DNA of 64,000 nucleotides from Psychrobacter sp. FDAARGOS_221 (lineage in GTDB: Bacteria; Pseudomonadota; Gammaproteobacteria; Pseudomonadales; Moraxellaceae): positions 496,001 through 560,000 of the forward strand of contig NZ_NWFK02000001.1 of the NCBI RefSeq assembly GCF_002313155.2, in the 5' to 3' direction. The notes under the pieces are model-generated. The model saw nothing but the letters and a program-made list of their open reading frames with translations, had not been told where the DNA came from and ran no database searches. The translations under genes were made by a program, and so were the position numbers. This document shows positions 1 through 64,000 of the stretch, piece after piece; the stretch's first letter is position 1, and the number at the start of each line of letters is the position of its first letter.

Positions 1-110
1 GCACCAGCCGCTGCAAGCATATAAGCTGTGCTTTCGCCTATACCACTTGAGCCACCAGTGATAATGATATTTTTGTTTTTCACTACTCGGCTTAATGTGC
101 TTTTATACAT
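1..110 (-). CDS. Short-chain dehydrogenase/reductase, N-terminal fragment
   Basis: The minus strand opens with ATG at 110-108 and stays open to the window edge, giving about 36 residues. They contain ITGGSSGIGE, the glycine-rich TGxxxGIG dinucleotide-binding motif of classical SDR oxidoreductases, preceded by a short basic N-terminus and followed by a helix (STAYMLAAAGA) as in the Rossmann fold. Substrate cannot be judged because the catalytic YxxxK region lies outside the window. It is divergent from lipB, so 111-240 holds both promoters. Confidence 0.8.
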   Translation of the reverse strand, partial: MYKSTLSRVVKNKNIIITGGSSGIGESTAYMLAAAG

Positions 111-240
111 CTAATAACCCTTATTTATTGATATTTTTGTTTGTCATTTTTATACAGTAAATTGAGAACATGATCTAGACTATGGCGACAGTTCTAGTCT
201 CATGATATGCTATATCTTTCAAAAAAAACAATAGCCGATT

Positions 241-1068
241 ATGAATTCTACCGCCCAAAACACCCTTGAAGATACCCTGATTGTTCGCACTTTAATTGGT
301 GCTGACTATGAGATCACGCACAGTGAGATGCTACAAAAAACATTGGCGCGTATTGATAAAAAAAAGCAAGGCATCACCACGCCCGATGAGCTGTGGATTG
401 TTGAACACAATGATGTCTATACTTTAGGTCAAGCTGGCAAAAAAGAACATATCTTGCAGCAGACCAATACCCCTATTATTCAAACCGATCGTGGCGGACA
501 GGTCACTTGGCACGGGATGGGGCAACTGGTCATTTATTGGCTGATTGATTTAAATACCCTCGGCTGGTCAGTGCGTGACTTGGTATCGCATGCAGAGCAA
601 AGTATTGAAGATGTGCTCAATCGCACCCTGCAATCACACCCTGATGCCAATGGCCATACCTTTTATGCCAAAGCGCGCCAAGATGCGCCTGGGGTCTATA
701 TTTATAATCAAGATGATCTGATGCTCGGTAAGATTGCCTCATTAGGTTTTAAAATTAAGCATGGCTTTAGCTATCATGGTATTGCGCTTAATTTAACCTG
801 TGATTTAAATGCGTTTAACGCCATCAATCCTTGTGGCTATGCTGGCATGCAGATGTTACGACTGGCCGACTTTGTGAGTCTAGATAAAGTTAGCCCTGAA
901 TCTGCTGACGAAACGTCTAATGACTTACAACCCAATCCTTCCCAAAAAGTCGATATCGTCGCAGGCAGTATTACTGAGCTTCAGACCACTCATGATTTGC
1001 TACACAATATTATGCAGCGTGAGGCCGGTAACATTACTCTACGTCGATCGCCAGACAGTAAACGTTAG
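241..1068 (+). CDS. lipB: Octanoyltransferase LipB
   Basis: LipB transfers the octanoyl group from acyl carrier protein to the lipoyl domains of 2-oxoacid dehydrogenases and GcvH, the first step of protein lipoylation in the cytoplasm. The family signature RGGQVTWHGMGQ is at residues 84-95, with M where most members have P. The catalytic pair is visible as Lys164 (LGKIASLG) and Cys198 (INPCGY). At 275 residues it is longer than the usual 210-230, because of an insert before the Lys and a C-terminal tail after about residue 215. The upstream ribosome site is weak. LipA is not in the window. Confidence 0.95.
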   Translation: MNSTAQNTLEDTLIVRTLIGADYEITHSEMLQKTLARIDKKKQGITTPDELWIVEHNDVYTLGQAGKKEHILQQTNTPIIQTDRGGQVTWHGMGQLVIYWLIDLNTLGWSVRDLVSHAEQSIEDVLNRTLQSHPDANGHTFYAKARQDAPGVYIYNQDDLMLGKIASLGFKIKHGFSYHGIALNLTCDLNAFNAINPCGYAGMQMLRLADFVSLDKVSPESADETSNDLQPNPSQKVDIVAGSITELQTTHDLLHNIMQREAGNITLRRSPDSKR

Positions 1069-1162
1069 CGAAACAACCAAACCAGTCTAGTTAAACGCTT
1101 GCTAGCCATTTAAAAACAGTCAAAATAATAAGAAAATCAATTAAGTAAAACAGAGCCCTTAT

Positions 1163-1915
1163 ATGATCACACCGCAGATGACGGATACCTCTTACAGCCC
1201 AACGCCAAACGCTAGCGCTCATGTTAGCAATAATACTGATGCGCACACAGAGGTCAGCACCAATAGCAACACTGAGGTCAAAGCTGACCCTGCCCTGCTA
1301 ACAGATCCCAATACCCTGCATCTTGATCAGATTATTAGCGATGAGCAAACCCCTTGGCAGATTCATAACTGTAAGATTATTGATAAAACCCTCACTCAAG
1401 ATGAGAAGCTACCTTTTATCTATCATTATGATGCCTTATCAGAAGAGGTCAAAGCAGCACATCCGCTCACTCCTGATTTGTTAAAACAGTTTCAAACGCC
1501 AGTATATGCCAGTGAAGCCGCTGACCTATTAAAGCTGCCTGCTGAGTTGATAAAAACACCATGGCAAGTAAAAGTCACCGGTACGCTGGTGATGTTTTGT
1601 GAACGATTACAACTTGCGCTGCGTTTAAAGTTTACCAATACCGCCAAACAGCGTGATCCAATTTATAGCAATACCCCAGAAGATGCGTTAAAAATAGCCT
1701 TGGAAAACTGGCATTTTTACGGTGATATCTTTGTGTTAAATAAAGGCAGCCGCCCGTTGGTTATGAGCTTGGATGATGAGTGGTTACAGATACCGCGCTC
1801 AGAAGATTACCAAGTATTGCCCGCTCAGTATACGCTGGCGTTATTGGCATTATTAGAGGAACAAAAGCAGCAATTGCCGCAGTTAACAGAAGCCATTGCA
1901 TTACGATTGGCCTAA
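1163..1915 (+). CDS. Hypothetical protein downstream of lipB
   Basis: A 250-residue protein that I do not recognise. The first 50 residues are low-complexity (Ser/Thr/Asn/Ala) and probably disordered. From about residue 55 the sequence is ordered-looking, with mixed aromatic and acidic stretches, and it ends in a Leu/Gln-rich helix. There is no signal peptide, membrane segment or cysteine cluster. It lies 94 bases after lipB on the same strand, so co-transcription is possible. Coding character is good, with a normal codon pattern and clean stop. Confidence 0.7.
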   Translation: MITPQMTDTSYSPTPNASAHVSNNTDAHTEVSTNSNTEVKADPALLTDPNTLHLDQIISDEQTPWQIHNCKIIDKTLTQDEKLPFIYHYDALSEEVKAAHPLTPDLLKQFQTPVYASEAADLLKLPAELIKTPWQVKVTGTLVMFCERLQLALRLKFTNTAKQRDPIYSNTPEDALKIALENWHFYGDIFVLNKGSRPLVMSLDDEWLQIPRSEDYQVLPAQYTLALLALLEEQKQQLPQLTEAIALRLA

Positions 1916-2250
1916 GGTCTGAAATCGTTAACTGCTAATAACACAATACTGAGTCAAATCATAATTTTAGTTTATACCTGCCAAAGAATTTTTGCTTTTA
2001 CCAAAATAGCGTTTATAGGTTACAATGAGGATGATGATAATTTTGCTCATTGCTAGCAATCAAAAACTAACTATTTATTGCTAAACGATAGATGCTAAAA
2101 ACAAAAACCCAATCATTTAATATAAGACCAAGCTAATTATCCAAACCAATTATAGTAATTGATTATATTGTTTTAAAAAGCTCGATAGACCCTAACCGAA
2201 AAAGCCACTTATAACAAAGAGTCCGTCTTTTAAAGTAAAAAGGAAATACT
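1916..2250. other. Intergenic leader upstream of ilvD
   Basis: 335 bases between the hypothetical gene and ilvD. The only site I can propose is the promoter at 1997-2026. That would give ilvD a leader of more than 200 bases. I looked for an Ile/Val/Leu-rich leader peptide with attenuator hairpins and did not find a convincing one. AAGGAA before the ilvD ATG at 2251 is a good ribosome site. Confidence 0.5.
1997..2026 (+). promoter_or_regulatory. Candidate sigma-70 promoter for ilvD
   Basis: TTTACC at 1997-2002 and TACAAT at 2021-2026, separated by 18 bases, resemble the -35 and -10 hexamers (TTGACA/TATAAT). It reads toward ilvD. This is a visual match only. Confidence 0.4.
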
Positions 2251-4155
2251 ATGCAATATCGCTCTAAGACCTCTACCTCAGGCCGTAATATGGCAGGTGC
2301 CCGTGCGTTATGGCGCGCAACAGGCATGACAGATGGTGACTTTGACAAACCCATTATTGCCATTGCCAACTCCTTTACTCAGTTTGTACCCGGTCATGTG
2401 CATTTAAAAGACATGGGACAACTGGTTGCCCGTGAGATCGAAAGAGTCGGCGGTGTTGCCAAAGAATTTAATACCATTGCCGTTGATGATGGTATTGCCA
2501 TGGGTCACAGCGGTATGCTGTATTCACTGCCTAGCCGTGATTTAATCGCCGATTCGGTTGAATACATGGTCAATGCGCACTGTGCAGACGCCTTAGTATG
2601 TATCTCTAACTGTGACAAAATCACCCCAGGGATGTTAATGGCCGCCATGCGCCTCAATATTCCAGTGATCTTCGTTTCAGGCGGTCCTATGGAAGCCGGT
2701 AAAGTATTGGCTGAAGACTTAGCGCCAAGTCACAATCTTGATGCGCCAGTTAATGAAGATGGCAAAGAGATTCGGAAGCTGGACTTAGTTGACGCCATGA
2801 TTGATGCGGCGGACGACAATGTCAGTGACGCTGATGTGCTTCAGATTGAACGCTCTGCCTGCCCAACCTGTGGCTCATGCTCAGGTATGTTTACCGCTAA
2901 CTCTATGAACTGCTTGACTGAAGCTCTGGGTCTGTCATTACCAGGTAACGGCTCATTATTAGCCACTCATGCCAAACGTGAAGCACTATTCTTAGAAGCC
3001 GGTCGACGCATCGTTGATTTGGCCAAGCGCCGCTATGAGCAAGATGATGAGTCAGTTCTACCACGCTCTATCGCAACCAAACAAGCCTTTGAAAACGCGA
3101 TGAGTTTAGATATTGCCATGGGCGGTTCGACCAACACTATTTTGCACTTATTGGCCGCCGCTCATGAAGCCGAAGTTGACTTTAAAATGGCAGATATTGA
3201 TCAATTAAGTCGCCGTGTGCCTTGTCTGTCAAAAGTCGCACCCGCCACTCAAAAATATCACATGGAAGATGTGCATCGTGCCGGCGGTGTGTTAGGTATC
3301 TTAGCCGAACTAAACCGTGCTGGCTTATTGCACACAAACTTACCAACGGTACACGCCAAGACCTTACAAGAAGCACTTGAAATGTGGGATGTGATGAATA
3401 CTGATCATCCGAATCATCAAACCGCTCGTGACCTATATATCGCTGCACCAGGCGGCGTGCGTACCACTCAAGCATTCTCACAAAACAAAGCGTGGTCAAA
3501 CTTAGACGTTAACCGTGAGTCTGGTTGTATCCGCTCTGTCGAACACGCCTACTCTACCGATGGCGGCCTTGCAGTATTATTCGGTAATATCGCTGAGCGT
3601 GGCTGTGTGGTGAAAACCGCTGGTGTTGATGACAGCATCTTAACCTTTACCGGTCGTGCACGTGTCTATGAATCACAAGATGCGGCGGTTGAAGCCATCT
3701 TGGCTGACGAAGTGGTCGCTGGTGATATCGTTATTATTCGCTATGAAGGTCCAAAAGGCGGACCGGGCATGCAAGAGATGCTATATCCAACCTCTTACTT
3801 AAAGTCAAAAGGTCTGGGTAAAGTGTGTGCCCTACTGACAGATGGTCGCTTCTCAGGCGGTACCTCTGGCTTGTCAATCGGACATGCCAGCCCAGAAGCC
3901 GCAGAAGGCGGTGCTATTGGTCTGGTTAATGAAGGCGATACCATTCACATCGACATTCCAAAACGTAGCATCCATTTAGACGTCAGCGATAGCGAATTAG
4001 CGCGCCGTCGTGAAGAAATGGAAGCACGTGGCAGCAAAGCTTGGAAACCAGTGAGCCGTGATCGTCATGTGACGCCAGCATTACGTGCTTATGCGGCGAT
4101 GACCACTAGTGCTGATACTGGTGCGGTACGTGACGTTAGCCAAGTTGAGCGTTAA
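2251..4155 (+). CDS. ilvD: Dihydroxy-acid dehydratase IlvD
   Basis: IlvD dehydrates 2,3-dihydroxy-isovalerate and -methylvalerate to the 2-oxoacids of the valine and isoleucine pathways. It is a cytoplasmic iron-sulfur enzyme. The 634 residues match family length (about 560-620). Cluster and Mg-site motifs are visible: CISNCDK around residues 117-123 and [10 protein letters not shown] at 204-213. The C-terminal half has the conserved GGPGMQEML and [10 protein letters not shown] segments. AAGGAA stands just before the ATG. It converges with leuA, so the branched-chain pathway is split between two units sharing the terminator region 4184-4362. Confidence 0.97.
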
Positions 4156-4183
4156 TTTAGAACTTATAACCTTTAATACTCAA

Positions 4184-4219
4184 ACGACTTGTCTTAAATC
4201 TAAGGCAAGTCGTTTTTTT
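4184..4219 (+). terminator. Rho-independent terminator of ilvD
   Basis: Stem ACGACTTGTCTT (4184-4195) pairs with AAGGCAAGTCGT (4202-4213) with one G-T wobble and a 6-base loop, followed by seven T. It lies 28 bases after the ilvD stop. Confidence 0.9.
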
Positions 4220-4330
4220 ATGCGTAAGTTTTCTATTCCAGGCATTTATAGTCAATTAAACCAGCCAGATTTAGTAAGCAGATTACACTAAATAGAAGAA
4301 AGTTAGCGCTAGCCAGATACTGATAAACAC

Positions 4331-4362
4331 AAAAAAGGCCTGCATTACGCAGACCTTTTTTA
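4331..4362 (-). terminator. Bidirectional terminator, leuA side
   Basis: AAAAAAGGCCTGC and GCAGACCTTTTTT face each other across a 5-base loop with one mismatch. A-tract and T-tract make it usable on both strands. On the minus strand it lies 115 bases past the leuA stop. On the plus strand it would back up the ilvD terminator. Confidence 0.75.
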
Positions 4363-4476
4363 ATTTATTTAAATCTTATAGTTTATTCTATGCTAAACCT
4401 ATAACCATACTCATAATAACCATAATTGTCGTTATAGATTTAAGCGTAGTGAGTCAGCAAGTGGCAAGTGTATTAA

Positions 4477-6225
4477 TTACACCGCTTGTGACAGTGCTGA
4501 TAAGGCACCTTTTAACATCGCCGATACCGTACTGGTATGCGTGCCGATGCCTGAGTAAATCTCACCATCAACATTCAATTGAATGTATGCCGCGGCACTG
4601 GCATTGGTTTTGTCAGAAGTCTCGTCATTGTCATCAGCGATGCTCTTAGCATTTTGTACTGGCTGACTAATAGCATGCTCAGCATAGTTAATAATATGCA
4701 GCTGTTTGCCTGTATGACGTGCTACGCCATCGATAAAGGCAGATAGCGGACCGTTACCTTTACCATTAACAGCCACTTCTTCACCATGCAAGGTCACTTG
4801 ACCGTCAAACTCGACCTCACCACCAACGTTTTTCACGCTGTGATCTAACAGCTCATAACCACTGTTTTGTAAGTAAGTCTCTTCAAAGGCGGCCAAGATC
4901 TCTTCATTTTTCAACTCACGCGCCACGTCTTCCGCTTTTTGTTGTACCACACGGCTAAAGTCGATTTGCATCCAGCGTGGTAAGTTAAAGCCATAGTTGC
5001 GTTTTAGGATGTAAGCCACACCGCCTTTACCTGACTGACTGTTGATGCGTACCACGTCTTGATAGCCGCGGCCAATGTGTGCCGGATCAATTGGCAGATA
5101 AGCCACATCCCAGACGTTCTTGGTCTCTTCGCTGTTTTTCTCGTTATAATCCAGTGACTTCTTAATCGCGTCTTGATGCGAGCCACTAAAGGCGGTAAAC
5201 ACTAACTCACCGACGTAAGGATGACGTGGATGTACTGGCAAGTTATTACACTCACTCACCACTTGCACAATACGGTTCATATCACTTAGGTCAAGCTCTG
5301 GGTCGACACCTTGGCTGTATAAGTTCATCGCCATAATCATGATGTCCATATTACCGGTACGCTCGCCATTACCCAATAGCGTACCTTCAATACGATCCGC
5401 GCCAGCCAATACGCCTAGCTCGGCAGCAGCAACCGCACTACCTCTGTCATTATGAGTATGTAGACTGATAATGACGTGCTCACGGTTCTTAATATGACGG
5501 CAGAAGTACTCTACTTGGTCGGCATACACGTTTGGCATAGATGACTCAACCGTTGCTGGCAAGTTAATAATAACCTGCTGACCTTCCTCTGGCTTCCACA
5601 CTTCATTGACCGCATCAACTACTTCGATGGCATAGTCTGGCTCAGTTTGGCTAAAGCTTTCTGGTGAATACTGGAATACCCACTCAGTGTCTGGATGCTT
5701 AGCGGCATGGTCTTGCAGCATTTTTGCGCCTTTAATCGCAATTTGCTTAATCTCTTCTAAGTTCTTAGCATACACTTTGTCGCGTTGTACACGGCTGGTT
5801 GAGTTATAAACGTGTACCACTGCACGACGAACACCTTTAAGCGCCTCAAAGGTACGCTCAATCAAATGTTCACGCGCTTGTACCAATACCTGAATGGTCA
5901 CATCATCTGGAATATGACCTTCTTCGATTAGTTTACGGGCAAAATCAAACTCGACTTGTGCCGCTGAAGGAAAACCAATTTCAATTTCTTTAAAACCAAC
6001 ATCAACCAGCAGTTTAAAGAACTGCATTTTTTGATCAATAGTCATTGGGTCAATCAGTGCTTGGTTACCATCGCGTAAATCAACGCTGGCCCACATAGGT
6101 GCCTTCTCAATGGTTTTGTTTGGCCAAGTACGATCGGTTAAGTTTGGTGCAAACGCAAAAGGACGATATTTGCGAAAATCAAACGCATCAAACTTTGGCT
6201 TAACTTTAGGTTCTACCTGACTCAT
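4477..6225 (-). CDS. leuA: 2-isopropylmalate synthase LeuA (type 2)
   Basis: LeuA condenses acetyl-CoA with 2-oxoisovalerate, the committed step of leucine synthesis. The N-terminus is typical of the longer type-2 form (FRKYRPFAF, then DRTWPNKTIEKAP). The HMGL-like catalytic motif VDLRDGNQALIDPM follows at about residues 48-61, and SLHTHNDRG supplies metal-binding histidines. The last 130 residues form the regulatory LeuA dimer domain (VDGEIYSGIGTHTSTVSAML), so leucine feedback is expected. The length of 582 residues fits this class. AGAGGA precedes the ATG. It is divergent from an Lrp/AsnC gene. Confidence 0.95.
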   Translation of the reverse strand: MSQVEPKVKPKFDAFDFRKYRPFAFAPNLTDRTWPNKTIEKAPMWASVDLRDGNQALIDPMTIDQKMQFFKLLVDVGFKEIEIGFPSAAQVEFDFARKLIEEGHIPDDVTIQVLVQAREHLIERTFEALKGVRRAVVHVYNSTSRVQRDKVYAKNLEEIKQIAIKGAKMLQDHAAKHPDTEWVFQYSPESFSQTEPDYAIEVVDAVNEVWKPEEGQQVIINLPATVESSMPNVYADQVEYFCRHIKNREHVIISLHTHNDRGSAVAAAELGVLAGADRIEGTLLGNGERTGNMDIMIMAMNLYSQGVDPELDLSDMNRIVQVVSECNNLPVHPRHPYVGELVFTAFSGSHQDAIKKSLDYNEKNSEETKNVWDVAYLPIDPAHIGRGYQDVVRINSQSGKGGVAYILKRNYGFNLPRWMQIDFSRVVQQKAEDVARELKNEEILAAFEETYLQNSGYELLDHSVKNVGGEVEFDGQVTLHGEEVAVNGKGNGPLSAFIDGVARHTGKQLHIINYAEHAISQPVQNAKSIADDNDETSDKTNASAAAYIQLNVDGEIYSGIGTHTSTVSAMLKGALSALSQAV

Positions 6226-6548
6226 GGACTATCCTCTTTGATCTGTTGTCTGTGGTTTAAATGTAGGTAAAGGGGTTATGGAATTACTTATTTTTGCTTA
6301 TTTGGATAACGCTTAGCAAGCTGAACTCTATTATTAATAATCAAATATAAATACATGAATATTTAATCTAAATAATAGTGCGAGCCGCTTGTTAACCATT
6401 ACTTCTTTAACTTATCACTATCATATCAAAGTTTTAGAACAATATTCCTGCAAAAAACGTCCTTTTTTAGGCTATAATGAGTGAATATCACTAATTAATT
6501 ACTAAATACTAGCCCTTTTAACTAATTTACTAACTCTAGGCTTCATAT
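6226..6548. promoter_or_regulatory. Divergent leuA / Lrp-family control region
   Basis: A 323-base, very AT-rich spacer between divergent leuA and an Lrp/AsnC-family gene. TATAAT at 6473-6478 is a good -10 for the regulator gene. No clean -35 is seen at standard spacing. Divergent position makes regulation of leuA by the neighbouring regulator plausible, but I could not define an Lrp-type palindrome. Confidence 0.45.
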
Positions 6549-7061
6549 ATGACCAAATCATCATCAAAAAAAGAACCCATGACTAGCAAAAGTCATGAGT
6601 CATACGAAATGGACGCCACTGATCGTCATATTTTAGAGCTATTACAACAAGATGCACGCATGAGCATTACCGATATCGCTGAAGCGGTGCATCTATCTGC
6701 CACGCCCTGCGCACGTCGTATCAAACGCTTAGAAGATGCCGGTATCATCATGGGATACCACACTCAGGTCAATCCACAAAAGCTGGGGTTCAGCTTAGCA
6801 CTGTATATCGCAGTCAGTATGGACCGACATACTGCTGAACGCTTTGCACAATTTGAAAAAAAGATTCAAAGCTTTGAAGAAGTGGTCAGCTGCAGTATTG
6901 TCACCGGGCGCACAGAGGATTATTTGCTTAAAGTAGTGGTGCGAGATATGGCGCACTATGAAGAGTTTTTGTTGCACCGTTTGAACCGTATTGAAGGCGT
7001 CAGTCAAGTGCATACCAGCTTTGAGCTACGTCAGGTATTTACCCGCAATATTTTGTCCTGA
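6549..7061 (+). CDS. Lrp/AsnC family transcriptional regulator
   Basis: Residues 20-80 form the Lrp-type helix-turn-helix (DATDRHILELLQQDARMSI, then SATPCARRIKRLEDAG). Residues 90-165 form the RAM/AsnC ligand-binding domain (VVSCSIVTGRTEDYLLKVVV). In this family effector amino acids bind the second domain and alter octamer assembly. The ATG at 6549 adds about 22 Ser/Lys-rich residues before the conserved start. Internal ATGs at 6582 and 6609 would give a more typical length. The divergent leuA next door suggests an amino-acid-responsive role, though this is not proof of a target. Confidence 0.92.
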   Translation: MTKSSSKKEPMTSKSHESYEMDATDRHILELLQQDARMSITDIAEAVHLSATPCARRIKRLEDAGIIMGYHTQVNPQKLGFSLALYIAVSMDRHTAERFAQFEKKIQSFEEVVSCSIVTGRTEDYLLKVVVRDMAHYEEFLLHRLNRIEGVSQVHTSFELRQVFTRNILS

Positions 7062-7133
7062 TAGGCACAATCCCAATGAAGCAACTTAAGCCTAATTAGC
7101 CAGACAATCTGACTCGCTAAACAGCTAACAGGC

Positions 7134-7829
7134 TTAAGCGCGAGTGGCATCGTCCATATCATCACGCTTTTCTGGCAGACGATTTGAAGCAACTTGATAG
7201 AATAATGCGGCCAGTAACACAATGCTAATTGGCACAAACATCGCCGCATAGCCAAATTTAAAATAAGCATAGGCACCAACCACGCCGCCACCACAGAAGC
7301 AATACCAAATAATCGCTTGAAAGCCCAAGGTCAGCTTGTTAATCGGGCGTCCTGCCAGCCAGTTGCCTATCGCAGCGCCCATATCTGAGGTCAAACCTGT
7401 CAAGTGAGTGGTACGAATAACCGCGCCACTATAGGTCGCTACCATCGCGTTTTGCAGGCCACACGCAGCGGCCGCCATTAACTGGCCTAAATAATCATGA
7501 TGGAAAAACAACAGAAAGCTAAGCACCAATAATGCCGCTTCAACACCTAGCGCCACACCATATTGACGACCTAGACTCAAAGAGCGCTGTCCGATTAACA
7601 GACCACTTAAAATAGCGCCGGCCAAAAATGACAGTAATGAAGCCCCAATAAACAACACCGATGACCACTCTAATCGAGCCATCGCTGCTGAAAACAAACT
7701 TACGTTTCCAGTCACGTGCGATACAGATAAGTTGGTAAATCCACTTAAGGCAATAATATTGACACTGCCCGCACTGAAAGCCAAAATCGCACCACCAATT
7801 AAAATCCAACGAGGTAATTTGGTTATCAT
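7134..7829 (-). CDS. DUF1275 (YoaK-type) membrane protein
   Basis: A 231-residue integral membrane protein with about six hydrophobic segments. The N-terminal segment AGSVNIIALSGFTNLSVSHV and the following TGNVSLF are the DUF1275 hallmark. Further helices carry AAACGLQNAMVATYSGAVIR and TGLTSDMGAAIGNW. Function is not established for the family, and transport of a small molecule is often guessed. The gene follows the ABC1 kinase gene on the minus strand with a 62-base gap and could share its transcript. Confidence 0.9.
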   Translation of the reverse strand: MITKLPRWILIGGAILAFSAGSVNIIALSGFTNLSVSHVTGNVSLFSAAMARLEWSSVLFIGASLLSFLAGAILSGLLIGQRSLSLGRQYGVALGVEAALLVLSFLLFFHHDYLGQLMAAAACGLQNAMVATYSGAVIRTTHLTGLTSDMGAAIGNWLAGRPINKLTLGFQAIIWYCFCGGGVVGAYAYFKFGYAAMFVPISIVLLAALFYQVASNRLPEKRDDMDDATRA

Positions 7830-7891
7830 ATGCCCTACTTTTTAGTTTGTATGCTAAAAATAAAAACCAATATCAACGTTAAAATGTCAGC

Positions 7892-9199
7892 CTAAGATGC
7901 TGATTGCCCTAGCAAGCTCACACGCGCATCATTGAACATATCCATATCTGGCGCCAGTGTTCGCATAAAACGATCAAAATACAACATTTGCTTGGTGAGC
8001 AGCGCAAAATCACGCGGGAAGTGAATGCCATGACGTTTGCCCACTTCGACAATCTCTAGCATCATTTTGTTTAGCTCATCGGCTTGTTCTTTGCTATTAA
8101 ACGGCTTGCCACTGGTATAGGTTTTATCTTCGGCCATGATACGCGTGATCATTTTGGCCAAGTCCCCTGCCAGTTGCGCTTGATCCACTTGACCACGCTC
8201 ATGAGTCATGCCCATATCTATCATGCAGCCGGCCATCGTGACGTAATCACTTTCTTGCAATGCCTGCATCATGCCCATACAGGCCTGCCAGCTCTCTGGC
8301 GCAAGCTTACCCACAATACCAAAGTCAATAAAACCAATACGCCCATCGGTCAATAACATCAGGTTACCGGCATGCAAATCAGCATGGAAACTGTTACCAA
8401 ACATCAAGCTTGCAAACCAGGTATTAAGGGTATCAGCCATCACCTGCGCCGGATCATTGCAGTACTGGCGCATCGCGATTTCATCAACCATAGAGATACC
8501 ATGCAAGCGGCTCATGGTCAGCACCCGTCTGGTAGTCAACTCATCAACCACTTCTGGCGCGATGACTCTGTCATTACCGGTCAAGCTCAAAAACTGCTGA
8601 AAATCTGCGATATTAGAAGCTTCGGCGATAAAGTCGGTCTCTGCCAACATACGAATACGTATCTCATCGATAATCGGTGATAAGCTGGCAAATTTCATTT
8701 GTGGCATTAAGCGCTCTAGCATGCGAGTCACGCCATGCAGCACCCCTAAGTCGGTTTGCATGATGACTTCGACATCTGGTTTTTGCACTTTTAGCACCAC
8801 TTCACGCCCATCTGGCAGTGTTGCGGCATGCACCTGCGCAATACTGGCAGAAGCCAAAGGCTCAGGATCAATGTGCGCAAACAAGTCTTCGAGACGCTGC
8901 CCTGGCTGTAGCAACTCTTCTTGCAATACCTGCTCGATATACTTGTAAGGTAACGGTGTGGTTTGATCCAAACAGCCTTGAAAGGCAATCACATATTCAC
9001 GTGGGAATAACGATGGCGTACTGGCAATAAATTGGCCAATCTTAATATAAGTGGTGCCAAGCTGCTCAAAAGTCTCTCGCAACATGACCGCATCAGGACG
9101 CTCACCTTTTGCCACACGCAAGGCAGATAATCCCATCACGCTAGCAGTTTGACGGACACGATTGGCAACATTAAAGGATTTTTTTAATAAATTGGGCAT
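7892..9199 (-). CDS. ABC1/AarF/UbiB-family kinase-like protein
   Basis: The family is an atypical protein-kinase fold linked to ubiquinone synthesis and lipid homeostasis. Family motifs in order are KIGQFIAS (KxGQ motif, about residue 52), PLASASIAQVHAA (Ala-rich loop in place of the glycine loop, about 115), VVLKVQKP (ATP-site Lys, about 135), FHADLHAGNLML (about 277) and GFIDFGIVGK (DFG equivalent, about 292). The length of 435 residues is short of typical UbiB (about 540) and lacks its two C-terminal membrane helices. It is thus better called an ABC1-family protein than UbiB itself. No ubiquinone genes are adjacent. Confidence 0.88.
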   Translation of the reverse strand: MPNLLKKSFNVANRVRQTASVMGLSALRVAKGERPDAVMLRETFEQLGTTYIKIGQFIASTPSLFPREYVIAFQGCLDQTTPLPYKYIEQVLQEELLQPGQRLEDLFAHIDPEPLASASIAQVHAATLPDGREVVLKVQKPDVEVIMQTDLGVLHGVTRMLERLMPQMKFASLSPIIDEIRIRMLAETDFIAEASNIADFQQFLSLTGNDRVIAPEVVDELTTRRVLTMSRLHGISMVDEIAMRQYCNDPAQVMADTLNTWFASLMFGNSFHADLHAGNLMLLTDGRIGFIDFGIVGKLAPESWQACMGMMQALQESDYVTMAGCMIDMGMTHERGQVDQAQLAGDLAKMITRIMAEDKTYTSGKPFNSKEQADELNKMMLEIVEVGKRHGIHFPRDFALLTKQMLYFDRFMRTLAPDMDMFNDARVSLLGQSAS

Positions 9200-9325
9200 G
9201 GTGTTGGGTATCGTTTTATGGAATGTTATCGTTAAGGTAATCTGTTAAATGCCGGCTATATTAGCACACCCTGTTTTAACTTTAACCCGTCATCGCTGAC
9301 TTCACAGCTCAATAATACGCTGAAT

Positions 9326-9373
9326 GATACTCTTGATATCGCTCTTGATAGCCCTATAGATACTGCTCTAGAT
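9326..9373. repeat. Degenerate 12-bp tandem repeat, four units
   Basis: Four consecutive 12-mers follow the pattern xxxxCTcTtGAT: GATACTCTTGAT, ATCGCTCTTGAT, AGCCCTATAGAT, ACTGCTCTAGAT. They lie in the noncoding gap 9200-9590 and are not part of a visible gene. Confidence 0.6.
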
Positions 9374-9422
9374 AACGCGCTAAACAAAAGGGACTGACTT
9401 TAGATAACTTTGATTAGATATA

Positions 9423-9547
9423 GTCAAAGAAGTCAAAAATGGTTACAAGGCAACCGAGCGTAAGTACTACAAATGTAGGCTTAGCGAGGTTAACACCGTA
9501 AGCGTTTAGTAGTTCGCTGATTATAGCTCTGATTAGATATCTTTGAC
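9423..9547. repeat. MITE-like or palindromic intergenic element
   Basis: A 125-base element bounded by the inverted 8-mers GTCAAAGA (9423-9430) and TCTTTGAC (9540-9547). Its core is imperfectly symmetric: GGTTACAAGGCAACCGAGCG on the left and CTTAGCGAGGTTAACACCG on the right. GATTAGATAT occurs just before the left 8-mer and again overlapping the right one. It has no coding capacity. The structure suggests a dispersed repeat, but a second copy would have to be found elsewhere in the genome. Confidence 0.45.
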
Positions 9548-9576
9548 TCAATGGCATTGAATATGGCATTGAGTCA
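9544..9576 (-). terminator. Inverted repeat downstream of the K+ channel gene
   Basis: TGACTCAATG (9544-9553) pairs perfectly with CATTGAGTCA (9567-9576) over a 13-base loop, 15 bases past the channel stop on the minus strand. There is no T-tract, so termination is uncertain. Confidence 0.4.
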
Positions 9577-9590
9577 TTAACCTTAGCTAA

Positions 9591-10421
9591 CTAGATATGT
9601 AAATCGTGGCCGCAGCGGTCACAGAACTGAGCACCTGAGGCATGACCAAACTTACCACAGTTAGGACAAGTGACTGGATGCAGCTGAGGTCGCATGCTTT
9701 TGGTTAACTCTGCCGTGAAGATACCGGTTGGTACCGCAATGATAGAGTAACCAGTCATCATCACCATGGTCGCAATGAACTGACCCAGCGGCGTTTTGGG
9801 TGACATATCACCATAACCGACCGTGGTTAGGGTTACCGTTGCCCAATAAATAGAAACTGGGATACTGGTAAAGCCATTTTCTGGCCCCTCTACCACATAA
9901 ATCACCGATCCGAAGATCATTACCAGCAATACAAGCGATAAGAAGAAAACCGTAATCTTATGCTGACTGGTCTTTAATGCTGAGGCTAAGAAGCCCGCTT
10001 GCTGCATATATGATTTAAGTTTTAGCACCCTAAACACGCGTAAAATACGTAAAATACGCACCACAATCAGATACTGAACGCCGCCAAATATTAAGCTCAA
10101 ATAGCTTGGTAATACGGACAGTAAATCCACCAGGCCAAAAAAGCTAAACGCATAGCGCAGTCTATTCGGCGCTGAGAATAGGCGTAGGAGATATTCTAGG
10201 GTAAATAAAATGGTAAAGAACCATTCGGCATAAAAGAAGATCGTTCCGTATTGCAATCGCAAATACAATACACTATCAAGCATCACGACCGCGACACTGG
10301 CAGCAATGGCGATCAGTAAGGTGATGTCAAAAAACTTACCTAAAGGCGTGTCTGTACCTTCGATGATAATATGGATACGATCACGTAAGTTATTTAGGGT
10401 ATTCGATGATAGTTTTTTCAT
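9591..10421 (-). CDS. Voltage-gated-type K+ channel with C-terminal zinc ribbon
   Basis: A six-helix ion channel of the inner membrane. The S4 voltage-sensor helix is RILRILRVFRVLKLK (residues 122-136), with arginines every third position. The pore loop carries the potassium selectivity filter TVGYGD at 200-205, between S5 (about 156-176) and S6 (about 215-237). Past S6, where many relatives end or carry an RCK domain, there are two CxxC pairs (Cys252/255 and Cys267/270) about 12 residues apart, a zinc-ribbon tail. The length of 276 residues fits the short Kch-like class. It is divergent from yebC. Confidence 0.9.
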   Translation of the reverse strand: MKKLSSNTLNNLRDRIHIIIEGTDTPLGKFFDITLLIAIAASVAVVMLDSVLYLRLQYGTIFFYAEWFFTILFTLEYLLRLFSAPNRLRYAFSFFGLVDLLSVLPSYLSLIFGGVQYLIVVRILRILRVFRVLKLKSYMQQAGFLASALKTSQHKITVFFLSLVLLVMIFGSVIYVVEGPENGFTSIPVSIYWATVTLTTVGYGDMSPKTPLGQFIATMVMMTGYSIIAVPTGIFTAELTKSMRPQLHPVTCPNCGKFGHASGAQFCDRCGHDLHI

Positions 10422-10589
10422 AAATATAGGTAACTGGTCTATAATAGGCAGTTATTATACGTGAATATCTTTGTAATGTTACCACTTACACCCACTTTGT
10501 TGTTAATACGCTGTTTTTGATAACACAGCATCCCTTTTTTGATTAGTTAAACCTAACCACTTCCATTTAACCAATAAGGATAAAATATT

Positions 10590-11339
10590 ATGGCAGGTCA
10601 TTCTAAATGGGCAAATATTAAGCACAAGAAGGCCAAAGAAGACGCCAAGCGTGGCAAAATCTTTACCAAAATTATTCGTGAATTGGTCTCTGCAACCAAG
10701 CAAGGTGATCCCGATCCAGATACCAACCCACGCCTACGTGCAGCTGTAGAAAAGGCACTGTCAGCCAACATGACCAAAGACACCATTCAGCGCGCTATTG
10801 AGCGTGGTGCTGGTAACTCTGAAGGCGGCGAAATGGATGAGCTGACCTATGAAGGTTATGGCATTGGCGGTGTGGCGGTATTGGTTGAAACCATGACCGA
10901 CAACGTCAACCGTACGGTCAGTGAAGTGCGCCATGCCTTTACTAAGTTTGACGGTAACCTAGGTACGTCAGGCTCGGTTGCCTATCTGTTTAGCAAACGT
11001 GGTGAGATTATCTTTGATGACACCTCTCTTGAAGACGACATCATGCTAGTGGCGTTAGATGCTGGCGCGCTTGATATCGAAAATGACGGTGAGTCATTAT
11101 TGGTCATCACTGAACCTGACGACTTTGGTAAAGTGAAAGACGCGCTAAATGAAGCAGGCTTCGAGTCTAGCAACGCTGAAGTTACCATGTCACCTTCAAC
11201 CACAGCTATCATCGATAATATTGAAGATGCTGAAAAAGTGATGAAGATGATCGACATGTTAGAAGATTTAGATGATGTTCAGGATGTTTACACCAACGTT
11301 GACTTCCCTGACGAGATTCTTGATCAGCTAAACGCTTAA
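10590..11339 (+). CDS. yebC: YebC/PmpR-family regulatory and translation factor
   Basis: The N-terminus [16 protein letters not shown] is the invariant start of the family. The 249 residues match family length, with an N-terminal basic helical domain and acidic alpha/beta domains after about residue 80. Members were first described as transcriptional regulators. More recent work assigns YebC-type proteins a role in relieving ribosome stalling at proline tracts. AAGGA lies upstream of the ATG. Most relatives neighbour ruvC, but here the gene stands alone. Confidence 0.96.
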
Positions 11340-11371
11340 GCCTAAAGTCCCTCTATACATACTTTTAGGCT

Positions 11372-11398
11372 GGGTCGCTTGCTGTTTACTTGCGACCC
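11372..11398 (+). terminator. Hairpin after yebC
   Basis: GGGTCGC (11372-11378) pairs with GCGACCC (11392-11398) 32 bases after the yebC stop. No T-tract follows, so it may be a transcript-stabilising hairpin rather than an intrinsic terminator. Confidence 0.4.
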
Positions 11399-11498
11399 GA
11401 ATCAAGGTCATTGTTTACAATGAGCGTGACTAATTTCATCAAAATCTTGTTTCGTTAAATTAAAGCCGTCCTGTTAAAGTTACTTATTTGGCTTGGTT

Positions 11499-12479
11499 TT
11501 ACTTAGCTTTACTTGATTTTGCCTTGTTTTTATTAGTTACGCTCATTAGTTTATGGCTTGGATAACGCGTAATGTGAATCTGATCGAAGTCGCTATTATG
11601 AGTCAAAGTGATATGCGATGCGGGCTCAGTTAATATACACTCCGATTGATATTTATCGGTATGCACCAATAGCCATAACGCATCCAGCGCTCGTCTTGTT
11701 TTATACCCCGCCACTTTATGCGCTTTCTTATCCATCACCTGGTCAACATCCTGTTGCGTAATCGGTGATAACGATAAATGCTGTCGCCGCTGCAAAAACT
11801 GATCATTTGGCATATATAACGTTTTTACCGGCAGTTTAAATCGCTCAAAGTTTGGCAAACACCCCTCTACCTCCCCTATCATCGCTTGTTGCTGCAATCT
11901 TCGTTTTGCTGCTGCTTGCAATCCTTGCCAATACCATCGCTTTGCGATCAAATCATGATCACCCATGTTGTCACGCAGACGCGGTAATGTGGTCAATTCA
12001 ACACCGATATAAATAATCCGACCATCTTTTGCAAAAATTAAGGTGAAATCAGGCTCTTGCCCATCATCTTTACCCGAAATGATATCTATCGGATCTAAAC
12101 CCTCAATCGCTAAATAATGGCTTAAGTACACCCATTCGCGTTGGCGCTTGATTTGATTCTGCCGACTGCCTGGCTCAATGACTTTATGAGGTGCTTGATG
12201 TTGTGTGGCAGTGATCAATTGATCAGACTTGGATAGGTTTTGGATAGAAGAGTTTTTATTAAGTGAACTTTTACTGGATGAATATTGACTAAATAGGCTT
12301 TGATTTATGCAGTGACCGTTTAAACCATTTGAGTTAAATCGTTGTTGTAAAAAACTCTCTTCGAAACAACTCTTTTGAAACAAGGCATCTTGGTATAAAT
12401 GGTGCTGGGCTAAATTGTCTAAACCATAAGGATAATAGGTATGAATGCGGTTAGATTGAATCGATGACAGCTTACTCAT
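11499..12479 (-). CDS. Hypothetical protein with a possible PD-(D/E)xK-like core
   Basis: A 326-residue protein of no family I can name. The first 100 residues are Ser/Gln/Asn-rich and low-complexity. The middle (about 110-200) looks like a folded alpha/beta domain. There, EPDFTLIFAKDGRIIYIGVE, followed by LTTLPRLRD, has the strand-turn-strand spacing of restriction-endonuclease-like folds, with the PD motif and a following E-x-T instead of E-x-K. A basic helix AAAKRRLQQQ follows and the C-terminus is Lys/Ser-rich. No partner gene supports a nuclease role, so this is a weak structural guess. The gene is probably monocistronic. Confidence 0.6.
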   Translation of the reverse strand: MSKLSSIQSNRIHTYYPYGLDNLAQHHLYQDALFQKSCFEESFLQQRFNSNGLNGHCINQSLFSQYSSSKSSLNKNSSIQNLSKSDQLITATQHQAPHKVIEPGSRQNQIKRQREWVYLSHYLAIEGLDPIDIISGKDDGQEPDFTLIFAKDGRIIYIGVELTTLPRLRDNMGDHDLIAKRWYWQGLQAAAKRRLQQQAMIGEVEGCLPNFERFKLPVKTLYMPNDQFLQRRQHLSLSPITQQDVDQVMDKKAHKVAGYKTRRALDALWLLVHTDKYQSECILTEPASHITLTHNSDFDQIHITRYPSHKLMSVTNKNKAKSSKAK

Positions 12480-12756
12480 AGCAGCAACCCATCGCTGCTG
12501 TTATGCTGTAAACCATGCCAATATCTGACGACTTGCAAGGTTTGATAGATGCTTATTAAGCCAACTATCGATAGATAAGGTGCTAATGGATAAGGGGCGA
12601 ATACAGTCATCACTTAGCCTTATTTATAATTATTCCTTTAAGGCTAAACTAACAACTTAATAAGACAATTTTATGACAACTATTATGCCAGTAATGACCT
12701 TTCCTATTTGATGCACTCCTGATATTACTTGGCTTTATACCATTGCGGTGCTGACT

Positions 12757-13326
12757 TTATTTACTATATATTTGAGCTTTTGATTGCTCTAGTTGCAGCA
12801 AATACTGCTTTTTATCAATCCCGCCGGTATAACCGCCCAACCCGCCACCAGTTGCAATCACCCGATGGCAAGGAATAATAATACTAAATGGATTTTTGCC
12901 ATTGGCATTGGCCACAGCACGATACGCGGTCGGCTGACCAATATTTTTTGCCAATTGTGCGTAACTGATGGTTTGACCATACTCAATTTGTTGCAGCGCG
13001 CGCCAAACTTTTTGCTGAAATGTAGTTCCCAAACGCCAATCAAGCTTGATATCAAACTCTTTTCGCTCACCATTAGCGTATTGGCCTAGCTGCTCAATCA
13101 CTTCTAGCAACAGTAATTCAGTTTTGTTTTCTTTGCTTAGGCTATTTTTATCAATAAACCTAAACTCATCATCACTAAGCTGATACTGCTTTTTTAGCAT
13201 AACAATCGATTTTGAGTCATACCACGCCTGCTGCTCAGCTAACCAGTCAACTGTGACCAATCGATCGTTGTCGGCAATCAGCAGTAGCCTAAATTGTGCA
13301 ATATCTGTAGTCGTAACTATCATCAT
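12757..13326 (-). CDS. ogt: Methylated-DNA--protein-cysteine methyltransferase
   Basis: A suicide repair enzyme that takes methyl groups from O6-methylguanine onto its own cysteine. The active-site segment IIIPCHRVIATGG puts the acceptor Cys at residue 153 of this start, followed by GGYTGGIDKKQYLL. The DNA-binding helix-turn-helix with Arg finger is TAYRAVANANGKNP. An upstream ATG at 13377 is in frame but lies inside and before the terminator hairpin 13341-13372. The ATG at 13326 (or the adjacent one at 13323) gives a normal 189-residue Ogt and is preferred. It lies downstream of ftsY on the same strand. Confidence 0.93.
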   Translation of the reverse strand: MMIVTTTDIAQFRLLLIADNDRLVTVDWLAEQQAWYDSKSIVMLKKQYQLSDDEFRFIDKNSLSKENKTELLLLEVIEQLGQYANGERKEFDIKLDWRLGTTFQQKVWRALQQIEYGQTISYAQLAKNIGQPTAYRAVANANGKNPFSIIIPCHRVIATGGGLGGYTGGIDKKQYLLQLEQSKAQIYSK

Positions 13327-13340
13327 CGAATGTCTCAAAT

Positions 13341-13372
13341 AAAAAAATGGCACCTGTATGATGCCATTTTTT
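13341..13372 (-). terminator. Terminator between ftsY and ogt
   Basis: AAAAAATGGCA and TGCCATTTTTT flank a 9-base loop. Read on the minus strand it is a stem with a 7-T tail about 100 bases after the ftsY stop. It separates ftsY from ogt and decides the ogt start. Confidence 0.85.
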
Positions 13373-13467
13373 ATCATTAATTAGAAACGCTAGTCATTAG
13401 AAACAGTATTAATTTGAAACTACAGTTAGCAATATGCTAAATGAACTTTCCTCATCAGTTTCAAATT

Positions 13468-14757
13468 TTATTCTTCAGTTTCAAATAATGCGGCCACAAA
13501 CTGCTTCGGACTAAAGGCGCGTAAATCATCAATAGATTCACCAACCCCAATAAATCGAATCGGAATGTCTGTGGTATTGGCGATATTAAACACCACACCG
13601 CCTTTTGCCGTACCGTCTAACTTAGTAATGGTAATACCAGTTAATGGCACGGCATCATTAAAGATATTAACCTGATTGATTGCGTTTTGACCAGTACCTG
13701 CATCCAGCACAATCATACCTTCGTGCGGCGCCGTTGGATCAGCTTTACGCATCACACGTACCACTTTTTCAAGCTCAGCCATTAAGTAAGTTTTGTTTTG
13801 TAGACGCCCAGCAGTATCGGCAATCAAGACGTCAATATTTTTGGCTTTGGCTGACTGCATCGCATCGAACACCACAGACGCACTGTCGGCACCATGACCT
13901 TGAGCAATTACCGGAATGTTATTGCGCTCACCCCAAACTTGTAGCTGCTCTGTCGCGGCGGCACGGAAAGTATCACCTGCTGCCAGCATCACTGACTTGC
14001 CTTCAGCTTGCAAACGCTTGGCCAGCTTACCAATGGTAGTGGTTTTACCCACACCGTTCACCCCTACCACTAAGATGACAAATGGCTTCTTCGAGGTATC
14101 AATGATTAACGGCGCAACTTTTGGCTCTAGAATCTCAACCAACTCTTTTTGAAGTGCTTTATATAATGAGTGCGAATAAATCAAATCACCACGCGCCGTC
14201 TGTTCGGTCAAGCTGGTGATAATCTTATTGGTCGCATCCACACCGATATCAGCCACTAATAGCTGATCTTCGACCTCTTCTAACAGCTCATCATCAATCT
14301 CTTTACCACCAATAAGGATATTGGCCACACCTTCGGCTAGGTTTTTACGTGATTTAGTCAGGCCTGACTTCATACGCGCAAACCAACCACCACGCTTTTT
14401 ATTCTGCTTTGATTCTTCAGACTCTTGCTGCTCGGCCATTGGCTGTGATTGCGCAACAGGTTCTGGCTGTGGCTGTACAGGTGTCGGCTCTGGAACATGT
14501 TTTGGTTGTGGCGCTGACTCTGATAGTGTCGCTGGACTAGGTTCTGATACTGGCGTTGGCTGTGGTGCTGGCGCTGCTTGAGGCTCAGGCTGTAAATTAA
14601 CAGCCGCATCAGACGCTTGCTCAACACGTGGCGTCTCAATCACCTCTATGTCTTCATTGACAGGCAGACTCGGTAGCGTGATGTCATCATCGTCTAGCTC
14701 ATCTAAACTACCATCTAGATCGATCACCACTCGGGTTGGATTGTTTGTATTATTCAT
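13468..14757 (-). CDS. ftsY: Signal recognition particle receptor FtsY
   Basis: The SRP receptor GTPase docks ribosome-SRP complexes at the SecYEG translocon. Residues 1-115 are the acidic, Pro/Gln-rich A domain. A basic membrane-binding stretch KKRGGWFARMK is near 120-130. The NG domain follows with the P-loop GVNGVGKTTT at 232-241, DTFRAAA (G2), DTAGR (G3) and TKLDGTAKGG (G4). The length of 429 residues is normal for a gammaproteobacterial FtsY. The usual ftsE/ftsX/rpoH neighbours are absent and the gene ends in its own terminator. Confidence 0.97.
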   Translation of the reverse strand: MNNTNNPTRVVIDLDGSLDELDDDDITLPSLPVNEDIEVIETPRVEQASDAAVNLQPEPQAAPAPQPTPVSEPSPATLSESAPQPKHVPEPTPVQPQPEPVAQSQPMAEQQESEESKQNKKRGGWFARMKSGLTKSRKNLAEGVANILIGGKEIDDELLEEVEDQLLVADIGVDATNKIITSLTEQTARGDLIYSHSLYKALQKELVEILEPKVAPLIIDTSKKPFVILVVGVNGVGKTTTIGKLAKRLQAEGKSVMLAAGDTFRAAATEQLQVWGERNNIPVIAQGHGADSASVVFDAMQSAKAKNIDVLIADTAGRLQNKTYLMAELEKVVRVMRKADPTAPHEGMIVLDAGTGQNAINQVNIFNDAVPLTGITITKLDGTAKGGVVFNIANTTDIPIRFIGVGESIDDLRAFSPKQFVAALFETEE

Positions 14758-14987
14758 GGAAATCTCTTATTTAATTAATCACTTAGATTTTGTCGAATGC
14801 TATTTTATATGTTTGATTGATATCAGTTTTAATTTTACTGAGTGCGCGATAAGTTAGGCGCATTTATAGTGGGTAATGAATTATTGTGCTTAGTTTACCA
14901 TAACTACCCCAAAGCTTGATAAATCACCCTATTTAGAGGCCAAAAATAAAAAAAATGACTTTTTTTCAAAATAATTGCAAAAAAGGT

Positions 14988-15015
14988 TTGACAGATGTTT
15001 TTTTATCTATATAAT
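14988..15015 (+). promoter_or_regulatory. tRNA operon promoter
   Basis: TTGACA (14988-14993) and TATAAT (15010-15015), both perfect consensus, with 16 bases between. It lies 57 bases ahead of tRNA-Val, preceded by an A/T-tract that could act as an UP element. This is the strongest-looking promoter in the window. Confidence 0.9.
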
Positions 15016-15072
15016 ACGCACCTACATTCAGAGGACATAGCGAAGAAGCTTAGCTCTAAATGTAAGCAAATC

Positions 15073-15148
15073 GGGTGATTAGCTCAGTTGGTAGAGCGTC
15101 TGCCTTACACGCAGAATGTCGGCAGTTCGAGCCTGTCATCACCCACCA
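15073..15148 (+). tRNA. tRNA-Val (anticodon TAC)
   Basis: A 76-base cloverleaf with acceptor GGGTGAT pairing ATCACCC, D-arm AGCTCAGTTGGTAGAGC, anticodon loop CTTACAC giving TAC, T-loop GTTCGAG, and an encoded CCA end. Confidence 0.97.
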
Positions 15149-15204
15149 CTCTTTATAGAGTATCACTTCTTTAGAAAGTGGCTAAACATTCTAAAGCGAC
15201 CTAA

Positions 15205-15281
15205 GCAGCGGTAGTTCAGTTGGTTAGAATACCGGCCTGTCACGCCGGGGGTCGCGGGTTCGAGTCCCGTCCGCTGCGCCA
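15205..15281 (+). tRNA. tRNA-Asp (anticodon GTC)
   Basis: A 77-base cloverleaf with acceptor GCAGCGG pairing CCGCTGC, anticodon loop CTGTCAC giving GTC, T-arm CGGGTTCGAGTCCCG, and an encoded CCA end. It is co-transcribed with tRNA-Val 56 bases upstream. The accessory region begins right after it, which fits use as an island attachment site. Confidence 0.97.
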
Positions 15282-15315
15282 TATTTTAAAACTTATGTTT
15301 TATCAAAAGTTTCAG

Positions 15316-15346
15316 CCCTAGATATTAAGTTATCTAGGGTTTTTTT
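15316..15346 (+). terminator. Terminator of the tRNA operon
   Basis: CCCTAGATA pairs perfectly with TATCTAGGG over a 6-base loop, followed by seven T, 34 bases after tRNA-Asp. Confidence 0.93.
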
Positions 15347-15514
15347 GTGGGTGATGATTTTAGCTATCCTCTTTCAAAGCCTTTATTAACAAGACTTTTA
15401 CAGAAAGTAAAAGTCACATCTTAAAATATCAAAATTAATCTTAATGTCAGTTACTGAAGGTTTGAACAATTAAAATTTATTAAGTTCTTCTAATAATGCA
15501 TTAAGGAAAACTAC

Positions 15515-15560
15515 GGTGACCAAACCCTCGGTGACCAAATGGTGACCATTTTGTGACTAA
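15515..15560. repeat. GGTGACCA direct repeats beside tRNA-Asp
   Basis: GGTGACCAAA at 15515 and 15530, GGTGACCA at 15541, and a degenerate TTGTGACTAA at 15551. They sit between the tRNA terminator and the 3' end of the Avs-like gene. Clustered short direct repeats next to a tRNA 3' end resemble integrase arm-type sites or island-junction remnants. No integrase gene is present. Apart from these repeats and the terminator, 15282-15615 holds nothing I can identify. Confidence 0.4.
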
Positions 15561-15615
15561 AATTGAAAAAGATGGGATTAATCAGTATAAAAATTTATCC
15601 AAACAATTAGTCATA

Positions 15616-18600
15616 CTAATTTAATCTAATACTTCTAAATAACTCACTCTGCTGTAATGAAGCGCTACGTCTATCACCTTGATCGATTAACCAGTCTATG
15701 ATTCTTAATAGCTTCTGTCCCGTTGCCAAATCTAAAGGATTGTCCCTTTCAGCGAAGAATTGTACCAAATCTGCTATACGGGCATATAAAGTGCTACCTT
15801 GCCAACCTATGAGCTTTGGTTTAGATATGACGGTTAAGAGTTGATCTGCAAAAATATCAGCAGGATAGTGATCTTTTGCGTACTCACATAGTTTGATAAA
15901 GTTTTGCATAACCGTTCCTATCCAGCCTGCCTCACGAACAAGCTTATCAATAATTGGTAGTATTAAGTGAATATCTGACCAGTCGCTATTTGCAAAACGT
16001 TTAGCACCTTTAAATGTGTCAATAGACGTAAACATTAACGACTCAAGTGTATTTTGTTTATATAAATCAAATCTATTAAGCTTATATCCATTTTGGTCAA
16101 ACTCATCTTCTTGTAGGAATCGTTCTAAACAACGCTCTAAGATTATAATGACATCATTTGGCACTTCAGCTTCATCATAAAGATGACAACTTAAATAGCT
16201 TATTAAAGGCTGTATAAGCTCCCAACCTTCTTCAGTTTGTAAAGCTAATATAGGTTGTACAAACCTATCAAAAGTCTCACTGTAAGGTAATTTGCCACAG
16301 AATATGCTTATAGTGTTACCTAAAGCATCCATAAACTCGTAAAGGCTATTGCGATCGCCTCTAAAATCATATTCCTCTGCCCACGACGGTTCGATTAATT
16401 CAATAGTCCAAGCAAGTAAACTGTCAATAAAACTCAGAAACTCGGTATTAAATTCAGATTCTATAAGTTTCTTGGTAGGTAGCGTCTTCAAAACCTTTGC
16501 TAGAAAATTAGTATCCCATTGTTCCTCAGACCTTTCCCACTTTATAGCAACTAAAGATTTATCAAAATAGTAATTAGCAGAAGGTCTGTATTTTTCCTTT
16601 TCTAATTCTATCCAAGGACTGATGCACCTTGGAAGTTTCAAATATTGTTCCTCTGACTCATAATATTTATCAATAGTGGCTAGTAGGTTGAGCAACTTTT
16701 CATTTACTTTCTTTCTATCCTCTGAATTAAAAATTGCATATTTAAAATGGTTATAACAGAGTGAAATAGCAAGAAATATTGCAGAATAAGATAGTTTAGC
16801 GTCTATATCATATAATGAAGCACAACAGTTTAAAGCTAATAGGGATAGCTCATTAACTGGACTTACAATCAGACCTAGCAAATGATTTTTTGCATAATCC
16901 GCATCTACGTCATTCCTTATTTCAGCTACTAATGCATTACTAGCAAATAATTTTGGATGGAACATTAACTGGGCATCTGCTGTGCTACATTCATAAGAGT
17001 TAAAAGGTAAACTCATTACTTTATCAATAATTTCTCGAGCCCATTTTAAATCTGTATCTGTCAAACCTTCTCTAAAACACAGCGCCATAGTTGCTACAGC
17101 ACTAATAGCATTCTGCTTCATACGCCTGTAAATAGCCTCATACTCCCACCCACCACAACTATCTTCAAACAGTTGCGAATCGTCATGTTCTTTTATATAA
17201 CCTAGGGCAGATGGAATAGAATATCCTTCTACAATGGCACCTTGCAATAAGGATTTCTGAGACCAATAGGCTATATTATTAAAAATTAAGAAGTCTGAAC
17301 TTTTCTTCTGCTCTGCTCTATTCTTGCTACTGTTTAAAGAAGGACTGTGATGCGAAATAGTTACTATATTTTTATTTTCAGTAGGTTGCACTGAATAGGT
17401 AGTTTCATCGGCATACTCAGCATAAAATCCAGCTCGTTCTAACAGTTTCTCAGTGACTTCTGTACTGCCAAATTGATCTTCAAAGTCATATGGTAGAGAG
17501 TTTTTGAATTCATTCAGCCTTACTTTTATTTCATCACTAAATTCCGAGAACATAAATGCGGTGAGTAAGCTTGATAAACAGGATTGGTAACCCGCTTTAG
17601 TATACATTTCCTTAATCTCACCTATGTCCTTTTTATGAGTAAGATGTTTACCTGCGTAGGATATCAAAGGTGCTGATGAACCACCTAGGTCTTGAGTATA
17701 ACGATAATAATCTAAATCAAGCACTTTTTGATTCGTTACTAAAGGAAGTGTGCTTTTGCTAATGTGTTGTCGTTCCAGAGCAAGTACAGACACAATACTT
17801 AAAATAGCTACTGATTCGTGACCTTGTGTAATTCTTTGGATTAAAGCTTCTAAATCTACACCTGCCTCTAATTGCTCAAAACACCATTTCTCTAGGGTCA
17901 TAAAAGCTGATGACAATATATCGTTTGCCCAGTATGCACGCGACCAAATATATTCTTTCTCATTACCCCAAAAAGTTTGAGCCCCCCAAGGAAAGTTTAA
18001 CTCAATTGGAATAGGTGTCATTTTTTCATCAGATAATTGATGAAGCTGTTTCCAAGCTGCTATTGCATGGTTTGAGAGTTTTCTGATTAACTTTAAACCG
18101 ATATCAGGCGCATATTTTAATAGTGAGTAAAAAGGTTCTTTAATTGGTGAGGAAGGATAGAAACCAATAAAGTCACTATTAAGAGCCAGACTCTTCCAGT
18201 CGCTATCAGTAACAGATTGGTTTGGAAATGGACTAAGAAATAAGGCCCTACGTTGAAGCATCTCTTTTTGTTTATCAGTTAGCTCATCATGTGGAATATT
18301 ATTTAATTTCGTCCAATACTCTTGAGATCGTTGTTGCTCTTCACATTCTCGCGCGTACTTATCCAAAGGTAATTCACATAAAGCCTTTTTTAAGCAGAAC
18401 TCTGCAATTAGATTAGAATGCTTTGTGGTTATAAGGCTAGATAATTGAATAATATGTTTAAACAATTCATTGGGTATCTCATCCAGGCTAAGTAGCCTAG
18501 TCAAATAGGTTTCAAAGAAAGTTGGATATGAACTGGCTGATAATATGATAAGGTTACGTAAAGCGTCTTTGAACTCTCGTATATCATCAATTAATTGCCA

Positions 18601-20967
18601 GTTATGGGTACTAGGATAATCTTTTAATTCTTCTAATTCAGAGAGCCAGCTTAAAGCTAGCTCTAATATCTTAGATGCAAATGCATTAATAACTTGTGGA
18701 GGATTTGAAGAATTTTCGAAATTGATGGTGAAATTTTGAAAAACAGTAAAGACATCGATAACTTTTGGGTATATATGTTCTGGCAACGAAGAAATATCTT
18801 CTAATATGAAACTAATAACTTGAAACCATAAGGTTAAGTCAGCGGGCCACGCAAGAGAGGTAGCAATCTTCATATCTTTAGAAGTAGCAAGTATCAATGG
18901 GTTTGGCTGAGTCTTCTCTGCTTGAAACCAGACCAAAAGCTTCTCATAGAGCGCGTAATCATTTTCAGCAAGCTTACCTCTAAATTGCTCATTGTATTTA
19001 GCTATGTTTGGATAACTAATTGCACCTAATAGCCATGCCCGCATCCACTGTGAACGGAGTGTTTTAAATTTTGGTTGCTCTATTTCTGTAGACCATTCAT
19101 CGTCTTTAAGCTTTTGCTGAGATAATAACTCCACAACTCTAGCTATAGCAGGAGGTTGACCAAACGCTTCAATTTGATCAAGCCATTCATCCTCGGCTTC
19201 AAATAAACTGTACAACAATGACCACTCAAAGAAGATATCATGAGCGAAATCTACTGTCGATTTTCTGTCGTTAATTCTAATGACACCATCACTGTTTAAT
19301 TCATCTAGTTCCAAGTTACTAGCAAGCGACCTTCTTTTGACAGATTGAGTAAGTTTTTTCACTTTATGCTCGGCTAAATCCAGCAAAGTGTTTTGTCTAT
19401 CTATAATTTTCTGACTTGTGGCACTGTACCCGCCACGTTTCCACCATTCGTGAATTAAATCCAGCTCAGTTTCCGGTGAAGTATTATCTGATAGACTTAG
19501 TGTAGATAGAATTTTTGCAAAGAATGGTGTTCTCACAACATGCTTTACATTTTCAGAAGGACTAAAAAGTAGCCTTCTTAAATTCGGAAATTGCTTTGCA
19601 AGAATATTAGCTTCATTATCATCTAATTTATCAACCGTCACACTACCAATCGAAGCTTGCTTTAGAACAGAGCCTAGCCACGTTCTCAATGGCTCTAACC
19701 CTGTCTCACGTAAAGTAACGACTATCTTCCACTCTGTTAATAATGGATCGTTTAGAATTAGTGTTATTAGCTCTTCAATAATTGGTCTATGCTCACTATC
19801 AACACGATCAATACCGTCAATGAACAAAATAGGCGTGCCTGCCGATTCAATTTCAACGAGTAGCTCTTTTAAGCTATGTGTTGTCGATATCCCTGAACCT
19901 TGAGCATATTGAACCCAGTTTTTACCAATAAGTTGATCAGATTTAAAAAACAGAACAAATGAGTTAGCTAAATATTCCTCAATTACCTGACGTAGCAAGG
20001 CGGACTTACCCGTGCCAGGCATACCTGTTATCTGAATAAATCGTTTATTATCAATCTCATCTGTAAATTTAGATTTTAAATTAGTCCTATCTAGTATAAA
20101 CCCATCAATATCACTTTGAATTTGATGGAGATAAGTATTTGTAAGCTCTTTTATGCTTAAAATTTGTTCCTCAAACGTTCTACCTTCTTTAAGTTGAACA
20201 ACTTTACTTAATTCATGGACTAACCGAACTCTATCAAACTGTCCTGCTTTTCCAGCAGATTCTCTTCCTAACTCATAAATATGAGACCAAACCAATACGG
20301 GTGATATATGACTGTTTATCGGTAGTTGTGATCGAATGTGTTTTTCTGCAACATGAGTGCCAACTTCGCCATCATGTAGAAAGTCAAATCGAACAATGAT
20401 GAAATGTTTTAGAAAATTGTGTTTTTGAGTAGGTGTTAATGGCGTTGAAGAGAACTCATCTAGTAGCTGATAAATGGTATTTCTAATTGATTGAATATTT
20501 GCACCAGCATTACCATTAGAGCTGAACCGCTGTTCAAAATGCTCAAAATCATTACTTTCAATGGCTATTTGACAAAGAAAGCCTAAATCACGAAATTTAG
20601 CTGAGGATATCTCACTAACCGCTACTCCATACTTATCTAAACCCTCATTAAAAGCAGAATCGTGATAACTGGTTAAGCTATCACGTATAACATCTCTAAA
20701 GTTTTTATTAGTGTCAGCAGAACTAATTGTTAGTTCACGTTTGATTTGCAAACTGGTCGTTCCAATTCGATCTGATGCGTCCCTCCATTTGACAATAACA
20801 TCATCTAAAGGGTAGCCAAAGTCTCTTTGCTGACTAGCCACATTTACCACTATACCATCGCATCCAGGCGCACTTGATTCAGCTAATAACGCAGTTAAAT
20901 AGTAAGCCATAACATGACCTTCATAGGTGAAACCATCACCACCTGCTAGTTCTGGGGACTGTGACAT
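15616..20967 (-). CDS. Avs-like STAND NTPase with N-terminal PD-(D/E)xK nuclease domain
   Basis: A 1783-residue single-gene protein. Residues 1-210 match the Cap4/DUF4297 nuclease pattern: GxxYxGHVMAYYLTALL, then PLDDVIVKW (Asp55/Asp56) and SLQIKRE (Gln74-x-Lys76) as the PD-(D/E)xK core. A P-loop NTPase follows with Walker A GMPGTGKS (315-322), Walker B ILFIDGID (380-387) and KIVVTLRE (414-421, likely sensor Arg). A winged-helix-like part lies near 540-620. The remaining about 1100 residues are helical and repeat-like with no recognised domain. This is the order found in Avs (AVAST) antiviral NTPases, where the C-terminal solenoid senses a phage protein and the nuclease then cuts DNA. Exact Avs type is not assignable by eye. 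It is adjacent to tRNA-Asp, with AT-rich codon use. Confidence 0.82.
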   Translation of the reverse strand: MSQSPELAGGDGFTYEGHVMAYYLTALLAESSAPGCDGIVVNVASQQRDFGYPLDDVIVKWRDASDRIGTTSLQIKRELTISSADTNKNFRDVIRDSLTSYHDSAFNEGLDKYGVAVSEISSAKFRDLGFLCQIAIESNDFEHFEQRFSSNGNAGANIQSIRNTIYQLLDEFSSTPLTPTQKHNFLKHFIIVRFDFLHDGEVGTHVAEKHIRSQLPINSHISPVLVWSHIYELGRESAGKAGQFDRVRLVHELSKVVQLKEGRTFEEQILSIKELTNTYLHQIQSDIDGFILDRTNLKSKFTDEIDNKRFIQITGMPGTGKSALLRQVIEEYLANSFVLFFKSDQLIGKNWVQYAQGSGISTTHSLKELLVEIESAGTPILFIDGIDRVDSEHRPIIEELITLILNDPLLTEWKIVVTLRETGLEPLRTWLGSVLKQASIGSVTVDKLDDNEANILAKQFPNLRRLLFSPSENVKHVVRTPFFAKILSTLSLSDNTSPETELDLIHEWWKRGGYSATSQKIIDRQNTLLDLAEHKVKKLTQSVKRRSLASNLELDELNSDGVIRINDRKSTVDFAHDIFFEWSLLYSLFEAEDEWLDQIEAFGQPPAIARVVELLSQQKLKDDEWSTEIEQPKFKTLRSQWMRAWLLGAISYPNIAKYNEQFRGKLAENDYALYEKLLVWFQAEKTQPNPLILATSKDMKIATSLAWPADLTLWFQVISFILEDISSLPEHIYPKVIDVFTVFQNFTINFENSSNPPQVINAFASKILELALSWLSELEELKDYPSTHNWQLIDDIREFKDALRNLIILSASSYPTFFETYLTRLLSLDEIPNELFKHIIQLSSLITTKHSNLIAEFCLKKALCELPLDKYARECEEQQRSQEYWTKLNNIPHDELTDKQKEMLQRRALFLSPFPNQSVTDSDWKSLALNSDFIGFYPSSPIKEPFYSLLKYAPDIGLKLIRKLSNHAIAAWKQLHQLSDEKMTPIPIELNFPWGAQTFWGNEKEYIWSRAYWANDILSSAFMTLEKWCFEQLEAGVDLEALIQRITQGHESVAILSIVSVLALERQHISKSTLPLVTNQKVLDLDYYRYTQDLGGSSAPLISYAGKHLTHKKDIGEIKEMYTKAGYQSCLSSLLTAFMFSEFSDEIKVRLNEFKNSLPYDFEDQFGSTEVTEKLLERAGFYAEYADETTYSVQPTENKNIVTISHHSPSLNSSKNRAEQKKSSDFLIFNNIAYWSQKSLLQGAIVEGYSIPSALGYIKEHDDSQLFEDSCGGWEYEAIYRRMKQNAISAVATMALCFREGLTDTDLKWAREIIDKVMSLPFNSYECSTADAQLMFHPKLFASNALVAEIRNDVDADYAKNHLLGLIVSPVNELSLLALNCCASLYDIDAKLSYSAIFLAISLCYNHFKYAIFNSEDRKKVNEKLLNLLATIDKYYESEEQYLKLPRCISPWIELEKEKYRPSANYYFDKSLVAIKWERSEEQWDTNFLAKVLKTLPTKKLIESEFNTEFLSFIDSLLAWTIELIEPSWAEEYDFRGDRNSLYEFMDALGNTISIFCGKLPYSETFDRFVQPILALQTEEGWELIQPLISYLSCHLYDEAEVPNDVIIILERCLERFLQEDEFDQNGYKLNRFDLYKQNTLESLMFTSIDTFKGAKRFANSDWSDIHLILPIIDKLVREAGWIGTVMQNFIKLCEYAKDHYPADIFADQLLTVISKPKLIGWQGSTLYARIADLVQFFAERDNPLDLATGQKLLRIIDWLIDQGDRRSASLQQSELFRSIRLN

Positions 20968-21418
20968 AAAGATTCCCTTCTATTATCAATAAAGATTTAT
21001 AAACTCAAAATAGGTTTATCAATTAGCTTTACGTGATCACCTGTTTCAATCTAAATTAGATCAGGATTTACTATTTGCACGTATTTTAACACTCAGGTAG
21101 CATATAATTAGTCTCGACTTGAGCCAAGCCGTCGAATGGCCAAATCTATTTGATTCTCATTGCTATTATCAAATCATAAATTTATTAGAATCGAATTTCC
21201 TTAATATCAAAGGCATCAAAACTCTATTCTTATAACTATAGTAATTATAATAATATAAAATTTCTTCCCTTAAATTATAATTAAACCCTTTATCTAATGC
21301 TTATATCCTAGTTTTGGCAAAAAGCTTTTTATTAGCTGGCATGGTTGATATTGGTATTTAAATCTACTTATTCGTTGTTTAATATTGAACAGCGATAATA
21401 CGAAATAATGCAACTAAA
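20968..21418. other. AT-rich gap upstream of the Avs-like gene
   Basis: A 451-base spacer, very AT-rich, between the Avs-like gene start and the GFA gene stop, both on the minus strand. It must hold the promoter of the large gene, but I see no hexamer pair good enough to name. No coding sequence, RNA or repeat is visible. Confidence 0.5.
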
Positions 21419-21856
21419 TTAATCACGACCCACCGAGAATATGGCAATATCATCATTTAAAGTACACCAATTTGCTTTAAACTTAGTATAAATCTGGGCG
21501 TTTATTGCTATAGGAAGCTCCTCATCAAATATCGCAATGGCTAATTCAATATCCTCAAATGGCGCACTCTTAACTCGAAACCCAATACTAGAACCACAGT
21601 TTGAGCAAAAAGTTCTAGTAGTACCATTTTCTGCAACATAATCTTTTAATTTTTTACGCCCTGCTAGCCACTTTAAACCTTTCACGGGAACCAACGTACC
21701 AAACGCCGCGCCATGGAACTTGCGACACATTGAGCAATGACAATTGGCAACGTTATCACTAAAGCCTGTCACACTAAATTGAACCTGATTGCAAAGACAT
21801 GAGCCTTGGTAAGTTTTCTGATTTTTTCGCTTGTTTTGACTATCATAATTTAGCAA
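21419..21856 (-). CDS. GFA/CENP-V fold zinc protein
   Basis: A 145-residue protein of the glutathione-dependent formaldehyde-activating family. Zinc-binding cysteines are in the family order: GSCLCNQVQF (about residue 19-28), NCHCSMCRKFHGAAFGT (about 38-54) and FCSNCGSSIGFR (about 83-94). Most relatives are uncharacterised despite the family name, so substrate is unknown. It overlaps the end of the upstream Gate-domain gene by 14 bases, implying translational coupling. The first 13 residues are hydrophilic and not conserved. Confidence 0.88.
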   Translation of the reverse strand: MLNYDSQNKRKNQKTYQGSCLCNQVQFSVTGFSDNVANCHCSMCRKFHGAAFGTLVPVKGLKWLAGRKKLKDYVAENGTTRTFCSNCGSSIGFRVKSAPFEDIELAIAIFDEELPIAINAQIYTKFKANWCTLNDDIAIFSVGRD

Positions 21857-22787
21857 CCTGAACTTTATCTTTATAGAAAAAACGGTCAGTGGTTTTAGCC
21901 AATAGGATTAATAGCACAACAGCGAATGCCACCCTACCAACCAAAATCACCCAAATATCCGCGCCGAGTAATAGGATAAGCAATGTATCCTCAATCAATG
22001 AGTGCATAATGGACAAACAGCTTAACGACATAAACAAATCTCTTTTACTATAAGACACTTCCCTCACTTTTTGAATAATAAGCCCACCACCGTATGATAA
22101 TCCTAGTAACAAACCTATAGTCGTCATTGGCGCAAGTTCGGGATTTTGACCTGTCAGACGTAAAAACGGCTCTAATCTGCGCGATAACCATCTGATAAAC
22201 CCAATACGCTCTAGCACATCCATGACAAAGTTTAGTGCCGTCAGGATGGCAAAAATCATAACTATAAGCTCGGCAATGCTTTGTAACCAATGTAGCCAAC
22301 TATCATCAGTTGAGGCTTCTGGTAACCAAGTGATGGTCACAGGGTCTTGCATTATATCGAAGAACTTAAATATAAAATTAGCACCAATACCATAGACAAT
22401 CGCGGAAAATAGCCGTAATGCTCCTGTGAATAATGCACTTGCCCCTGCAACTTTTACTACGGCTTGCTCAACAGGTATTGCATGGGCAAATAGCATCGCT
22501 GAGCCAAGAATACTCAGTTGTCCAACAGTGAGTCCATCTGAGGGTAATAAGGTCGCTAGTACGCCAATACCGCCATAGATGTTGGTTAATATCGTCACTG
22601 CCCAAATAAGCCCTGCCTCCCCTGGCAAGCCCATAGCAGACAACGGTATCGCTAAGATGCGACTTAACCAATCAGCAACGCCCGTCAATACCATAATCCG
22701 TGAAATAAACATCATCGGTACAATAATCTTTAATAAAAACCATGTGGTAAGGAGTGACTTTTTCAGTAAGGCTAGGATGTACGGCAT
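21843..22787 (-). CDS. Nucleoside-recognition (Gate) domain membrane protein
   Basis: A 314-residue inner-membrane protein with about eight hydrophobic segments in two similar halves. Each half resembles the Gate domain of nucleoside-transporter and spore-maturation-like proteins, for example ILTNIYGGIGVLATL in the first half and LLLGLSYGGGLIIQKV in the second. Substrate is unknown. It ends inside the GFA gene start, so the two probably form one transcript. It is divergent, by 78 bases, from the IS-interrupted HEPN-like gene. Confidence 0.8.
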   Translation of the reverse strand: MPYILALLKKSLLTTWFLLKIIVPMMFISRIMVLTGVADWLSRILAIPLSAMGLPGEAGLIWAVTILTNIYGGIGVLATLLPSDGLTVGQLSILGSAMLFAHAIPVEQAVVKVAGASALFTGALRLFSAIVYGIGANFIFKFFDIMQDPVTITWLPEASTDDSWLHWLQSIAELIVMIFAILTALNFVMDVLERIGFIRWLSRRLEPFLRLTGQNPELAPMTTIGLLLGLSYGGGLIIQKVREVSYSKRDLFMSLSCLSIMHSLIEDTLLILLLGADIWVILVGRVAFAVVLLILLAKTTDRFFYKDKVQVAKL

Positions 22788-22865
22788 TTGGTTTGACCTT
22801 TGTTGTAAACTTAGTTAAGAAAATATAGCTTTCCAATAATTCAATTCACTATCTAGGAGACGCAT

Positions 22866-23402
22866 TTGGAAAATAATAATTCAGTAAATGAGATTCAGGC
22901 TGTACAGGCTTGTTTAGATGATGCAGTTGCTTTTAGGGATATGATGCTAGAATTACAAAGTCTTCCAACTCATACGTCTAATTTAATTAGTCCTGGTTAT
23001 CTCTCAGAATCAGCGATGTTTATTGTTGAAAGTTATGAGTGCTTAAAGAAAGTTACACCAGATATAGCAAATATATGTGACCCTACTTTAGTCAATGAAT
23101 TAAGAATTATGAGACATCGTACTAAATTACTTGAATCTCAAAAAGACATAAAAAAGGTTATTAACATCCTATCAGAAATTGAGATTGAGCAGGTTAAGCA
23201 GTATAGAGGAGCCTATACAGGGTTTTTTGCTCCTATATTGGATTTAATGAGATCAGATATAGGTTTAACTAAATGTAACAAACATATAATCACAACAACG
23301 CATTCGACAATGTATTTTCTATCTCTTGATGTTATCAACAACCCTAAACACCTCATAGATTTATCGACTAAAATAGGTGAATATGTCGAAACGTTGGTGT
23401 AA
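22866..23402 (+). pseudogene. 5' part of IS-interrupted HEPN-motif gene
   Basis: The TTG start at 22866 is supported by AGGAGA five bases upstream. The reading frame runs 177 codons to the IS insertion at 23398 and stops two codons later in IS sequence. The N-terminal part is helical and acidic with no recognised domain. Removing the IS (23398-24585) and one copy of the TTGG target duplication joins this frame exactly to 24590-25191, restoring a 377-residue protein. I do not recognise the family of this half. Confidence 0.85.
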
Positions 23403-23468
23403 CTATCCCCTAAAATAACACAGCTCAAACGTAGAATTTCTTATAAAATACCCATAAGGAGTTTTAAT

Positions 23469-23729
23469 ATGAGCAAACGAATGACTGAGACCCAAATAGT
23501 ATCCATTTTAAAAGAAGCAGAAGCAGGAATACCTGCTAAAGAGCTGTGCCGTAAGTACGGAATTGCTAATTCGACTTTCTATAAATGGCGTTCCAAGTAT
23601 GGAGGCATGGAAGCCTCTGATGTTAAGCGACTAAAAGAGCTTGAAGAAGAAAACCGTAGGCTTAAACAGATGTATGCTGATTTAAGCCTCAAAGCGCAAA
23701 TGCAGGAAGATATCATAAAAAAGCTATAG
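23469..23729 (+). CDS. IS3-family transposase OrfA
   Basis: An 86-residue protein: helix-turn-helix (MTETQIVSILKEAEAG, then ELCRKYGIANSTFYKWR) followed by a leucine-zipper coiled coil rich in E/L/K. This is the DNA-binding, multimerising half of an IS3 transposase. AAGGAG precedes the ATG. The slippery run AAAAAAG at 23717-23723, just before the stop, should give a -1 frameshift into OrfB. Confidence 0.95.
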   Translation: MSKRMTETQIVSILKEAEAGIPAKELCRKYGIANSTFYKWRSKYGGMEASDVKRLKELEEENRRLKQMYADLSLKAQMQEDIIKKL

Positions 23730-23764
23730 CGCCTGCTTGTGAGCGCAAAGTCTGGGCTCAAGAA

Positions 23765-24544
23765 TTGCAGGCGCAGTATGGTGTCAGTATTGCATCGAGC
23801 TGTCAGGTGGTCTGTATGAGTCGAACCGCTTATTACTATAAGCCTAAGCTATCTGATGATAGTGAGATTATTGATGTCTTAAATGAACTAACAGATAAGC
23901 ACAATCGTTGGGGTTTCCCAAAGTGTTTTAAGCGTATACGCAAGCTTGGCTATTCATGGAATCATAAACGAGTACACCGTGTTTATAAAGCTTTAAACTT
24001 AAACCTACGCCGTAAGTCTAAAAGACGGCTACCAACACGTAACCCCCAGCCGTTAAGTGTGCCAAACGCATTGGGTCATACTTGGTCTATGGACTTTATG
24101 AGCGATAAGCTGCACAATAATATTCGCTTTCGAACCTTTAATGTGATTGATGATTACAACCGCGAAATACTCGGCATTGATATTGGTACCAGCATTCCCT
24201 CACTCCGAGTGATTCGCTACCTTGACCAGTTAGCCGAGTGGCATGGTTATCCTAAGCAAATTCGTGTGGATAATGGTAGTGAGTTCACCTCTAAAGTGTT
24301 TACTGATTGGGCAACGGCTCACGGTATCTATATTGACTATATTGAGCCTGGCTGTCCTTATCAGAATGCTTATATTGAACGGTTTAATCGTAGTTACCGC
24401 AATGAGGTTTTGGATTGTTATTTATTCAATGATTTAAATGAAGTCAGTCAACTGACTGAGGAGTGGATCACGGTTTATAACACCGAAAGACCCCATGATT
24501 CACTTAATGATATGACACCTGCCCAGTATAGACAGGTGGCTTAA
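23765..24544 (+). CDS. IS3-family transposase OrfB (DDE integrase core)
   Basis: The catalytic half of the transposase. After an HTH_21-like segment (HNRWGFPKCFKRIRKLGYS), the rve core shows the DDE residues: Asp in WSMDFMS, Asp in RVDNGSEFTS, and Glu in NAYIERFNRSY. The frame is open back to the A6G slip at 23717-23723, so the active form is expected to be an OrfAB fusion. The TTG at 23765 is only the first plausible separate start. Confidence 0.93.
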   Translation: MQAQYGVSIASSCQVVCMSRTAYYYKPKLSDDSEIIDVLNELTDKHNRWGFPKCFKRIRKLGYSWNHKRVHRVYKALNLNLRRKSKRRLPTRNPQPLSVPNALGHTWSMDFMSDKLHNNIRFRTFNVIDDYNREILGIDIGTSIPSLRVIRYLDQLAEWHGYPKQIRVDNGSEFTSKVFTDWATAHGIYIDYIEPGCPYQNAYIERFNRSYRNEVLDCYLFNDLNEVSQLTEEWITVYNTERPHDSLNDMTPAQYRQVA

Positions 24545-24585
24545 TTATTCTACGATGATGTTGTGTTAAGAATGGGGTATTTACA

Positions 24586-25191
24586 TTGGCTAGTCTAAAT
24601 GGTTCTACACACGAACTATCCATTAGGAAAAACATATTCCTAGCAAATAGCGAATATAAAATGTTCGATGTTAAGTCAAAGAAAATTACTAAACTAAGCA
24701 AGTTCAGTGATGACAACAAGGAATATGCGAAAGCTCTTTTATTAATCCTTGCTCGACTAAACTTCACCAAGCTTGTTACATCGAGAGCTTTGCCTAAAAA
24801 CAGTCATGCTTTACTCAGAACTAAATTTATTAACGTATTTCACGCAGTTTCTTCTTTAAATATTTTACAGGCTATAATCAGAAAACAAGGCTCATCAGAA
24901 TTAGAGAATGCTTTTTTTAAAGCGGTGTGTGGCGAAGAAAATGTAAAGTGGATAAACAAACAGGCTTCATTACGTAATTTCTTAACCCATTATTTATTAG
25001 ATAATAAACAACTAAAGAGAATGAAACCGTTATTTACTCGTGAAGATGCAATATATGTTTTAAGTGGAGGGGTTTCTATGGCGACTATAGAGCAAAGACT
25101 AGATATAGCTATAGAAAACATAACGACTCACATAGAAAGATTCTTCAATCTGGAAGAAGAGTCTTTTTGGCTCCATAAAGTCGATCCTTAA
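24586..25191 (+). pseudogene. 3' part of IS-interrupted HEPN-motif gene
   Basis: The frame from the IS edge codes for about 200 residues and ends at 25191. It is the continuation of the 22866 gene and is not expected to be translated on its own, since no ribosome site lies at the IS junction. Near its middle, KQASLRNFLTHYLLDN holds RNFLTH, an exact RNxxxH motif in a helical setting. This is the catalytic signature of HEPN ribonucleases found in abortive-infection and toxin systems. The HEPN assignment rests on this motif and helical context only. Confidence 0.8.
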
Positions 25192-25438
25192 TTATGAGCT
25201 GTAAACTTGACCTTGGGAGCGGTTTAGCCCCGATTGAAGCGGATATACTGGCGATTTAAGTAGGTTGTGATGGCTTGGTTTTGGCGTGGCATGGCGTTTA
25301 GCCAATTACACACCAAACCTTAGCCCTCGCCCTGCTTAAGACGACAGATAGTAGTGCAAAGCGAGATTGGCTACCAATATTATCTAATCTCTTGATTATA
25401 CTTTAACCTTCATTTCCTATTTTCTATCTGCTTTTCCT
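25192..25438. repeat. GC-richer intergenic segment, possible dispersed repeat
   Basis: Between two converging broken genes. The part from about 25210 to 25370 is clearly richer in G+C than its surroundings, contains short hairpins (TGGCGTTTAGCCA) and has no open frame. Its abrupt composition change suggests a repeat or remnant. I cannot identify it. Confidence 0.35.
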
Positions 25439-25904
25439 CTAACTGCTTTCTCTCCTTCTATAACTTCTTTTTCCCCCACCCACCCTATCTAAATACGCCC
25501 GTAACCAAATCAAAAATGCTTTGGTGGTTGTGCCAACGTTTAATCGAATGTGCGTTTTAAACTTGCCACTGGGTGAGAAAAGATGTCCTGGGGCGACGTG
25601 CCAGCCATCGTCAACAGCGTCTTCGGCAAGTGTGGCACTGTCCACACCGACGTCTAACCATAAAAATAAGCTTAGCTCATTGATGCTTTTGTCTTTGTAG
25701 TGCTGATTGTCATAGTTAAAGTTTAGCTCGTTCAGCCAAACCACCAGTTGGCGGTGGGTTTGCCTAATGAGGCTTTGCATTTTGCGGATGTGCCGAGGGT
25801 AACTGCTGTCTTGCCACATGTTAGTAATGATACGCTCATTAAGCTCGGAGCAAGCGGTGATGGAGAGCATCTTTTGGCGTAGGATGTCCTCAAGTAAATG
25901 CTCT
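25439..25904 (-). pseudogene. 3' part of IS-interrupted MocR-family regulator
   Basis: The last 153 codons of the MocR gene, from the IS edge to the stop at 25439. It corresponds to the end of the fold-type-I aminotransferase-like domain (EHLLEDILRQKML, then FSPSGKFKTHIRLNVG). Its frame joins exactly to 27093-28265 once the IS and one AGAG/CTCT duplication are removed, giving a 544-residue protein. The M of an apparent separate start lies inside the IS end. Confidence 0.88.
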
Positions 25905-25945
25905 TGTAAATACCCCATTCTTAACACAACATCATCGTAGAATAA

Positions 25946-26725
25946 TTAAGCCACCTGTCTATACTGGGCAGGTGTCATATCATTAAGTGAATCATGGGGT
26001 CTTTCGGTGTTATAAACCGTGATCCACTCCTCAGTCAGTTGACTGACTTCATTTAAATCATTGAATAAATAACAATCCAAAACCTCATTGCGGTAACTAC
26101 GATTAAACCGTTCAATATAAGCATTCTGATAAGGACAGCCAGGCTCAATATAGTCAATATAGATACCGTGAGCCGTTGCCCAATCAGTAAACACTTTAGA
26201 GGTGAACTCACTACCATTATCCACACGAATTTGCTTAGGATAACCATGCCACTCGGCTAACTGGTCAAGGTAGCGAATCACTCGGAGTGAGGGAATGCTG
26301 GTACCAATATCAATGCCGAGTATTTCGCGGTTGTAATCATCAATCACATTAAAGGTTCGAAAGCGAATATTATTGTGCAGCTTATCGCTCATAAAGTCCA
26401 TAGACCAAGTATGACCCAATGCGTTTGGCACACTTAACGGCTGGGGGTTACGTGTTGGTAGCCGTCTTTTAGACTTACGGCGTAGGTTTAAGTTTAAAGC
26501 TTTATAAACACGGTGTACTCGTTTATGATTCCATGAATAGCCAAGCTTGCGTATACGCTTAAAACACTTTGGGAAACCCCAACGATTGTGCTTATCTGTT
26601 AGTTCATTTAAGACATCAATAATCTCACTATCATCAGATAGCTTAGGCTTATAGTAATAAGCGGTTCGACTCATACAGACCACCTGACAGCTCGATGCAA
26701 TACTGACACCATACTGCGCCTGCAA
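25946..26725 (-). CDS. IS3-family transposase OrfB, right copy
   Basis: Same 259-residue DDE integrase-core product as at 23765-24544, with WSMDFMS, RVDNGSEF and AYIERF intact. It is expected to be made as an OrfAB fusion through the A6G slip. Confidence 0.93.
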   Translation of the reverse strand: MQAQYGVSIASSCQVVCMSRTAYYYKPKLSDDSEIIDVLNELTDKHNRWGFPKCFKRIRKLGYSWNHKRVHRVYKALNLNLRRKSKRRLPTRNPQPLSVPNALGHTWSMDFMSDKLHNNIRFRTFNVIDDYNREILGIDIGTSIPSLRVIRYLDQLAEWHGYPKQIRVDNGSEFTSKVFTDWATAHGIYIDYIEPGCPYQNAYIERFNRSYRNEVLDCYLFNDLNEVSQLTEEWITVYNTERPHDSLNDMTPAQYRQVA

Positions 26726-26760
26726 TTCTTGAGCCCAGACTTTGCGCTCACAAGCAGGCG

Positions 26761-27021
26761 CTATAGCTTTTTTATGATATCTTCCTGCATTTGCGCTTTG
26801 AGGCTTAAATCAGCATACATCTGTTTAAGCCTACGGTTTTCTTCTTCAAGCTCTTTTAGTCGCTTAACATCAGAGGCTTCCATGCCTCCATACTTGGAAC
26901 GCCATTTATAGAAAGTCGAATTAGCAATTCCGTACTTACGGCACAGCTCTTTAGCAGGTATTCCTGCTTCTGCTTCTTTTAAAATGGATACTATTTGGGT
27001 CTCAGTCATTCGTTTGCTCAT
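26761..27021 (-). CDS. IS3-family transposase OrfA, right copy
   Basis: Same 86-residue helix-turn-helix plus coiled-coil product as at 23469-23729, with the slippery run conserved before its stop. Confidence 0.95.
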   Translation of the reverse strand: MSKRMTETQIVSILKEAEAGIPAKELCRKYGIANSTFYKWRSKYGGMEASDVKRLKELEEENRRLKQMYADLSLKAQMQEDIIKKL

Positions 27022-27092
27022 ATTAAAACTCCTTATGGGTATTTTATAAGAAATTCTACGTTTGAGCTGTGTTATTTTAGGGGATAGTTACA

Positions 27093-28265
27093 CTCTGGAC
27101 ACACCATCATGCCGACACGCCAGTTGCCACCTAGAGATTTGGCAACACCATTGAGGTAAATGACCTGTTCAAATCCATCCAGCATAGCGAATGGGATAAG
27201 ATGCTGTGAGTCCTGTGAGTCGCAAAGATGCCCTAGTACGTCGTCTTCAACGAGATAACAGGGTGTGTGACGATGACAGCCTATGGCGTCAGTGTGCTGA
27301 TTTTTAATGTCATTGATGCTTTGGGCGTGTTGTTTGAGTAGGGATAAGACTTTGTACATATTGTTGGCACTAAAGCTAAACCCTGTTGGGTTGTGTAGTC
27401 GACTATTGGTGATGTATAGCTTGGGCTGATAAGTGGCAAGGCAATGCTCAAATAGGGTTAAATCGATGCCATCGGCTTGTCTGGGTATGCCTATGACATT
27501 GATGCCCATTTGCTGAGCACAGCCGATTATCCAGTACCAGCCTGGGTCGTCAACGAGTATGGTGTCCCCTGCTTTGCATAGGGTTTTTAGTAATAATTCA
27601 GTGGCATGCGACACGCCAGCAGTGGTGATGATTTGATTAGCCGTGGCGGTAATGTTTTGACTGGCTAGCTGGATGGCGAAGTGCTCACGTAAGCCATGAT
27701 AACCTTGCAGATGCCCGTAACCGAAGATGAATTGGTTAACTTGGCGGATGACTTGACGGCTACATTTACCGACCACTTGTGCGTCAGGCAACCAGTCGTC
27801 TTTGAGCAGTCCGCCCCCTGATGCTCGGTTACTGGGTAGATCGTGAAATAAGTGCCCCATCATCCAACTGGTGTCTAGGACTTGCTGGTGAATAATGGGC
27901 TGTGGCATTGGTGTGGATGCTGTGTGTTCTTGATTGGATTGATTGATTGCATTGGATGGATTATAGGAATCGTTTCGTTCTTTATTTCTGTGGCTATTTG
28001 ATGGCGTATTAGTGATAGATTGCACTAGAAATCCTACACCTTGCATAGAGGTGATATGCCCTGATGCGACCAGTCTGTCGTAGGCTTGCGAGACGGTGTA
28101 AGTTGAGACATCACTTTGCTTTGCCATCACTCGAATCGAGGGGATAAGCTGATTGGGCTGATAACGTCCTGTTTCAATGTTTTCTATGATGGTATTGATG
28201 AGGGTATCGGTTTTATTGATTTTTATCATTGTGATTGGTTCTGCTGTCTTGGTTATTGATGTCAT
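27093..28265 (-). pseudogene. 5' part of IS-interrupted MocR (GntR/aminotransferase) regulator
   Basis: 391 codons before the IS. Residues 15-80 are the GntR-type winged helix (GRYQPNQLIPSIRVMAKQ, then SVSTYTVSQAYDRL-like recognition helix). A long Ser/Asn-rich linker to about 125 follows, then the PLP-dependent aminotransferase-like domain with the Schiff-base lysine segment NGVAKSLGGNWRVG near the break. MocR proteins sense PLP or amino compounds and often control a divergent gene, here an EamA exporter. The IS removes the last 153 residues of the effector domain, so the regulator is presumably inactive. Confidence 0.88.
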
Positions 28266-28273
28266 TATTTAAA

Positions 28274-28304
28274 CTGTACAGTAGCAAAAAATCACCTGTA
28301 CAGT
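28274..28304. promoter_or_regulatory. Putative MocR operator: tandem CTGTACAGT
   Basis: CTGTACAGT occurs at 28274-28282 and again at 28296-28304 in the same orientation, 22 bases apart (two helical turns). Each core CTGTACAG is palindromic. The pair lies in the 148-base gap between mocR and the EamA gene. MocR-type regulators commonly bind spaced direct repeats in such positions. Confidence 0.65.
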
Positions 28305-28413
28305 GAGATTAAAAAAGGAAGGTGCTGTGTAGGGTCTGTCATGGTTTTTGGTCGTATAGTGTTTGTCAGTATTAAACATACAAATAAGCACTGGCAAGAT
28401 AAGGGGAATAACA

Positions 28414-29316
28414 ATGACCATTAAAGAACAACTCTTGGCACTGGCTGTCGTTTTGGTATGGGGATTTAATTTTGTCATTATCCGTTGGGGATTAGAAGAC
28501 CTGCATACGATGACGTTTATCATGCTACGGTTTTTGTTTACCGCTATCCCGATGGTGTTTATTATTAAAAAGCCTGACGTACCTATGCGTTATGTTGCAT
28601 TATATGGTCTGATATTAGGGCTTGGCGTGTGGGGGTTGGCATACTTTGCTATTGCTCAGGGCATGCCATCTGGCATGTCGTCTTTAATCTTACAAACCAG
28701 CCCTTTTTTAACCGTACTGGTTGCTTTGGTGTTTTTTAAAGAGCATTTAACGCCTAGGCAAATTGTTGGTGTGATGATTGCGATGCTTGGATTACTCGTT
28801 ATCTTTATGTTTAAGTCAGACAACATTAGCTTGACGGGCTTACTGATTACGCTTTTGGCTTCGGTGTTTATGACGCTCAGTAATGTCGTTATAAAAATAA
28901 CCAAACCTAAAAATGTGGTGAGCTTTACCGTGTGGGCAAGCCTGTTTGTCCCCCTACCTATCCTAATTATGTCGCTTATATATGCTGGCATGACAGACAC
29001 GCCAATCTATACGTATCTACAGTTGCCAAGCTTGAAAAGTTGGGGTGTGATTTTATTTCAGTCATTGGTCATAACGGTGGCAGGATATTCTATCTTTGCA
29101 ATGCTAATTACTAAACACGGACTGGCGATTACCACCCCTTATACATTGTTGATACCGATTGCGGGTCTGTTTTTTGGTTGGCTCATTTATGATGAGGTGT
29201 TGTCACCTGTGGAGATAATGGGATCTGTATTAATATTGGTTGGATTGGTCGTGTTGACGGTGAGGTTGCCAGTGCGAGGTAAGAATAAAAATCTTGTAGA
29301 AATGAAAAAATGCTAA
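28414..29316 (+). CDS. EamA/DMT-superfamily exporter
   Basis: A ten-helix drug/metabolite transporter with two EamA halves. The N-terminal half begins LALAVVLVWGFNFVIIRWGL, the typical family opening, and the second half carries PYTLLIPIAGLFFGWLIYDE. An upstream in-frame ATG at 28363 would add 17 hydrophilic residues. The ATG at 28414 is preferred because AAGGGGA lies at proper distance and the product begins like relatives, giving 300 residues. It is divergent from the broken mocR, which probably regulated it. A PhzF fragment follows after 33 bases. Confidence 0.9.
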   Translation: MTIKEQLLALAVVLVWGFNFVIIRWGLEDLHTMTFIMLRFLFTAIPMVFIIKKPDVPMRYVALYGLILGLGVWGLAYFAIAQGMPSGMSSLILQTSPFLTVLVALVFFKEHLTPRQIVGVMIAMLGLLVIFMFKSDNISLTGLLITLLASVFMTLSNVVIKITKPKNVVSFTVWASLFVPLPILIMSLIYAGMTDTPIYTYLQLPSLKSWGVILFQSLVITVAGYSIFAMLITKHGLAITTPYTLLIPIAGLFFGWLIYDEVLSPVEIMGSVLILVGLVVLTVRLPVRGKNKNLVEMKKC

Positions 29317-29349
29317 TATCGTTAAACCCATCTAACCACTGGAAATAGT

Positions 29350-29994
29350 ATGAAACTAAAAATAGACTTTATCGACGCATTCACTGACACCGTATTCAAA
29401 GGTAATTCGGCTGGCGTGGTTGTTTTAAAAGATACCAATGGTCAAAGTCAAAAACAGGACAGTGAGTCAGGCTGGCTAGATACCGATTTAATGCAGTCCA
29501 TTGCAACCCAAAATAATCTTTCAGAAACCGCTTTTTTGGTTTGTAAGAATCATTCTGACAAGTCAGCATACACAGAAACCACACCTTTATATCATATCCG
29601 CTGGTTTTCAACGCTTATGGAGGTTGATTTTTGTGGTCATGCAACATTGGCATCAGCGTTTGTGCTGTTTGATAAGGATAATGATTTAGCTGAGGTGCAG
29701 TTTTATGCGGATGCTGTCGGTGTATTGACTGTGACTAAGCGTAATGATGGCAAAATACAGATGGATTTTCCAAATCAGAAACCCAAGCGGATAATGGACT
29801 TACCAAAAGCGTTAGTAGATGGGTTGTCTATTAAGCCTGTTGAAGTTTATCAAAATCAAAAAGCTTATTTCGTAATATACGAACAGGTGTCTGATGTCTT
29901 AAAAGCCGAGCAAGACAAAAAATTATTGGCAGAATTAGCACCTCATGGTGTGGCAGTCACCAGTCAGGCTCAAACATCATGTAACAGTAATTGA
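29350..29994 (+). pseudogene. PhzF-family isomerase, C-terminally truncated
   Basis: The N-terminal two thirds of a PhzF-like protein. It starts KLKIDFIDAFTDTVFKGNSA, has the catalytic Glu region NNLSETAF (about residue 58) and RWFSTLMEVDFCGHATLA. The family match runs to HGVAVTSQ near residue 205, then ends in seven unrelated codons and a stop. Normal PhzF proteins are 260-300 residues and need the lost C-terminal RxF..G.PEDPVTGSAH region for the second half of the active site. A DUF711 fragment begins at the break, in another frame. Confidence 0.85.
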
Positions 29995-30520
29995 TGATAT
30001 TGCTAAGTCAGTAAATAGAGAATATATACAATTAGGCTGGAATTATTTGGGCATAGACACCTCCCCTGCACCCTCAAAGGACTGTGCGTCAATGGTCGAT
30101 GTTTATAAGCTGTTAGACGTTCCCTATTTTGGTGCATCGGGTACGGTTGAAGCATCAAGTCTGTTGACACGAATATTTAAGTCAATGACTGGGATTGATG
30201 CCGTTGGATTCTCAGGTTTAATGCTGGCAGTGACTGAAGACATAGGATTGGCACAAGGTACGATTAATGGCGATTTCGATATCAGGTCATTATTGACTTA
30301 TAGCGCGGTTTGCGGCATTGGTCTTGATACCGTACCGATTGCAGGTGATACACCAAACGATAAACTGTGCGCGTTAATACGTGATACAGGAACGATGGCA
30401 TTCCGTTTGAATAAACCTTTAACCGTCCGTGTCTTTCCTGTGCCAAACTTAACTGCTAGCAAAATAACCGCGTTTGAGAGTGATGACTTGTGCAATTGTG
30501 TGGTAATGGCGGTGCCTTAA
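29945..30520 (+). pseudogene. DUF711 (UPF0210) protein, C-terminal fragment
   Basis: The frame carries the C-terminal half of a DUF711 protein: NYLGIDTSPAPSKD, FGASGTVEASSLLTRIFKS, GFSGLMLAVTEDIGLA, LLTYSAVCGIGLDTVPIAG and LNKPLTVRVFPVPN. Complete members are about 450 residues and this fragment is about 180. The first residues belong to the antecedent PhzF sequence read in another frame, so a native start is missing. A deletion probably fused the two genes around 29970-29995. Confidence 0.85.
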
Positions 30521-30682
30521 TAGACTTAAAGTAAAGTAAATTTAAACTTCCTTATAAATAGTAATTTTAACTTAGTTTTTATTACGGATTACTTTATTGA
30601 ATAGCATTGCAACTTCTTACTAAACCATCGATTATATTTATCCTCTTTAATAGCTAGAATACATCCTTTTTATTTATTCTAG

Positions 30683-30838
30683 CTACTCCCACCCTTTTTT
30701 AATCTCTAAAAATTCATTCTCAGCTATCGGTTTTTTGATGACCGAGGTACTAATGCGGGCAATTTTTAGGATATCCACTAAATAATCATCACCGTGCGTG
30801 TTTTTAACCGCTAGCGGGATAACCTCGTTTACGAGTGA
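30683..30838 (-). pseudogene. Small C-terminal gene remnant
   Basis: Minus-strand open frame of 51 codons with no start. It includes the segments VIPLAVKNTHGDDYLVDILK and KKPIAENEFLEIKKGWE and then stops. Composition is protein-like and it reads like the tail of a larger enzyme, cut upstream by a stop at 30839. I do not recognise the parent. The rest of 30521-30880 shows nothing. Confidence 0.35.
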
Positions 30839-30880
30839 TTATTTGTGCGGTTATTGCAGTGCATTAAAGGTAAATCGAGG

Positions 30881-31744
30881 CTACTTTTCAGGGTCTATAC
30901 CCATGTTCCTTAAAAGTATACATGCCTGCGTTAAACCATTGTCACAAGATTGACCAAGCCATAATATGGCAGACGTAGTATTTACTGGCTGATTGATGCC
31001 TTTATAATTAATTACACCAAGTTTGTACTGGGAATATTTATCTCCTGCTTCTGCCTCTTCTCTATATGCTTGTATTAATTTTTGAGAATCTGCAACCCCT
31101 TTATTTCTAAACGCAAGCAACTCTAAAGATAGCTGCGCATTAACGTCGTTTTGATAGGCCGCTTTTCTCCACCATTCAATAGCTTCACTTTCATTCTGTT
31201 CTACGCCCATACCATTTTTATACATATTCCCAAGTGCATTTTGAGCAGGAGCATAATTTTGATTCGCTGATTTGGTCAAAAATTCGAAAGCTATCTTATA
31301 ACGTTCTTCAGGATTGATATTTGCTACCGCATCTCTATTGCCATTAAGATATACAATGCCTACATTATACTGACCTTTCATAGACCCAGCGTCGGCAGCT
31401 TTCTGATACCAATAAAAGGCTTTGTCTAAATCTCGCTCGGTACCCATTGCAAACTCATACATTGCACCAACTTTATTAAGTGCAGGTAAGTGATTAAGTT
31501 GTGCCGCCTTCAATACCGCATCAAAACCTTTCTCCTCACTTTCTTCTACCCCCAAGCCATTGTAATACATGAATGCTAACTGATAATAGTCTGCACCTGT
31601 CATGGGTTCTCCATCATATCTCAGCTCAACTTCTACATTTTTTGTATCATCTGCATGACCTAATAAAGGTAAAGTTAAAATTAATGGTATTAACATTAAT
31701 TGACTAACGCACAGTTTTTTGGAGATCGATTTTAAGAATGTCAT
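30881..31744 (-). CDS. Secreted Sel1-like repeat protein
   Basis: A 287-residue protein with a signal peptide (basic MTFLKSISKKL, hydrophobic core to about residue 30, cleavage near GHA-DD). The mature part holds about five Sel1-type alpha-alpha repeats, for example YYQLAFMYYNGLGVEESEEK, KAFYWYQKAADAGSMKGQYN and AIEWWRKAAYQNDVNAQLSL. Such repeats are protein-binding scaffolds, often periplasmic. No partner is evident. The gene is transcribed alone. Confidence 0.88.
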   Translation of the reverse strand: MTFLKSISKKLCVSQLMLIPLILTLPLLGHADDTKNVEVELRYDGEPMTGADYYQLAFMYYNGLGVEESEEKGFDAVLKAAQLNHLPALNKVGAMYEFAMGTERDLDKAFYWYQKAADAGSMKGQYNVGIVYLNGNRDAVANINPEERYKIAFEFLTKSANQNYAPAQNALGNMYKNGMGVEQNESEAIEWWRKAAYQNDVNAQLSLELLAFRNKGVADSQKLIQAYREEAEAGDKYSQYKLGVINYKGINQPVNTTSAILWLGQSCDNGLTQACILLRNMGIDPEK

Positions 31745-32190
31745 ATTTATTACTTATAAATTAATAAATGAAAGAGTTTCTGAGTTTACATTATGCTCTT
31801 TTTATATATTAAAATGTCGAAAACCTCACTATCGGAGCGATTTAGGCTTACTACCGTAGTCTTGCCTTACAACGCCGTATCGTGACAATAGCAACATATC
31901 TGGACCTCTTAGAGTGACATATAAGTGCAAAATAAAAATCCATTTTAGGCATTTTTACTTGCAAAGCTAAAACTTCTATAGAGTTTTTTAACATTTTTCA
32001 TTATTTTCACCACTACCCTAGTCATTTTGTAATCGTTAATTTAAGGGTTCAAATATTAAAATATCATGCCTACCTAGTATCTTAGCAAAAGCACAACAGA
32101 GAAATTTAAAGTGTTAGAGCCTAAAAGACTAGTAAAAAAGAGGCTTAAAAGAACAATCAATGAAACCATTTTCTAGAAAGAAAGTCTAAG
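31745..32190. other. Noncoding gap
   Basis: 446 AT-rich bases between two minus-strand genes. No gene, RNA, repeat or convincing hairpin. Presumably it holds the promoter of the Sel1-like gene and the end of the transporter transcript. Confidence 0.5.
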
Positions 32191-33165
32191 CTATCGTTTG
32201 ACGACCAATGCCACAGATGCCACCGTAATCAGCCCACCGCCTAGCCAGCCCAACACACCTATCTGCTCATTAAGTAATAATACAGCGAACAGCGCACCAA
32301 ATACTGGCTCGCTACCCATAAGCAAAGACGCACGGCTGGGCGAACCTATTTTTACTGCCCAATTTTGAACAAAAAAGGCAAAAATGGTGCAAAAAATGAC
32401 AAGATAAAGTGTCGGCAGCCAAAAAGCACTTTGGTTAGGTAGATCAATCACACCATTTGAATAAATTTGAGTAATTAAGAATGAAAACAAACAGCCTATA
32501 AAAACCATAATAGATTGGACCGCAGTCAGTGCGAGCGATGAGATAGGTTGTTTTGTTTTGCTAGTTTCTCTATCTAACACCTCTAACGGCTGGTTATCAA
32601 CCAGTTTCTTAGTCATCGTCACCATGACAGCGCGGGCAAGCGCGGCACATAATATAAGCCCGTCCCCTAGATTCAACAACATAGAGGATGCGTTTACTGA
32701 GTCTTGGGCATCCATTGTTAGTAAATAAGTACCAAACAATGATAACAAGGCGCATACGAAGACACGGTTGTGTGGGCGATTTTTCAGGACCGCCCATTCC
32801 ATAAAGGGGGTCATAATAAGGCACAAACTTATCAAAAACGCTGCGTTGGCGGCGGTAGTATAAAACAAACCATAAGTTTCAAATAAGAAAATCGTGAGTA
32901 AGATGGCACCAAGAGGGAGACCAGCGGCAATTGTTTGTTTTAATTGTGCAGGGTTACGTCGATAAGTGCTGATTAATATAGGAAAGAGTATCAAACTGGT
33001 TAACCCAAAGCGTATCGCTAAAAAGCCAAGTACAGGGTAAAACTGTAGGCTAATTTTTGCCATACCATAGCTTGAGCCCCAGATGGCAGCGACGAGTATT
33101 AAACAGATATCTGACAGCAGTAAGAGCTGTCTATTATTCAATTGAAAAGAGATGCTTTGACTCAT
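32191..33165 (-). CDS. EamA/DMT-superfamily transporter
   Basis: A 324-residue inner-membrane protein with ten predicted helices. The first EamA half opens LLLSDICLILVAAIWGSSYG and the second half ends ASLLMGSEPVFGALFAVLLL, then GWLGGGLI, as in RhaT/YdcZ-type exporters. Substrate is unknown. It is divergent from a LysR gene 195 bases away, a layout in which the regulator usually controls the transporter. It is only distantly similar to the other EamA protein at 28414. Confidence 0.92.
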   Translation of the reverse strand: MSQSISFQLNNRQLLLLSDICLILVAAIWGSSYGMAKISLQFYPVLGFLAIRFGLTSLILFPILISTYRRNPAQLKQTIAAGLPLGAILLTIFLFETYGLFYTTAANAAFLISLCLIMTPFMEWAVLKNRPHNRVFVCALLSLFGTYLLTMDAQDSVNASSMLLNLGDGLILCAALARAVMVTMTKKLVDNQPLEVLDRETSKTKQPISSLALTAVQSIMVFIGCLFSFLITQIYSNGVIDLPNQSAFWLPTLYLVIFCTIFAFFVQNWAVKIGSPSRASLLMGSEPVFGALFAVLLLNEQIGVLGWLGGGLITVASVALVVKR

Positions 33166-33360
33166 TTGGATTTATCCTATCGGTTCATCTACCTTCCAAA
33201 GTGTATCTACCCGTCAGCCTGCATTAAATGATTATTTCGGCAAAACTGTTTTTCCAAATGCGCTTCTTATACTATTTAATAACAACTTATAATATAAATT
33301 TACTTTGACTTGGTTTATTTTATTTTTATTAAATCGGGTATTGGGTTTGGATAATTATCA

Positions 33361-34275
33361 ATGAATAAGACGACTTTGCACGGTTTGCTATTAAATATGG
33401 CAATTTTTGAGACAGTAGCCGATTTAGGCAGCTTTAGTGCCGCAGCAGAGGCGCTGCAAATGACGCCATCCTCAGTGAGCAAACGTATCACTCAACTGGA
33501 GGATACGCTTGGCACAAGGTTGATTGAGCGCACCACACGAAGTATGCGCCTGACGGGTACAGGAGGGAGTTTTTTAACGTATTGCCAAAATATGCTTAAG
33601 GAAGCCAACGCTGCGGTTGAGGTTGCCAATCAATCCTTGGAGGTGCTGGCAGGTGATGTGTCTATAGGCGTACCCAAAAGCTTTGCCAGTCATGTGATGG
33701 GTGGTTTATTAGTAGCGTTTTTAAAGCAGTATCCAGATATTCGTTTAAAGGCGGTTATTACGGATAATTCAATAGATTTGTTACGTGATAATGTAGACTG
33801 CGCCATAGAGATAAGCGAGTCGCCACCTGATTATTTGATTGCAAAGCCACTGCGAGAAGTGCGGCAAGTATTATGTGCGACACCTCAATATTTAGCATCA
33901 CACCCGTATCCTATTAAGCATCCTTTAGACTTAAAACATCATGATTGTATTTATTTAGGTGAGACGCCCGATGACAATCAATGGCGGTTTTTAAATATCA
34001 ATGATAAGACTCTAGAACCGATAACCGTCACCGTTAGTGGTCGCTACGCAGTAAATCATACAGGCATGCGCTTAGAGGGTGTGGTCAATCATTTGGGTGT
34101 GGGCTGCTTTCCTGATTTTGTCGTCACAGAGGCATTGAGTAGCGGTACGGTCGTTGAGGTTTTGCCTGATTGGCAATTAAAGTCAAAATATGAAGGGGTT
34201 GCATGGTTGACCTATTTACCCAATAAATTCCGCCCGTTACGACTGCAAGTTTTGATTGAGTTTTTGCAAGACTAA
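33361..34275 (+). CDS. LysR-family transcriptional regulator
   Basis: 304 residues. The winged helix-turn-helix lies at about 12-70 (ADLGSFSAAAEALQMTPSSV, SKRITQLEDTLGTRLIERTT), followed by a linker helix and a periplasmic-binding-protein-like effector domain from about 95. It resembles the CrgA/AaeR-type group that controls efflux or aromatic metabolism. The intergenic region with the divergent EamA gene is the likely operator. Confidence 0.95.
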   Translation: MNKTTLHGLLLNMAIFETVADLGSFSAAAEALQMTPSSVSKRITQLEDTLGTRLIERTTRSMRLTGTGGSFLTYCQNMLKEANAAVEVANQSLEVLAGDVSIGVPKSFASHVMGGLLVAFLKQYPDIRLKAVITDNSIDLLRDNVDCAIEISESPPDYLIAKPLREVRQVLCATPQYLASHPYPIKHPLDLKHHDCIYLGETPDDNQWRFLNINDKTLEPITVTVSGRYAVNHTGMRLEGVVNHLGVGCFPDFVVTEALSSGTVVEVLPDWQLKSKYEGVAWLTYLPNKFRPLRLQVLIEFLQD

Positions 34276-34543
34276 GATGTCTTAATCTCTATGTACGGAA
34301 ATACGCCATAAATTCAAACCATTCTTATAAGCCATCGTATTAAAGGTTGATCCAAATACTCAATCCACTTTAATTCCTCACGTCTCTAAATAAAGTGATA
34401 TAAATATTCTTAAGAGTTAGCAATCCAAACTTAATCATCGCAAATTTTTGTTATCAAAAATATTGTACAACCCTATATATCCTGCTTAAATAATTATTAG
34501 TCAGACTCATAATGTATCGTTAAAAACTTCAAAGGCAGTTAGC

Positions 34544-35494
34544 ATGAGATTTATAAGGCGTAAATCAGTATTATCTGTGATCTCATTGACATCAATCATA
34601 ATGCTGTCAACCACTTCAATGGCTCAAACAAATCAACGCCAGCATCCAACCCCTCATTCTTCTACTTCTATCGCTAATGCTATTAATACAGATACTGATT
34701 CGAGCTGTAGTGTCTATCAGCGTATTGAGCAATCAGATACCCCTATTGATATAAAAGAGTTCAAGCAGACACCAAATGGTATAAATATTTATTCAGATAA
34801 TTTAAGTCTACAAGTTAAAAGATTTCAGCCTTGCAAAGCCGATGTACCATTCAATAAAAGCCCAGAAGTTCTTGCTCAGTATCATGAATTTGAAAAACCT
34901 GTAATAGCGCTAAACAATACAATTAATGAAGATGAGTTCACGCCTGAAGATGTTGCTCTAATAAATTTGTCTATGGCGATTGCTTATTATTCAGGCGAAT
35001 TTGTACCGAAAGATGATAATAAGGCAGTGCAATACTTAAGCAAAGTGGTCGATTATTACCAAAATGAGAAACCTGAATGGTCGCCATTACTTAGCTATAT
35101 GGTTACTAGTGAAATTGTCAGTAAAAAAAGCCATCTCAGCGAGAACAATCCTATTAGATTGCAACATGAGACTGAAGCAGGGATCGGTATAGTAAGTAGC
35201 TATTTGCTAGACAAAGCAGGACATTTTGATACTAAGGCGATGTTGACTTATGAGGATATTGAACATTTTTTGGGTGTCCCTATTCTTCCTAGCAATGAGG
35301 ATATTAAACGATATATCACGCCAAAACTTGACGAGCTGACTCATTTAGCCAATCAAGGGAGCTATGTTGCCACAGGTATCTTGGCAGAACTGTATGAAGA
35401 GTTAGTAGATATTGACCCTAACTATACTGACAAAGCAAAGTACTGGGAAGACAAAGCGGATGCTTTGCCACAGGATGACATCGACTGGCGCTAA
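34544..35494 (+). CDS. Secreted protein with weak Sel1-like region
   Basis: 316 residues with a signal peptide (MRFIRRKSVLSV, hydrophobic core, cleavage near SMAQT). A low-complexity His/Ser/Thr stretch follows, then a helical region including ALINLSMAIAYYSGEFVPKD and NKAVQYLSKVVDYY that looks like one or two degenerate Sel1 repeats. No other domain is recognised. The gene is 59 bases upstream of a WG-repeat gene on the same strand and may form an operon with it and the next small secreted protein. Confidence 0.8.
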   Translation: MRFIRRKSVLSVISLTSIIMLSTTSMAQTNQRQHPTPHSSTSIANAINTDTDSSCSVYQRIEQSDTPIDIKEFKQTPNGINIYSDNLSLQVKRFQPCKADVPFNKSPEVLAQYHEFEKPVIALNNTINEDEFTPEDVALINLSMAIAYYSGEFVPKDDNKAVQYLSKVVDYYQNEKPEWSPLLSYMVTSEIVSKKSHLSENNPIRLQHETEAGIGIVSSYLLDKAGHFDTKAMLTYEDIEHFLGVPILPSNEDIKRYITPKLDELTHLANQGSYVATGILAELYEELVDIDPNYTDKAKYWEDKADALPQDDIDWR

Positions 35495-35553
35495 AAATAT
35501 GTTATTGCTCAAAATATCTGATAAACCTTAATCTTCATCACTTCAGGTGAACC

Positions 35554-37290
35554 ATGCGCTCTGTTCTTATAAAGCCTTTATCTCTTTGTTTGTTTACAAC
35601 TGTTCTGCATACAGCACTCATTGCACCGTCCGCTATTGCTTCAGATTCAAAATCAGAAGGCACTTCAACTTTGGACTGTGCTTGCTTAAATGCCAAAACC
35701 ACAAAAAACAGTCAACAATTAAGGGAGCAACAACTTGCCACCGAATACCAGCTCATCTTAAATGACTTTGATGCTGAAAGCGCCTACCATGATATGAGTG
35801 ATAATAATGATGTGTCGATTCGTATTAATGATAAAGTAATGTTCCAACATTTAAGTCATGTATATTTGACCAAAAACTTAGACATCATTGCCAAACAAAA
35901 TGACAAATCAGGCGTCATTGATAAAACAGGTAAAGTGATTATACCGTTTGAGTACGATAGTATTTATACCTACCAAGATGCTTTTGTGGTAAAAAAAGAT
36001 AAATTGTTTGGTTTTATAAATCGTCAACATCAAGCCTTAACCTCTGACGAGTATTATTTTGACAATTGTAAATTGAAGCTTATTCAACGAGCCTCTGCAT
36101 ATCAACCTTTGATTGGTTATAAAAAAACCGGTGCTTATACTGGTAAATGGGGCGCGCTTGATAGCGAAGGTCAGGTTGTAATTCCTTTTGACTATGACTC
36201 AATTGGTGAAGTTACAGACAACTACTCAATTGCTTCGGGTAAATTTTATAAAGTAAAAAAGGACGACTATTGGGGCATCATTGATAGTAAAGGGAACACG
36301 ATATTACCGCCCCACTATCAACGCATACGTTGGTTTAATACCAGTCAGAACTTATTTTATGTTATTAAGAATAATCAAAAATTTGTCGTTGATGCATCAC
36401 AAAATATAATTATTGACGGTAATATCGGTAGTATTCAATTTATTGACGCTGACGGTGAAGAGAGTTATAGCGTTTACGATGATGAAGTGCATGATGGTAG
36501 TGTTCGTCCTGCCATTATTGAAATTGATGGTAAATACGGACTATTCGACTCAAGTGGTAGACAACTATTACCTGCCCGCTATGAGGCTATGCAAAATCTG
36601 TATAGCTTAGGCTTGTTACAGGTTGAAAAGGATGGCAAACAGGGTGTCATCGACTTAAAAGGAAGTACCGTTATTCCTGCAAAATTTGATGAGCTCGACC
36701 CTGTTAATATCAATATTAAAGGCGAAGATTTAAGCCATTTACGTTATTTTATTGCCAAACAAAACGGCAAATTTGGGCTGTTATCAATTGACAATACGCA
36801 GGTGTTGCCATTTGAATATGACAGTATGACTTACAATGTATTTACTTTACCCAACCGACTGATTGTCAGTAAGCCTATCAATAATGACGATCAAATAAAA
36901 TTTGCACTACTCAATGTTGATGGCACGCCTTTAACCCCTTTTATTTATGATAAGTTAGAATACGACAATTACGACTCACGACTCCATGTCTGGATTAAAG
37001 ACTTAAACTCTGTTCTTAAAGAGGGGTTGATAGATAATAATGGAAACGTACTACTGGCACCAAAGTATGACAGGCTACATTTTGAAATTGTTGAGGACGG
37101 CTATGTATTTGAGCAAGGCGGTAAATACGGCTGGATAACTGAAGATAGCTTTAATGAAATTATACCTGCAACCTTTGATGAACGATTTGATTTTGAAGAT
37201 GGTATTGCGAAGGTCATCCGTGAAGGCAAGACATTTTGGATTGATAGACAAGGACGTGAGGTTAATAAAATACCTCAAACAAATGAGTGA
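35554..37290 (+). CDS. Secreted WG-repeat protein
   Basis: 578 residues with a signal peptide (SLCLFTTVLHTALIAPSAIA). The mature part consists of about nine WG beta repeats with the pattern (W/F)G(F/L)I(D/N)xxG..(V/I)IPxxYD, for example KTGKVIIPFEYDSI, GKWGALDSEGQVVIPFDYDS and GKYGLFDSSGRQLLPARYEA. The repeats probably form a beta-propeller-like binding surface. Function is not known for the family. It shares architecture with the protein at 43295. Confidence 0.9.
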   Translation: MRSVLIKPLSLCLFTTVLHTALIAPSAIASDSKSEGTSTLDCACLNAKTTKNSQQLREQQLATEYQLILNDFDAESAYHDMSDNNDVSIRINDKVMFQHLSHVYLTKNLDIIAKQNDKSGVIDKTGKVIIPFEYDSIYTYQDAFVVKKDKLFGFINRQHQALTSDEYYFDNCKLKLIQRASAYQPLIGYKKTGAYTGKWGALDSEGQVVIPFDYDSIGEVTDNYSIASGKFYKVKKDDYWGIIDSKGNTILPPHYQRIRWFNTSQNLFYVIKNNQKFVVDASQNIIIDGNIGSIQFIDADGEESYSVYDDEVHDGSVRPAIIEIDGKYGLFDSSGRQLLPARYEAMQNLYSLGLLQVEKDGKQGVIDLKGSTVIPAKFDELDPVNINIKGEDLSHLRYFIAKQNGKFGLLSIDNTQVLPFEYDSMTYNVFTLPNRLIVSKPINNDDQIKFALLNVDGTPLTPFIYDKLEYDNYDSRLHVWIKDLNSVLKEGLIDNNGNVLLAPKYDRLHFEIVEDGYVFEQGGKYGWITEDSFNEIIPATFDERFDFEDGIAKVIREGKTFWIDRQGREVNKIPQTNE

Positions 37291-37341
37291 TTAACAGTTA
37301 ATGATACTATCGAATAGACAAACCCTTAAAGAGTGTAAACT

Positions 37342-37797
37342 ATGAAAAAACTCGCTTTAATTGCCGCTTTAAGCACCGTAAGCACCTCTTTATTTGCTGC
37401 TAATATTTTTGATCACAGAGGCATCCAAAAAGGCGCTATATCTGAAAGTTGCTACCACAACCCTTGTAGTATTGTGCGCGTGATGGATTTTAAGTTACTC
37501 GAAAAAACGCCTAGACATCATATGTTGAAGTTAAAGGTTGTTGGCGGTCAAAGATCTTGGAATTCAAAAAAGATAGTCTGGAATCATCATTTTCATAACT
37601 TATATATTACGTGCTCACTACAGTCGCCAACCGTACAAACCGGCGATCAAGTGACTGTATTACCTATCAATCAAGGGATGGCACTTCCTGGCGTGCTTTA
37701 TGCTGAAGGCGTCTTGTATGCACAAGCTTGCCACAACTTTGATGGTGATGCGACTGACCTCGCCAAGAAGTATGGCTACAACGTATCTGAATGGTAA
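37342..37797 (+). CDS. Small secreted hypothetical protein
   Basis: 151 residues with a clear signal peptide (MKKLALIAALSTVSTSLFAA, cleavage after A19 or A20). Mature sequence has four cysteines (SCYHNPCS, ITCSL, QACHN), which could form two disulfides, and a His-rich patch (WNHHFHN). No family recognised. It follows the WG-repeat gene by 51 bases on the same strand and stops 9 bases before the convergent copA stop. Confidence 0.75.
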   Translation: MKKLALIAALSTVSTSLFAANIFDHRGIQKGAISESCYHNPCSIVRVMDFKLLEKTPRHHMLKLKVVGGQRSWNSKKIVWNHHFHNLYITCSLQSPTVQTGDQVTVLPINQGMALPGVLYAEGVLYAQACHNFDGDATDLAKKYGYNVSEW

Positions 37798-37806
37798 AAC
37801 CATCAG

Positions 37807-40266
37807 CTATTTATTCGAAGCATCCAGCGACAAGTCCATACCACGCAATCTCAGGGCATTACCAATCACTGACACAGATGATAGGCTCATAGCCGCAGCA
37901 GCAATCATTGGGCTCAATAGCAAACCAAACACAGGATAAAGCAGACCAGCAGCAACAGGGATACCAAGCGAATTATAAACAAAGGCGAAAAACAGGTTTT
38001 GTCTGATGTTTTTCATGGTCGCTTCACTTAGCTTATGTGCATTAGCAATTCCCATTAAGTCGCCTTTGACTAAGGTAATGCCAGCGCTTTCCATCGCTAC
38101 ATCTGTCCCTGTACCCATTGCAATACCGACTGTGGCTTGGGCTAAGGCTGGCGCATCATTAATACCATCGCCTGCCATCGCCACAGTACTTCCATTACTT
38201 TGAAGCTGTTGCACAATGCGGTTTTTATCTTCAGGTGATACATCTGCATGCACCTCATCGATTCCCAACTTTCTGGCAACAGCTTGAGCGGTCACCTCAT
38301 TATCACCAGTTAGCATAATGACTTTTAGATTCTCGCTGTGCAGCAAATCAATGGCGTCTTTGGTACTGGATTTGATAGGATCAGAAACAGAAATCAGGCC
38401 GGCAGACGTATTATCAATCGCCACAAACATCACCGTTTCACCATCAGCACGGCGCTTGTCGGCCTGTTTAGACAATGCTGAATCATAGCTGTTCAAGCGC
38501 TTCATCAGTTTGTCATTACCAATCGCAATCTCTTTGTTATTTACAGTCGCTTTGACCCCTTCACCGGTAATAGAATCAAAGTCTGTCGCTGTCGATAGTT
38601 TAAGGTTACGCTCATTGGCAGCCTCAACGATGGCCGCAGCAAGCGGATGCTCACTCGATGCCTCAACAGCAGCAGCCAAGGCCAGAACCTCCTCTTCTTG
38701 CCAGCCTGAGCTGACATCAATCGAGGTTAATTTGGGCTTGCCTTCGGTCAATGTGCCTGTTTTATCGACAACAATGGTATCGACCTTTTCCATCCGCTCT
38801 AATACTTCGGCGTTTTTGATTAGCACTCCATGTTGAGCGCCTTTACCAGTACCAACCATGATTGACATCGGTGTGGCTAAGCCTAAGGCACAAGGACAGG
38901 CAATGATAAGCACCGCAATCGCATTCACAAGCGCATAAGCCAGCGCTGGGTCTGGCCCAAAGATTGCCCACACAATAAAGGTAATAATGGCAGATATGAT
39001 GACAGCAGGCACAAACCAGCTCGACACCTTATCGACTTGCTTTTGAATCGGTGCTTGACTGCGCTGCGCCTCACTCACCATCTGCACAATCTTGGATAAT
39101 ACGGTGTCTTGACCAACGTTGACCGCTTCAATCAGCAATGTGCCTGTCCCATTAACCGTACCGCCAGTGACGCTGTCATCAATTGACTTTGAAACAGGCA
39201 TCGGCTCACCGGTCACCATGGACTCATCAACACGGCTGTCACCATCAATGACTCGGCCATCAACAGGTACTTTCTCACCGGGTCTTATGCGTAGTTTGTC
39301 CCCTGTTTTGACCTCTTCAAGCGAGACTTCAACTTCTTGACCTTGATCATCGACTCGTCTGGCAGTCGGCGGTGCAAGCTCTAACAGTGAACGTATCGCG
39401 CCTGAGGTTTGACTGCGCGCTCGTAACTCCAACACCTGCCCTAGCAATACCAAGGTGGTAATAACAGCGGCGGCTTCAAAATAAACACCCACTTGGCCAG
39501 AATGATCTTTAAAGCTGGGTGGGAAGATATCAGGAAAGAAGGTCGCAACAATACTAAACAAATAGGCAGCGCCCGTACCTATTGCAATTAAGGTGAACAT
39601 ATTAAGCTTCATGGTCTTAATCGACTGCCAACCTCTTATAAAGAAAGGTTTAGCACCCCACACCACAACAGGTGTGGCAAGGATTAATTGAATGATATTC
39701 AGTGCTGTGTTTGAGATACCATAGCTGTTTAGCATACTATTAAGATTGATACCGACCATCTCACTCATGGCGATAAGAAATAGCGGAATGGTGAGCGCGG
39801 TACATAGCCAAAAGCGCCGAGTCATACTATCAAGCTCTGTAGTATCTTCTTCCTCTAGTGATACCGTTTCGGGCTCGAGTGCCATACCACATATTGGACA
39901 GCTACTGTTTTTGATATCTCGCACTTGTGGGTGCATCGGACAGGTATAAACTGTTCTGTCATAACCTTCAGGCACAAGATTATATTGACTATCTTTAATC
40001 TCACCACTGCTAGGTGTATCTGTGCCGTGATGCGAGTCATGGTTATGGCCATGTTCGTGTGCGTGCGAATCACCTTCTGCCTCAATCTCCTGCTCAGGCT
40101 TTAAATGCATGCCACATATCGGGCAACCACTGTCCTCTATATCTCTGACCTCAGGATGCATCGGACACACATAGACAGTACCTGTATAGTTTTCGGGTAC
40201 ACGGTCATAGTTGCTGTTTTCATGATGCTCATGTGGTTTAGGGTGTTTATTAGAATGATGATTCAT
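37807..40266 (-). CDS. copA: Copper-translocating P1B-type ATPase
   Basis: 819 residues. It pumps Cu(I) or Ag(I) out of the cytoplasm. Motifs include the ion-channel motif CPC at 457-459, TGE at 352-354, phosphorylated Asp501 in [21 protein letters not shown] (HP motif), MLTGDN and [10 protein letters not shown]. The N-terminus has no CxxC HMA domain. Instead it has two heavy-metal-binding modules ([17 protein letters not shown] at about 32-53 and [17 protein letters not shown] at about 107-128), joined by His-rich linkers. No CueR-type regulator or chaperone gene is adjacent. Confidence 0.93.
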
Positions 40267-40495
40267 GAAACTGCTCCTTAATGTGTCACTAGAGAATAAA
40301 GGTTAACCCAATGAGGGAGATGTCTCAGTTGTGAATGCGTATGATAATAATGAAAGGAACCAATAGTTTGAGGGTTTGCTTATTGATAAAAGACAGTCAA
40401 GGTCTGCTGAAACTTTTACGATAAACCGAGTGTCGATCAGTGAAGATGGGATTTATAGAATTCAAAAATTCATTAAACGGGTTATTAATATTTAC
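40267..40495. other. Region between copA and the gldA terminator
   Basis: AT-rich spacer upstream of copA. A CueR-type palindromic promoter was looked for and not found. Nothing else is visible. Confidence 0.4.
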
Positions 40496-40526
40496 AAAAA
40501 ACTAAGGCCTGATGTTCAGACCTTAG
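40496..40526 (-). terminator. Terminator of gldA
   Basis: CTAAGGcCTG (from 40502) pairs with CAGaCCTTAG (to 40526) around a 5-base loop. On the minus strand a six-T run follows. It lies 96 bases after the gldA stop. Confidence 0.75.
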
Positions 40527-40621
40527 CGTTAGTTAGTTAGGTAGGTAGTTAAATAATTGGCCAGTTAATAAATTGATTAAGTAGTTACTGTAACGACTAC
40601 TCTACTATAATTAATAGCCTA

Positions 40622-41713
40622 CTACAGCAAAGTGCCCAGCTTATCAGCCGTCAATATGGCAGCGTACACATCGTCTGCGGTCACTTCAAATGGCATATTG
40701 TGGATGGTTTCATCAGGCACAGTACTTACTTTTGCAACTTCATACAGTCTCTCTTTAGATACGTCCTTAAGGCCTAAATCTTCTAAGTTCGTAGGCAAGC
40801 CTAACGACTGACAGAATTCGATGATATGCTCAATCTCAGCCAATTCTCTGTTCTCTAACACCAACTGAACAATGGTACCAAACGCCACTTTTTCGCCATG
40901 ATACATGTGGTGACACTCTTCTAAGATGGTCAGACCATTGTGAATGGCGTGTGCTGCTGCCAAACCACCACTTTCAAAGCCGACGCCACTTAGATAGGTG
41001 TTGGCCTCAATAATATTCTCCACCGCTTTGGTACAAACCTGATTTTCGACCGCCAGCTTGGCTTTGTAACCGTCTTCCAATAATATCTCTAGGCATAATT
41101 TGGCAATCGCCATCGCCGCTTTGGTGGTATTACCGCCAGCGATAGATTTTGCGTTGGATGTTTCGCAAGCCTTGGCTTCATAATATGTGGCTAAAGCATC
41201 ACCGATACCAGCAACCAATAGTCTCACTGGCGCATTGACCACCACACTGGTATCAACAATCACCATATTAGGATTAGACTTTAAAAACAAATACTCATCG
41301 AACTCACCATTTGCTGTATACACTACAGATAAGGCACTACAGGGTGCATCGGTTGAGGCAATGGTCGGTACGATAAGGGTGGCAACATTGGCATAATAAG
41401 AGACCGCTTTGGCTGTATCTAACGTCTTACCGCCGCCAATGCCGATAATCGCATCACATTGATTTTGTTTTAATAATTCAATATTGCTGTTAATCTCTTC
41501 TTTGGTGCACTCACCACCAAATATTTGTAACTGGTAGTTTATGTTATTGTCTTGGAAGCTTTTTTCGATGTTGTGTTTAAAGTTGTCATAAACAAACTTA
41601 TCGACCAAAATATAAGCCCCTGATTCACCGACCATGCTGTAGTAATCAGCAAGCCTCAAAAGCTCGCCATTGCCTTGAATATACTTACTGGGAGAGTTAA
41701 TAATTTTTGTCAT
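40622..41713 (-). CDS. gldA: Glycerol dehydrogenase GldA
   Basis: An iron/zinc alcohol-dehydrogenase-fold enzyme converting glycerol to dihydroxyacetone with NAD. The 363 residues match the family (about 365). The NAD-binding segment GIGGGKTLDTAK is at 91-102. Metal ligands Asp172 (GIGDALATYYEA), His255 (AAAHAIHNG) and His272 (YHGEKVAFG) are all present. AGGAGGTCAAC-like spacing upstream supports the ATG. No dihydroxyacetone kinase gene is nearby. Confidence 0.93.
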   Translation of the reverse strand: MTKIINSPSKYIQGNGELLRLADYYSMVGESGAYILVDKFVYDNFKHNIEKSFQDNNINYQLQIFGGECTKEEINSNIELLKQNQCDAIIGIGGGKTLDTAKAVSYYANVATLIVPTIASTDAPCSALSVVYTANGEFDEYLFLKSNPNMVIVDTSVVVNAPVRLLVAGIGDALATYYEAKACETSNAKSIAGGNTTKAAMAIAKLCLEILLEDGYKAKLAVENQVCTKAVENIIEANTYLSGVGFESGGLAAAHAIHNGLTILEECHHMYHGEKVAFGTIVQLVLENRELAEIEHIIEFCQSLGLPTNLEDLGLKDVSKERLYEVAKVSTVPDETIHNMPFEVTADDVYAAILTADKLGTLL

Positions 41714-41888
41714 TGTTGACCTCCGTCATTAAAAATCTAAAATGTTAGCGGTTTAAAACATGTATTTTAATATTATATTACTGACATCACGGCTGTTCTA
41801 TCTGTATTCTGTATAAATCGCCTCGAGGTTGATGTCATAATATAACGCCCTACTTTACCTACTTATTGTTACCAAATAGAGAGACATT

Positions 41889-42779
41889 ATGTTTCAGCTT
41901 TTGCCGCTATTTTTAGCCTTTATTATGTTTGCTCTAGGTTTGCAAACTCAGCTTTCAGACTTTAAGCAAATACTGATTAATCCAAAAGCACTGGTTCTAG
42001 GACTGGCGATGCAGCTACTGCTTGTGCCATTTATCGCTTATATGTTGGTGATTGCCTTTAATTTGACCGGCAGCGCCTCTGCTGATCTAGGCTTTGGTAT
42101 CATGCTGCTGAGTATCTGTGCTGGCGGTATCACCAGTAATATGATGAGTTGGTATGCGGGCGGCACCATCGCTCTGTCTATTTCACTGACTGCCATCACC
42201 AGTATTATCGCCATTTTGACAGTGCCGTTATGGGTTCAGTTTTTGTATCCACTGTTTTTTAATCAGTTACCGGTTGATTTTTCGATGGCGTCGCTATCGC
42301 TGCGTGTGCTATTTATCACCACTATCCCTGTGCTGCTTGGGATTAGCGCGCGTCATTACTTTCCTTCGTTTATTGATCGCTGGCAAAATCGGATTCAGCA
42401 AGTAGCCAATGTGTTGTTTGGCATCATGGTGATTGGTGCAACGGTAAGCAACTGGACTCTTATGGTGTCACAAATCACTCAAATTGGAATATTAGTGCTG
42501 CTGATGGCGTTGATGTTATTAATCTCAAGCCTACTTATCTCTACCCTATTTAAGCTTAACGCCCCTGCCCGCAAAACCATTGCCATTGAAGTCAGCTTAC
42601 AAAATGGCGCGATGGGTATTGCACTTGCCAGCTTATTGAGCCAAACCGATGCGCTCTCTGCTTTTGCAATGCCGTCTGCTATCTATGGGGTGTTGATGAA
42701 TTTTATCGTGTTGCCTTTTGTGTTTTATCAAGGCTATCGCTACAAACAGCAAGGTCAGATAGCAGATAAAAAAGCTTAG
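41889..42779 (+). CDS. Bile acid:sodium symporter (BASS) family transporter
   Basis: A 296-residue inner-membrane protein with nine to ten hydrophobic segments. The family sequences MFALGLQTQLSDFKQIL and LSICAGGITSNMMSWYAGG (the crossover motif with Na-site residues) are near the N-terminus and residue 77, and VSLQNGAMGIALA is in the second half. Bacterial relatives carry various organic anions with sodium, and bile acids are unlikely here. It is followed by its own terminator. Confidence 0.9.
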   Translation: MFQLLPLFLAFIMFALGLQTQLSDFKQILINPKALVLGLAMQLLLVPFIAYMLVIAFNLTGSASADLGFGIMLLSICAGGITSNMMSWYAGGTIALSISLTAITSIIAILTVPLWVQFLYPLFFNQLPVDFSMASLSLRVLFITTIPVLLGISARHYFPSFIDRWQNRIQQVANVLFGIMVIGATVSNWTLMVSQITQIGILVLLMALMLLISSLLISTLFKLNAPARKTIAIEVSLQNGAMGIALASLLSQTDALSAFAMPSAIYGVLMNFIVLPFVFYQGYRYKQQGQIADKKA

Positions 42780-42824
42780 CAGCCAATATCGAAAACTAGG
42801 TTAACGCCTTATCGCTTAATAATC

Positions 42825-42854
42825 GCCCCCAGTATTCAAACTGGGGGCTTTTTT
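42825..42854 (+). terminator. Terminator of the BASS transporter gene
   Basis: GCCCCCAGT (42825-42833) pairs perfectly with ACTGGGGGC (42840-42848), 6-base loop, then six T. Confidence 0.95.
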
Positions 42855-43035
42855 ACGCCTATTGTTCTCACACTCCAACCTCTTATGATCTAACCTAAAC
42901 CTGAAATGCAGCCCTAATGACTCTATATTCACACCCCTCTTTTAACATCAATAAAAACCTATTTATCTAAAAATAAAATAACTAACATAGCCACTGGCTA
43001 AAAGCCTATCCACAAATCCAAGTTTAATCGTTTTA

Positions 43036-43069
43036 AAAAAGCCTTAAGCGAGCTGCTTAAGGCTTTTTA
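43036..43069 (+). terminator. Second, orphan terminator hairpin
   Basis: AAAAAGCCTTAAGC pairs perfectly with GCTTAAGGCTTTTT over a 5-base loop. A-tract and T-tract make it bidirectional. No gene ends between it and the previous terminator, so it may be a back-up or mark a lost gene. The rest of 42780-43294 shows nothing identifiable. Confidence 0.85.
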
Positions 43070-43294
43070 TTTTTTAATTTGATATTTTTTTAGGGCTGTT
43101 AATGTATTAAATTTAGATCCAGATGAATCAAATATAGGTTTTAAGGATTAGTGAATTCTTCGCATAGCAATCATTGTTGTTTTATCCGTTATATTTAAGC
43201 ATTAATTCACTGTGTAAATAGAGTATAAATTAATAATCATGCTAAAATTAAAGGTTATGTAATTAATATTATTAGTCACATGGAATAATGGCAT

Positions 43295-44581
43295 ATGCGC
43301 AAATTAACCTCTACTGCTCTGTTAATCTCCTCTATGACCTTAAGCTCATTAAGTTGGGGCTTGGCTTGTGAACTTCCAAACAATTATGAAGTTACCTGTT
43401 TAATTAATGGTGTTGCTGTCGTTCCTGATCAGTACTCTGATTTAAAAGGTCTTATCAACTATAAAGGCGATATTGTCATCCCGACTCAATATGAAGAAAT
43501 TGGCTACCCTGAGGAAGGACTGATCGCTGTTAAAAATAATGGTCGCTGGGGTTATATCAACCGCTCTAATGAAACGGTTATTGATTACGCTTACGATGAA
43601 GCGCAAGCCTTTTCTGACGGTCTAGCCGCTGTTGCAAAAGATGGAATGTGGGGCTTTATCGATAAGCAAGGCGAGCTTGTCATTCCGTATGGTTATAGCG
43701 AAGTTAAAGAGTTTAGTAATGGACGCGCCAGCTTTAAATCAGGTGAGAAATGGGGTGTCATTGACAAAGAAGGCAAACAAATCGTAGCGGCTAAATATGA
43801 TAGCCCCATCATATTTAAATCAGGTATTTATAACACCGACTTTGCTCAAGTAGAACAAAACGAACGCTATGGCCTAATCAATCTTGATGGCGAGGAAACA
43901 ATCCCTGTTATCTACTCTCGTATGAATAGCTACTACACAGACGGCTTAATCGGTGCCAAAAAAGGCCATAAATGGGGCTTTATTGATACCGACGGCAAGG
44001 TAAAAGTTGATTTTAAATATGATGACGTGGACTACTTCTCTGATGGGCTAGCTAAAGTCACTATTGAATCTGGTGATTACGAAAGACTCAGTGGCTTTAT
44101 TGACAAATCTGGCAAAGAGGTTATCCCCCCTATTTACAAACAAGCAGGTAGTTTTTCAGAAGGCCTTGCACCAGTTTGGGTCAACGAAAAGTGGGGATTT
44201 ATTAATAAAGCAGGAGAAATGGTTATTCCTCCTAAGTTTGAAGATGTTCATCCTCACTCATTGCATGCTGGATTTTCTGAAGGTCTCATCTCAGTTGCTA
44301 TGAATGGTCATTACGGGTTTATCAATAAAGCAGGTGAAACCGTGATACCCTTTATTTATTACAACACCATCGGCGTATTTGAAAATGATCAAGTCTATGT
44401 GATGGCGGATAATGACTATTACTACATTAATAAACAAGGTGAACGCGTCGAGCCTGTCTACCCAGAAAAAACTGAAGAAAAAGTTGAAGAAAGTAGTGAA
44501 GACTCAGAAAGTCCGATGAGTGCCTTAATGGATAAAGTTAAGAGTCTTTTCGAGTGGGCTTTGGGTCTCGTAAAAGCATAG
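43295..44581 (+). CDS. Secreted WG-repeat protein
   Basis: 428 residues. A signal peptide (ALLISSMTLSSLSWGLA, Cys nearby at about 25) is followed by about nine WG repeats with consensus (K/R)WGFI(D/N)xxG..VIP..Y, such as GRWGYINRSNETVIDYAYDE, GMWGFIDKQGELVIPYGYSE and EKWGFINKAGEMVIPPKFED. The tail is acidic (EEKVEESSEDSES) and ends in a short hydrophobic helix. Repeats are more regular than in the protein at 35554. It lies upstream of, and on the same strand as, the SH3b pseudokinase gene. Confidence 0.92.
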   Translation: MRKLTSTALLISSMTLSSLSWGLACELPNNYEVTCLINGVAVVPDQYSDLKGLINYKGDIVIPTQYEEIGYPEEGLIAVKNNGRWGYINRSNETVIDYAYDEAQAFSDGLAAVAKDGMWGFIDKQGELVIPYGYSEVKEFSNGRASFKSGEKWGVIDKEGKQIVAAKYDSPIIFKSGIYNTDFAQVEQNERYGLINLDGEETIPVIYSRMNSYYTDGLIGAKKGHKWGFIDTDGKVKVDFKYDDVDYFSDGLAKVTIESGDYERLSGFIDKSGKEVIPPIYKQAGSFSEGLAPVWVNEKWGFINKAGEMVIPPKFEDVHPHSLHAGFSEGLISVAMNGHYGFINKAGETVIPFIYYNTIGVFENDQVYVMADNDYYYINKQGERVEPVYPEKTEEKVEESSEDSESPMSALMDKVKSLFEWALGLVKA

Positions 44582-44611
44582 CAATCGCACCCGTCATCAA
44601 GCTTAATATAG

Positions 44612-44665
44612 GCAAAAGCGAATGTGATTATCTCTAATGGTAAAAATTCATTCCGCTTTTGCTTT
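44612..44665 (+). terminator. Hairpin after the WG-repeat gene
   Basis: GCAAAAGCGAATG (44612-44624) pairs with CATTcCGCTTTTGC (44649-44662) with one bulged base. It is followed by a short T-rich stretch. It likely ends the 43295 transcript. Confidence 0.55.
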
Positions 44666-44876
44666 ATGATTAGTGTAAGCAACTAAAATGAATAGCTAGC
44701 TAGTTAAAAAAATATGCGCTCTAAAGAAATATTGGTGCTAAAAAAACTGCACTGTATTCATAATGAATTGACTGTAGCAATAATAAATAAGTTTAAATCG
44801 TCATACATGAACTCAGGCGACATTTAACAACATTCACCCCTTAATCTCCGAACAGACTACTTTAATAAGAGTTATT

Positions 44877-46916
44877 ATGACAACTTATTACTACCAAAGC
44901 CCTAATGGACAAAGAGTTGAGTTTGAAACCGTTGAAAAAATATCAACTTCAGATAACTATGAGTTATACAGTATCAATAGTGTCGCCGGTTTTAGTATCA
45001 CCAACCTGCACTTTAAAAAATTAAAGGCAACACTCAAAAATGCGGCATATCAAGCAAAAATAGAATACATGATACGGAACAAGCCGCCGTTAAACCCATC
45101 AGAAAATACAAAAATCTGTTGGCCGTTACACTGTGTGTTTGATGCCGATCAGAACTTCGTCGGTTATATGGTACCTCAGGTGCTCGACAACAGTAGTGAT
45201 CTACAGATGCTGCTCACTAATGATACGTCGTTAACCGGAGATTGGCGGTTATTTGTTCATAATACCCAAAACAGCTATGATTTAAGAATCAAAACCTGCT
45301 TAAACATCTGCCAAGCCTTGAGCCCTATCGTTGAGTTAAACCAATATAGCTTCGATAGCTTTACGCCAAATAATATTAAGGTAACCACTGACGGAGAGGT
45401 TTCGTTGGTTGACTGTGAGTTAGTCCTCGAGCCAATCACCCCGCTAACAGCAGAACCTGACTTAACCAACGAACAAAATCAGGACAGCCTTACTGTTGCT
45501 ACGCAGCGGCAAGTGGCTTATACACCCCCAGAAATGCTCGATGAACAGACCACTTATGGTACAAAAACAGAAGCGATCGAACGCTTTTCTTTAGCGGTTA
45601 TCCTCTATCAGCTGATGTTTAGAATTCATCCTTTTTTGACCAATTTAACGGACAGTGTTAATCAATCACAAATACTATTAACCACAATTTCTAAAGGCCT
45701 ATTTGTACATGGCAAAGGTAAAGCCATTTTGTACAATATACCAGCAGCTCACCAAGGCTTTGACGCATTGAATCCTAAGCTAAAACAGCTGTTTCAATTG
45801 GCGTTCGAGCTAGACACTAAAGACGAACGACCGACACCTCACATATGGCTAGAGAACTTATCTGCATTAATAAGTGATGATAGTCATGGGCTGAAACCAA
45901 ACTTAGCTCTATTGTCTAAAATTAATACTACCAAGCCTATCCCAACGGCTACGTCAAAGGATTCACTTAGCGGCACTCCTTCCGATTTAACGCCCTCTTC
46001 TGTTGATCCTGATAACGTCTATCTTCAACCAAATTCGCCGTTTACGGCAGCAGCAACAAAGAAGAATAACTTACAAAATGCGGCCATCATTGTTATTGCT
46101 ATTATTGCGATTGGGATTGTTGCTTATTTTGCATTTGCTAACAAATCATCAGAGGATAACTCAGAACCTGAGCCTGGACTTAACAATGCAGCTGAAACCG
46201 ATTCGGCTGAATACGACACCAATGTTCTCACGCCTGTGACAGACGGCTCAAGTGACGACAATGGCGACGATGATGACATTGACTACAGTGACCCCGTCGT
46301 CCCTGAAGTACAAAGCCGCTATGATGATGACTATGATGAATTAGAGCAACAATCAACGGCTCTCCCCATCACTGAATATAAAGTCACAAATCGCTCGCTA
46401 TACGTCTCAACTATTCGAGCGAATGTAAGACAACGACCAAGCTTGAACGCCCCAGTTGTCGCGGAGCTAGAATATAACACCAGGGTTTTAAAAACCACTG
46501 CCCCAGTAACCAATGATGGCGAAAGACTTTGGGTATATGTTGCCACAACCACGGGCGTCCGAGGCTGGATGTCGAATCGCGTGCTCACGGCACAACAAAA
46601 ACCAGTGGTTTACTCAGCATGTGATATTCGAGCAAATGAAGCACAGTATGTGGTATCTGCTATTAGCGCTAATGTCCGTTCCAGTGCTCGAAAGGCTGAA
46701 GGCAATGTGCTTGGTGTTATTCAGCAAGGTGAAATCGTTTGTCCGTATATGTATGTTGGCTCTAATGACAGCAAAATAGGCAGATGGATGGGCTTTGAGT
46801 TAACCAATGGCGAAATCGGCTGGATTGCTGAAAGCATACTAGAACCTGTGTATGGTGCTTCAGGCGGTTATGATGCTGGTCTGGAGTATGATGAAGAAGC
46901 AGATATCTGGTTCTAA
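44877..46916 (+). CDS. Membrane-anchored pseudokinase with two SH3b domains
   Basis: 679 residues. Residues 1-335 look like a degenerate Hanks-type kinase. SFTPNNIKV sits where HRDxxxxN is expected (the catalytic Asp appears replaced), SLVDCELV is in place of DFG, then YTPPEMLDE (APE-like) and DERPTPHIWLENL near the C-lobe end. A single membrane helix AAIIVIAIIAIGIVAYFAFA lies at about 402-422, then an acidic linker. Two bacterial SH3 domains follow (about 505-567 with STIRANVRQRPSLNAPVVAE, and about 590-655 with SAISANVRSS). SH3b domains usually bind peptidoglycan, so it probably senses or scaffolds at the envelope. A methyltransferase gene follows after 11 bases. Confidence 0.8.
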   Translation: MTTYYYQSPNGQRVEFETVEKISTSDNYELYSINSVAGFSITNLHFKKLKATLKNAAYQAKIEYMIRNKPPLNPSENTKICWPLHCVFDADQNFVGYMVPQVLDNSSDLQMLLTNDTSLTGDWRLFVHNTQNSYDLRIKTCLNICQALSPIVELNQYSFDSFTPNNIKVTTDGEVSLVDCELVLEPITPLTAEPDLTNEQNQDSLTVATQRQVAYTPPEMLDEQTTYGTKTEAIERFSLAVILYQLMFRIHPFLTNLTDSVNQSQILLTTISKGLFVHGKGKAILYNIPAAHQGFDALNPKLKQLFQLAFELDTKDERPTPHIWLENLSALISDDSHGLKPNLALLSKINTTKPIPTATSKDSLSGTPSDLTPSSVDPDNVYLQPNSPFTAAATKKNNLQNAAIIVIAIIAIGIVAYFAFANKSSEDNSEPEPGLNNAAETDSAEYDTNVLTPVTDGSSDDNGDDDDIDYSDPVVPEVQSRYDDDYDELEQQSTALPITEYKVTNRSLYVSTIRANVRQRPSLNAPVVAELEYNTRVLKTTAPVTNDGERLWVYVATTTGVRGWMSNRVLTAQQKPVVYSACDIRANEAQYVVSAISANVRSSARKAEGNVLGVIQQGEIVCPYMYVGSNDSKIGRWMGFELTNGEIGWIAESILEPVYGASGGYDAGLEYDEEADIWF

Positions 46917-46927
46917 GAAGTTAATAT

Positions 46928-47551
46928 ATGACCCAAGAATCCACCCTAAGCTACTATCAGGCCAACACAGAGGACTATATTGAGCAAACCAAAAGCATCA
47001 ATATGACTCCTTTCTATGATTGGTTTATTGAAAGTCTACCCTTTCACCTAGGCCCACAACGCATCCTTGATGTGGGCTGCGGCTCTGGGCGGGACAGCTT
47101 TTACTTTGCCAGTAAGCTGGCGATGAAGGTGACCGCCATAGATGCCAACCCGCTGTTCATTGAACATGCAAAACACCACTATGGTGCAGATATCGTCGAT
47201 TGGATGACTCTGAGCTTTGAGGACATTGACAATCAGCCTTGGCAGCAGCAATTTACCGCTATTTGGGCATCTGCCTCACTACTACATGTTCCTTTTGCAC
47301 AGCTACCTAAGCTACTCGACTCTTTATTAAGCACTTTAAAATCAGACGGCATACTGTATGCTTCATTCAAACATGGTGACAGTGAACGTATTGATGAACA
47401 TGGCCGATTTTTTTGTGATATCAATGAAGAACGGTTGGCGCAACTTATCTCCTCATTGACGCACATGCCAGAAGAATATGAAATCTGGAACACGAAAGAT
47501 TTGCGTCAGCAACAACAGCAGCCTTGGCTTAATGTCATATTGAGAACTTAA
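46928..47551 (+). CDS. Class I SAM-dependent methyltransferase
   Basis: 207 residues. SAM-binding motif I ILDVGCGSGRDSFYFA is at about 45-60, the acidic ribose-binding end of strand 2 at VTAIDANPL, and motif IV-like TAIWASASLLHV at about 112. The order resembles the TehB/Methyltransf_11 group. Substrate unknown. It starts 11 bases after the pseudokinase gene, so the two are probably co-transcribed. Confidence 0.9.
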   Translation: MTQESTLSYYQANTEDYIEQTKSINMTPFYDWFIESLPFHLGPQRILDVGCGSGRDSFYFASKLAMKVTAIDANPLFIEHAKHHYGADIVDWMTLSFEDIDNQPWQQQFTAIWASASLLHVPFAQLPKLLDSLLSTLKSDGILYASFKHGDSERIDEHGRFFCDINEERLAQLISSLTHMPEEYEIWNTKDLRQQQQQPWLNVILRT

Positions 47552-47722
47552 GCCACACATCAACTGTTGTCGCCAAGAGTGTGATTAAACAATATAAACT
47601 TTACCCCTAGCCTTGACCGACAGTTACAGCGATAGTGATTGCAGTACTAGCGATGACAGTTATAGTATGAAGGATGCTAATTTAATCCAATCAATGTTAT
47701 AAAATACTACAGGGAGTGTTGT

Positions 47723-48910
47723 ATGTCAGAAGCTTATATCGTAGCAGCGGTTCGTACTGCGGGCGGTCGTCGCCAAGGTCGCTTGTCCGGGTGGCATCCA
47801 GTAGACTTGGCGGCACAAGTGCTCAATGCCTTGGTCGATCGCACAGGTGTCGACCCCAGCTTGCTTGATGATGTGATCTTAGGTTGTGTCAGTCAAGCAG
47901 GAGAACAGTCAACCAATGTGGCGCGTGCTGCGGTACTCGCCTCCAAGCTGCCTCAAACTGTGCCAGCTACGACAATAGATCGTCAATGCGGCTCATCACA
48001 ACAAGCTCTGCACTTTGCTGCGCAAGCGGTCATGTCTGGCACCCAAGATATCGTTATCGCCGGTGGCGTTGAGAGCATGAGCCGAGTGCCGATGGGTCTA
48101 CCCCATTGGTTACCCAAAAAAAATGGCTATGGCGACTACATAAGCCCAGGAATTCTAGTGCATTATCCCAATGCAGTATTTAGCCAGTTCGATGGGGCTG
48201 AGATGCTGGTTGATAAATACAATCTATCCAAATCAGATATTGACGCCTTTGCGCTTGCCAGCCATCAAAAGGCCATTACTGCCACCCGTGAAGGATATTT
48301 TGACAACGAGATTCTACCCGTGGCGGTTAAAACAGCAGACGATGACTCACAAGATAAACCCTCTGAATTGCATCGTGTTGATGAAGGCATTCGCTTTGAT
48401 GCAACCTTAGACTCAATTAGTCAGGTAAAATTGATTCAAGAAGGCGGTAAAATATCAGCAGCGGCGGCCAGTCAAATCTGTGATGGTGCTTCCGGCATCA
48501 TGGTCGTTAATGAGCGCGGATTAAAAGCGCTCGGTGTCAAACCATTGGCGCGTATTCATCATATCAGTGTGTTAGGCGATGATCCTGTTATCATGCTAGA
48601 AGGTCCTATCCCTGCGACCAAGCGTGCACTTCAAAAAACAGGTTTGACCCTTGATGAGATAGACTTATATGAGGTCAATGAAGCCTTTGCCTCGATACCG
48701 ATGGCGTGGCTGCAAGCATTGGATGCCAATCCTGATAAATTAAATATACATGGCGGCGCCATTGCTTTGGGTCATCCACTGGGCGCAACCGGTACAAAGC
48801 TAATGACAACCCTGGTTAGTGCCCTACAGCGTACTCAAGGTAGATATGGGCTACAAGCAGTGTGTGAAGGTGGCGGCATGGCCAATGTGACTATTGTTGA
48901 GCGGTTATAA
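47723..48910 (+). CDS. Acetyl-CoA C-acyltransferase (thiolase)
   Basis: 395 residues of the degradative thiolase family, cleaving 3-ketoacyl-CoA to acetyl-CoA and a shortened acyl-CoA. All catalytic residues are present: nucleophile Cys89 (DRQCGSSQQALHFAA), His351 (GHPLGATGTKLM) and Cys381 (CEGGGMAN). The NEAF motif (VNEAFASIPM) is also conserved. Length and the GWHPVDLAA N-terminal variant resemble the steroid/long-chain lipid thiolases, but chain length preference cannot be told. No other beta-oxidation gene is adjacent. Confidence 0.93.
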   Translation: MSEAYIVAAVRTAGGRRQGRLSGWHPVDLAAQVLNALVDRTGVDPSLLDDVILGCVSQAGEQSTNVARAAVLASKLPQTVPATTIDRQCGSSQQALHFAAQAVMSGTQDIVIAGGVESMSRVPMGLPHWLPKKNGYGDYISPGILVHYPNAVFSQFDGAEMLVDKYNLSKSDIDAFALASHQKAITATREGYFDNEILPVAVKTADDDSQDKPSELHRVDEGIRFDATLDSISQVKLIQEGGKISAAAASQICDGASGIMVVNERGLKALGVKPLARIHHISVLGDDPVIMLEGPIPATKRALQKTGLTLDEIDLYEVNEAFASIPMAWLQALDANPDKLNIHGGAIALGHPLGATGTKLMTTLVSALQRTQGRYGLQAVCEGGGMANVTIVERL

Positions 48911-49168
48911 CTATTGAGCAGCTGTAACTATAATCGTCTGTCGCTATAATCGACTTTGGCTATTATTAAACTGAGTTTGCTAAGCTAGGTATAACAAACT
49001 TAGCAACTGGTAGATGTCATTTGCAAAAATATAAAGCAAATCGTCTACCTAAATACTGATATAGCGACTATGCTATATCGAGCCTATATCAAGATCAGGA
49101 CTAAAGTAGAAAACCAAATTTCGATACCAAAAATTGAAACTAAAACATCAAAACAAGGACAGGTTATT

Positions 49169-49807
49169 ATGAAACTTTATGGATATTTCCGCAGTGGCAC
49201 TTCACACCGTACTCGTATTGCGCTTAACTTAAAAGGGCTCGATTATGAATATATTGCGGTGAATTTGCTTGAAGCTGAGCATTTAGAATCAGAGTTTCAA
49301 GCCATTAATCCGCAAGGCTTGGTGCCGGTGTTAGAGGTAGATGGCACGCGTATGACTCAAAGCCCGGCCATATTAGAATGGTTGGAAGAAACTTACCCAG
49401 AGTCTCCGTTATTGCCACAAGACAGCAAAGGTCGTGCCCGTGTACGAGCGCTTAGCGCCTTGATTGGCTGTGACATCCATCCGATTAACAACCGACGCAT
49501 TTTGGTCTATTTAAGAAAAGAGCTTGGTCTAAATGAAGCGCAAGTCAAACGGTGGTGTCAGCGCTGGATTAATGATGGCTTTAGCGCTCTAGAAAAAGAG
49601 CTTGAGCAAGATAAAGAGCGTGGTAATTTTTGTTATGGCAATTCGCCAACCTTGGCAGACTGCTATCTGATTCCACAAGTATTTTCAGCGCGCCGCTTTG
49701 AGGTCGACTTAACCCCTTATCCTAATATTGTCGCCATTGACAGCCATTGCCGCAGCCTAGAGCCGTTTATTAAAGCTGAGCCTGCCAATCAAATCGATGC
49801 TTTCTAG
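49169..49807 (+). CDS. maiA: Maleylacetoacetate/maleylpyruvate isomerase (zeta-class GST)
   Basis: A 212-residue glutathione-dependent cis-trans isomerase. The zeta-GST N-terminus is KLYGYFRSGTSHRTRIALNL, with the Ser/Thr active-site cluster at 10-15, then INPQGLVPVLEVDG and TQSPAILEWLEE (glutathione-binding). The helical C-terminal domain has PTLADCYLIPQVFSARRF. An upstream in-frame ATG (49070) would add 33 unconserved residues, so the ATG at 49169 after AAGGACAGG is preferred. It is followed by a fumarylpyruvate-hydrolase-like gene, which favours maleylpyruvate (gentisate pathway) as substrate. Confidence 0.88.
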   Translation: MKLYGYFRSGTSHRTRIALNLKGLDYEYIAVNLLEAEHLESEFQAINPQGLVPVLEVDGTRMTQSPAILEWLEETYPESPLLPQDSKGRARVRALSALIGCDIHPINNRRILVYLRKELGLNEAQVKRWCQRWINDGFSALEKELEQDKERGNFCYGNSPTLADCYLIPQVFSARRFEVDLTPYPNIVAIDSHCRSLEPFIKAEPANQIDAF

Positions 49808-49902
49808 GTGTAAAACAATAGATTCTAAGTCTTAAGTAATAGGTGCTAAGCAATCGCTTTAGTTTTAGCCTACTTTATTTGAATGTACGTTAAGGAACGT
49901 CT

Positions 49903-50607
49903 ATGTCATACGTTTTTGAACCTGCCAAGCCCGCTGCCCTAGATGTGAAAGGCACGGAGGATAAATTTGCAGTGCGCCGTGTTTATTGCGTGGGGCGTAA
50001 CTATGCCGCTCATGCTCGTGAAATGGGTTCAGATCCAGATCGTGAGCCGCCGTTCTTTTTTTGCAAGCAGGCAGACGCTGATTCTGTGGTTGCTGTTGCT
50101 GCCAATGGCGAGGTTGATTTACCCTACCCGTCTTTAACCCAAAACTATCACTATGAGGTTGAGCTGATTGTTGCTATCGGTAAAGACGGTAAAAACGTAT
50201 CGATTGAAGCGGCAAACGACCTAATTTACGGCTATGCGGTCGGATTGGATATGACTCGCCGTGATTTGCAAGCAACCATGCGTGAGCAAGGGCGTCCGTG
50301 GGAAATTGGCAAAGCTTTTGATTATTCTGCGCCAGTAGGAGAAGTGACTCCGATAACCGACTCTGGTGAAATCAATTCCGGTAATATTAAGTTGACAGTC
50401 AATGGTGAGACACGTCAACTAAGTGATATTAACCATTTGACATGGAAAGTTGCTGAGATTATTTCACGCTTATCAGAGCTTTTTGAATTAAAAGCAGGTG
50501 ATCTGATCATGACTGGTACACCAGAGGGCGTTGGCCCTGTGGTAGCTGGAGATACTATGGTTGCGACCATTGATGGTCTAAGTAGTATTACCATTCATAT
50601 CAAATAA
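49903..50607 (+). CDS. Fumarylpyruvate/fumarylacetoacetate hydrolase family protein
   Basis: 234 residues. The FAH core motifs are RVYCVGRNYAAHAREMG, FFCKQADAD, the metal-binding glutamates in YHYEVELIVAIGKDG, and IMTGTPEGVGPV near the C-terminus. The short single-domain length matches fumarylpyruvate hydrolase (NagK type) rather than the about 420-residue tyrosine-pathway FAH. Together with the upstream isomerase it would complete gentisate degradation to fumarate and pyruvate. Gentisate dioxygenase is not in the window. Confidence 0.88.
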   Translation: MSYVFEPAKPAALDVKGTEDKFAVRRVYCVGRNYAAHAREMGSDPDREPPFFFCKQADADSVVAVAANGEVDLPYPSLTQNYHYEVELIVAIGKDGKNVSIEAANDLIYGYAVGLDMTRRDLQATMREQGRPWEIGKAFDYSAPVGEVTPITDSGEINSGNIKLTVNGETRQLSDINHLTWKVAEIISRLSELFELKAGDLIMTGTPEGVGPVVAGDTMVATIDGLSSITIHIK

Positions 50608-50670
50608 TAGCCTTACGGTTAGCTGCTTCTTATAGTTATAGCTGTTTTTTTATAGCCGTTACTGATGATT

Positions 50671-50709
50671 AAGTCAAACATTCCTTTCATCAGAATGTTT
50701 GGCTTTTTT
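50671..50709 (+). terminator. Terminator of the isomerase-hydrolase unit
   Basis: AGTCAAACATTC (50672-50683) pairs with GAATGTTTGGCT (50693-50704) with one wobble, 9-base loop, then six T. Confidence 0.9.
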
Positions 50710-51099
50710 GTGTTAAAAATCCACTCAAATTGTTACCGCTTGTTATCTAAATTTGACATCACTGTGTCATTTGTTAGGATAACCGGCTTATTTCCCCTAG
50801 TAGAATGTGATTCTAATTTTGCGTATGTTAGGCAAGTCCTGCTAACAAATACACGCACAGTTCAATAATTGACGTTTAATAGCTGCTACATATATGACCG
50901 TTATCATGATAACGACTGTCATAGGACTAGCCGTTGCTATCAAACCGCTTTATCAAACTCAACATTAGCTTTCGTTGTAACGGCGCTAATCTACACAGCC
51001 TTAATTTATAACTTAAAGCTACTCTAATATTGATAAAGGTAGTAAATATCAGCAGATCCATTTTGCTCGAGTTTTATAAACTTTACATAGGACAATATT
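50710..51099 (+). promoter_or_regulatory. Leader region of the BCCT transporter
   Basis: 390 AT-rich bases upstream of the carrier gene. A possible promoter is TTGACA at 50753-50758 with TAGGAT at 50775-50780 (16-base spacer). The -35 overlaps a small inverted repeat TGACA/TGTCA that could be an operator. The leader would then be over 300 bases. No riboswitch was recognised. Confidence 0.35.
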
Positions 51100-52737
51100 A
51101 TGAGTAAACGACCTGAAAAAATCCCCCATTCGCTACTGGTTCGATTCCGTAAGCGTCTATACACCACAGATCACGAAGTGGGTGAGAATAATATTGAAGT
51201 GATGGGGATGGATATCCATAACCCTGTTTTTGGTATTACAGCGTTACTGGTTCTTGCTTTTGTGGTTTTTACCCTGGTTATGCCAGAGATGGCCAATACC
51301 TTATTAAACGGTGCCAAAAGCTGGGTAGTTAATACCTTCGATTGGCTCATCGTTAGTGCCAGTAATGTGTTCGTATTGTTTTGTTTATTGTTAATCATTT
51401 CCCCATACGGCAATATCCGTATTGGCGGTATTAACGCAACCCCTGACTTTAGTCGTTTGTCTTGGGTCGCCATGTTATTTGCAGCTGGCATGGGTATTGG
51501 CTTGATGTTTTGGTCAGTCGCTGAGCCACTAGCCTATGCCAGTGGTTGGGCGGGCACACCTTTGGGCGTCGAGCCTAACACCCCAGAAGCTTTTAGTGCG
51601 GCTATGGGTGCGACCATGTATCACTGGGGCTTACATCCTTGGGCCATTTATGCCACTGTTGGATTGTCATTGGCTTTATTTGCCTTTAACTTTCGCTTTC
51701 CACTGACCTTACGCTCGGTGTTCTACCCTATCTTTAAAGAAAGAACGTGGGGTCTGCCAGGTCATATCATTGATATCCTAGCGGTATTAGCGACCATTTT
51801 TGGCTTAGCCACTTCATTGGGCTTAGGGGCACAGCAAGCAGCCGGTGGTCTTAAGTACCTATTTGGCCTAGATTTAGGGGTGAACGTGGTCGAGATGATC
51901 ATCATTGCGGTGGTGACTTTCTTGGCAACCCTATCTGTATTCCGTGGCCTAGATGGCGGCGTTAAAGTGCTGTCTAACTTTAATATGTTAGTGGCGCTAC
52001 TACTGTTGGTATTTATCTTCTTGGTATCTAACCCGATTCAACTGATTGGTAAAGTGTTCGGCACGGGTGTTGATTATGTGACTCATATCTTGCCATTATC
52101 GAATCCAGTTGGCCGTACCGATACTGAGTTTTATCATGGTTGGACCTTATTCTATTGGGCATGGTGGATCAGCTGGTCACCATTTGTGGGTATGTTCATC
52201 GCCCGTATCTCAAAAGGTCGCACCGTTCGTGAGTTTTTGGGAGCAGTAATGATTGCCCCAACCTTAGTCACTATGATTTGGATGACCGTCTTTGGTGAAA
52301 CTGGTCTAAGCCAATATCAAAACCAAGTGGGCGAGCTATCTCAAGGCGTATCAGATGCCTCATTGACCTTATTCCAGATGCTGAACAATCTACCACTGAG
52401 TATGATTACCTCGTTAATCGCTATTTTGCTGGTGTTGGTATTTTTCATTACCTCATCAGACTCAGGTTCACTGGTAATTGATACCATTACTGCTGGTGGT
52501 AAGCTTGAAGCACCTGTGATGCAGCGTGTATTCTGGGCAGTAGCCCAAGGTCTGATTGCCATTGCATTGTTATACGGTGGTGGTGAAGCTGCTTTAACGT
52601 CATTACAATCAGGTTCGGTGAGTACTGGCCTACCCTTTACTTTCGTCTTACTGGCAATGTGCTTTAGCCTAGTGCTGGGCCTAAGACGTATTTATAAAGC
52701 GCGTGAATGGTTGTTCGATGAGTTAGAAAAGTATTAA
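51100..52737 (+). CDS. BCCT-family betaine/choline/carnitine transporter
   Basis: 545 residues with twelve predicted helices. The family signature GMGIGLMFWSVAEPL is at about 130-144, and the substrate-box helix FYWAWWISWSPFVGMFIARI plus SKGRTVREF at about 350-380. The glycine-rich GMGIG suggests sodium- or proton-coupled uptake of quaternary amines, used as osmoprotectants or carbon source. It lacks the about 130-residue C-terminal extension of BetT, so it is closer to OpuD/ProU-independent types. No regulator is adjacent. Confidence 0.93.
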   Translation: MSKRPEKIPHSLLVRFRKRLYTTDHEVGENNIEVMGMDIHNPVFGITALLVLAFVVFTLVMPEMANTLLNGAKSWVVNTFDWLIVSASNVFVLFCLLLIISPYGNIRIGGINATPDFSRLSWVAMLFAAGMGIGLMFWSVAEPLAYASGWAGTPLGVEPNTPEAFSAAMGATMYHWGLHPWAIYATVGLSLALFAFNFRFPLTLRSVFYPIFKERTWGLPGHIIDILAVLATIFGLATSLGLGAQQAAGGLKYLFGLDLGVNVVEMIIIAVVTFLATLSVFRGLDGGVKVLSNFNMLVALLLLVFIFLVSNPIQLIGKVFGTGVDYVTHILPLSNPVGRTDTEFYHGWTLFYWAWWISWSPFVGMFIARISKGRTVREFLGAVMIAPTLVTMIWMTVFGETGLSQYQNQVGELSQGVSDASLTLFQMLNNLPLSMITSLIAILLVLVFFITSSDSGSLVIDTITAGGKLEAPVMQRVFWAVAQGLIAIALLYGGGEAALTSLQSGSVSTGLPFTFVLLAMCFSLVLGLRRIYKAREWLFDELEKY

Positions 52738-52840
52738 ACTAAGCCTGTTTTAGTCAATATTAACGACTTAATGTTGGTTTCATAGTTTAATAGTTAACTT
52801 TCAATCGTTAGCAATTATTCAAACCACACCTCTTGTTAAC

Positions 52841-52904
52841 ACACCTTATTGTGAAGCGCTGGCGATACGCACAGCATAATCCCACAATAAGGTGTTTTCT
52901 TTTT
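52841..52904 (+). terminator. Long-loop hairpin after the BCCT gene
   Basis: ACACCTTATTGTG (52841-52853) pairs perfectly with CACAATAAGGTGT (52883-52895), a 29-base loop, followed by a T-rich tail. It likely ends the carrier transcript ahead of sotB. Confidence 0.7.
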
Positions 52905-52949
52905 GAGCGACAGTTTTTCGAGCGACCATTTTTTGAGCGATAGTTATGA
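52905..52949 (+). repeat. Three 15-bp repeats abutting the sotB start
   Basis: GAGCGACAGTTTTTC, GAGCGACCATTTTTT and GAGCGATAGTTATGA follow each other with a 15-base period, and the third contains the ATG of the next gene. The repeats are not in an open frame with sotB. They occupy the ribosome-binding region, which has no normal Shine-Dalgarno sequence. Confidence 0.75.
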
Positions 52950-54154
52950 CAGATCAAACCCAAATGCCTGACTCAACACCTGATACTCCCGAGATTTCAC
53001 GTCGCAGCCAATACATCCAAGTGATGTTAATGGGCGTCAGTGCTTTTGTGATGAATACCACTGAATTTGTACCTGTGGCCTTGTTATCAGATATTGCGCA
53101 AGATTTTGCCATTACCACTGCACAGACCGGCTGGATGTTGACCATTTATGCTTGGATTGTGGCGGCGATGTCATTGCCGTTAATGTTGCTCACCCGCAAT
53201 TTTGAGCGCAAACGCTTGTTACTGGGTATCTTTGCGCTGTTTATTGTCAGTCACATATTGTCATACTTTGCCTGGAGCTTTAATGTACTGCTCATTAGCC
53301 GGGTCGGTATTGCGTTTGCGCATGCGATATTTTGGTCGATTACCGCTGCCATTGCCATTCGTGTGGCACCCAAAGGCAAAAAAGCACTGGCGCTCAGCGT
53401 GGTCGCAACCGGCACCTCAATGGCCATGGTATTAGGCGTGCCTATTGGGCGTTTAATCGGTCAGTGGTTTGGCTGGCGAACAACATTTGCAGGTATTGGC
53501 ATGGTCGCTTTACTGGTGTGTTTGCTTCAGGCCAAGCTGCTACCAACCTTACCTAGTATGTTCAAAGGCTCTTTTAACAAGGTCCCAGAGTTATTAAAGA
53601 ACCCTGTACTCATCGGCCTATATTTGCTGTGCTTTATTGTGTTTTCTGCCCACTATACCGCCTACTCCTATATCGAGCCGTTTATGAGTGAGATAGGTGC
53701 CATTAGTGAGAACTATGCCACTTGGGTGTTATTACTATTTGGCGGCGCAGGTGTCATTGGCAGTATTATCTTTGGGCGCTGGGGCGATCGGCATGATACG
53801 TCGTTGATGATTGGGTCAACCATCATCATGCTCGTCTCCATGTTGACCTTGCTTGCCAGCGTTCACTCGGTGACGGTACTGAGTATTAATGCGCTATTTT
53901 GGGGAACCGCATTGATGCTTCTGATTATCTCCATTCAAGGAAAAGTGTTGGCTATTGATGTACACGCCCAAGATATGCTGATGTCAATGTTCTCGGGCAT
54001 TATCAACTTAGGCATTGGCACCGGTGCCTTTGTTGGCGGTTATGCGGTGACTCATTTATCATTATCCAGCATTGGCTTCGTCGGTGCCGCCTTTGTCAGC
54101 TTTGCGATACTGTTGGTATTGGTGATGAGAAAAGCACTGGTTCATCGTTATTAG
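52946..54154 (+). CDS. sotB: MFS sugar/drug efflux transporter SotB
   Basis: 402 residues with twelve helices. The sequence follows E. coli SotB closely in key stretches: NTTEFVPVALLSDIAQDF, MLTIYAWIVAAMSLPLMLLT, RVGIAFAHAIFWSITAAIAI and SAHYTAYSYIEPFMSEI. SotB exports arabinose, IPTG and related sugars. The physiological substrate here is unknown. The ribosome-binding region consists of 15-bp repeats. A long inverted repeat follows the stop. Confidence 0.9.
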   Translation: MTDQTQMPDSTPDTPEISRRSQYIQVMLMGVSAFVMNTTEFVPVALLSDIAQDFAITTAQTGWMLTIYAWIVAAMSLPLMLLTRNFERKRLLLGIFALFIVSHILSYFAWSFNVLLISRVGIAFAHAIFWSITAAIAIRVAPKGKKALALSVVATGTSMAMVLGVPIGRLIGQWFGWRTTFAGIGMVALLVCLLQAKLLPTLPSMFKGSFNKVPELLKNPVLIGLYLLCFIVFSAHYTAYSYIEPFMSEIGAISENYATWVLLLFGGAGVIGSIIFGRWGDRHDTSLMIGSTIIMLVSMLTLLASVHSVTVLSINALFWGTALMLLIISIQGKVLAIDVHAQDMLMSMFSGIINLGIGTGAFVGGYAVTHLSLSSIGFVGAAFVSFAILLVLVMRKALVHRY

Positions 54155-54170
54155 CTTAGCAACCTAATAC

Positions 54171-54226
54171 CACTGGCGGTTAATCCTAAACTCGTTTTTT
54201 AACAGAGACTTTATTAACCGCCACTG
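54171..54226 (+). terminator. Inverted repeat after sotB
   Basis: CACTGGCGGTTAAT (54171-54184) pairs with ATTAACCGCCACTG (54213-54226) with one mismatch over a 28-base loop that includes a T-tract. Probably a transcript end, though no T-run follows the stem. Confidence 0.5.
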
Positions 54227-54268
54227 TTGTGGTTAGCTCAAAGTTGTTTCTCTCTTCCCAGTTATTAC

Positions 54269-54317
54269 TCTTGTTCTTGTTCTTGTTCTTGTTCTTGTTC
54301 TTGTTCTTGTTCTTGTT
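54269..54317. repeat. Hexanucleotide microsatellite (TTGTTC)8
   Basis: About eight perfect copies of TTGTTC in 49 bases, in the gap between sotB and the heme gene, 140 bases before its Fur box. A spurious frame across it would encode Cys-Ser repeats and is not taken as a gene. Such repeats change copy number by slippage. Confidence 0.9.
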
Positions 54318-54456
54318 ATTTCTCTTATCTCTCTAGTTCCTCTTACTTACCTTCTTCCCCCCATACTGCCCTCTACACGCTGTCTTTGTTATTCAGTTTT
54401 ATCTCAAATACCACATATCAAAATCAATATTAGTACAAATGAGAATTAGTATAATA

Positions 54457-54471
54457 TGATAACAATTATCA
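54457..54471 (+). promoter_or_regulatory. Fur box upstream of hemS
   Basis: TGATAACAATTATCA is a perfect 6-3-6 inverted repeat, matching the core of the Fur consensus (GATAATGATAATCATTATC). A second partial unit, AATGAGAATTAG, lies just upstream. It is 154 bases before the HemS-type gene and predicts iron repression. Confidence 0.8.
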
Positions 54472-54624
54472 TTTACACCTTTATTGTTTTTCAGTATACT
54501 TTCCAAACACTTGAAGGCTGTGACTTTCACAGTATTTATTATTACTGAGAGTGATAAACACCGTATCTGATACAACAGTATTATCAGATACAGACGACAA
54601 ACTTAAACCAGGAACTTATGACTT

Positions 54625-55746
54625 ATGACAACACCACAAACCCAATCAACATCTGATAAAAACCAAGCCCTTTGGCAGTCATACCAACAGCTTAAAGAAA
54701 ATGACCGCTTTTTGTTTCCACTAGAAGGCGCTACAACATTGAAAGTCAGTGAGCTTGAGTTGCTACTGGCCTCACCTTATAGTCAATATCTAGGCAAAGA
54801 CTGCCAAACTGTTCTGCAGCAACTAACCGATTTTAGTAAGATTGAAATCATTGTTAGAAATGAGCTTGCGGTACATGAAAAAACTGGCAAATTAAATAAT
54901 CTAAAGCTGGGTAAACATATGGGTATCGCCCTTAATGTTGGCGGTCTCGACTTACGCTTTTTTGTTGAGCATTGGCATCATATGTTAGCTATCTCAGACA
55001 CCAGTAAAGCTACTGACAACACCTCGGCTTCCTTTAGCATTCAGTTCTTTGATGACCATGGCGACGCCATTGCCAAAGTATTTTTACGCGATGATAGCCC
55101 AGCAGCTTTAGCCCAGTGGCAAACCTTAGTAAGCGAGCACGCACAGTCAACAGCAACAGCAGATATCGTTGCAGAGCTCACACCAAAAGCAGCCGCAACC
55201 AAATGGCAGTATAAACAGCTAGATAAAGAAGATTTGCAGCAGTTACATCAGCAATGGCAGCAAATGCAAGATGTGCATCAATTTCACTTTATCTTAAAAA
55301 ACTTACAGTTAGATCGCGCCAGTAGCTACCATCAAGCACCGGAAGAGATGGCTTATCAGTTGCAACCAGAAGCGATCGATACCCTACTACATCTGGCTCA
55401 AAGCAGCGGCGACCCCATCATGATATTTGTCGGCAATAGCGGTGTGGTGCAGATTCAAACGGGCGCAGTACACCAAGTCAAACGTATCGGACAATGGCTT
55501 AATATCTTAGACAAACAACACACCGACTTTACCTTGCATTTAAATGACAGTGGTTTGGCACAAGTATGGTGTGTTAAGCGTCCAACCAAAGATGGAATTG
55601 TGACTTGTATTGAGGGCTTTGATGACTCAGGCAATAGTATCATCAGCTTCTTTGGTCAGCGCCAAGAAGGAGAGTCAGAGAAAGAGTATTGGCAACAGCT
55701 GTGTTCGCAGCTAGTTGAGCAGCACGCTGTCACTAAAGCAGCTTAG
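54625..55746 (+). CDS. HemS/HmuS-type hemin-degrading or heme-trafficking factor
   Basis: 373 cytoplasmic residues in two similar halves (about 20-185 and 195-370), as in HemS, PhuS and ChuS. The proposed proximal heme ligand is His218 in MQDVHQFHFILKNL, the position used in the family. These proteins take heme from the inner-membrane importer and pass it on or cleave the ring to release iron. A Fur box precedes the gene. The heme ABC importer genes are not in the window. A bidirectional terminator separates it from exbD. Confidence 0.88.
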   Translation: MTTPQTQSTSDKNQALWQSYQQLKENDRFLFPLEGATTLKVSELELLLASPYSQYLGKDCQTVLQQLTDFSKIEIIVRNELAVHEKTGKLNNLKLGKHMGIALNVGGLDLRFFVEHWHHMLAISDTSKATDNTSASFSIQFFDDHGDAIAKVFLRDDSPAALAQWQTLVSEHAQSTATADIVAELTPKAAATKWQYKQLDKEDLQQLHQQWQQMQDVHQFHFILKNLQLDRASSYHQAPEEMAYQLQPEAIDTLLHLAQSSGDPIMIFVGNSGVVQIQTGAVHQVKRIGQWLNILDKQHTDFTLHLNDSGLAQVWCVKRPTKDGIVTCIEGFDDSGNSIISFFGQRQEGESEKEYWQQLCSQLVEQHAVTKAA

Positions 55747-55845
55747 GCTATTTTAAATATAGTCATTGTTGCTACTTTCTATTAACAGTTTCGACAGAAA
55801 AATTATCGAAGAATGCAGCACTTAGAGCAGTATTTATATAACACT

Positions 55846-55882
55846 AAAAAAGCACGATAGATTTACTATCGTGCTTTTTTTT
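55846..55882. terminator. Bidirectional terminator between hemS and exbD
   Basis: AAAAAAGCACGATAG and CTATCGTGCTTTTTT face across a 5-base loop, with T-tracts on both strands. It serves the convergent hemS gene and the tonB-exbB-exbD unit. Confidence 0.93.
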
Positions 55883-55904
55883 AATCACTATAAAGCTGAA
55901 TCAC

Positions 55905-56306
55905 TTAATCATTAACAAAAGCAATTTTGGTCAATTCTGCGCCACTTGCTGCAGCGAGAATTTGCGCTACAGTTTCATATCGTGCTTCTTTATCCGCGCG
56001 CAAATAGATGGCTGGCTGATTTTCTGCTTTCGCTTCACTTTCTAATCGTGTTTGTAGCTGTTCAAATGAGATAGGATCACTCTCCCAATAGATACCCGCA
56101 TCTTTGTCGACACTAATTTGGATCACCTTAGGAGGTTGCTGCTGTACATCAGCACTGGTCTTAGGTAAATCTAAAGGTACCGATGGATTAAGCACCGTTG
56201 CGGTCACCAAGAAGATAATCATCAACACTAGCATAATATCAATCAAAGGAATGAGGTTCATCTCATTCATGCCTTGCATTTCGTCATCACCGAGCTGAAA
56301 CGCCAT
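55905..56306 (-). CDS. exbD: TonB-complex proton channel subunit ExbD
   Basis: 133 residues. The single N-terminal membrane helix LIPLIDIMLVLMIIFLVTAT includes the conserved proton-path Asp (residue 24). A periplasmic domain follows with YLRADKEARYETVAQILA, typical of the family. It works with ExbB to energise TonB. It is the last gene of tonB-exbB-exbD, 36 bases after exbB. Confidence 0.96.
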   Translation of the reverse strand: MAFQLGDDEMQGMNEMNLIPLIDIMLVLMIIFLVTATVLNPSVPLDLPKTSADVQQQPPKVIQISVDKDAGIYWESDPISFEQLQTRLESEAKAENQPAIYLRADKEARYETVAQILAAASGAELTKIAFVND

Positions 56307-56342
56307 AGTTTACTCCTTTATCAATCGCATCAAATTGGCAGA

Positions 56343-57032
56343 TTAACGATTCGCGGTTGATGTGTTTAATCGACTGTTAGACTCTATCGGTGCTTGCGAG
56401 CTTGGCTTATGCATTGTTGATTGAGTCGCTTGTGATGGCGTTTGCTTGACGCTATGGCTGGCTGCATCAGCATTGGCCACTTTAGCCGTCTCACCCAATA
56501 AGCCATAAGCAACATCGTGCGCCGCAAATAGAGTCTTACGATTGATACGTATGCCAATGTTATAAAAGATAACTGCCGGTATTGCCACCGCCAGACCAAG
56601 ACCGGTCATAATCAAGGCCTCGCCTACAGGTCCTGCCACTTGCCCTAAGCCTGCCTGCCCTGTCTCACCAATATTATGTAGTGCATGAAAGATACCCCAC
56701 ACCGTACCAAATAGACCGATAAATGGCGCGACCGCTGCAGTGGTTCCCAACACTGCCATGCCCTTTTCACTGTTAAAACGTAACCGCCCTATTTGTTGCA
56801 TTAATACCTGCTCAACCACCGTCTTACGCTCAGCACTTGATAGATTTTCTAAACTGCTTTTTTGACTGTTTACAGCTTCTGTTAGGCCAGCTGCAACTTT
56901 GTCTTTTTGCTGACGGCTGTAATAAATACGCAGTAAACCGATCACCCAAGAGGCGATAGACAAGATAATAAGAGTGAAAAATAAAAACTTGGTGACGATA
57001 TCTGTGTAATGCCAATACGATGCAAAATCCAT
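56343..57032 (-). CDS. exbB: TonB-complex proton channel subunit ExbB
   Basis: 229 residues of the MotA/TolQ/ExbB family with three membrane helices. The signature GTTAAVAPFIGLFGTVWGIF is followed by GPVGEALIMTGLGLAVAIPA, the pore-lining helix. The C-terminus has a Ser/Gln/His-rich tail. It forms the pentameric proton channel around the ExbD dimer. Gene order after tonB supports the assignment. Confidence 0.96.
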   Translation of the reverse strand: MDFASYWHYTDIVTKFLFFTLIILSIASWVIGLLRIYYSRQQKDKVAAGLTEAVNSQKSSLENLSSAERKTVVEQVLMQQIGRLRFNSEKGMAVLGTTAAVAPFIGLFGTVWGIFHALHNIGETGQAGLGQVAGPVGEALIMTGLGLAVAIPAVIFYNIGIRINRKTLFAAHDVAYGLLGETAKVANADAASHSVKQTPSQATQSTMHKPSSQAPIESNSRLNTSTANR

Positions 57033-57160
57033 GGGAAATCCTTACAAAAGGTTGTATTTAATATCTAATATTCAATGTTTAGAGCTAAATAATTTAAAGC
57101 TAAATACTTAATGCCATTGTTTATGTCTAACCTGTCATTTAAAAACAAACTATTTAATGG

Positions 57161-58345
57161 TTATAAGTTAAATTTAAGCGGGTAATCTGCTGATCCAGAG
57201 ACAGGAACCCCTTGTCTTATAAAAGGGTTGAAACTGGCTTTTTGAATCGCTTTTAAAACCGCTTTATCAAGCGGTCGATGTCCTGATTCCTTCTTTATTT
57301 TTGGGTTTATAATTCTGCCTTGCTTATCAATATCAAAGCTCAGCGTGATCTGATAGGTTTTACCCGACCTTGCGCCTTGATAAACCGCATCATCAAAATC
57401 AAATTTGGGTCTTTTTTTCCAGTTAGCATCTACTTCAGCTTGCGAGAAGTTCTGTGGTCCTAGATCTGTTAGACCTTCGCCTTGACCGCCTGAACCTTCG
57501 CTTTGACCTTGACCGCCTGAGCTATTTGAGCCAGTACTAGCATTGGGGTTCGCACCTAATCCGCCCTCAGTAGTGAGTGGTGATGATTGATCACCTTTAT
57601 CATCCTGGTTTCTATTATTTTGATTGGTATTATTGTTGGTGTTAGCACTAGGTGTTTGAGTGTTAGTGTTAGTGTTAGTGTTAGTGTTAGTGTTAGTGTT
57701 AGTGTTATCGTTGCGATTACTATTGTTATCGGTATTCGTAGTGTTATGAACCACAGTAGTCGTCGTATTATTATTGACCGTTAACGGATTAAGTAAGTTT
57801 GGGTCTATAGAGCTGGTTGGCGGCTCTGTATTGACGGTTGCAAGATCAGGATCTAGAACATCATGTTGATCATTATCAGCCGTATCTAAGGTATTATCTG
57901 GCTCTACTGTGTCATCTACCGTAACCTTTGGCTCTGTCTCCACCGTTTTTGGATTCACTGGCTGCTTATCGGTTGTTGGTTTGACCGGATCAGGCTCATT
58001 TTGCTCTGCTGCAGCAGGCGTCTCTTTTTCAACTTGGCTGTCTGTTTTATTGCCCACAGCACCAGCATTAGACTGGGTATCAGGTGCAGGTTGTGACTGA
58101 GGATCAGAGGCTGTAATTACCTCAGGAGGTAATGCTTGCATCCGTGATTCCGAGCCAATTGACAACAGCTCAATTTGTATCGGTTCTACTGGTTTTTTGA
58201 CTTCTTTTTTGAAAGACACATCAATAGTGGCTAACAGTGCCGCCAAAGCAGCGTGAATAGCAATGACCACTAATAACACGATTAGTTTTACTTTTTGCGC
58301 ATTGGCTGTATCGAGACTTGCAATGTTATTAGCTTGTTTTTTCAT
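57161..58345 (-). CDS. tonB: TonB energy transducer with microsatellite-coded linker
   Basis: 394 residues. An N-terminal membrane anchor (VKLIVLLVVIAIHAALAALL, about 19-38) is followed by a long Pro/Gln/Asn/Thr linker crossing the periplasm. The C-terminal TonB fold has YQITLSFDIDKQGRI, then GHRPLDKAVLKAIQKASFNP, then DYPLKFNL. TonB passes proton-motive energy to outer-membrane receptors. Residues of about 213-229 are an Asn-Thr dipeptide run coded by a hexanucleotide repeat, so linker length may vary between cells. It is divergent from a ZnuD-like receptor, with metal-responsive sites between. Confidence 0.93.
   Translation of the reverse strand: MKKQANNIASLDTANAQKVKLIVLLVVIAIHAALAALLATIDVSFKKEVKKPVEPIQIELLSIGSESRMQALPPEVITASDPQSQPAPDTQSNAGAVGNKTDSQVEKETPAAAEQNEPDPVKPTTDKQPVNPKTVETEPKVTVDDTVEPDNTLDTADNDQHDVLDPDLATVNTEPPTSSIDPNLLNPLTVNNNTTTTVVHNTTNTDNNSNRNDNTNTNTNTNTNTNTNTQTPSANTNNNTNQNNRNQDDKGDQSSPLTTEGGLGANPNASTGSNSSGGQGQSEGSGGQGEGLTDLGPQNFSQAEVDANWKKRPKFDFDDAVYQGARSGKTYQITLSFDIDKQGRIINPKIKKESGHRPLDKAVLKAIQKASFNPFIRQGVPVSGSADYPLKFNL
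57660..57708 (-). repeat. Hexanucleotide microsatellite (GTGTTA)8 in tonB
   Basis: Eight perfect copies of a hexamer on the plus strand, coding (Asn-Thr)n on the tonB strand. Unit gain or loss stays in frame and changes the linker by two residues per step. Confidence 0.92.
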
Positions 58346-58606
58346 AAAATACAGTCAGTGTGTGAGTACCTGTCTATTAGGGCATTTATCAAAGCATCTA
58401 TTAGGGCTTCAATCAGCCCCCTATTTAGTCTGCAACCGCCGCTCCCCCTTTATATAGGATAAGGATAGGATAGCAACATGATGCAGTGCGGTTGTGATTC
58501 TGATGCTTAACTGCTTAATAGCTCAAGTATGGTTGACGGTGTGATCTTAAACGTATTGATTCGATCGTTAAGTTGAGCGCTATAGTACAATAAAAATATC
58601 CTATAT

Positions 58607-58631
58607 GTAAATAGGAATCATTATTGTTTAC
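58607..58631. promoter_or_regulatory. Fur-like box between tonB and the receptor gene
   Basis: On the minus strand AATAATGATTCCTATTT resembles the Fur consensus GATAATGATTCTCATTATC, bounded by GTAAA/TTTAC. It lies 262 bases upstream of tonB. The match is imperfect on one side. Confidence 0.55.
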
Positions 58632-58765
58632 GTTATCGTTGTTGATTATACTCGGCTTATCTCAACATACTACCCTCCCAACTCTTTACCCTAAAGCCCT
58701 CAAACACATCATAAAAATGCCTAAATACAAGCAATGCAATATTTTTTATTGCATTTGAATATTAT

Positions 58766-58780
58766 TGTTATATTATAACA
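58766..58780. promoter_or_regulatory. Zur operator candidate
   Basis: TGTTATATTATAACA is a perfect inverted repeat around a central T and matches the core of the gammaproteobacterial Zur consensus (TGTTATAnTATAACA). It lies 183 bases upstream of the ZnuD-like receptor gene. The remaining parts of the 58346-58962 gap show nothing further apart from the Fur-like box. Confidence 0.75.
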
Positions 58781-58962
58781 TAACTTTTTCAGCCAAGTTA
58801 TCTTATCCTGATTATTGGTTATTTGCTGGCTTAGTCTCGCTTGCCTCTAACCTAAATCTGACTTGACTCTAAAAGTAACACTGAGAAGTGTCGTTCAATA
58901 ACACTCATTTCATTATCACCAAACCGTCAGTTAGACGATGACATCAGACAGTTGAATTGCTC

Positions 58963-61821
58963 ATGAAACCAAAAACACTCCCCCTGACTATTTTTATCAT
59001 CATGACCTCAGTTGCTGCGCAAGCTTCTACAGCAGCGGTCACCACCAGCCATAATGACCATAGGACAACAACACAGCCAACAGATTTTGATAATCCAAGC
59101 CCTTCCACTACTTACTCACAGCCAGTGGTCAATAACTCAGATAACCAAAATGCTTTAAATAGCTCTGAACAACCACATATTGAACTTGATACCACCACAA
59201 TAAACGTCAAACCATCGGTAACCAGTGCGTTGCCGTTTCAAAATACACGTAAGGCAAGTGATGTCAGCGTCAGTCGTAAGCAGTTAAGCCAACGTTCAGC
59301 AACACTAGGTAATGCGTTATCTGAAGAACTTGGCGTACACAGCAATCCCTTTGGCGGCGGCTCATCAGCACCAGTGATTCGTGGTCAAGATGGGGTACGC
59401 GTCAAAGTGCTACAAAACGGTACGGATGTGGTGGATGTTTCTAACTTATCGCCCGATCATGTGATTGCTACCGATACCTTACTTGCGGACAAAGTCGAAT
59501 TGGTACGCGGGCCATCTACCCTACTGTATGGTACCGCCTCTTCTGCTGGCGTGGTCAATGTGATTGATAAACGTATTCCGGACAAAATGCCCAGTGGCAA
59601 CTTTAGTGATAAGGTCGAAGGCGAAGCGCTGCTGCGTTACAACAGCAACAGTAATGAGAAGCTAGCGACAGCAGGAGCAACTTTTGCATTAACTGACCAT
59701 ATAGCGCTAAGAGTAGAAGGCTTAAGTCGCAATGCAGATGATTATAAAGTGCCTGAGTTTAAGTCTGATGTCACCCTCGACTATCTACCTGATTCTTATA
59801 ACAAATCAAAAGTAGGTACCCTTGGCCTGTCTTGGATTGATGACAAAGGATATATTGGCGCCTCCTATAGTCGCCGAGAGGATGTATACGGTATTCCCGG
59901 TCATAATCACAACTATGACAGCTGTGATGGTCACTTTATTAACTGGCTGGGTTCGGCTGAGACTGGTTTCCACGGTCGCTACTATCTTAACGCTTACCCG
60001 CACTTAATGGATGACAGTGATATTATCGACTTCCCCCATTTTGATGGTTGCTATGTGGGCGGGCATGCCGATGATCATGGACATGAGCACAATCATGACA
60101 ATCCGTTTGGCTTTGAGCACAATCATAACCACAAAGGTCCTTGGGTCGATATGACCATGGATCGTTATGATGTGCGTGGTGAATTAAGACAACCTGTCAC
60201 TGGTGTTGATAAAGTCAAACTGAGCGTGACTTATGCCGATTACTATCATGATGAAAAAGACCCAGGTAACCCTGAGCGCATTACGGGCATTGGTGAAGGC
60301 TTAGATCCAAGACTGGATAAAGGGCATGCAGCGGCTATTTTCAAAAACAAAGGCACCAATGCACGTTTAGAGGCTTATCATAGCCCGGTTGATGCTTTAA
60401 ATGGTACATTCAACGGCATGATGGGTGTTCAATATCAAAAGCAAGACATGAGTGCCACTGTACCCTACTTACCAAGCTATGGTGATACCACACAAGCTGA
60501 CCCACGCTACTTACTGGCGCCTCACACCAATAAAAACTTAAGTGTATTTGGCTTAGAGCAATATCAGGTTGGCGACTTTACCTTTGAGGCGGCAGCGCGT
60601 TGGGAGAAACAAAAAACACCGGTTGATTATGATCAAAATCTATTGAACCGCAAACTTGAATGGCTGAACACTGGCTTCCCTGCACTAGAGGCCAATGAGG
60701 TTGAGCACCCTGACCTGACGCCTTATGAACAAAACGCCCTATCCTACGCAGGCAGTATGATTTGGGATTTTAATCCTGACACTCGCTTGTCATTCACTGC
60801 CTCACATAATGAGCGCCTGCCAGCACCGATGGAGCTGTACTATAACGGTAAACATTTGGCGACCAACTCGTTTGAATATGGCAATAAAAATCTAAAAAAA
60901 GAACGTTCTAATAACTTTGAGCTCGGCATCTCTCACTTCGGTGAGGACTGGCAGTACAATTTAAGTGGTTACTATAACGACTTTGATAACTATATTTTTA
61001 ATGAAAATATCACCAAATTTGGCGACTTATACATGCGCCGCTATAACCAAACCACGGCCAAATTCTACGGGTTAGAAGGTGATATTAGCCACTACTTCAC
61101 CCCAACTCAAAAAGTCACCTTATTTGGTGATTTTGTACGCGGCAAAATCGGTGCATTGGAACCAGTGGTAGGTAAGTCTTTATATGGTGAAAGCTCTGAA
61201 GTGTTAGGATTAAAGCCAAGCTGTGAAGGTATGACTGGTGAACAAATTGCAGGTCAATTATCTAACTGTATACTGTTAGCCAATGAGGCGGCCAACCCTA
61301 TATTAGAAGTAGATGAAGCTTGTAGTCCAGAGGATTTGGTCAGTGCCGCTGATTTTTGTGTTCTAAGCTACCCACAAAAGCTAGGCACTGATGTACTTCT
61401 ACGCAAAAAAACCAATGCACCCCGTGTACCACCAGCACGCTTAGGCTTCCGTTATGACAACTATATCACCGATAATCTATCCCTTAATGTTGATTACACT
61501 CATGTGTTTGAACAAAATAAAGTGACCACTTCTACCATCGCTATTAAGCCGATTGAGTACACGGAAAACGGTGAGAAGAAACAGTATAATAATAACAGTC
61601 TGTTAATGCAGCCAAGATATGTCACCGAAAATAAAACTGCCGGCTACAACTTACTTAACTTAGGCGCAGATTATGAAAGCAGCTATGGTAACTTTGACTA
61701 TACGCTGTCCCTTCGCGCCAATAACATCTTGGATGAGAAGATTTATATTCATAACTCTTTCTTACCCTATGTACCGCAGATGGGACGCAACTTTACCTTA
61801 GGTCTCAACGTGAAGTTTTAA
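58963..61821 (+). CDS. znuD: TonB-dependent receptor, ZnuD-like (zinc or heme)
   Basis: 952 residues with a signal peptide (LPLTIFIIMTSVAAQA). The plug domain is at about 95-200 with LGNALSEELGVHSNPFGGGS, SAPVIRGQDGVRVKVLQNG and VELVRGPSTLLYGTASSAGV, matching Neisseria ZnuD. The 22-strand barrel ends in an aromatic-terminal strand (FTLGLNVKF). A His-rich loop around residues 367-390 (DDHGHEHNHDNPFGFEHNHN) is expected to capture zinc. Two Cys-rich pairs lie in a late extracellular loop. The ATG at 58963 is chosen over a TTG two codons upstream. A Zur box upstream supports zinc uptake, with tonB divergent. Confidence 0.85.
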   Translation: MKPKTLPLTIFIIMTSVAAQASTAAVTTSHNDHRTTTQPTDFDNPSPSTTYSQPVVNNSDNQNALNSSEQPHIELDTTTINVKPSVTSALPFQNTRKASDVSVSRKQLSQRSATLGNALSEELGVHSNPFGGGSSAPVIRGQDGVRVKVLQNGTDVVDVSNLSPDHVIATDTLLADKVELVRGPSTLLYGTASSAGVVNVIDKRIPDKMPSGNFSDKVEGEALLRYNSNSNEKLATAGATFALTDHIALRVEGLSRNADDYKVPEFKSDVTLDYLPDSYNKSKVGTLGLSWIDDKGYIGASYSRREDVYGIPGHNHNYDSCDGHFINWLGSAETGFHGRYYLNAYPHLMDDSDIIDFPHFDGCYVGGHADDHGHEHNHDNPFGFEHNHNHKGPWVDMTMDRYDVRGELRQPVTGVDKVKLSVTYADYYHDEKDPGNPERITGIGEGLDPRLDKGHAAAIFKNKGTNARLEAYHSPVDALNGTFNGMMGVQYQKQDMSATVPYLPSYGDTTQADPRYLLAPHTNKNLSVFGLEQYQVGDFTFEAAARWEKQKTPVDYDQNLLNRKLEWLNTGFPALEANEVEHPDLTPYEQNALSYAGSMIWDFNPDTRLSFTASHNERLPAPMELYYNGKHLATNSFEYGNKNLKKERSNNFELGISHFGEDWQYNLSGYYNDFDNYIFNENITKFGDLYMRRYNQTTAKFYGLEGDISHYFTPTQKVTLFGDFVRGKIGALEPVVGKSLYGESSEVLGLKPSCEGMTGEQIAGQLSNCILLANEAANPILEVDEACSPEDLVSAADFCVLSYPQKLGTDVLLRKKTNAPRVPPARLGFRYDNYITDNLSLNVDYTHVFEQNKVTTSTIAIKPIEYTENGEKKQYNNNSLLMQPRYVTENKTAGYNLLNLGADYESSYGNFDYTLSLRANNILDEKIYIHNSFLPYVPQMGRNFTLGLNVKF

Positions 61822-62272
61822 GCGCTAGCGCAGTAAATAATTGTCATTTAACGCCCTTAACAACTCCGAAATACCAAGCTATTTAGTGGTTATCTAATGC
61901 GACATATCATCAGTGTATGTTAACTAGATGGCCTCTAAATGGCTTTTTTATTGGCTTGGCACAATAAATAACCTCAACTTTCTTTCATCCTAACTTAACC
62001 CCAACTTAATCAATGACGGCTACTGTTTATAGCAAATTATTACAGCCTAGCATCATTAGCTTTACCATTGGCATGATAAAATAGCGTGTTTTACCCATGA
62101 GTTTACCTATTGGGTTGAATTTATTATAGGGCATGGTTAGTGTTGTGGCGCCGTTTGTTAATGTGATGCTGTTATTTAAAGCTAACAGATTGTTTATAAA
62201 AACAAAATCGTAAAACACAAACGCTCTACAGCAGTTAATACTTTATATATTAAACCTTTGGATTTAAACCTA
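61822..62272. other. Gap between the receptor and YceI genes
   Basis: About 450 AT-rich bases. A weak stem GCC/GGC before a six-T run near 61929-61950 may end the receptor transcript. No gene or repeat is visible. Confidence 0.4.
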
Positions 62273-62905
62273 ATGATGACTTTTAGTGAGACTTCTACAC
62301 CCACTTTGAAAAAAATGCTATTAACCTCTTTGGTTGCCAGTTTGCCTCTACTCGGGATGAGCGTTGGTATCAATCAGGCCATGGCCGCACCACCTCCGCA
62401 GAAGTGGAAACTAGACAAGTCGAAAACCAAAGTAAACTTCTCAGTCAGCTATCTAAAAAACTCGACCGTACAAGGTAAGTTTAATGAAATTGATGGCGAC
62501 ATTCGATTCGATGAAAACAATCCGCAAAATACCAAAGTCAACTTTGTGGTGCAAACCGAAAGCCTTGATACCGATCTTAAAGCACGCGATTACTTTATCC
62601 GCCGCAAAGAGCTACTCAATACTAAGCAGTATCCGACGTTAAAGTTTGTTTCTAGTAATATTAACCTAGCCTCTTCTCGATCCGGTACATTGTCAGGTAA
62701 CTTCACTGCTTTGGGTCAAAGCAAGCCATTAACCGTCAAAGTAACCTTAACCGATGCAGTCAATAGCGCGACTAACCAGCCGGTATTGAAGTTTAAAGCC
62801 ACCGGTCAGGTCAACCGCCATCATTATGGGGTCACTGCTTTTCCAAAAATCTTTGGCACCAACATACCTATCGTGATTACTGGCGAGCTAGTTCCTGATA
62901 AATAG
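62273..62905 (+). CDS. YceI-family periplasmic lipid-binding protein
   Basis: About 210 residues with a signal peptide (helix LLTSLVASLPLLGMSVGINQ, cleavage near AMAAP). The mature part is the YceI lipocalin-like barrel: WKLDKSKTKVNFSVSYL, GDIRFDENNPQNTKVNFVV, LDTDLKARDYFIRRKELLN, TLKFVSSNI and GVTAFPKIFGTNIPIVITGE. Members bind isoprenoid chains. The TTG at 62258 extends the frame by five codons. The ATG at 62273 or 62276 is preferred, although no strong ribosome site is seen. Confidence 0.9.
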   Translation: MMTFSETSTPTLKKMLLTSLVASLPLLGMSVGINQAMAAPPPQKWKLDKSKTKVNFSVSYLKNSTVQGKFNEIDGDIRFDENNPQNTKVNFVVQTESLDTDLKARDYFIRRKELLNTKQYPTLKFVSSNINLASSRSGTLSGNFTALGQSKPLTVKVTLTDAVNSATNQPVLKFKATGQVNRHHYGVTAFPKIFGTNIPIVITGELVPDK

Positions 62906-62951
62906 CCACTTCGGTTACCAATATTGTTAATCTCAAGTTATTGTTTGTGAC

Positions 62952-62980
62952 GCCATAAGAAATTTCTTATGGCATTTTAA
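62952..62980 (+). terminator. Terminator-like palindrome after the YceI gene
   Basis: GCCATAAGAAA and TTTCTTATGGC form a perfect 22-base palindrome (62952-62973), followed by a short T-run, 47 bases after the stop. Confidence 0.65.
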
Positions 62981-63007
62981 CTGATTAGCAGTGAGTTCTA
63001 ACCAGTT

Positions 63008-63055
63008 GCAATCGCTTACCTTGTGAGAATCAATCACAACAATTGTAAGCGTTGC
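63008..63055. repeat. Nested inverted repeat upstream of the DUF305 gene
   Basis: Two concentric inverted repeats: outer GCAA-CGCTTAC (63008-63019) with GTAAGCG-TTGC (63045-63055), inner TTGTGA (63021-63026) with TCACAA (63034-63039). It is too far (over 120 bases) from the gene to be part of the ribosome site. It may be an operator or a structured RNA. Confidence 0.55.
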
Positions 63056-63176
63056 CCTTGATACACTAAGCCTATCCTAAGCTTAAAAGCAATATGAGCT
63101 TAAGAACAATAATATAAAAAAAGCAAAAACATTAAAATTTAGTGTTACAACAGATACCCTAATAAGGAGAAACAGG

Positions 63177-63971
63177 ATAACCATTCAACACCTTTCTAAT
63201 AACAAAAAACTGACGACTAAAAAGCTGACATTAGCCGCATTATGCGCGTCTAGTTTGGCCTTGTCTGCCTGCCAGCCCAATACTGATGAGAATACTGACC
63301 AGACTCAGCCGAGTGACGTTGAGAGTACTGAAGTAGCTGCAGACAATGAAGAAGCGGCTATGGCCAACGATCATGCCGAACATGATCAGCAGATTAGCGA
63401 TGACCATCAAGATCATGATGCCAATACCTCCGCGACCACTGAGTTTGGTAAAGCATATATGGCCGACATGGATGGCATGCACCAAGATATGATGCAAGCG
63501 TTAACCGCTAATGATGCTGATGTTGCTTTTGCTAAAGGTATGTTACCGCATCACGAAGGTGCAATCGACATGGCCGAGGTTCAGTTAAAGTATGGTAAAG
63601 ATGATACGATGCGCAAATTAGCGCAGGATGTCATCGATGCTCAACAGGCTGAAATTGATCAGATGAAAGCTTGGCTAGATGAGCATCCTGATACCGAAGA
63701 ACAAGAATATACCAAGCAGATGCAGCAAGCTTATAGTAGCAGTATGAATGCAATGCATGACGATATGATTCAAGGTCTATTAAGTGATGATGCGGATATA
63801 GCATTTGCCAAAGGCATGCTTGCTCACCACCAAGGCGCAGTCGATATGGCTAAGGTTCAGCTTGAATATGGTAAAGATGATGCCATGCGTCAGTTGGCCG
63901 AAGACATCATCAGTGCTCAACAAGCTGAAATTGAGTTAATGCAGCAGTGGATCAGTGAGCATGAATCTTAA
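63177..63971 (+). CDS. Lipoprotein with duplicated DUF305 domain, ATA start
   Basis: Two tandem DUF305 units (about 80-155 and 160-238 from the TTG) each carry MHxDMMQxL-like and FAKGMLPHHEGAIDMAEVQL or FAKGMLAHHQGAVDMAKVQL segments, the paired-His motif proposed to bind metal. Before them is a lipoprotein signal with lipobox LSAC and a Glu/Asp/His-rich linker. The only complete signal peptide begins at ATA 63177 (ATA-ACC-ATT-CAA), six bases after AAGGAG, while the first in-frame TTG at 63255 would delete nearly the whole signal. Either ATA is used, or an ATG was mutated and the gene is silent. Confidence 0.8.
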   Translation: MTIQHLSNNKKLTTKKLTLAALCASSLALSACQPNTDENTDQTQPSDVESTEVAADNEEAAMANDHAEHDQQISDDHQDHDANTSATTEFGKAYMADMDGMHQDMMQALTANDADVAFAKGMLPHHEGAIDMAEVQLKYGKDDTMRKLAQDVIDAQQAEIDQMKAWLDEHPDTEEQEYTKQMQQAYSSSMNAMHDDMIQGLLSDDADIAFAKGMLAHHQGAVDMAKVQLEYGKDDAMRQLAEDIISAQQAEIELMQQWISEHES

Positions 63972-64000
63972 TTCTATTTTTTAGCTTATTTTTTTCACAT

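Follow-up and report, generated by a model that had tools for sequence, protein, structure and literature searches.

Among the Avs receptors, the effector of Avs2 and Avs3 is a Cap4-type nuclease, and the N-terminal effector of Avs4 (AVAST type 4) itself is Mrr-like. Avs1 pairs a STAND protein carrying a trypsin-like protease N-terminus with an upstream MBL nuclease gene, avs1a. According to PMC12931631, the nucleases of Avs1-4 bring about altruistic death once terminase, portal or Ksap1 has been sensed, whereas the protein to which Avs5 responds is an unrelated one of jumbo phages. A protease activating a gated nuclease is described in PMC12799240 as a pair of AVAST, Hachiman, Lamassu and DRT.

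The window analysed here, i.e. a stretch of 64,000 bases from Psychrobacter sp. FDAARGOS_221 (contig NZ_NWFK02000001.1, positions 496,001 to 560,000), contains at 15616..20967 an intact ORF for a 1783-residue STAND receptor consisting of nuclease, NTPase and sensor. An earlier sequence-only reading had given this ORF correctly and left its strand unstated; the gene and the features within it lie on the minus strand, and a plus-strand reading was rejected on account of 168 stops. A Shine-Dalgarno-like GAAGGGA (20974..20980, minus strand, read directly) precedes the ATG by 6 bases. The G+C content is 36.1% in the gene and 41.2% in the window, whose lowest-G+C stretch of 5.35 kb (35.3%) starts at base 16001, within the gene; the host genome is a single contig of 3.16 Mb.

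At E<=1e-3, 334 of the 7,993 scored candidates were homologues, and the 120 matches listed, one of which is the query, were 1758-1846 aa long, with 99-100% query coverage and 36-100% identity. Judged by these homologues and the near full length of those listed, the 1783-aa ORF is not a chance one. The nearest named homologue, at 73% identity, is from Psychrobacter sp. APC 3426. For comparison, 84 loci were assembled, 80 being kept out of 130 confirmed stretches of a genome scan and 4 coming from a further search. The 79 loci with a single ORF of more than 1450 aa were aligned, leaving outside L088, L090, L096, L098 and L107 (split genes or contig end); L104, the twin of L105, was omitted from alignments A2 (68 of 69 used) and A3 (74 of 75 used).

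The sequence motifs stand where the sequence-only reading had placed them. D55-D56 (20800..20805), the putative metal ligands, and Q74-x-K76 (20740..20748), on the putative catalytic strand, are each present in 71/71 aligned rows having such an N-terminus. In the Walker A motif GMPGTGKS (residues 315-322; 20002..20025), GK[S/T] is kept in 78/78 aligned rows (L054, which starts after the motif, omitted), and in the Walker B motif ILFIDGID (residues 380-387; 19807..19830) D384 and D387 are kept in all 79. Further motifs are HDIFFEW (residues 576-582; 19222..19242) and, near the C-terminus, GDRR (residues 1764-1767; 15667..15678), found in 77 of the 79 rows; the two rows without it, L099 and L101, have their 3' part in a separate ORF. 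Since the loci were collected with the patterns HDIFFEW and ELAGG[EDA]GFT, or ELAGG[EDA]GF, the conservation of the HDIFFEW and ELAGG stretches is partly ascertained.

The N-terminal domain (residues 1-258; 20194..20967) has the proposed PD-(D/E)xK fold. In a comparison of its predicted structure, the nearest chains were Cap4, LmuA, a HerA-associated DUF and Hachiman, yet 8dgf also aligns from residue 11. With its PD-(D/E)xK core and conserved D and QxK, the domain shares the fold of the Cap4/DUF4297 nucleases; while Cap4 carries SAVED and DUF4297 pairs with HerA, the nuclease is here instead fused to a STAND receptor. Two PADLOC models gave partial matches only, PDC-M54A at residues 11-583 (E 2.3e-10) and DUF626_VIII at residues 1-215 (E 2.8e-18). 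The likeness to Avs2 and Avs3 that had been drawn from the sequence stands for this Cap4-type effector, the kinship of NTPase and sensor being with Avs4 as solved bound to portal (PDB 8DGF). As a separate observation, the match of a 531-aa protein of a relative (L003:703-2298) to the window protein is confined to residues 4-259, i.e. the nuclease, at 24% identity; no family was found for it in Pfam or PADLOC.

The region that follows (residues 260-600; 19168..20190) combines Walker A, a Walker B with two acidic residues and a NACHT plus winged-helix fold, as is typical of STAND/NACHT NTPases. It ranks alongside Avs4 and the NACHT/NLR proteins (19.5), with proteasomal AAA+ chains lower (11.9). 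The helical sensor (residues 600-1783; 15619..19170) has, in the predicted model, the Avs4 sensor fold over its full length, at 13% identity in the structural alignment; NTPase and sensor were modelled as two overlapping pieces. Thus neither a foreign N-terminal fold or a non-STAND NTPase nor a C-terminus unrelated to Avs solenoids was found, and the reading of the protein as an Avs relative is supported. The NTPase and the complete C-terminal sensor fold are what it has in common with Avs4 (NCBIfam NF041815). Against this equivalog model it scores 107.1 bits, below the cut-off of 1500, and the best stretch starts at model position 159, its N-terminus giving no sequence match to positions 1-158 in that stretch. 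The PADLOC Avs models did not match the window protein at E<=1; three relatives matched PADLOC Avs4 (P0045, 6.5e-23; P0172, 1.5e-18; P0082, 3.3e-24) and a fourth, P0017, did not. The match to Avs3 (PDB 8DGC) and Avs2 is much weaker than that to Avs4, and neither was among the 50 matches listed for the sensor model, a comparison of Foldseek-ranked chains only, which does not imply their exclusion.

Kinship with Avs4 can also be traced through a bridge family of 1693-1694 aa, found in three genomes of the same bacterial family as the window (L153:3055-8139, L154:2997-8081 and L155:3500-8581), in which an Avs4 core is joined to a Cap4-like N-terminus; another genome, G580, carries a further member. 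Of the bridge proteins two were scanned, and in these the match to NCBIfam Avs4 extends from residue 285-287 to 1685-1686 (E 3.3e-188 and 4.1e-195; 627.8 and 650.7 bits, below the 1500 cut-off). This family is far nearer to Avs4 than is the window protein, to which L153 is 21% identical. A profile of the window family nevertheless matched the three-row bridge profile with Prob 100 and E 4.5e-46 (columns 10-1330 versus 15-1280), i.e. homology covers the nuclease, the NTPase and roughly two thirds of the sensor. When cropped profiles were compared with the bridge family, controlled with reversed templates, residues 900-1330 gave E 1e-25, residues 1200-1500 gave E 5.3e-6 (Prob 70), residues 600-930 gave E 0.016 (0.0099 versus full length), and residues 1325-1783 gave no match, the same as the reversed controls. 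Because the other crops are weak or unmatched, sequence support for the sensor comes mainly from 900-1330; the far C-terminus is therefore Avs4-like by fold, not by detectable sequence.

We consider it probable (roughly 60%) that the gene product is an abortive-infection receptor of the Avs4 kind acting as a single protein, its effector being a Cap4-type nuclease and its most likely trigger the portal. In a resting cell, the C-terminal solenoid (residues 600-1783) would hold the NACHT/STAND NTPase (residues 260-600) monomeric and ADP-bound. Late in infection it would wrap a conserved phage structural protein, most likely the portal, whereupon the NTPase would exchange its nucleotide and the receptor oligomerise, bringing the N-terminal nucleases together; these would then cut phage and host DNA, so that the cell dies ahead of phage release. 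Computed support for this reading comes from the domain identities, the intact motifs, the Avs4-type sensor fold and the exchange of effectors on a conserved NTPase and sensor (see below), while an antiviral function, and with it nucleotide switching, oligomerisation, DNA cleavage and a portal trigger, we infer from solved Avs relatives and NLRs. Against it speak the score below the Avs4 equivalog cut-off, the failure of the PADLOC Avs models to match the window protein, the 13% identity to Avs4 and the stretch 1325-1783, which has no sequence match to the bridge family. A common solenoid fold, moreover, is no proof of a common ligand.

The last two points bear on the strongest alternative, i.e. 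that the same receptor drives the same nuclease-dependent abortive infection on sensing the large terminase, another capsid protein or an early phage protein, not the portal. In its favour, residues 1325-1783 have no detectable sequence in common with the Avs4-like bridge family, and the sensor is most divergent within clades at residues 1101-1500 (16468..17667), as judged by identity per 100 residues. In the Psychrobacter nuclease clade (16 rows), mean identity is 87-94% for the blocks in residues 1-600 and 60-74% for those in 1101-1500, and the last 83 residues stand at 92%; in the three other clades tested the lowest-identity block likewise lies between 1101 and 1400 of their own reference, the first block of the protease clade being variable too (72%). 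Ligand contact could be sought at residues 1101-1500. That Avs5 senses an unrelated protein (PMC12931631) points the same way. The sequence-only reading had allowed for a different trigger; we keep this idea as a tentative rival, clearly less probable than a portal trigger.

As had been noted from the sequence, the gene adjoins a tRNA-Asp (15205-15281, plus strand), which lies 334 bases past its 3' end, next to a tRNA-Val (15073-15148), and marks the edge of a variable site. Six stretches around ftsY from relatives (G330, G348, G023, G007, G022 and G029) were compared with the window. In G330, synteny from ftsY runs past the tRNAs up to window base 15576, which leaves about 40 bases to the gene's stop codon; for G348 and G023 the match stops at about 15350-15362, and all three have other genes beyond the tRNAs. 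In the remaining three, no match extended to the tRNAs. At the tRNA site of another relative (L140:1-10827), hemagglutinin-repeat-like and Hint/HNH-like ORFs were seen, which by sequence appear to resemble contact-dependent toxins.

Recombination at the tRNA-Asp 3' end was rejected as the mode of insertion, as no attachment repeat was found at the window copy: among the direct repeats of >=14 bases found in 14760-22900 none involves the tRNA, and no tRNA word of 14, 15, 16 or 18 bases recurs on the window plus strand. Adjacency to the tRNA alone is therefore no evidence of an integrase-borne island. Bounding an island by a downstream core gene failed as well; the searches for the tRNA-adjacent gene of G330 in the window's genome and for the neighbour at 21843-22787 in 14 relatives gave no match, and empty answers of this search show nothing. 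Further along, the window holds two identical inverted IS3-like insertion sequences (23400-24585 and 25905-27090), with about 1.3 kb between them, where one ORF has no Pfam family; the insertion sequence, a stretch of 1186 bases, is present in 8 identical copies in the genome. A defence island in the window was rejected, as 0/14 neighbouring ORFs scanned matched PADLOC, and so was a conserved partner gene, as no neighbour cluster other than genes read as tyrosine recombinases occurred in more than 5 of the 84 loci, many with short flanks. Both results count against the preferred reading of an Avs4-like abortive-infection receptor.

The family is carried patchily, i.e. by 3/57 relatives, with the window's own genome and one N-terminal-only match included, and by 9/299 genomes of the bacterial family, some matches being distant or partial. 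In G501, a genome of the same genus, the copy has contig coordinates identical to those of the window gene. By their labels, the rows of the tree belong to Pseudomonadota, Nitrospirota, Bacillota, Acidobacteriota, Fibrobacterota, Thermodesulfobacteriota, Verrucomicrobiota and Campylobacterota; the only ones from outside Pseudomonadota that lack a metagenome-bin label are L049 (Propionispira) and L064 (Geomonas), and the spread beyond Pseudomonadota therefore depends on binning. There were matches in 36 plasmid records (6 of them covering 80% or more of the query in one place) and on 4 IMG/VR contigs, and none among 50,697 phage records. Genes read as tyrosine recombinases lie near the receptor in 11/84 loci. 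Since relatives reside on plasmids and near putative recombinases, carriers compete with other elements, and the receptor might guard against plasmids or other mobile elements and not against phages. We regard this as improbable: the sensor has the fold of a receptor whose structure was solved with a phage portal, and the mobility of a carrier says nothing on its target. A literature search of titles and abstract starts, with most subscription papers outside its scope, did not find the receptor family named.

Evidence for an exchange of effectors is given by relatives that retain NTPase and sensor behind other N-termini. In the protease type, represented by P. immobilis L035 and its relatives, the N-terminus is about 235 residues long, and H36, D91 and S166 are identical in 32/32 rows examined, a context that we take to be that of a trypsin-like protease; for the L035 N-terminus, Pfam gave no family above cut-off and the PDB no significant match by sequence. 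In both loci read (L035 and L162), a gene for an MBL-fold protein of 337-340 aa lies upstream of the receptor gene and overlaps it. It matches PADLOC LmuA (7.6e-58 and 1.1e-59), RTasMBL (2.9e-42 and 4e-43) and Avs1a (1.1e-33 and 2.2e-36), and in L162 also NCBIfam Avs1a (3.5e-42; 144.5 bits, below the cut-off of 420). L035 and L162 thus have the pair that characterises Avs1, which the window protein, with its nuclease N-terminus, does not. Downstream of the P. immobilis receptor lies a further gene (L035:7103-9297), which by motif presumably resembles a GmrSD/DUF262-type restriction protein. The protease-type loci share their gene layout with the nuclease-protease pair as presented in PMC12799240; the window protein differs from that pair in having a nuclease rather than a protease, and an Avs4-type NTPase and sensor.

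In L162 (L162:2723-15386, genome G609), a protease-type member of the family (1721 aa) comes directly after the MBL gene, and beyond it lie a second protein of 1545 aa and, on the opposite strand, a gene that reads as tyrosine-integrase-like. The first 234 residues of the two proteins are 52% identical, whereas the other pieces listed have E >1; the 1545-aa protein has no match in PADLOC or NCBIfam and reads as having a STAND core of its own. As two tandem STAND cores follow a single MBL gene, one nuclease may serve two sensors.

A third, helical type comprises L052, L072, L081 and 30 database rows, and has in place of the nuclease an N-terminus of about 190 residues that appears helical from its sequence (L052:9419-9985, L072:9428-9991, L081:1470-2033). 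For the N-termini of L052 and L072, neither a Pfam family above cut-off nor a significant PDB sequence match was found, and L052 had no PADLOC match. In the best pair, a stretch of 1526 residues is 88.7% identical between P0172 (helical) and P0045 (nuclease), whereas the first 200 residues of P0045 align to P0172 at 0-19%. In a tree of NTPase and sensor (122 rows), built by a quick method and flagged for long branches and uneven composition, the protease type requires one change and the helical type four, at least two of which are forced by starred branches. We would give an even chance to a plug-and-play receptor, in which the Avs4-type sensor and NTPase are largely kept and the killing module is exchanged among a Cap4-type nuclease, a protease activating a separate MBL nuclease and a new helical effector, the protease module of G609 being set on two unrelated STAND cores in tandem. 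A non-defence STAND protein, e.g. a transcription regulator of the MalT kind, is scarcely credible given an N-terminal nuclease with invariant catalytic residues and relatives that have instead a protease with an MBL nuclease gene.

The Avs4 type of receptor is already known, and what is new is the variant, a family with a Cap4-type nuclease. As the sensor is of the Avs4 type, the trigger can be tested directly, and a new class of effector has a concrete candidate in the helical N-terminus. Natural pairs combine unrelated N-terminal modules with an NTPase and sensor that are up to 88.7% identical over about 1526 residues; the contribution of the effector is therefore testable with the sensor held nearly constant, and the family is unusually good natural material for the study of effector exchange.
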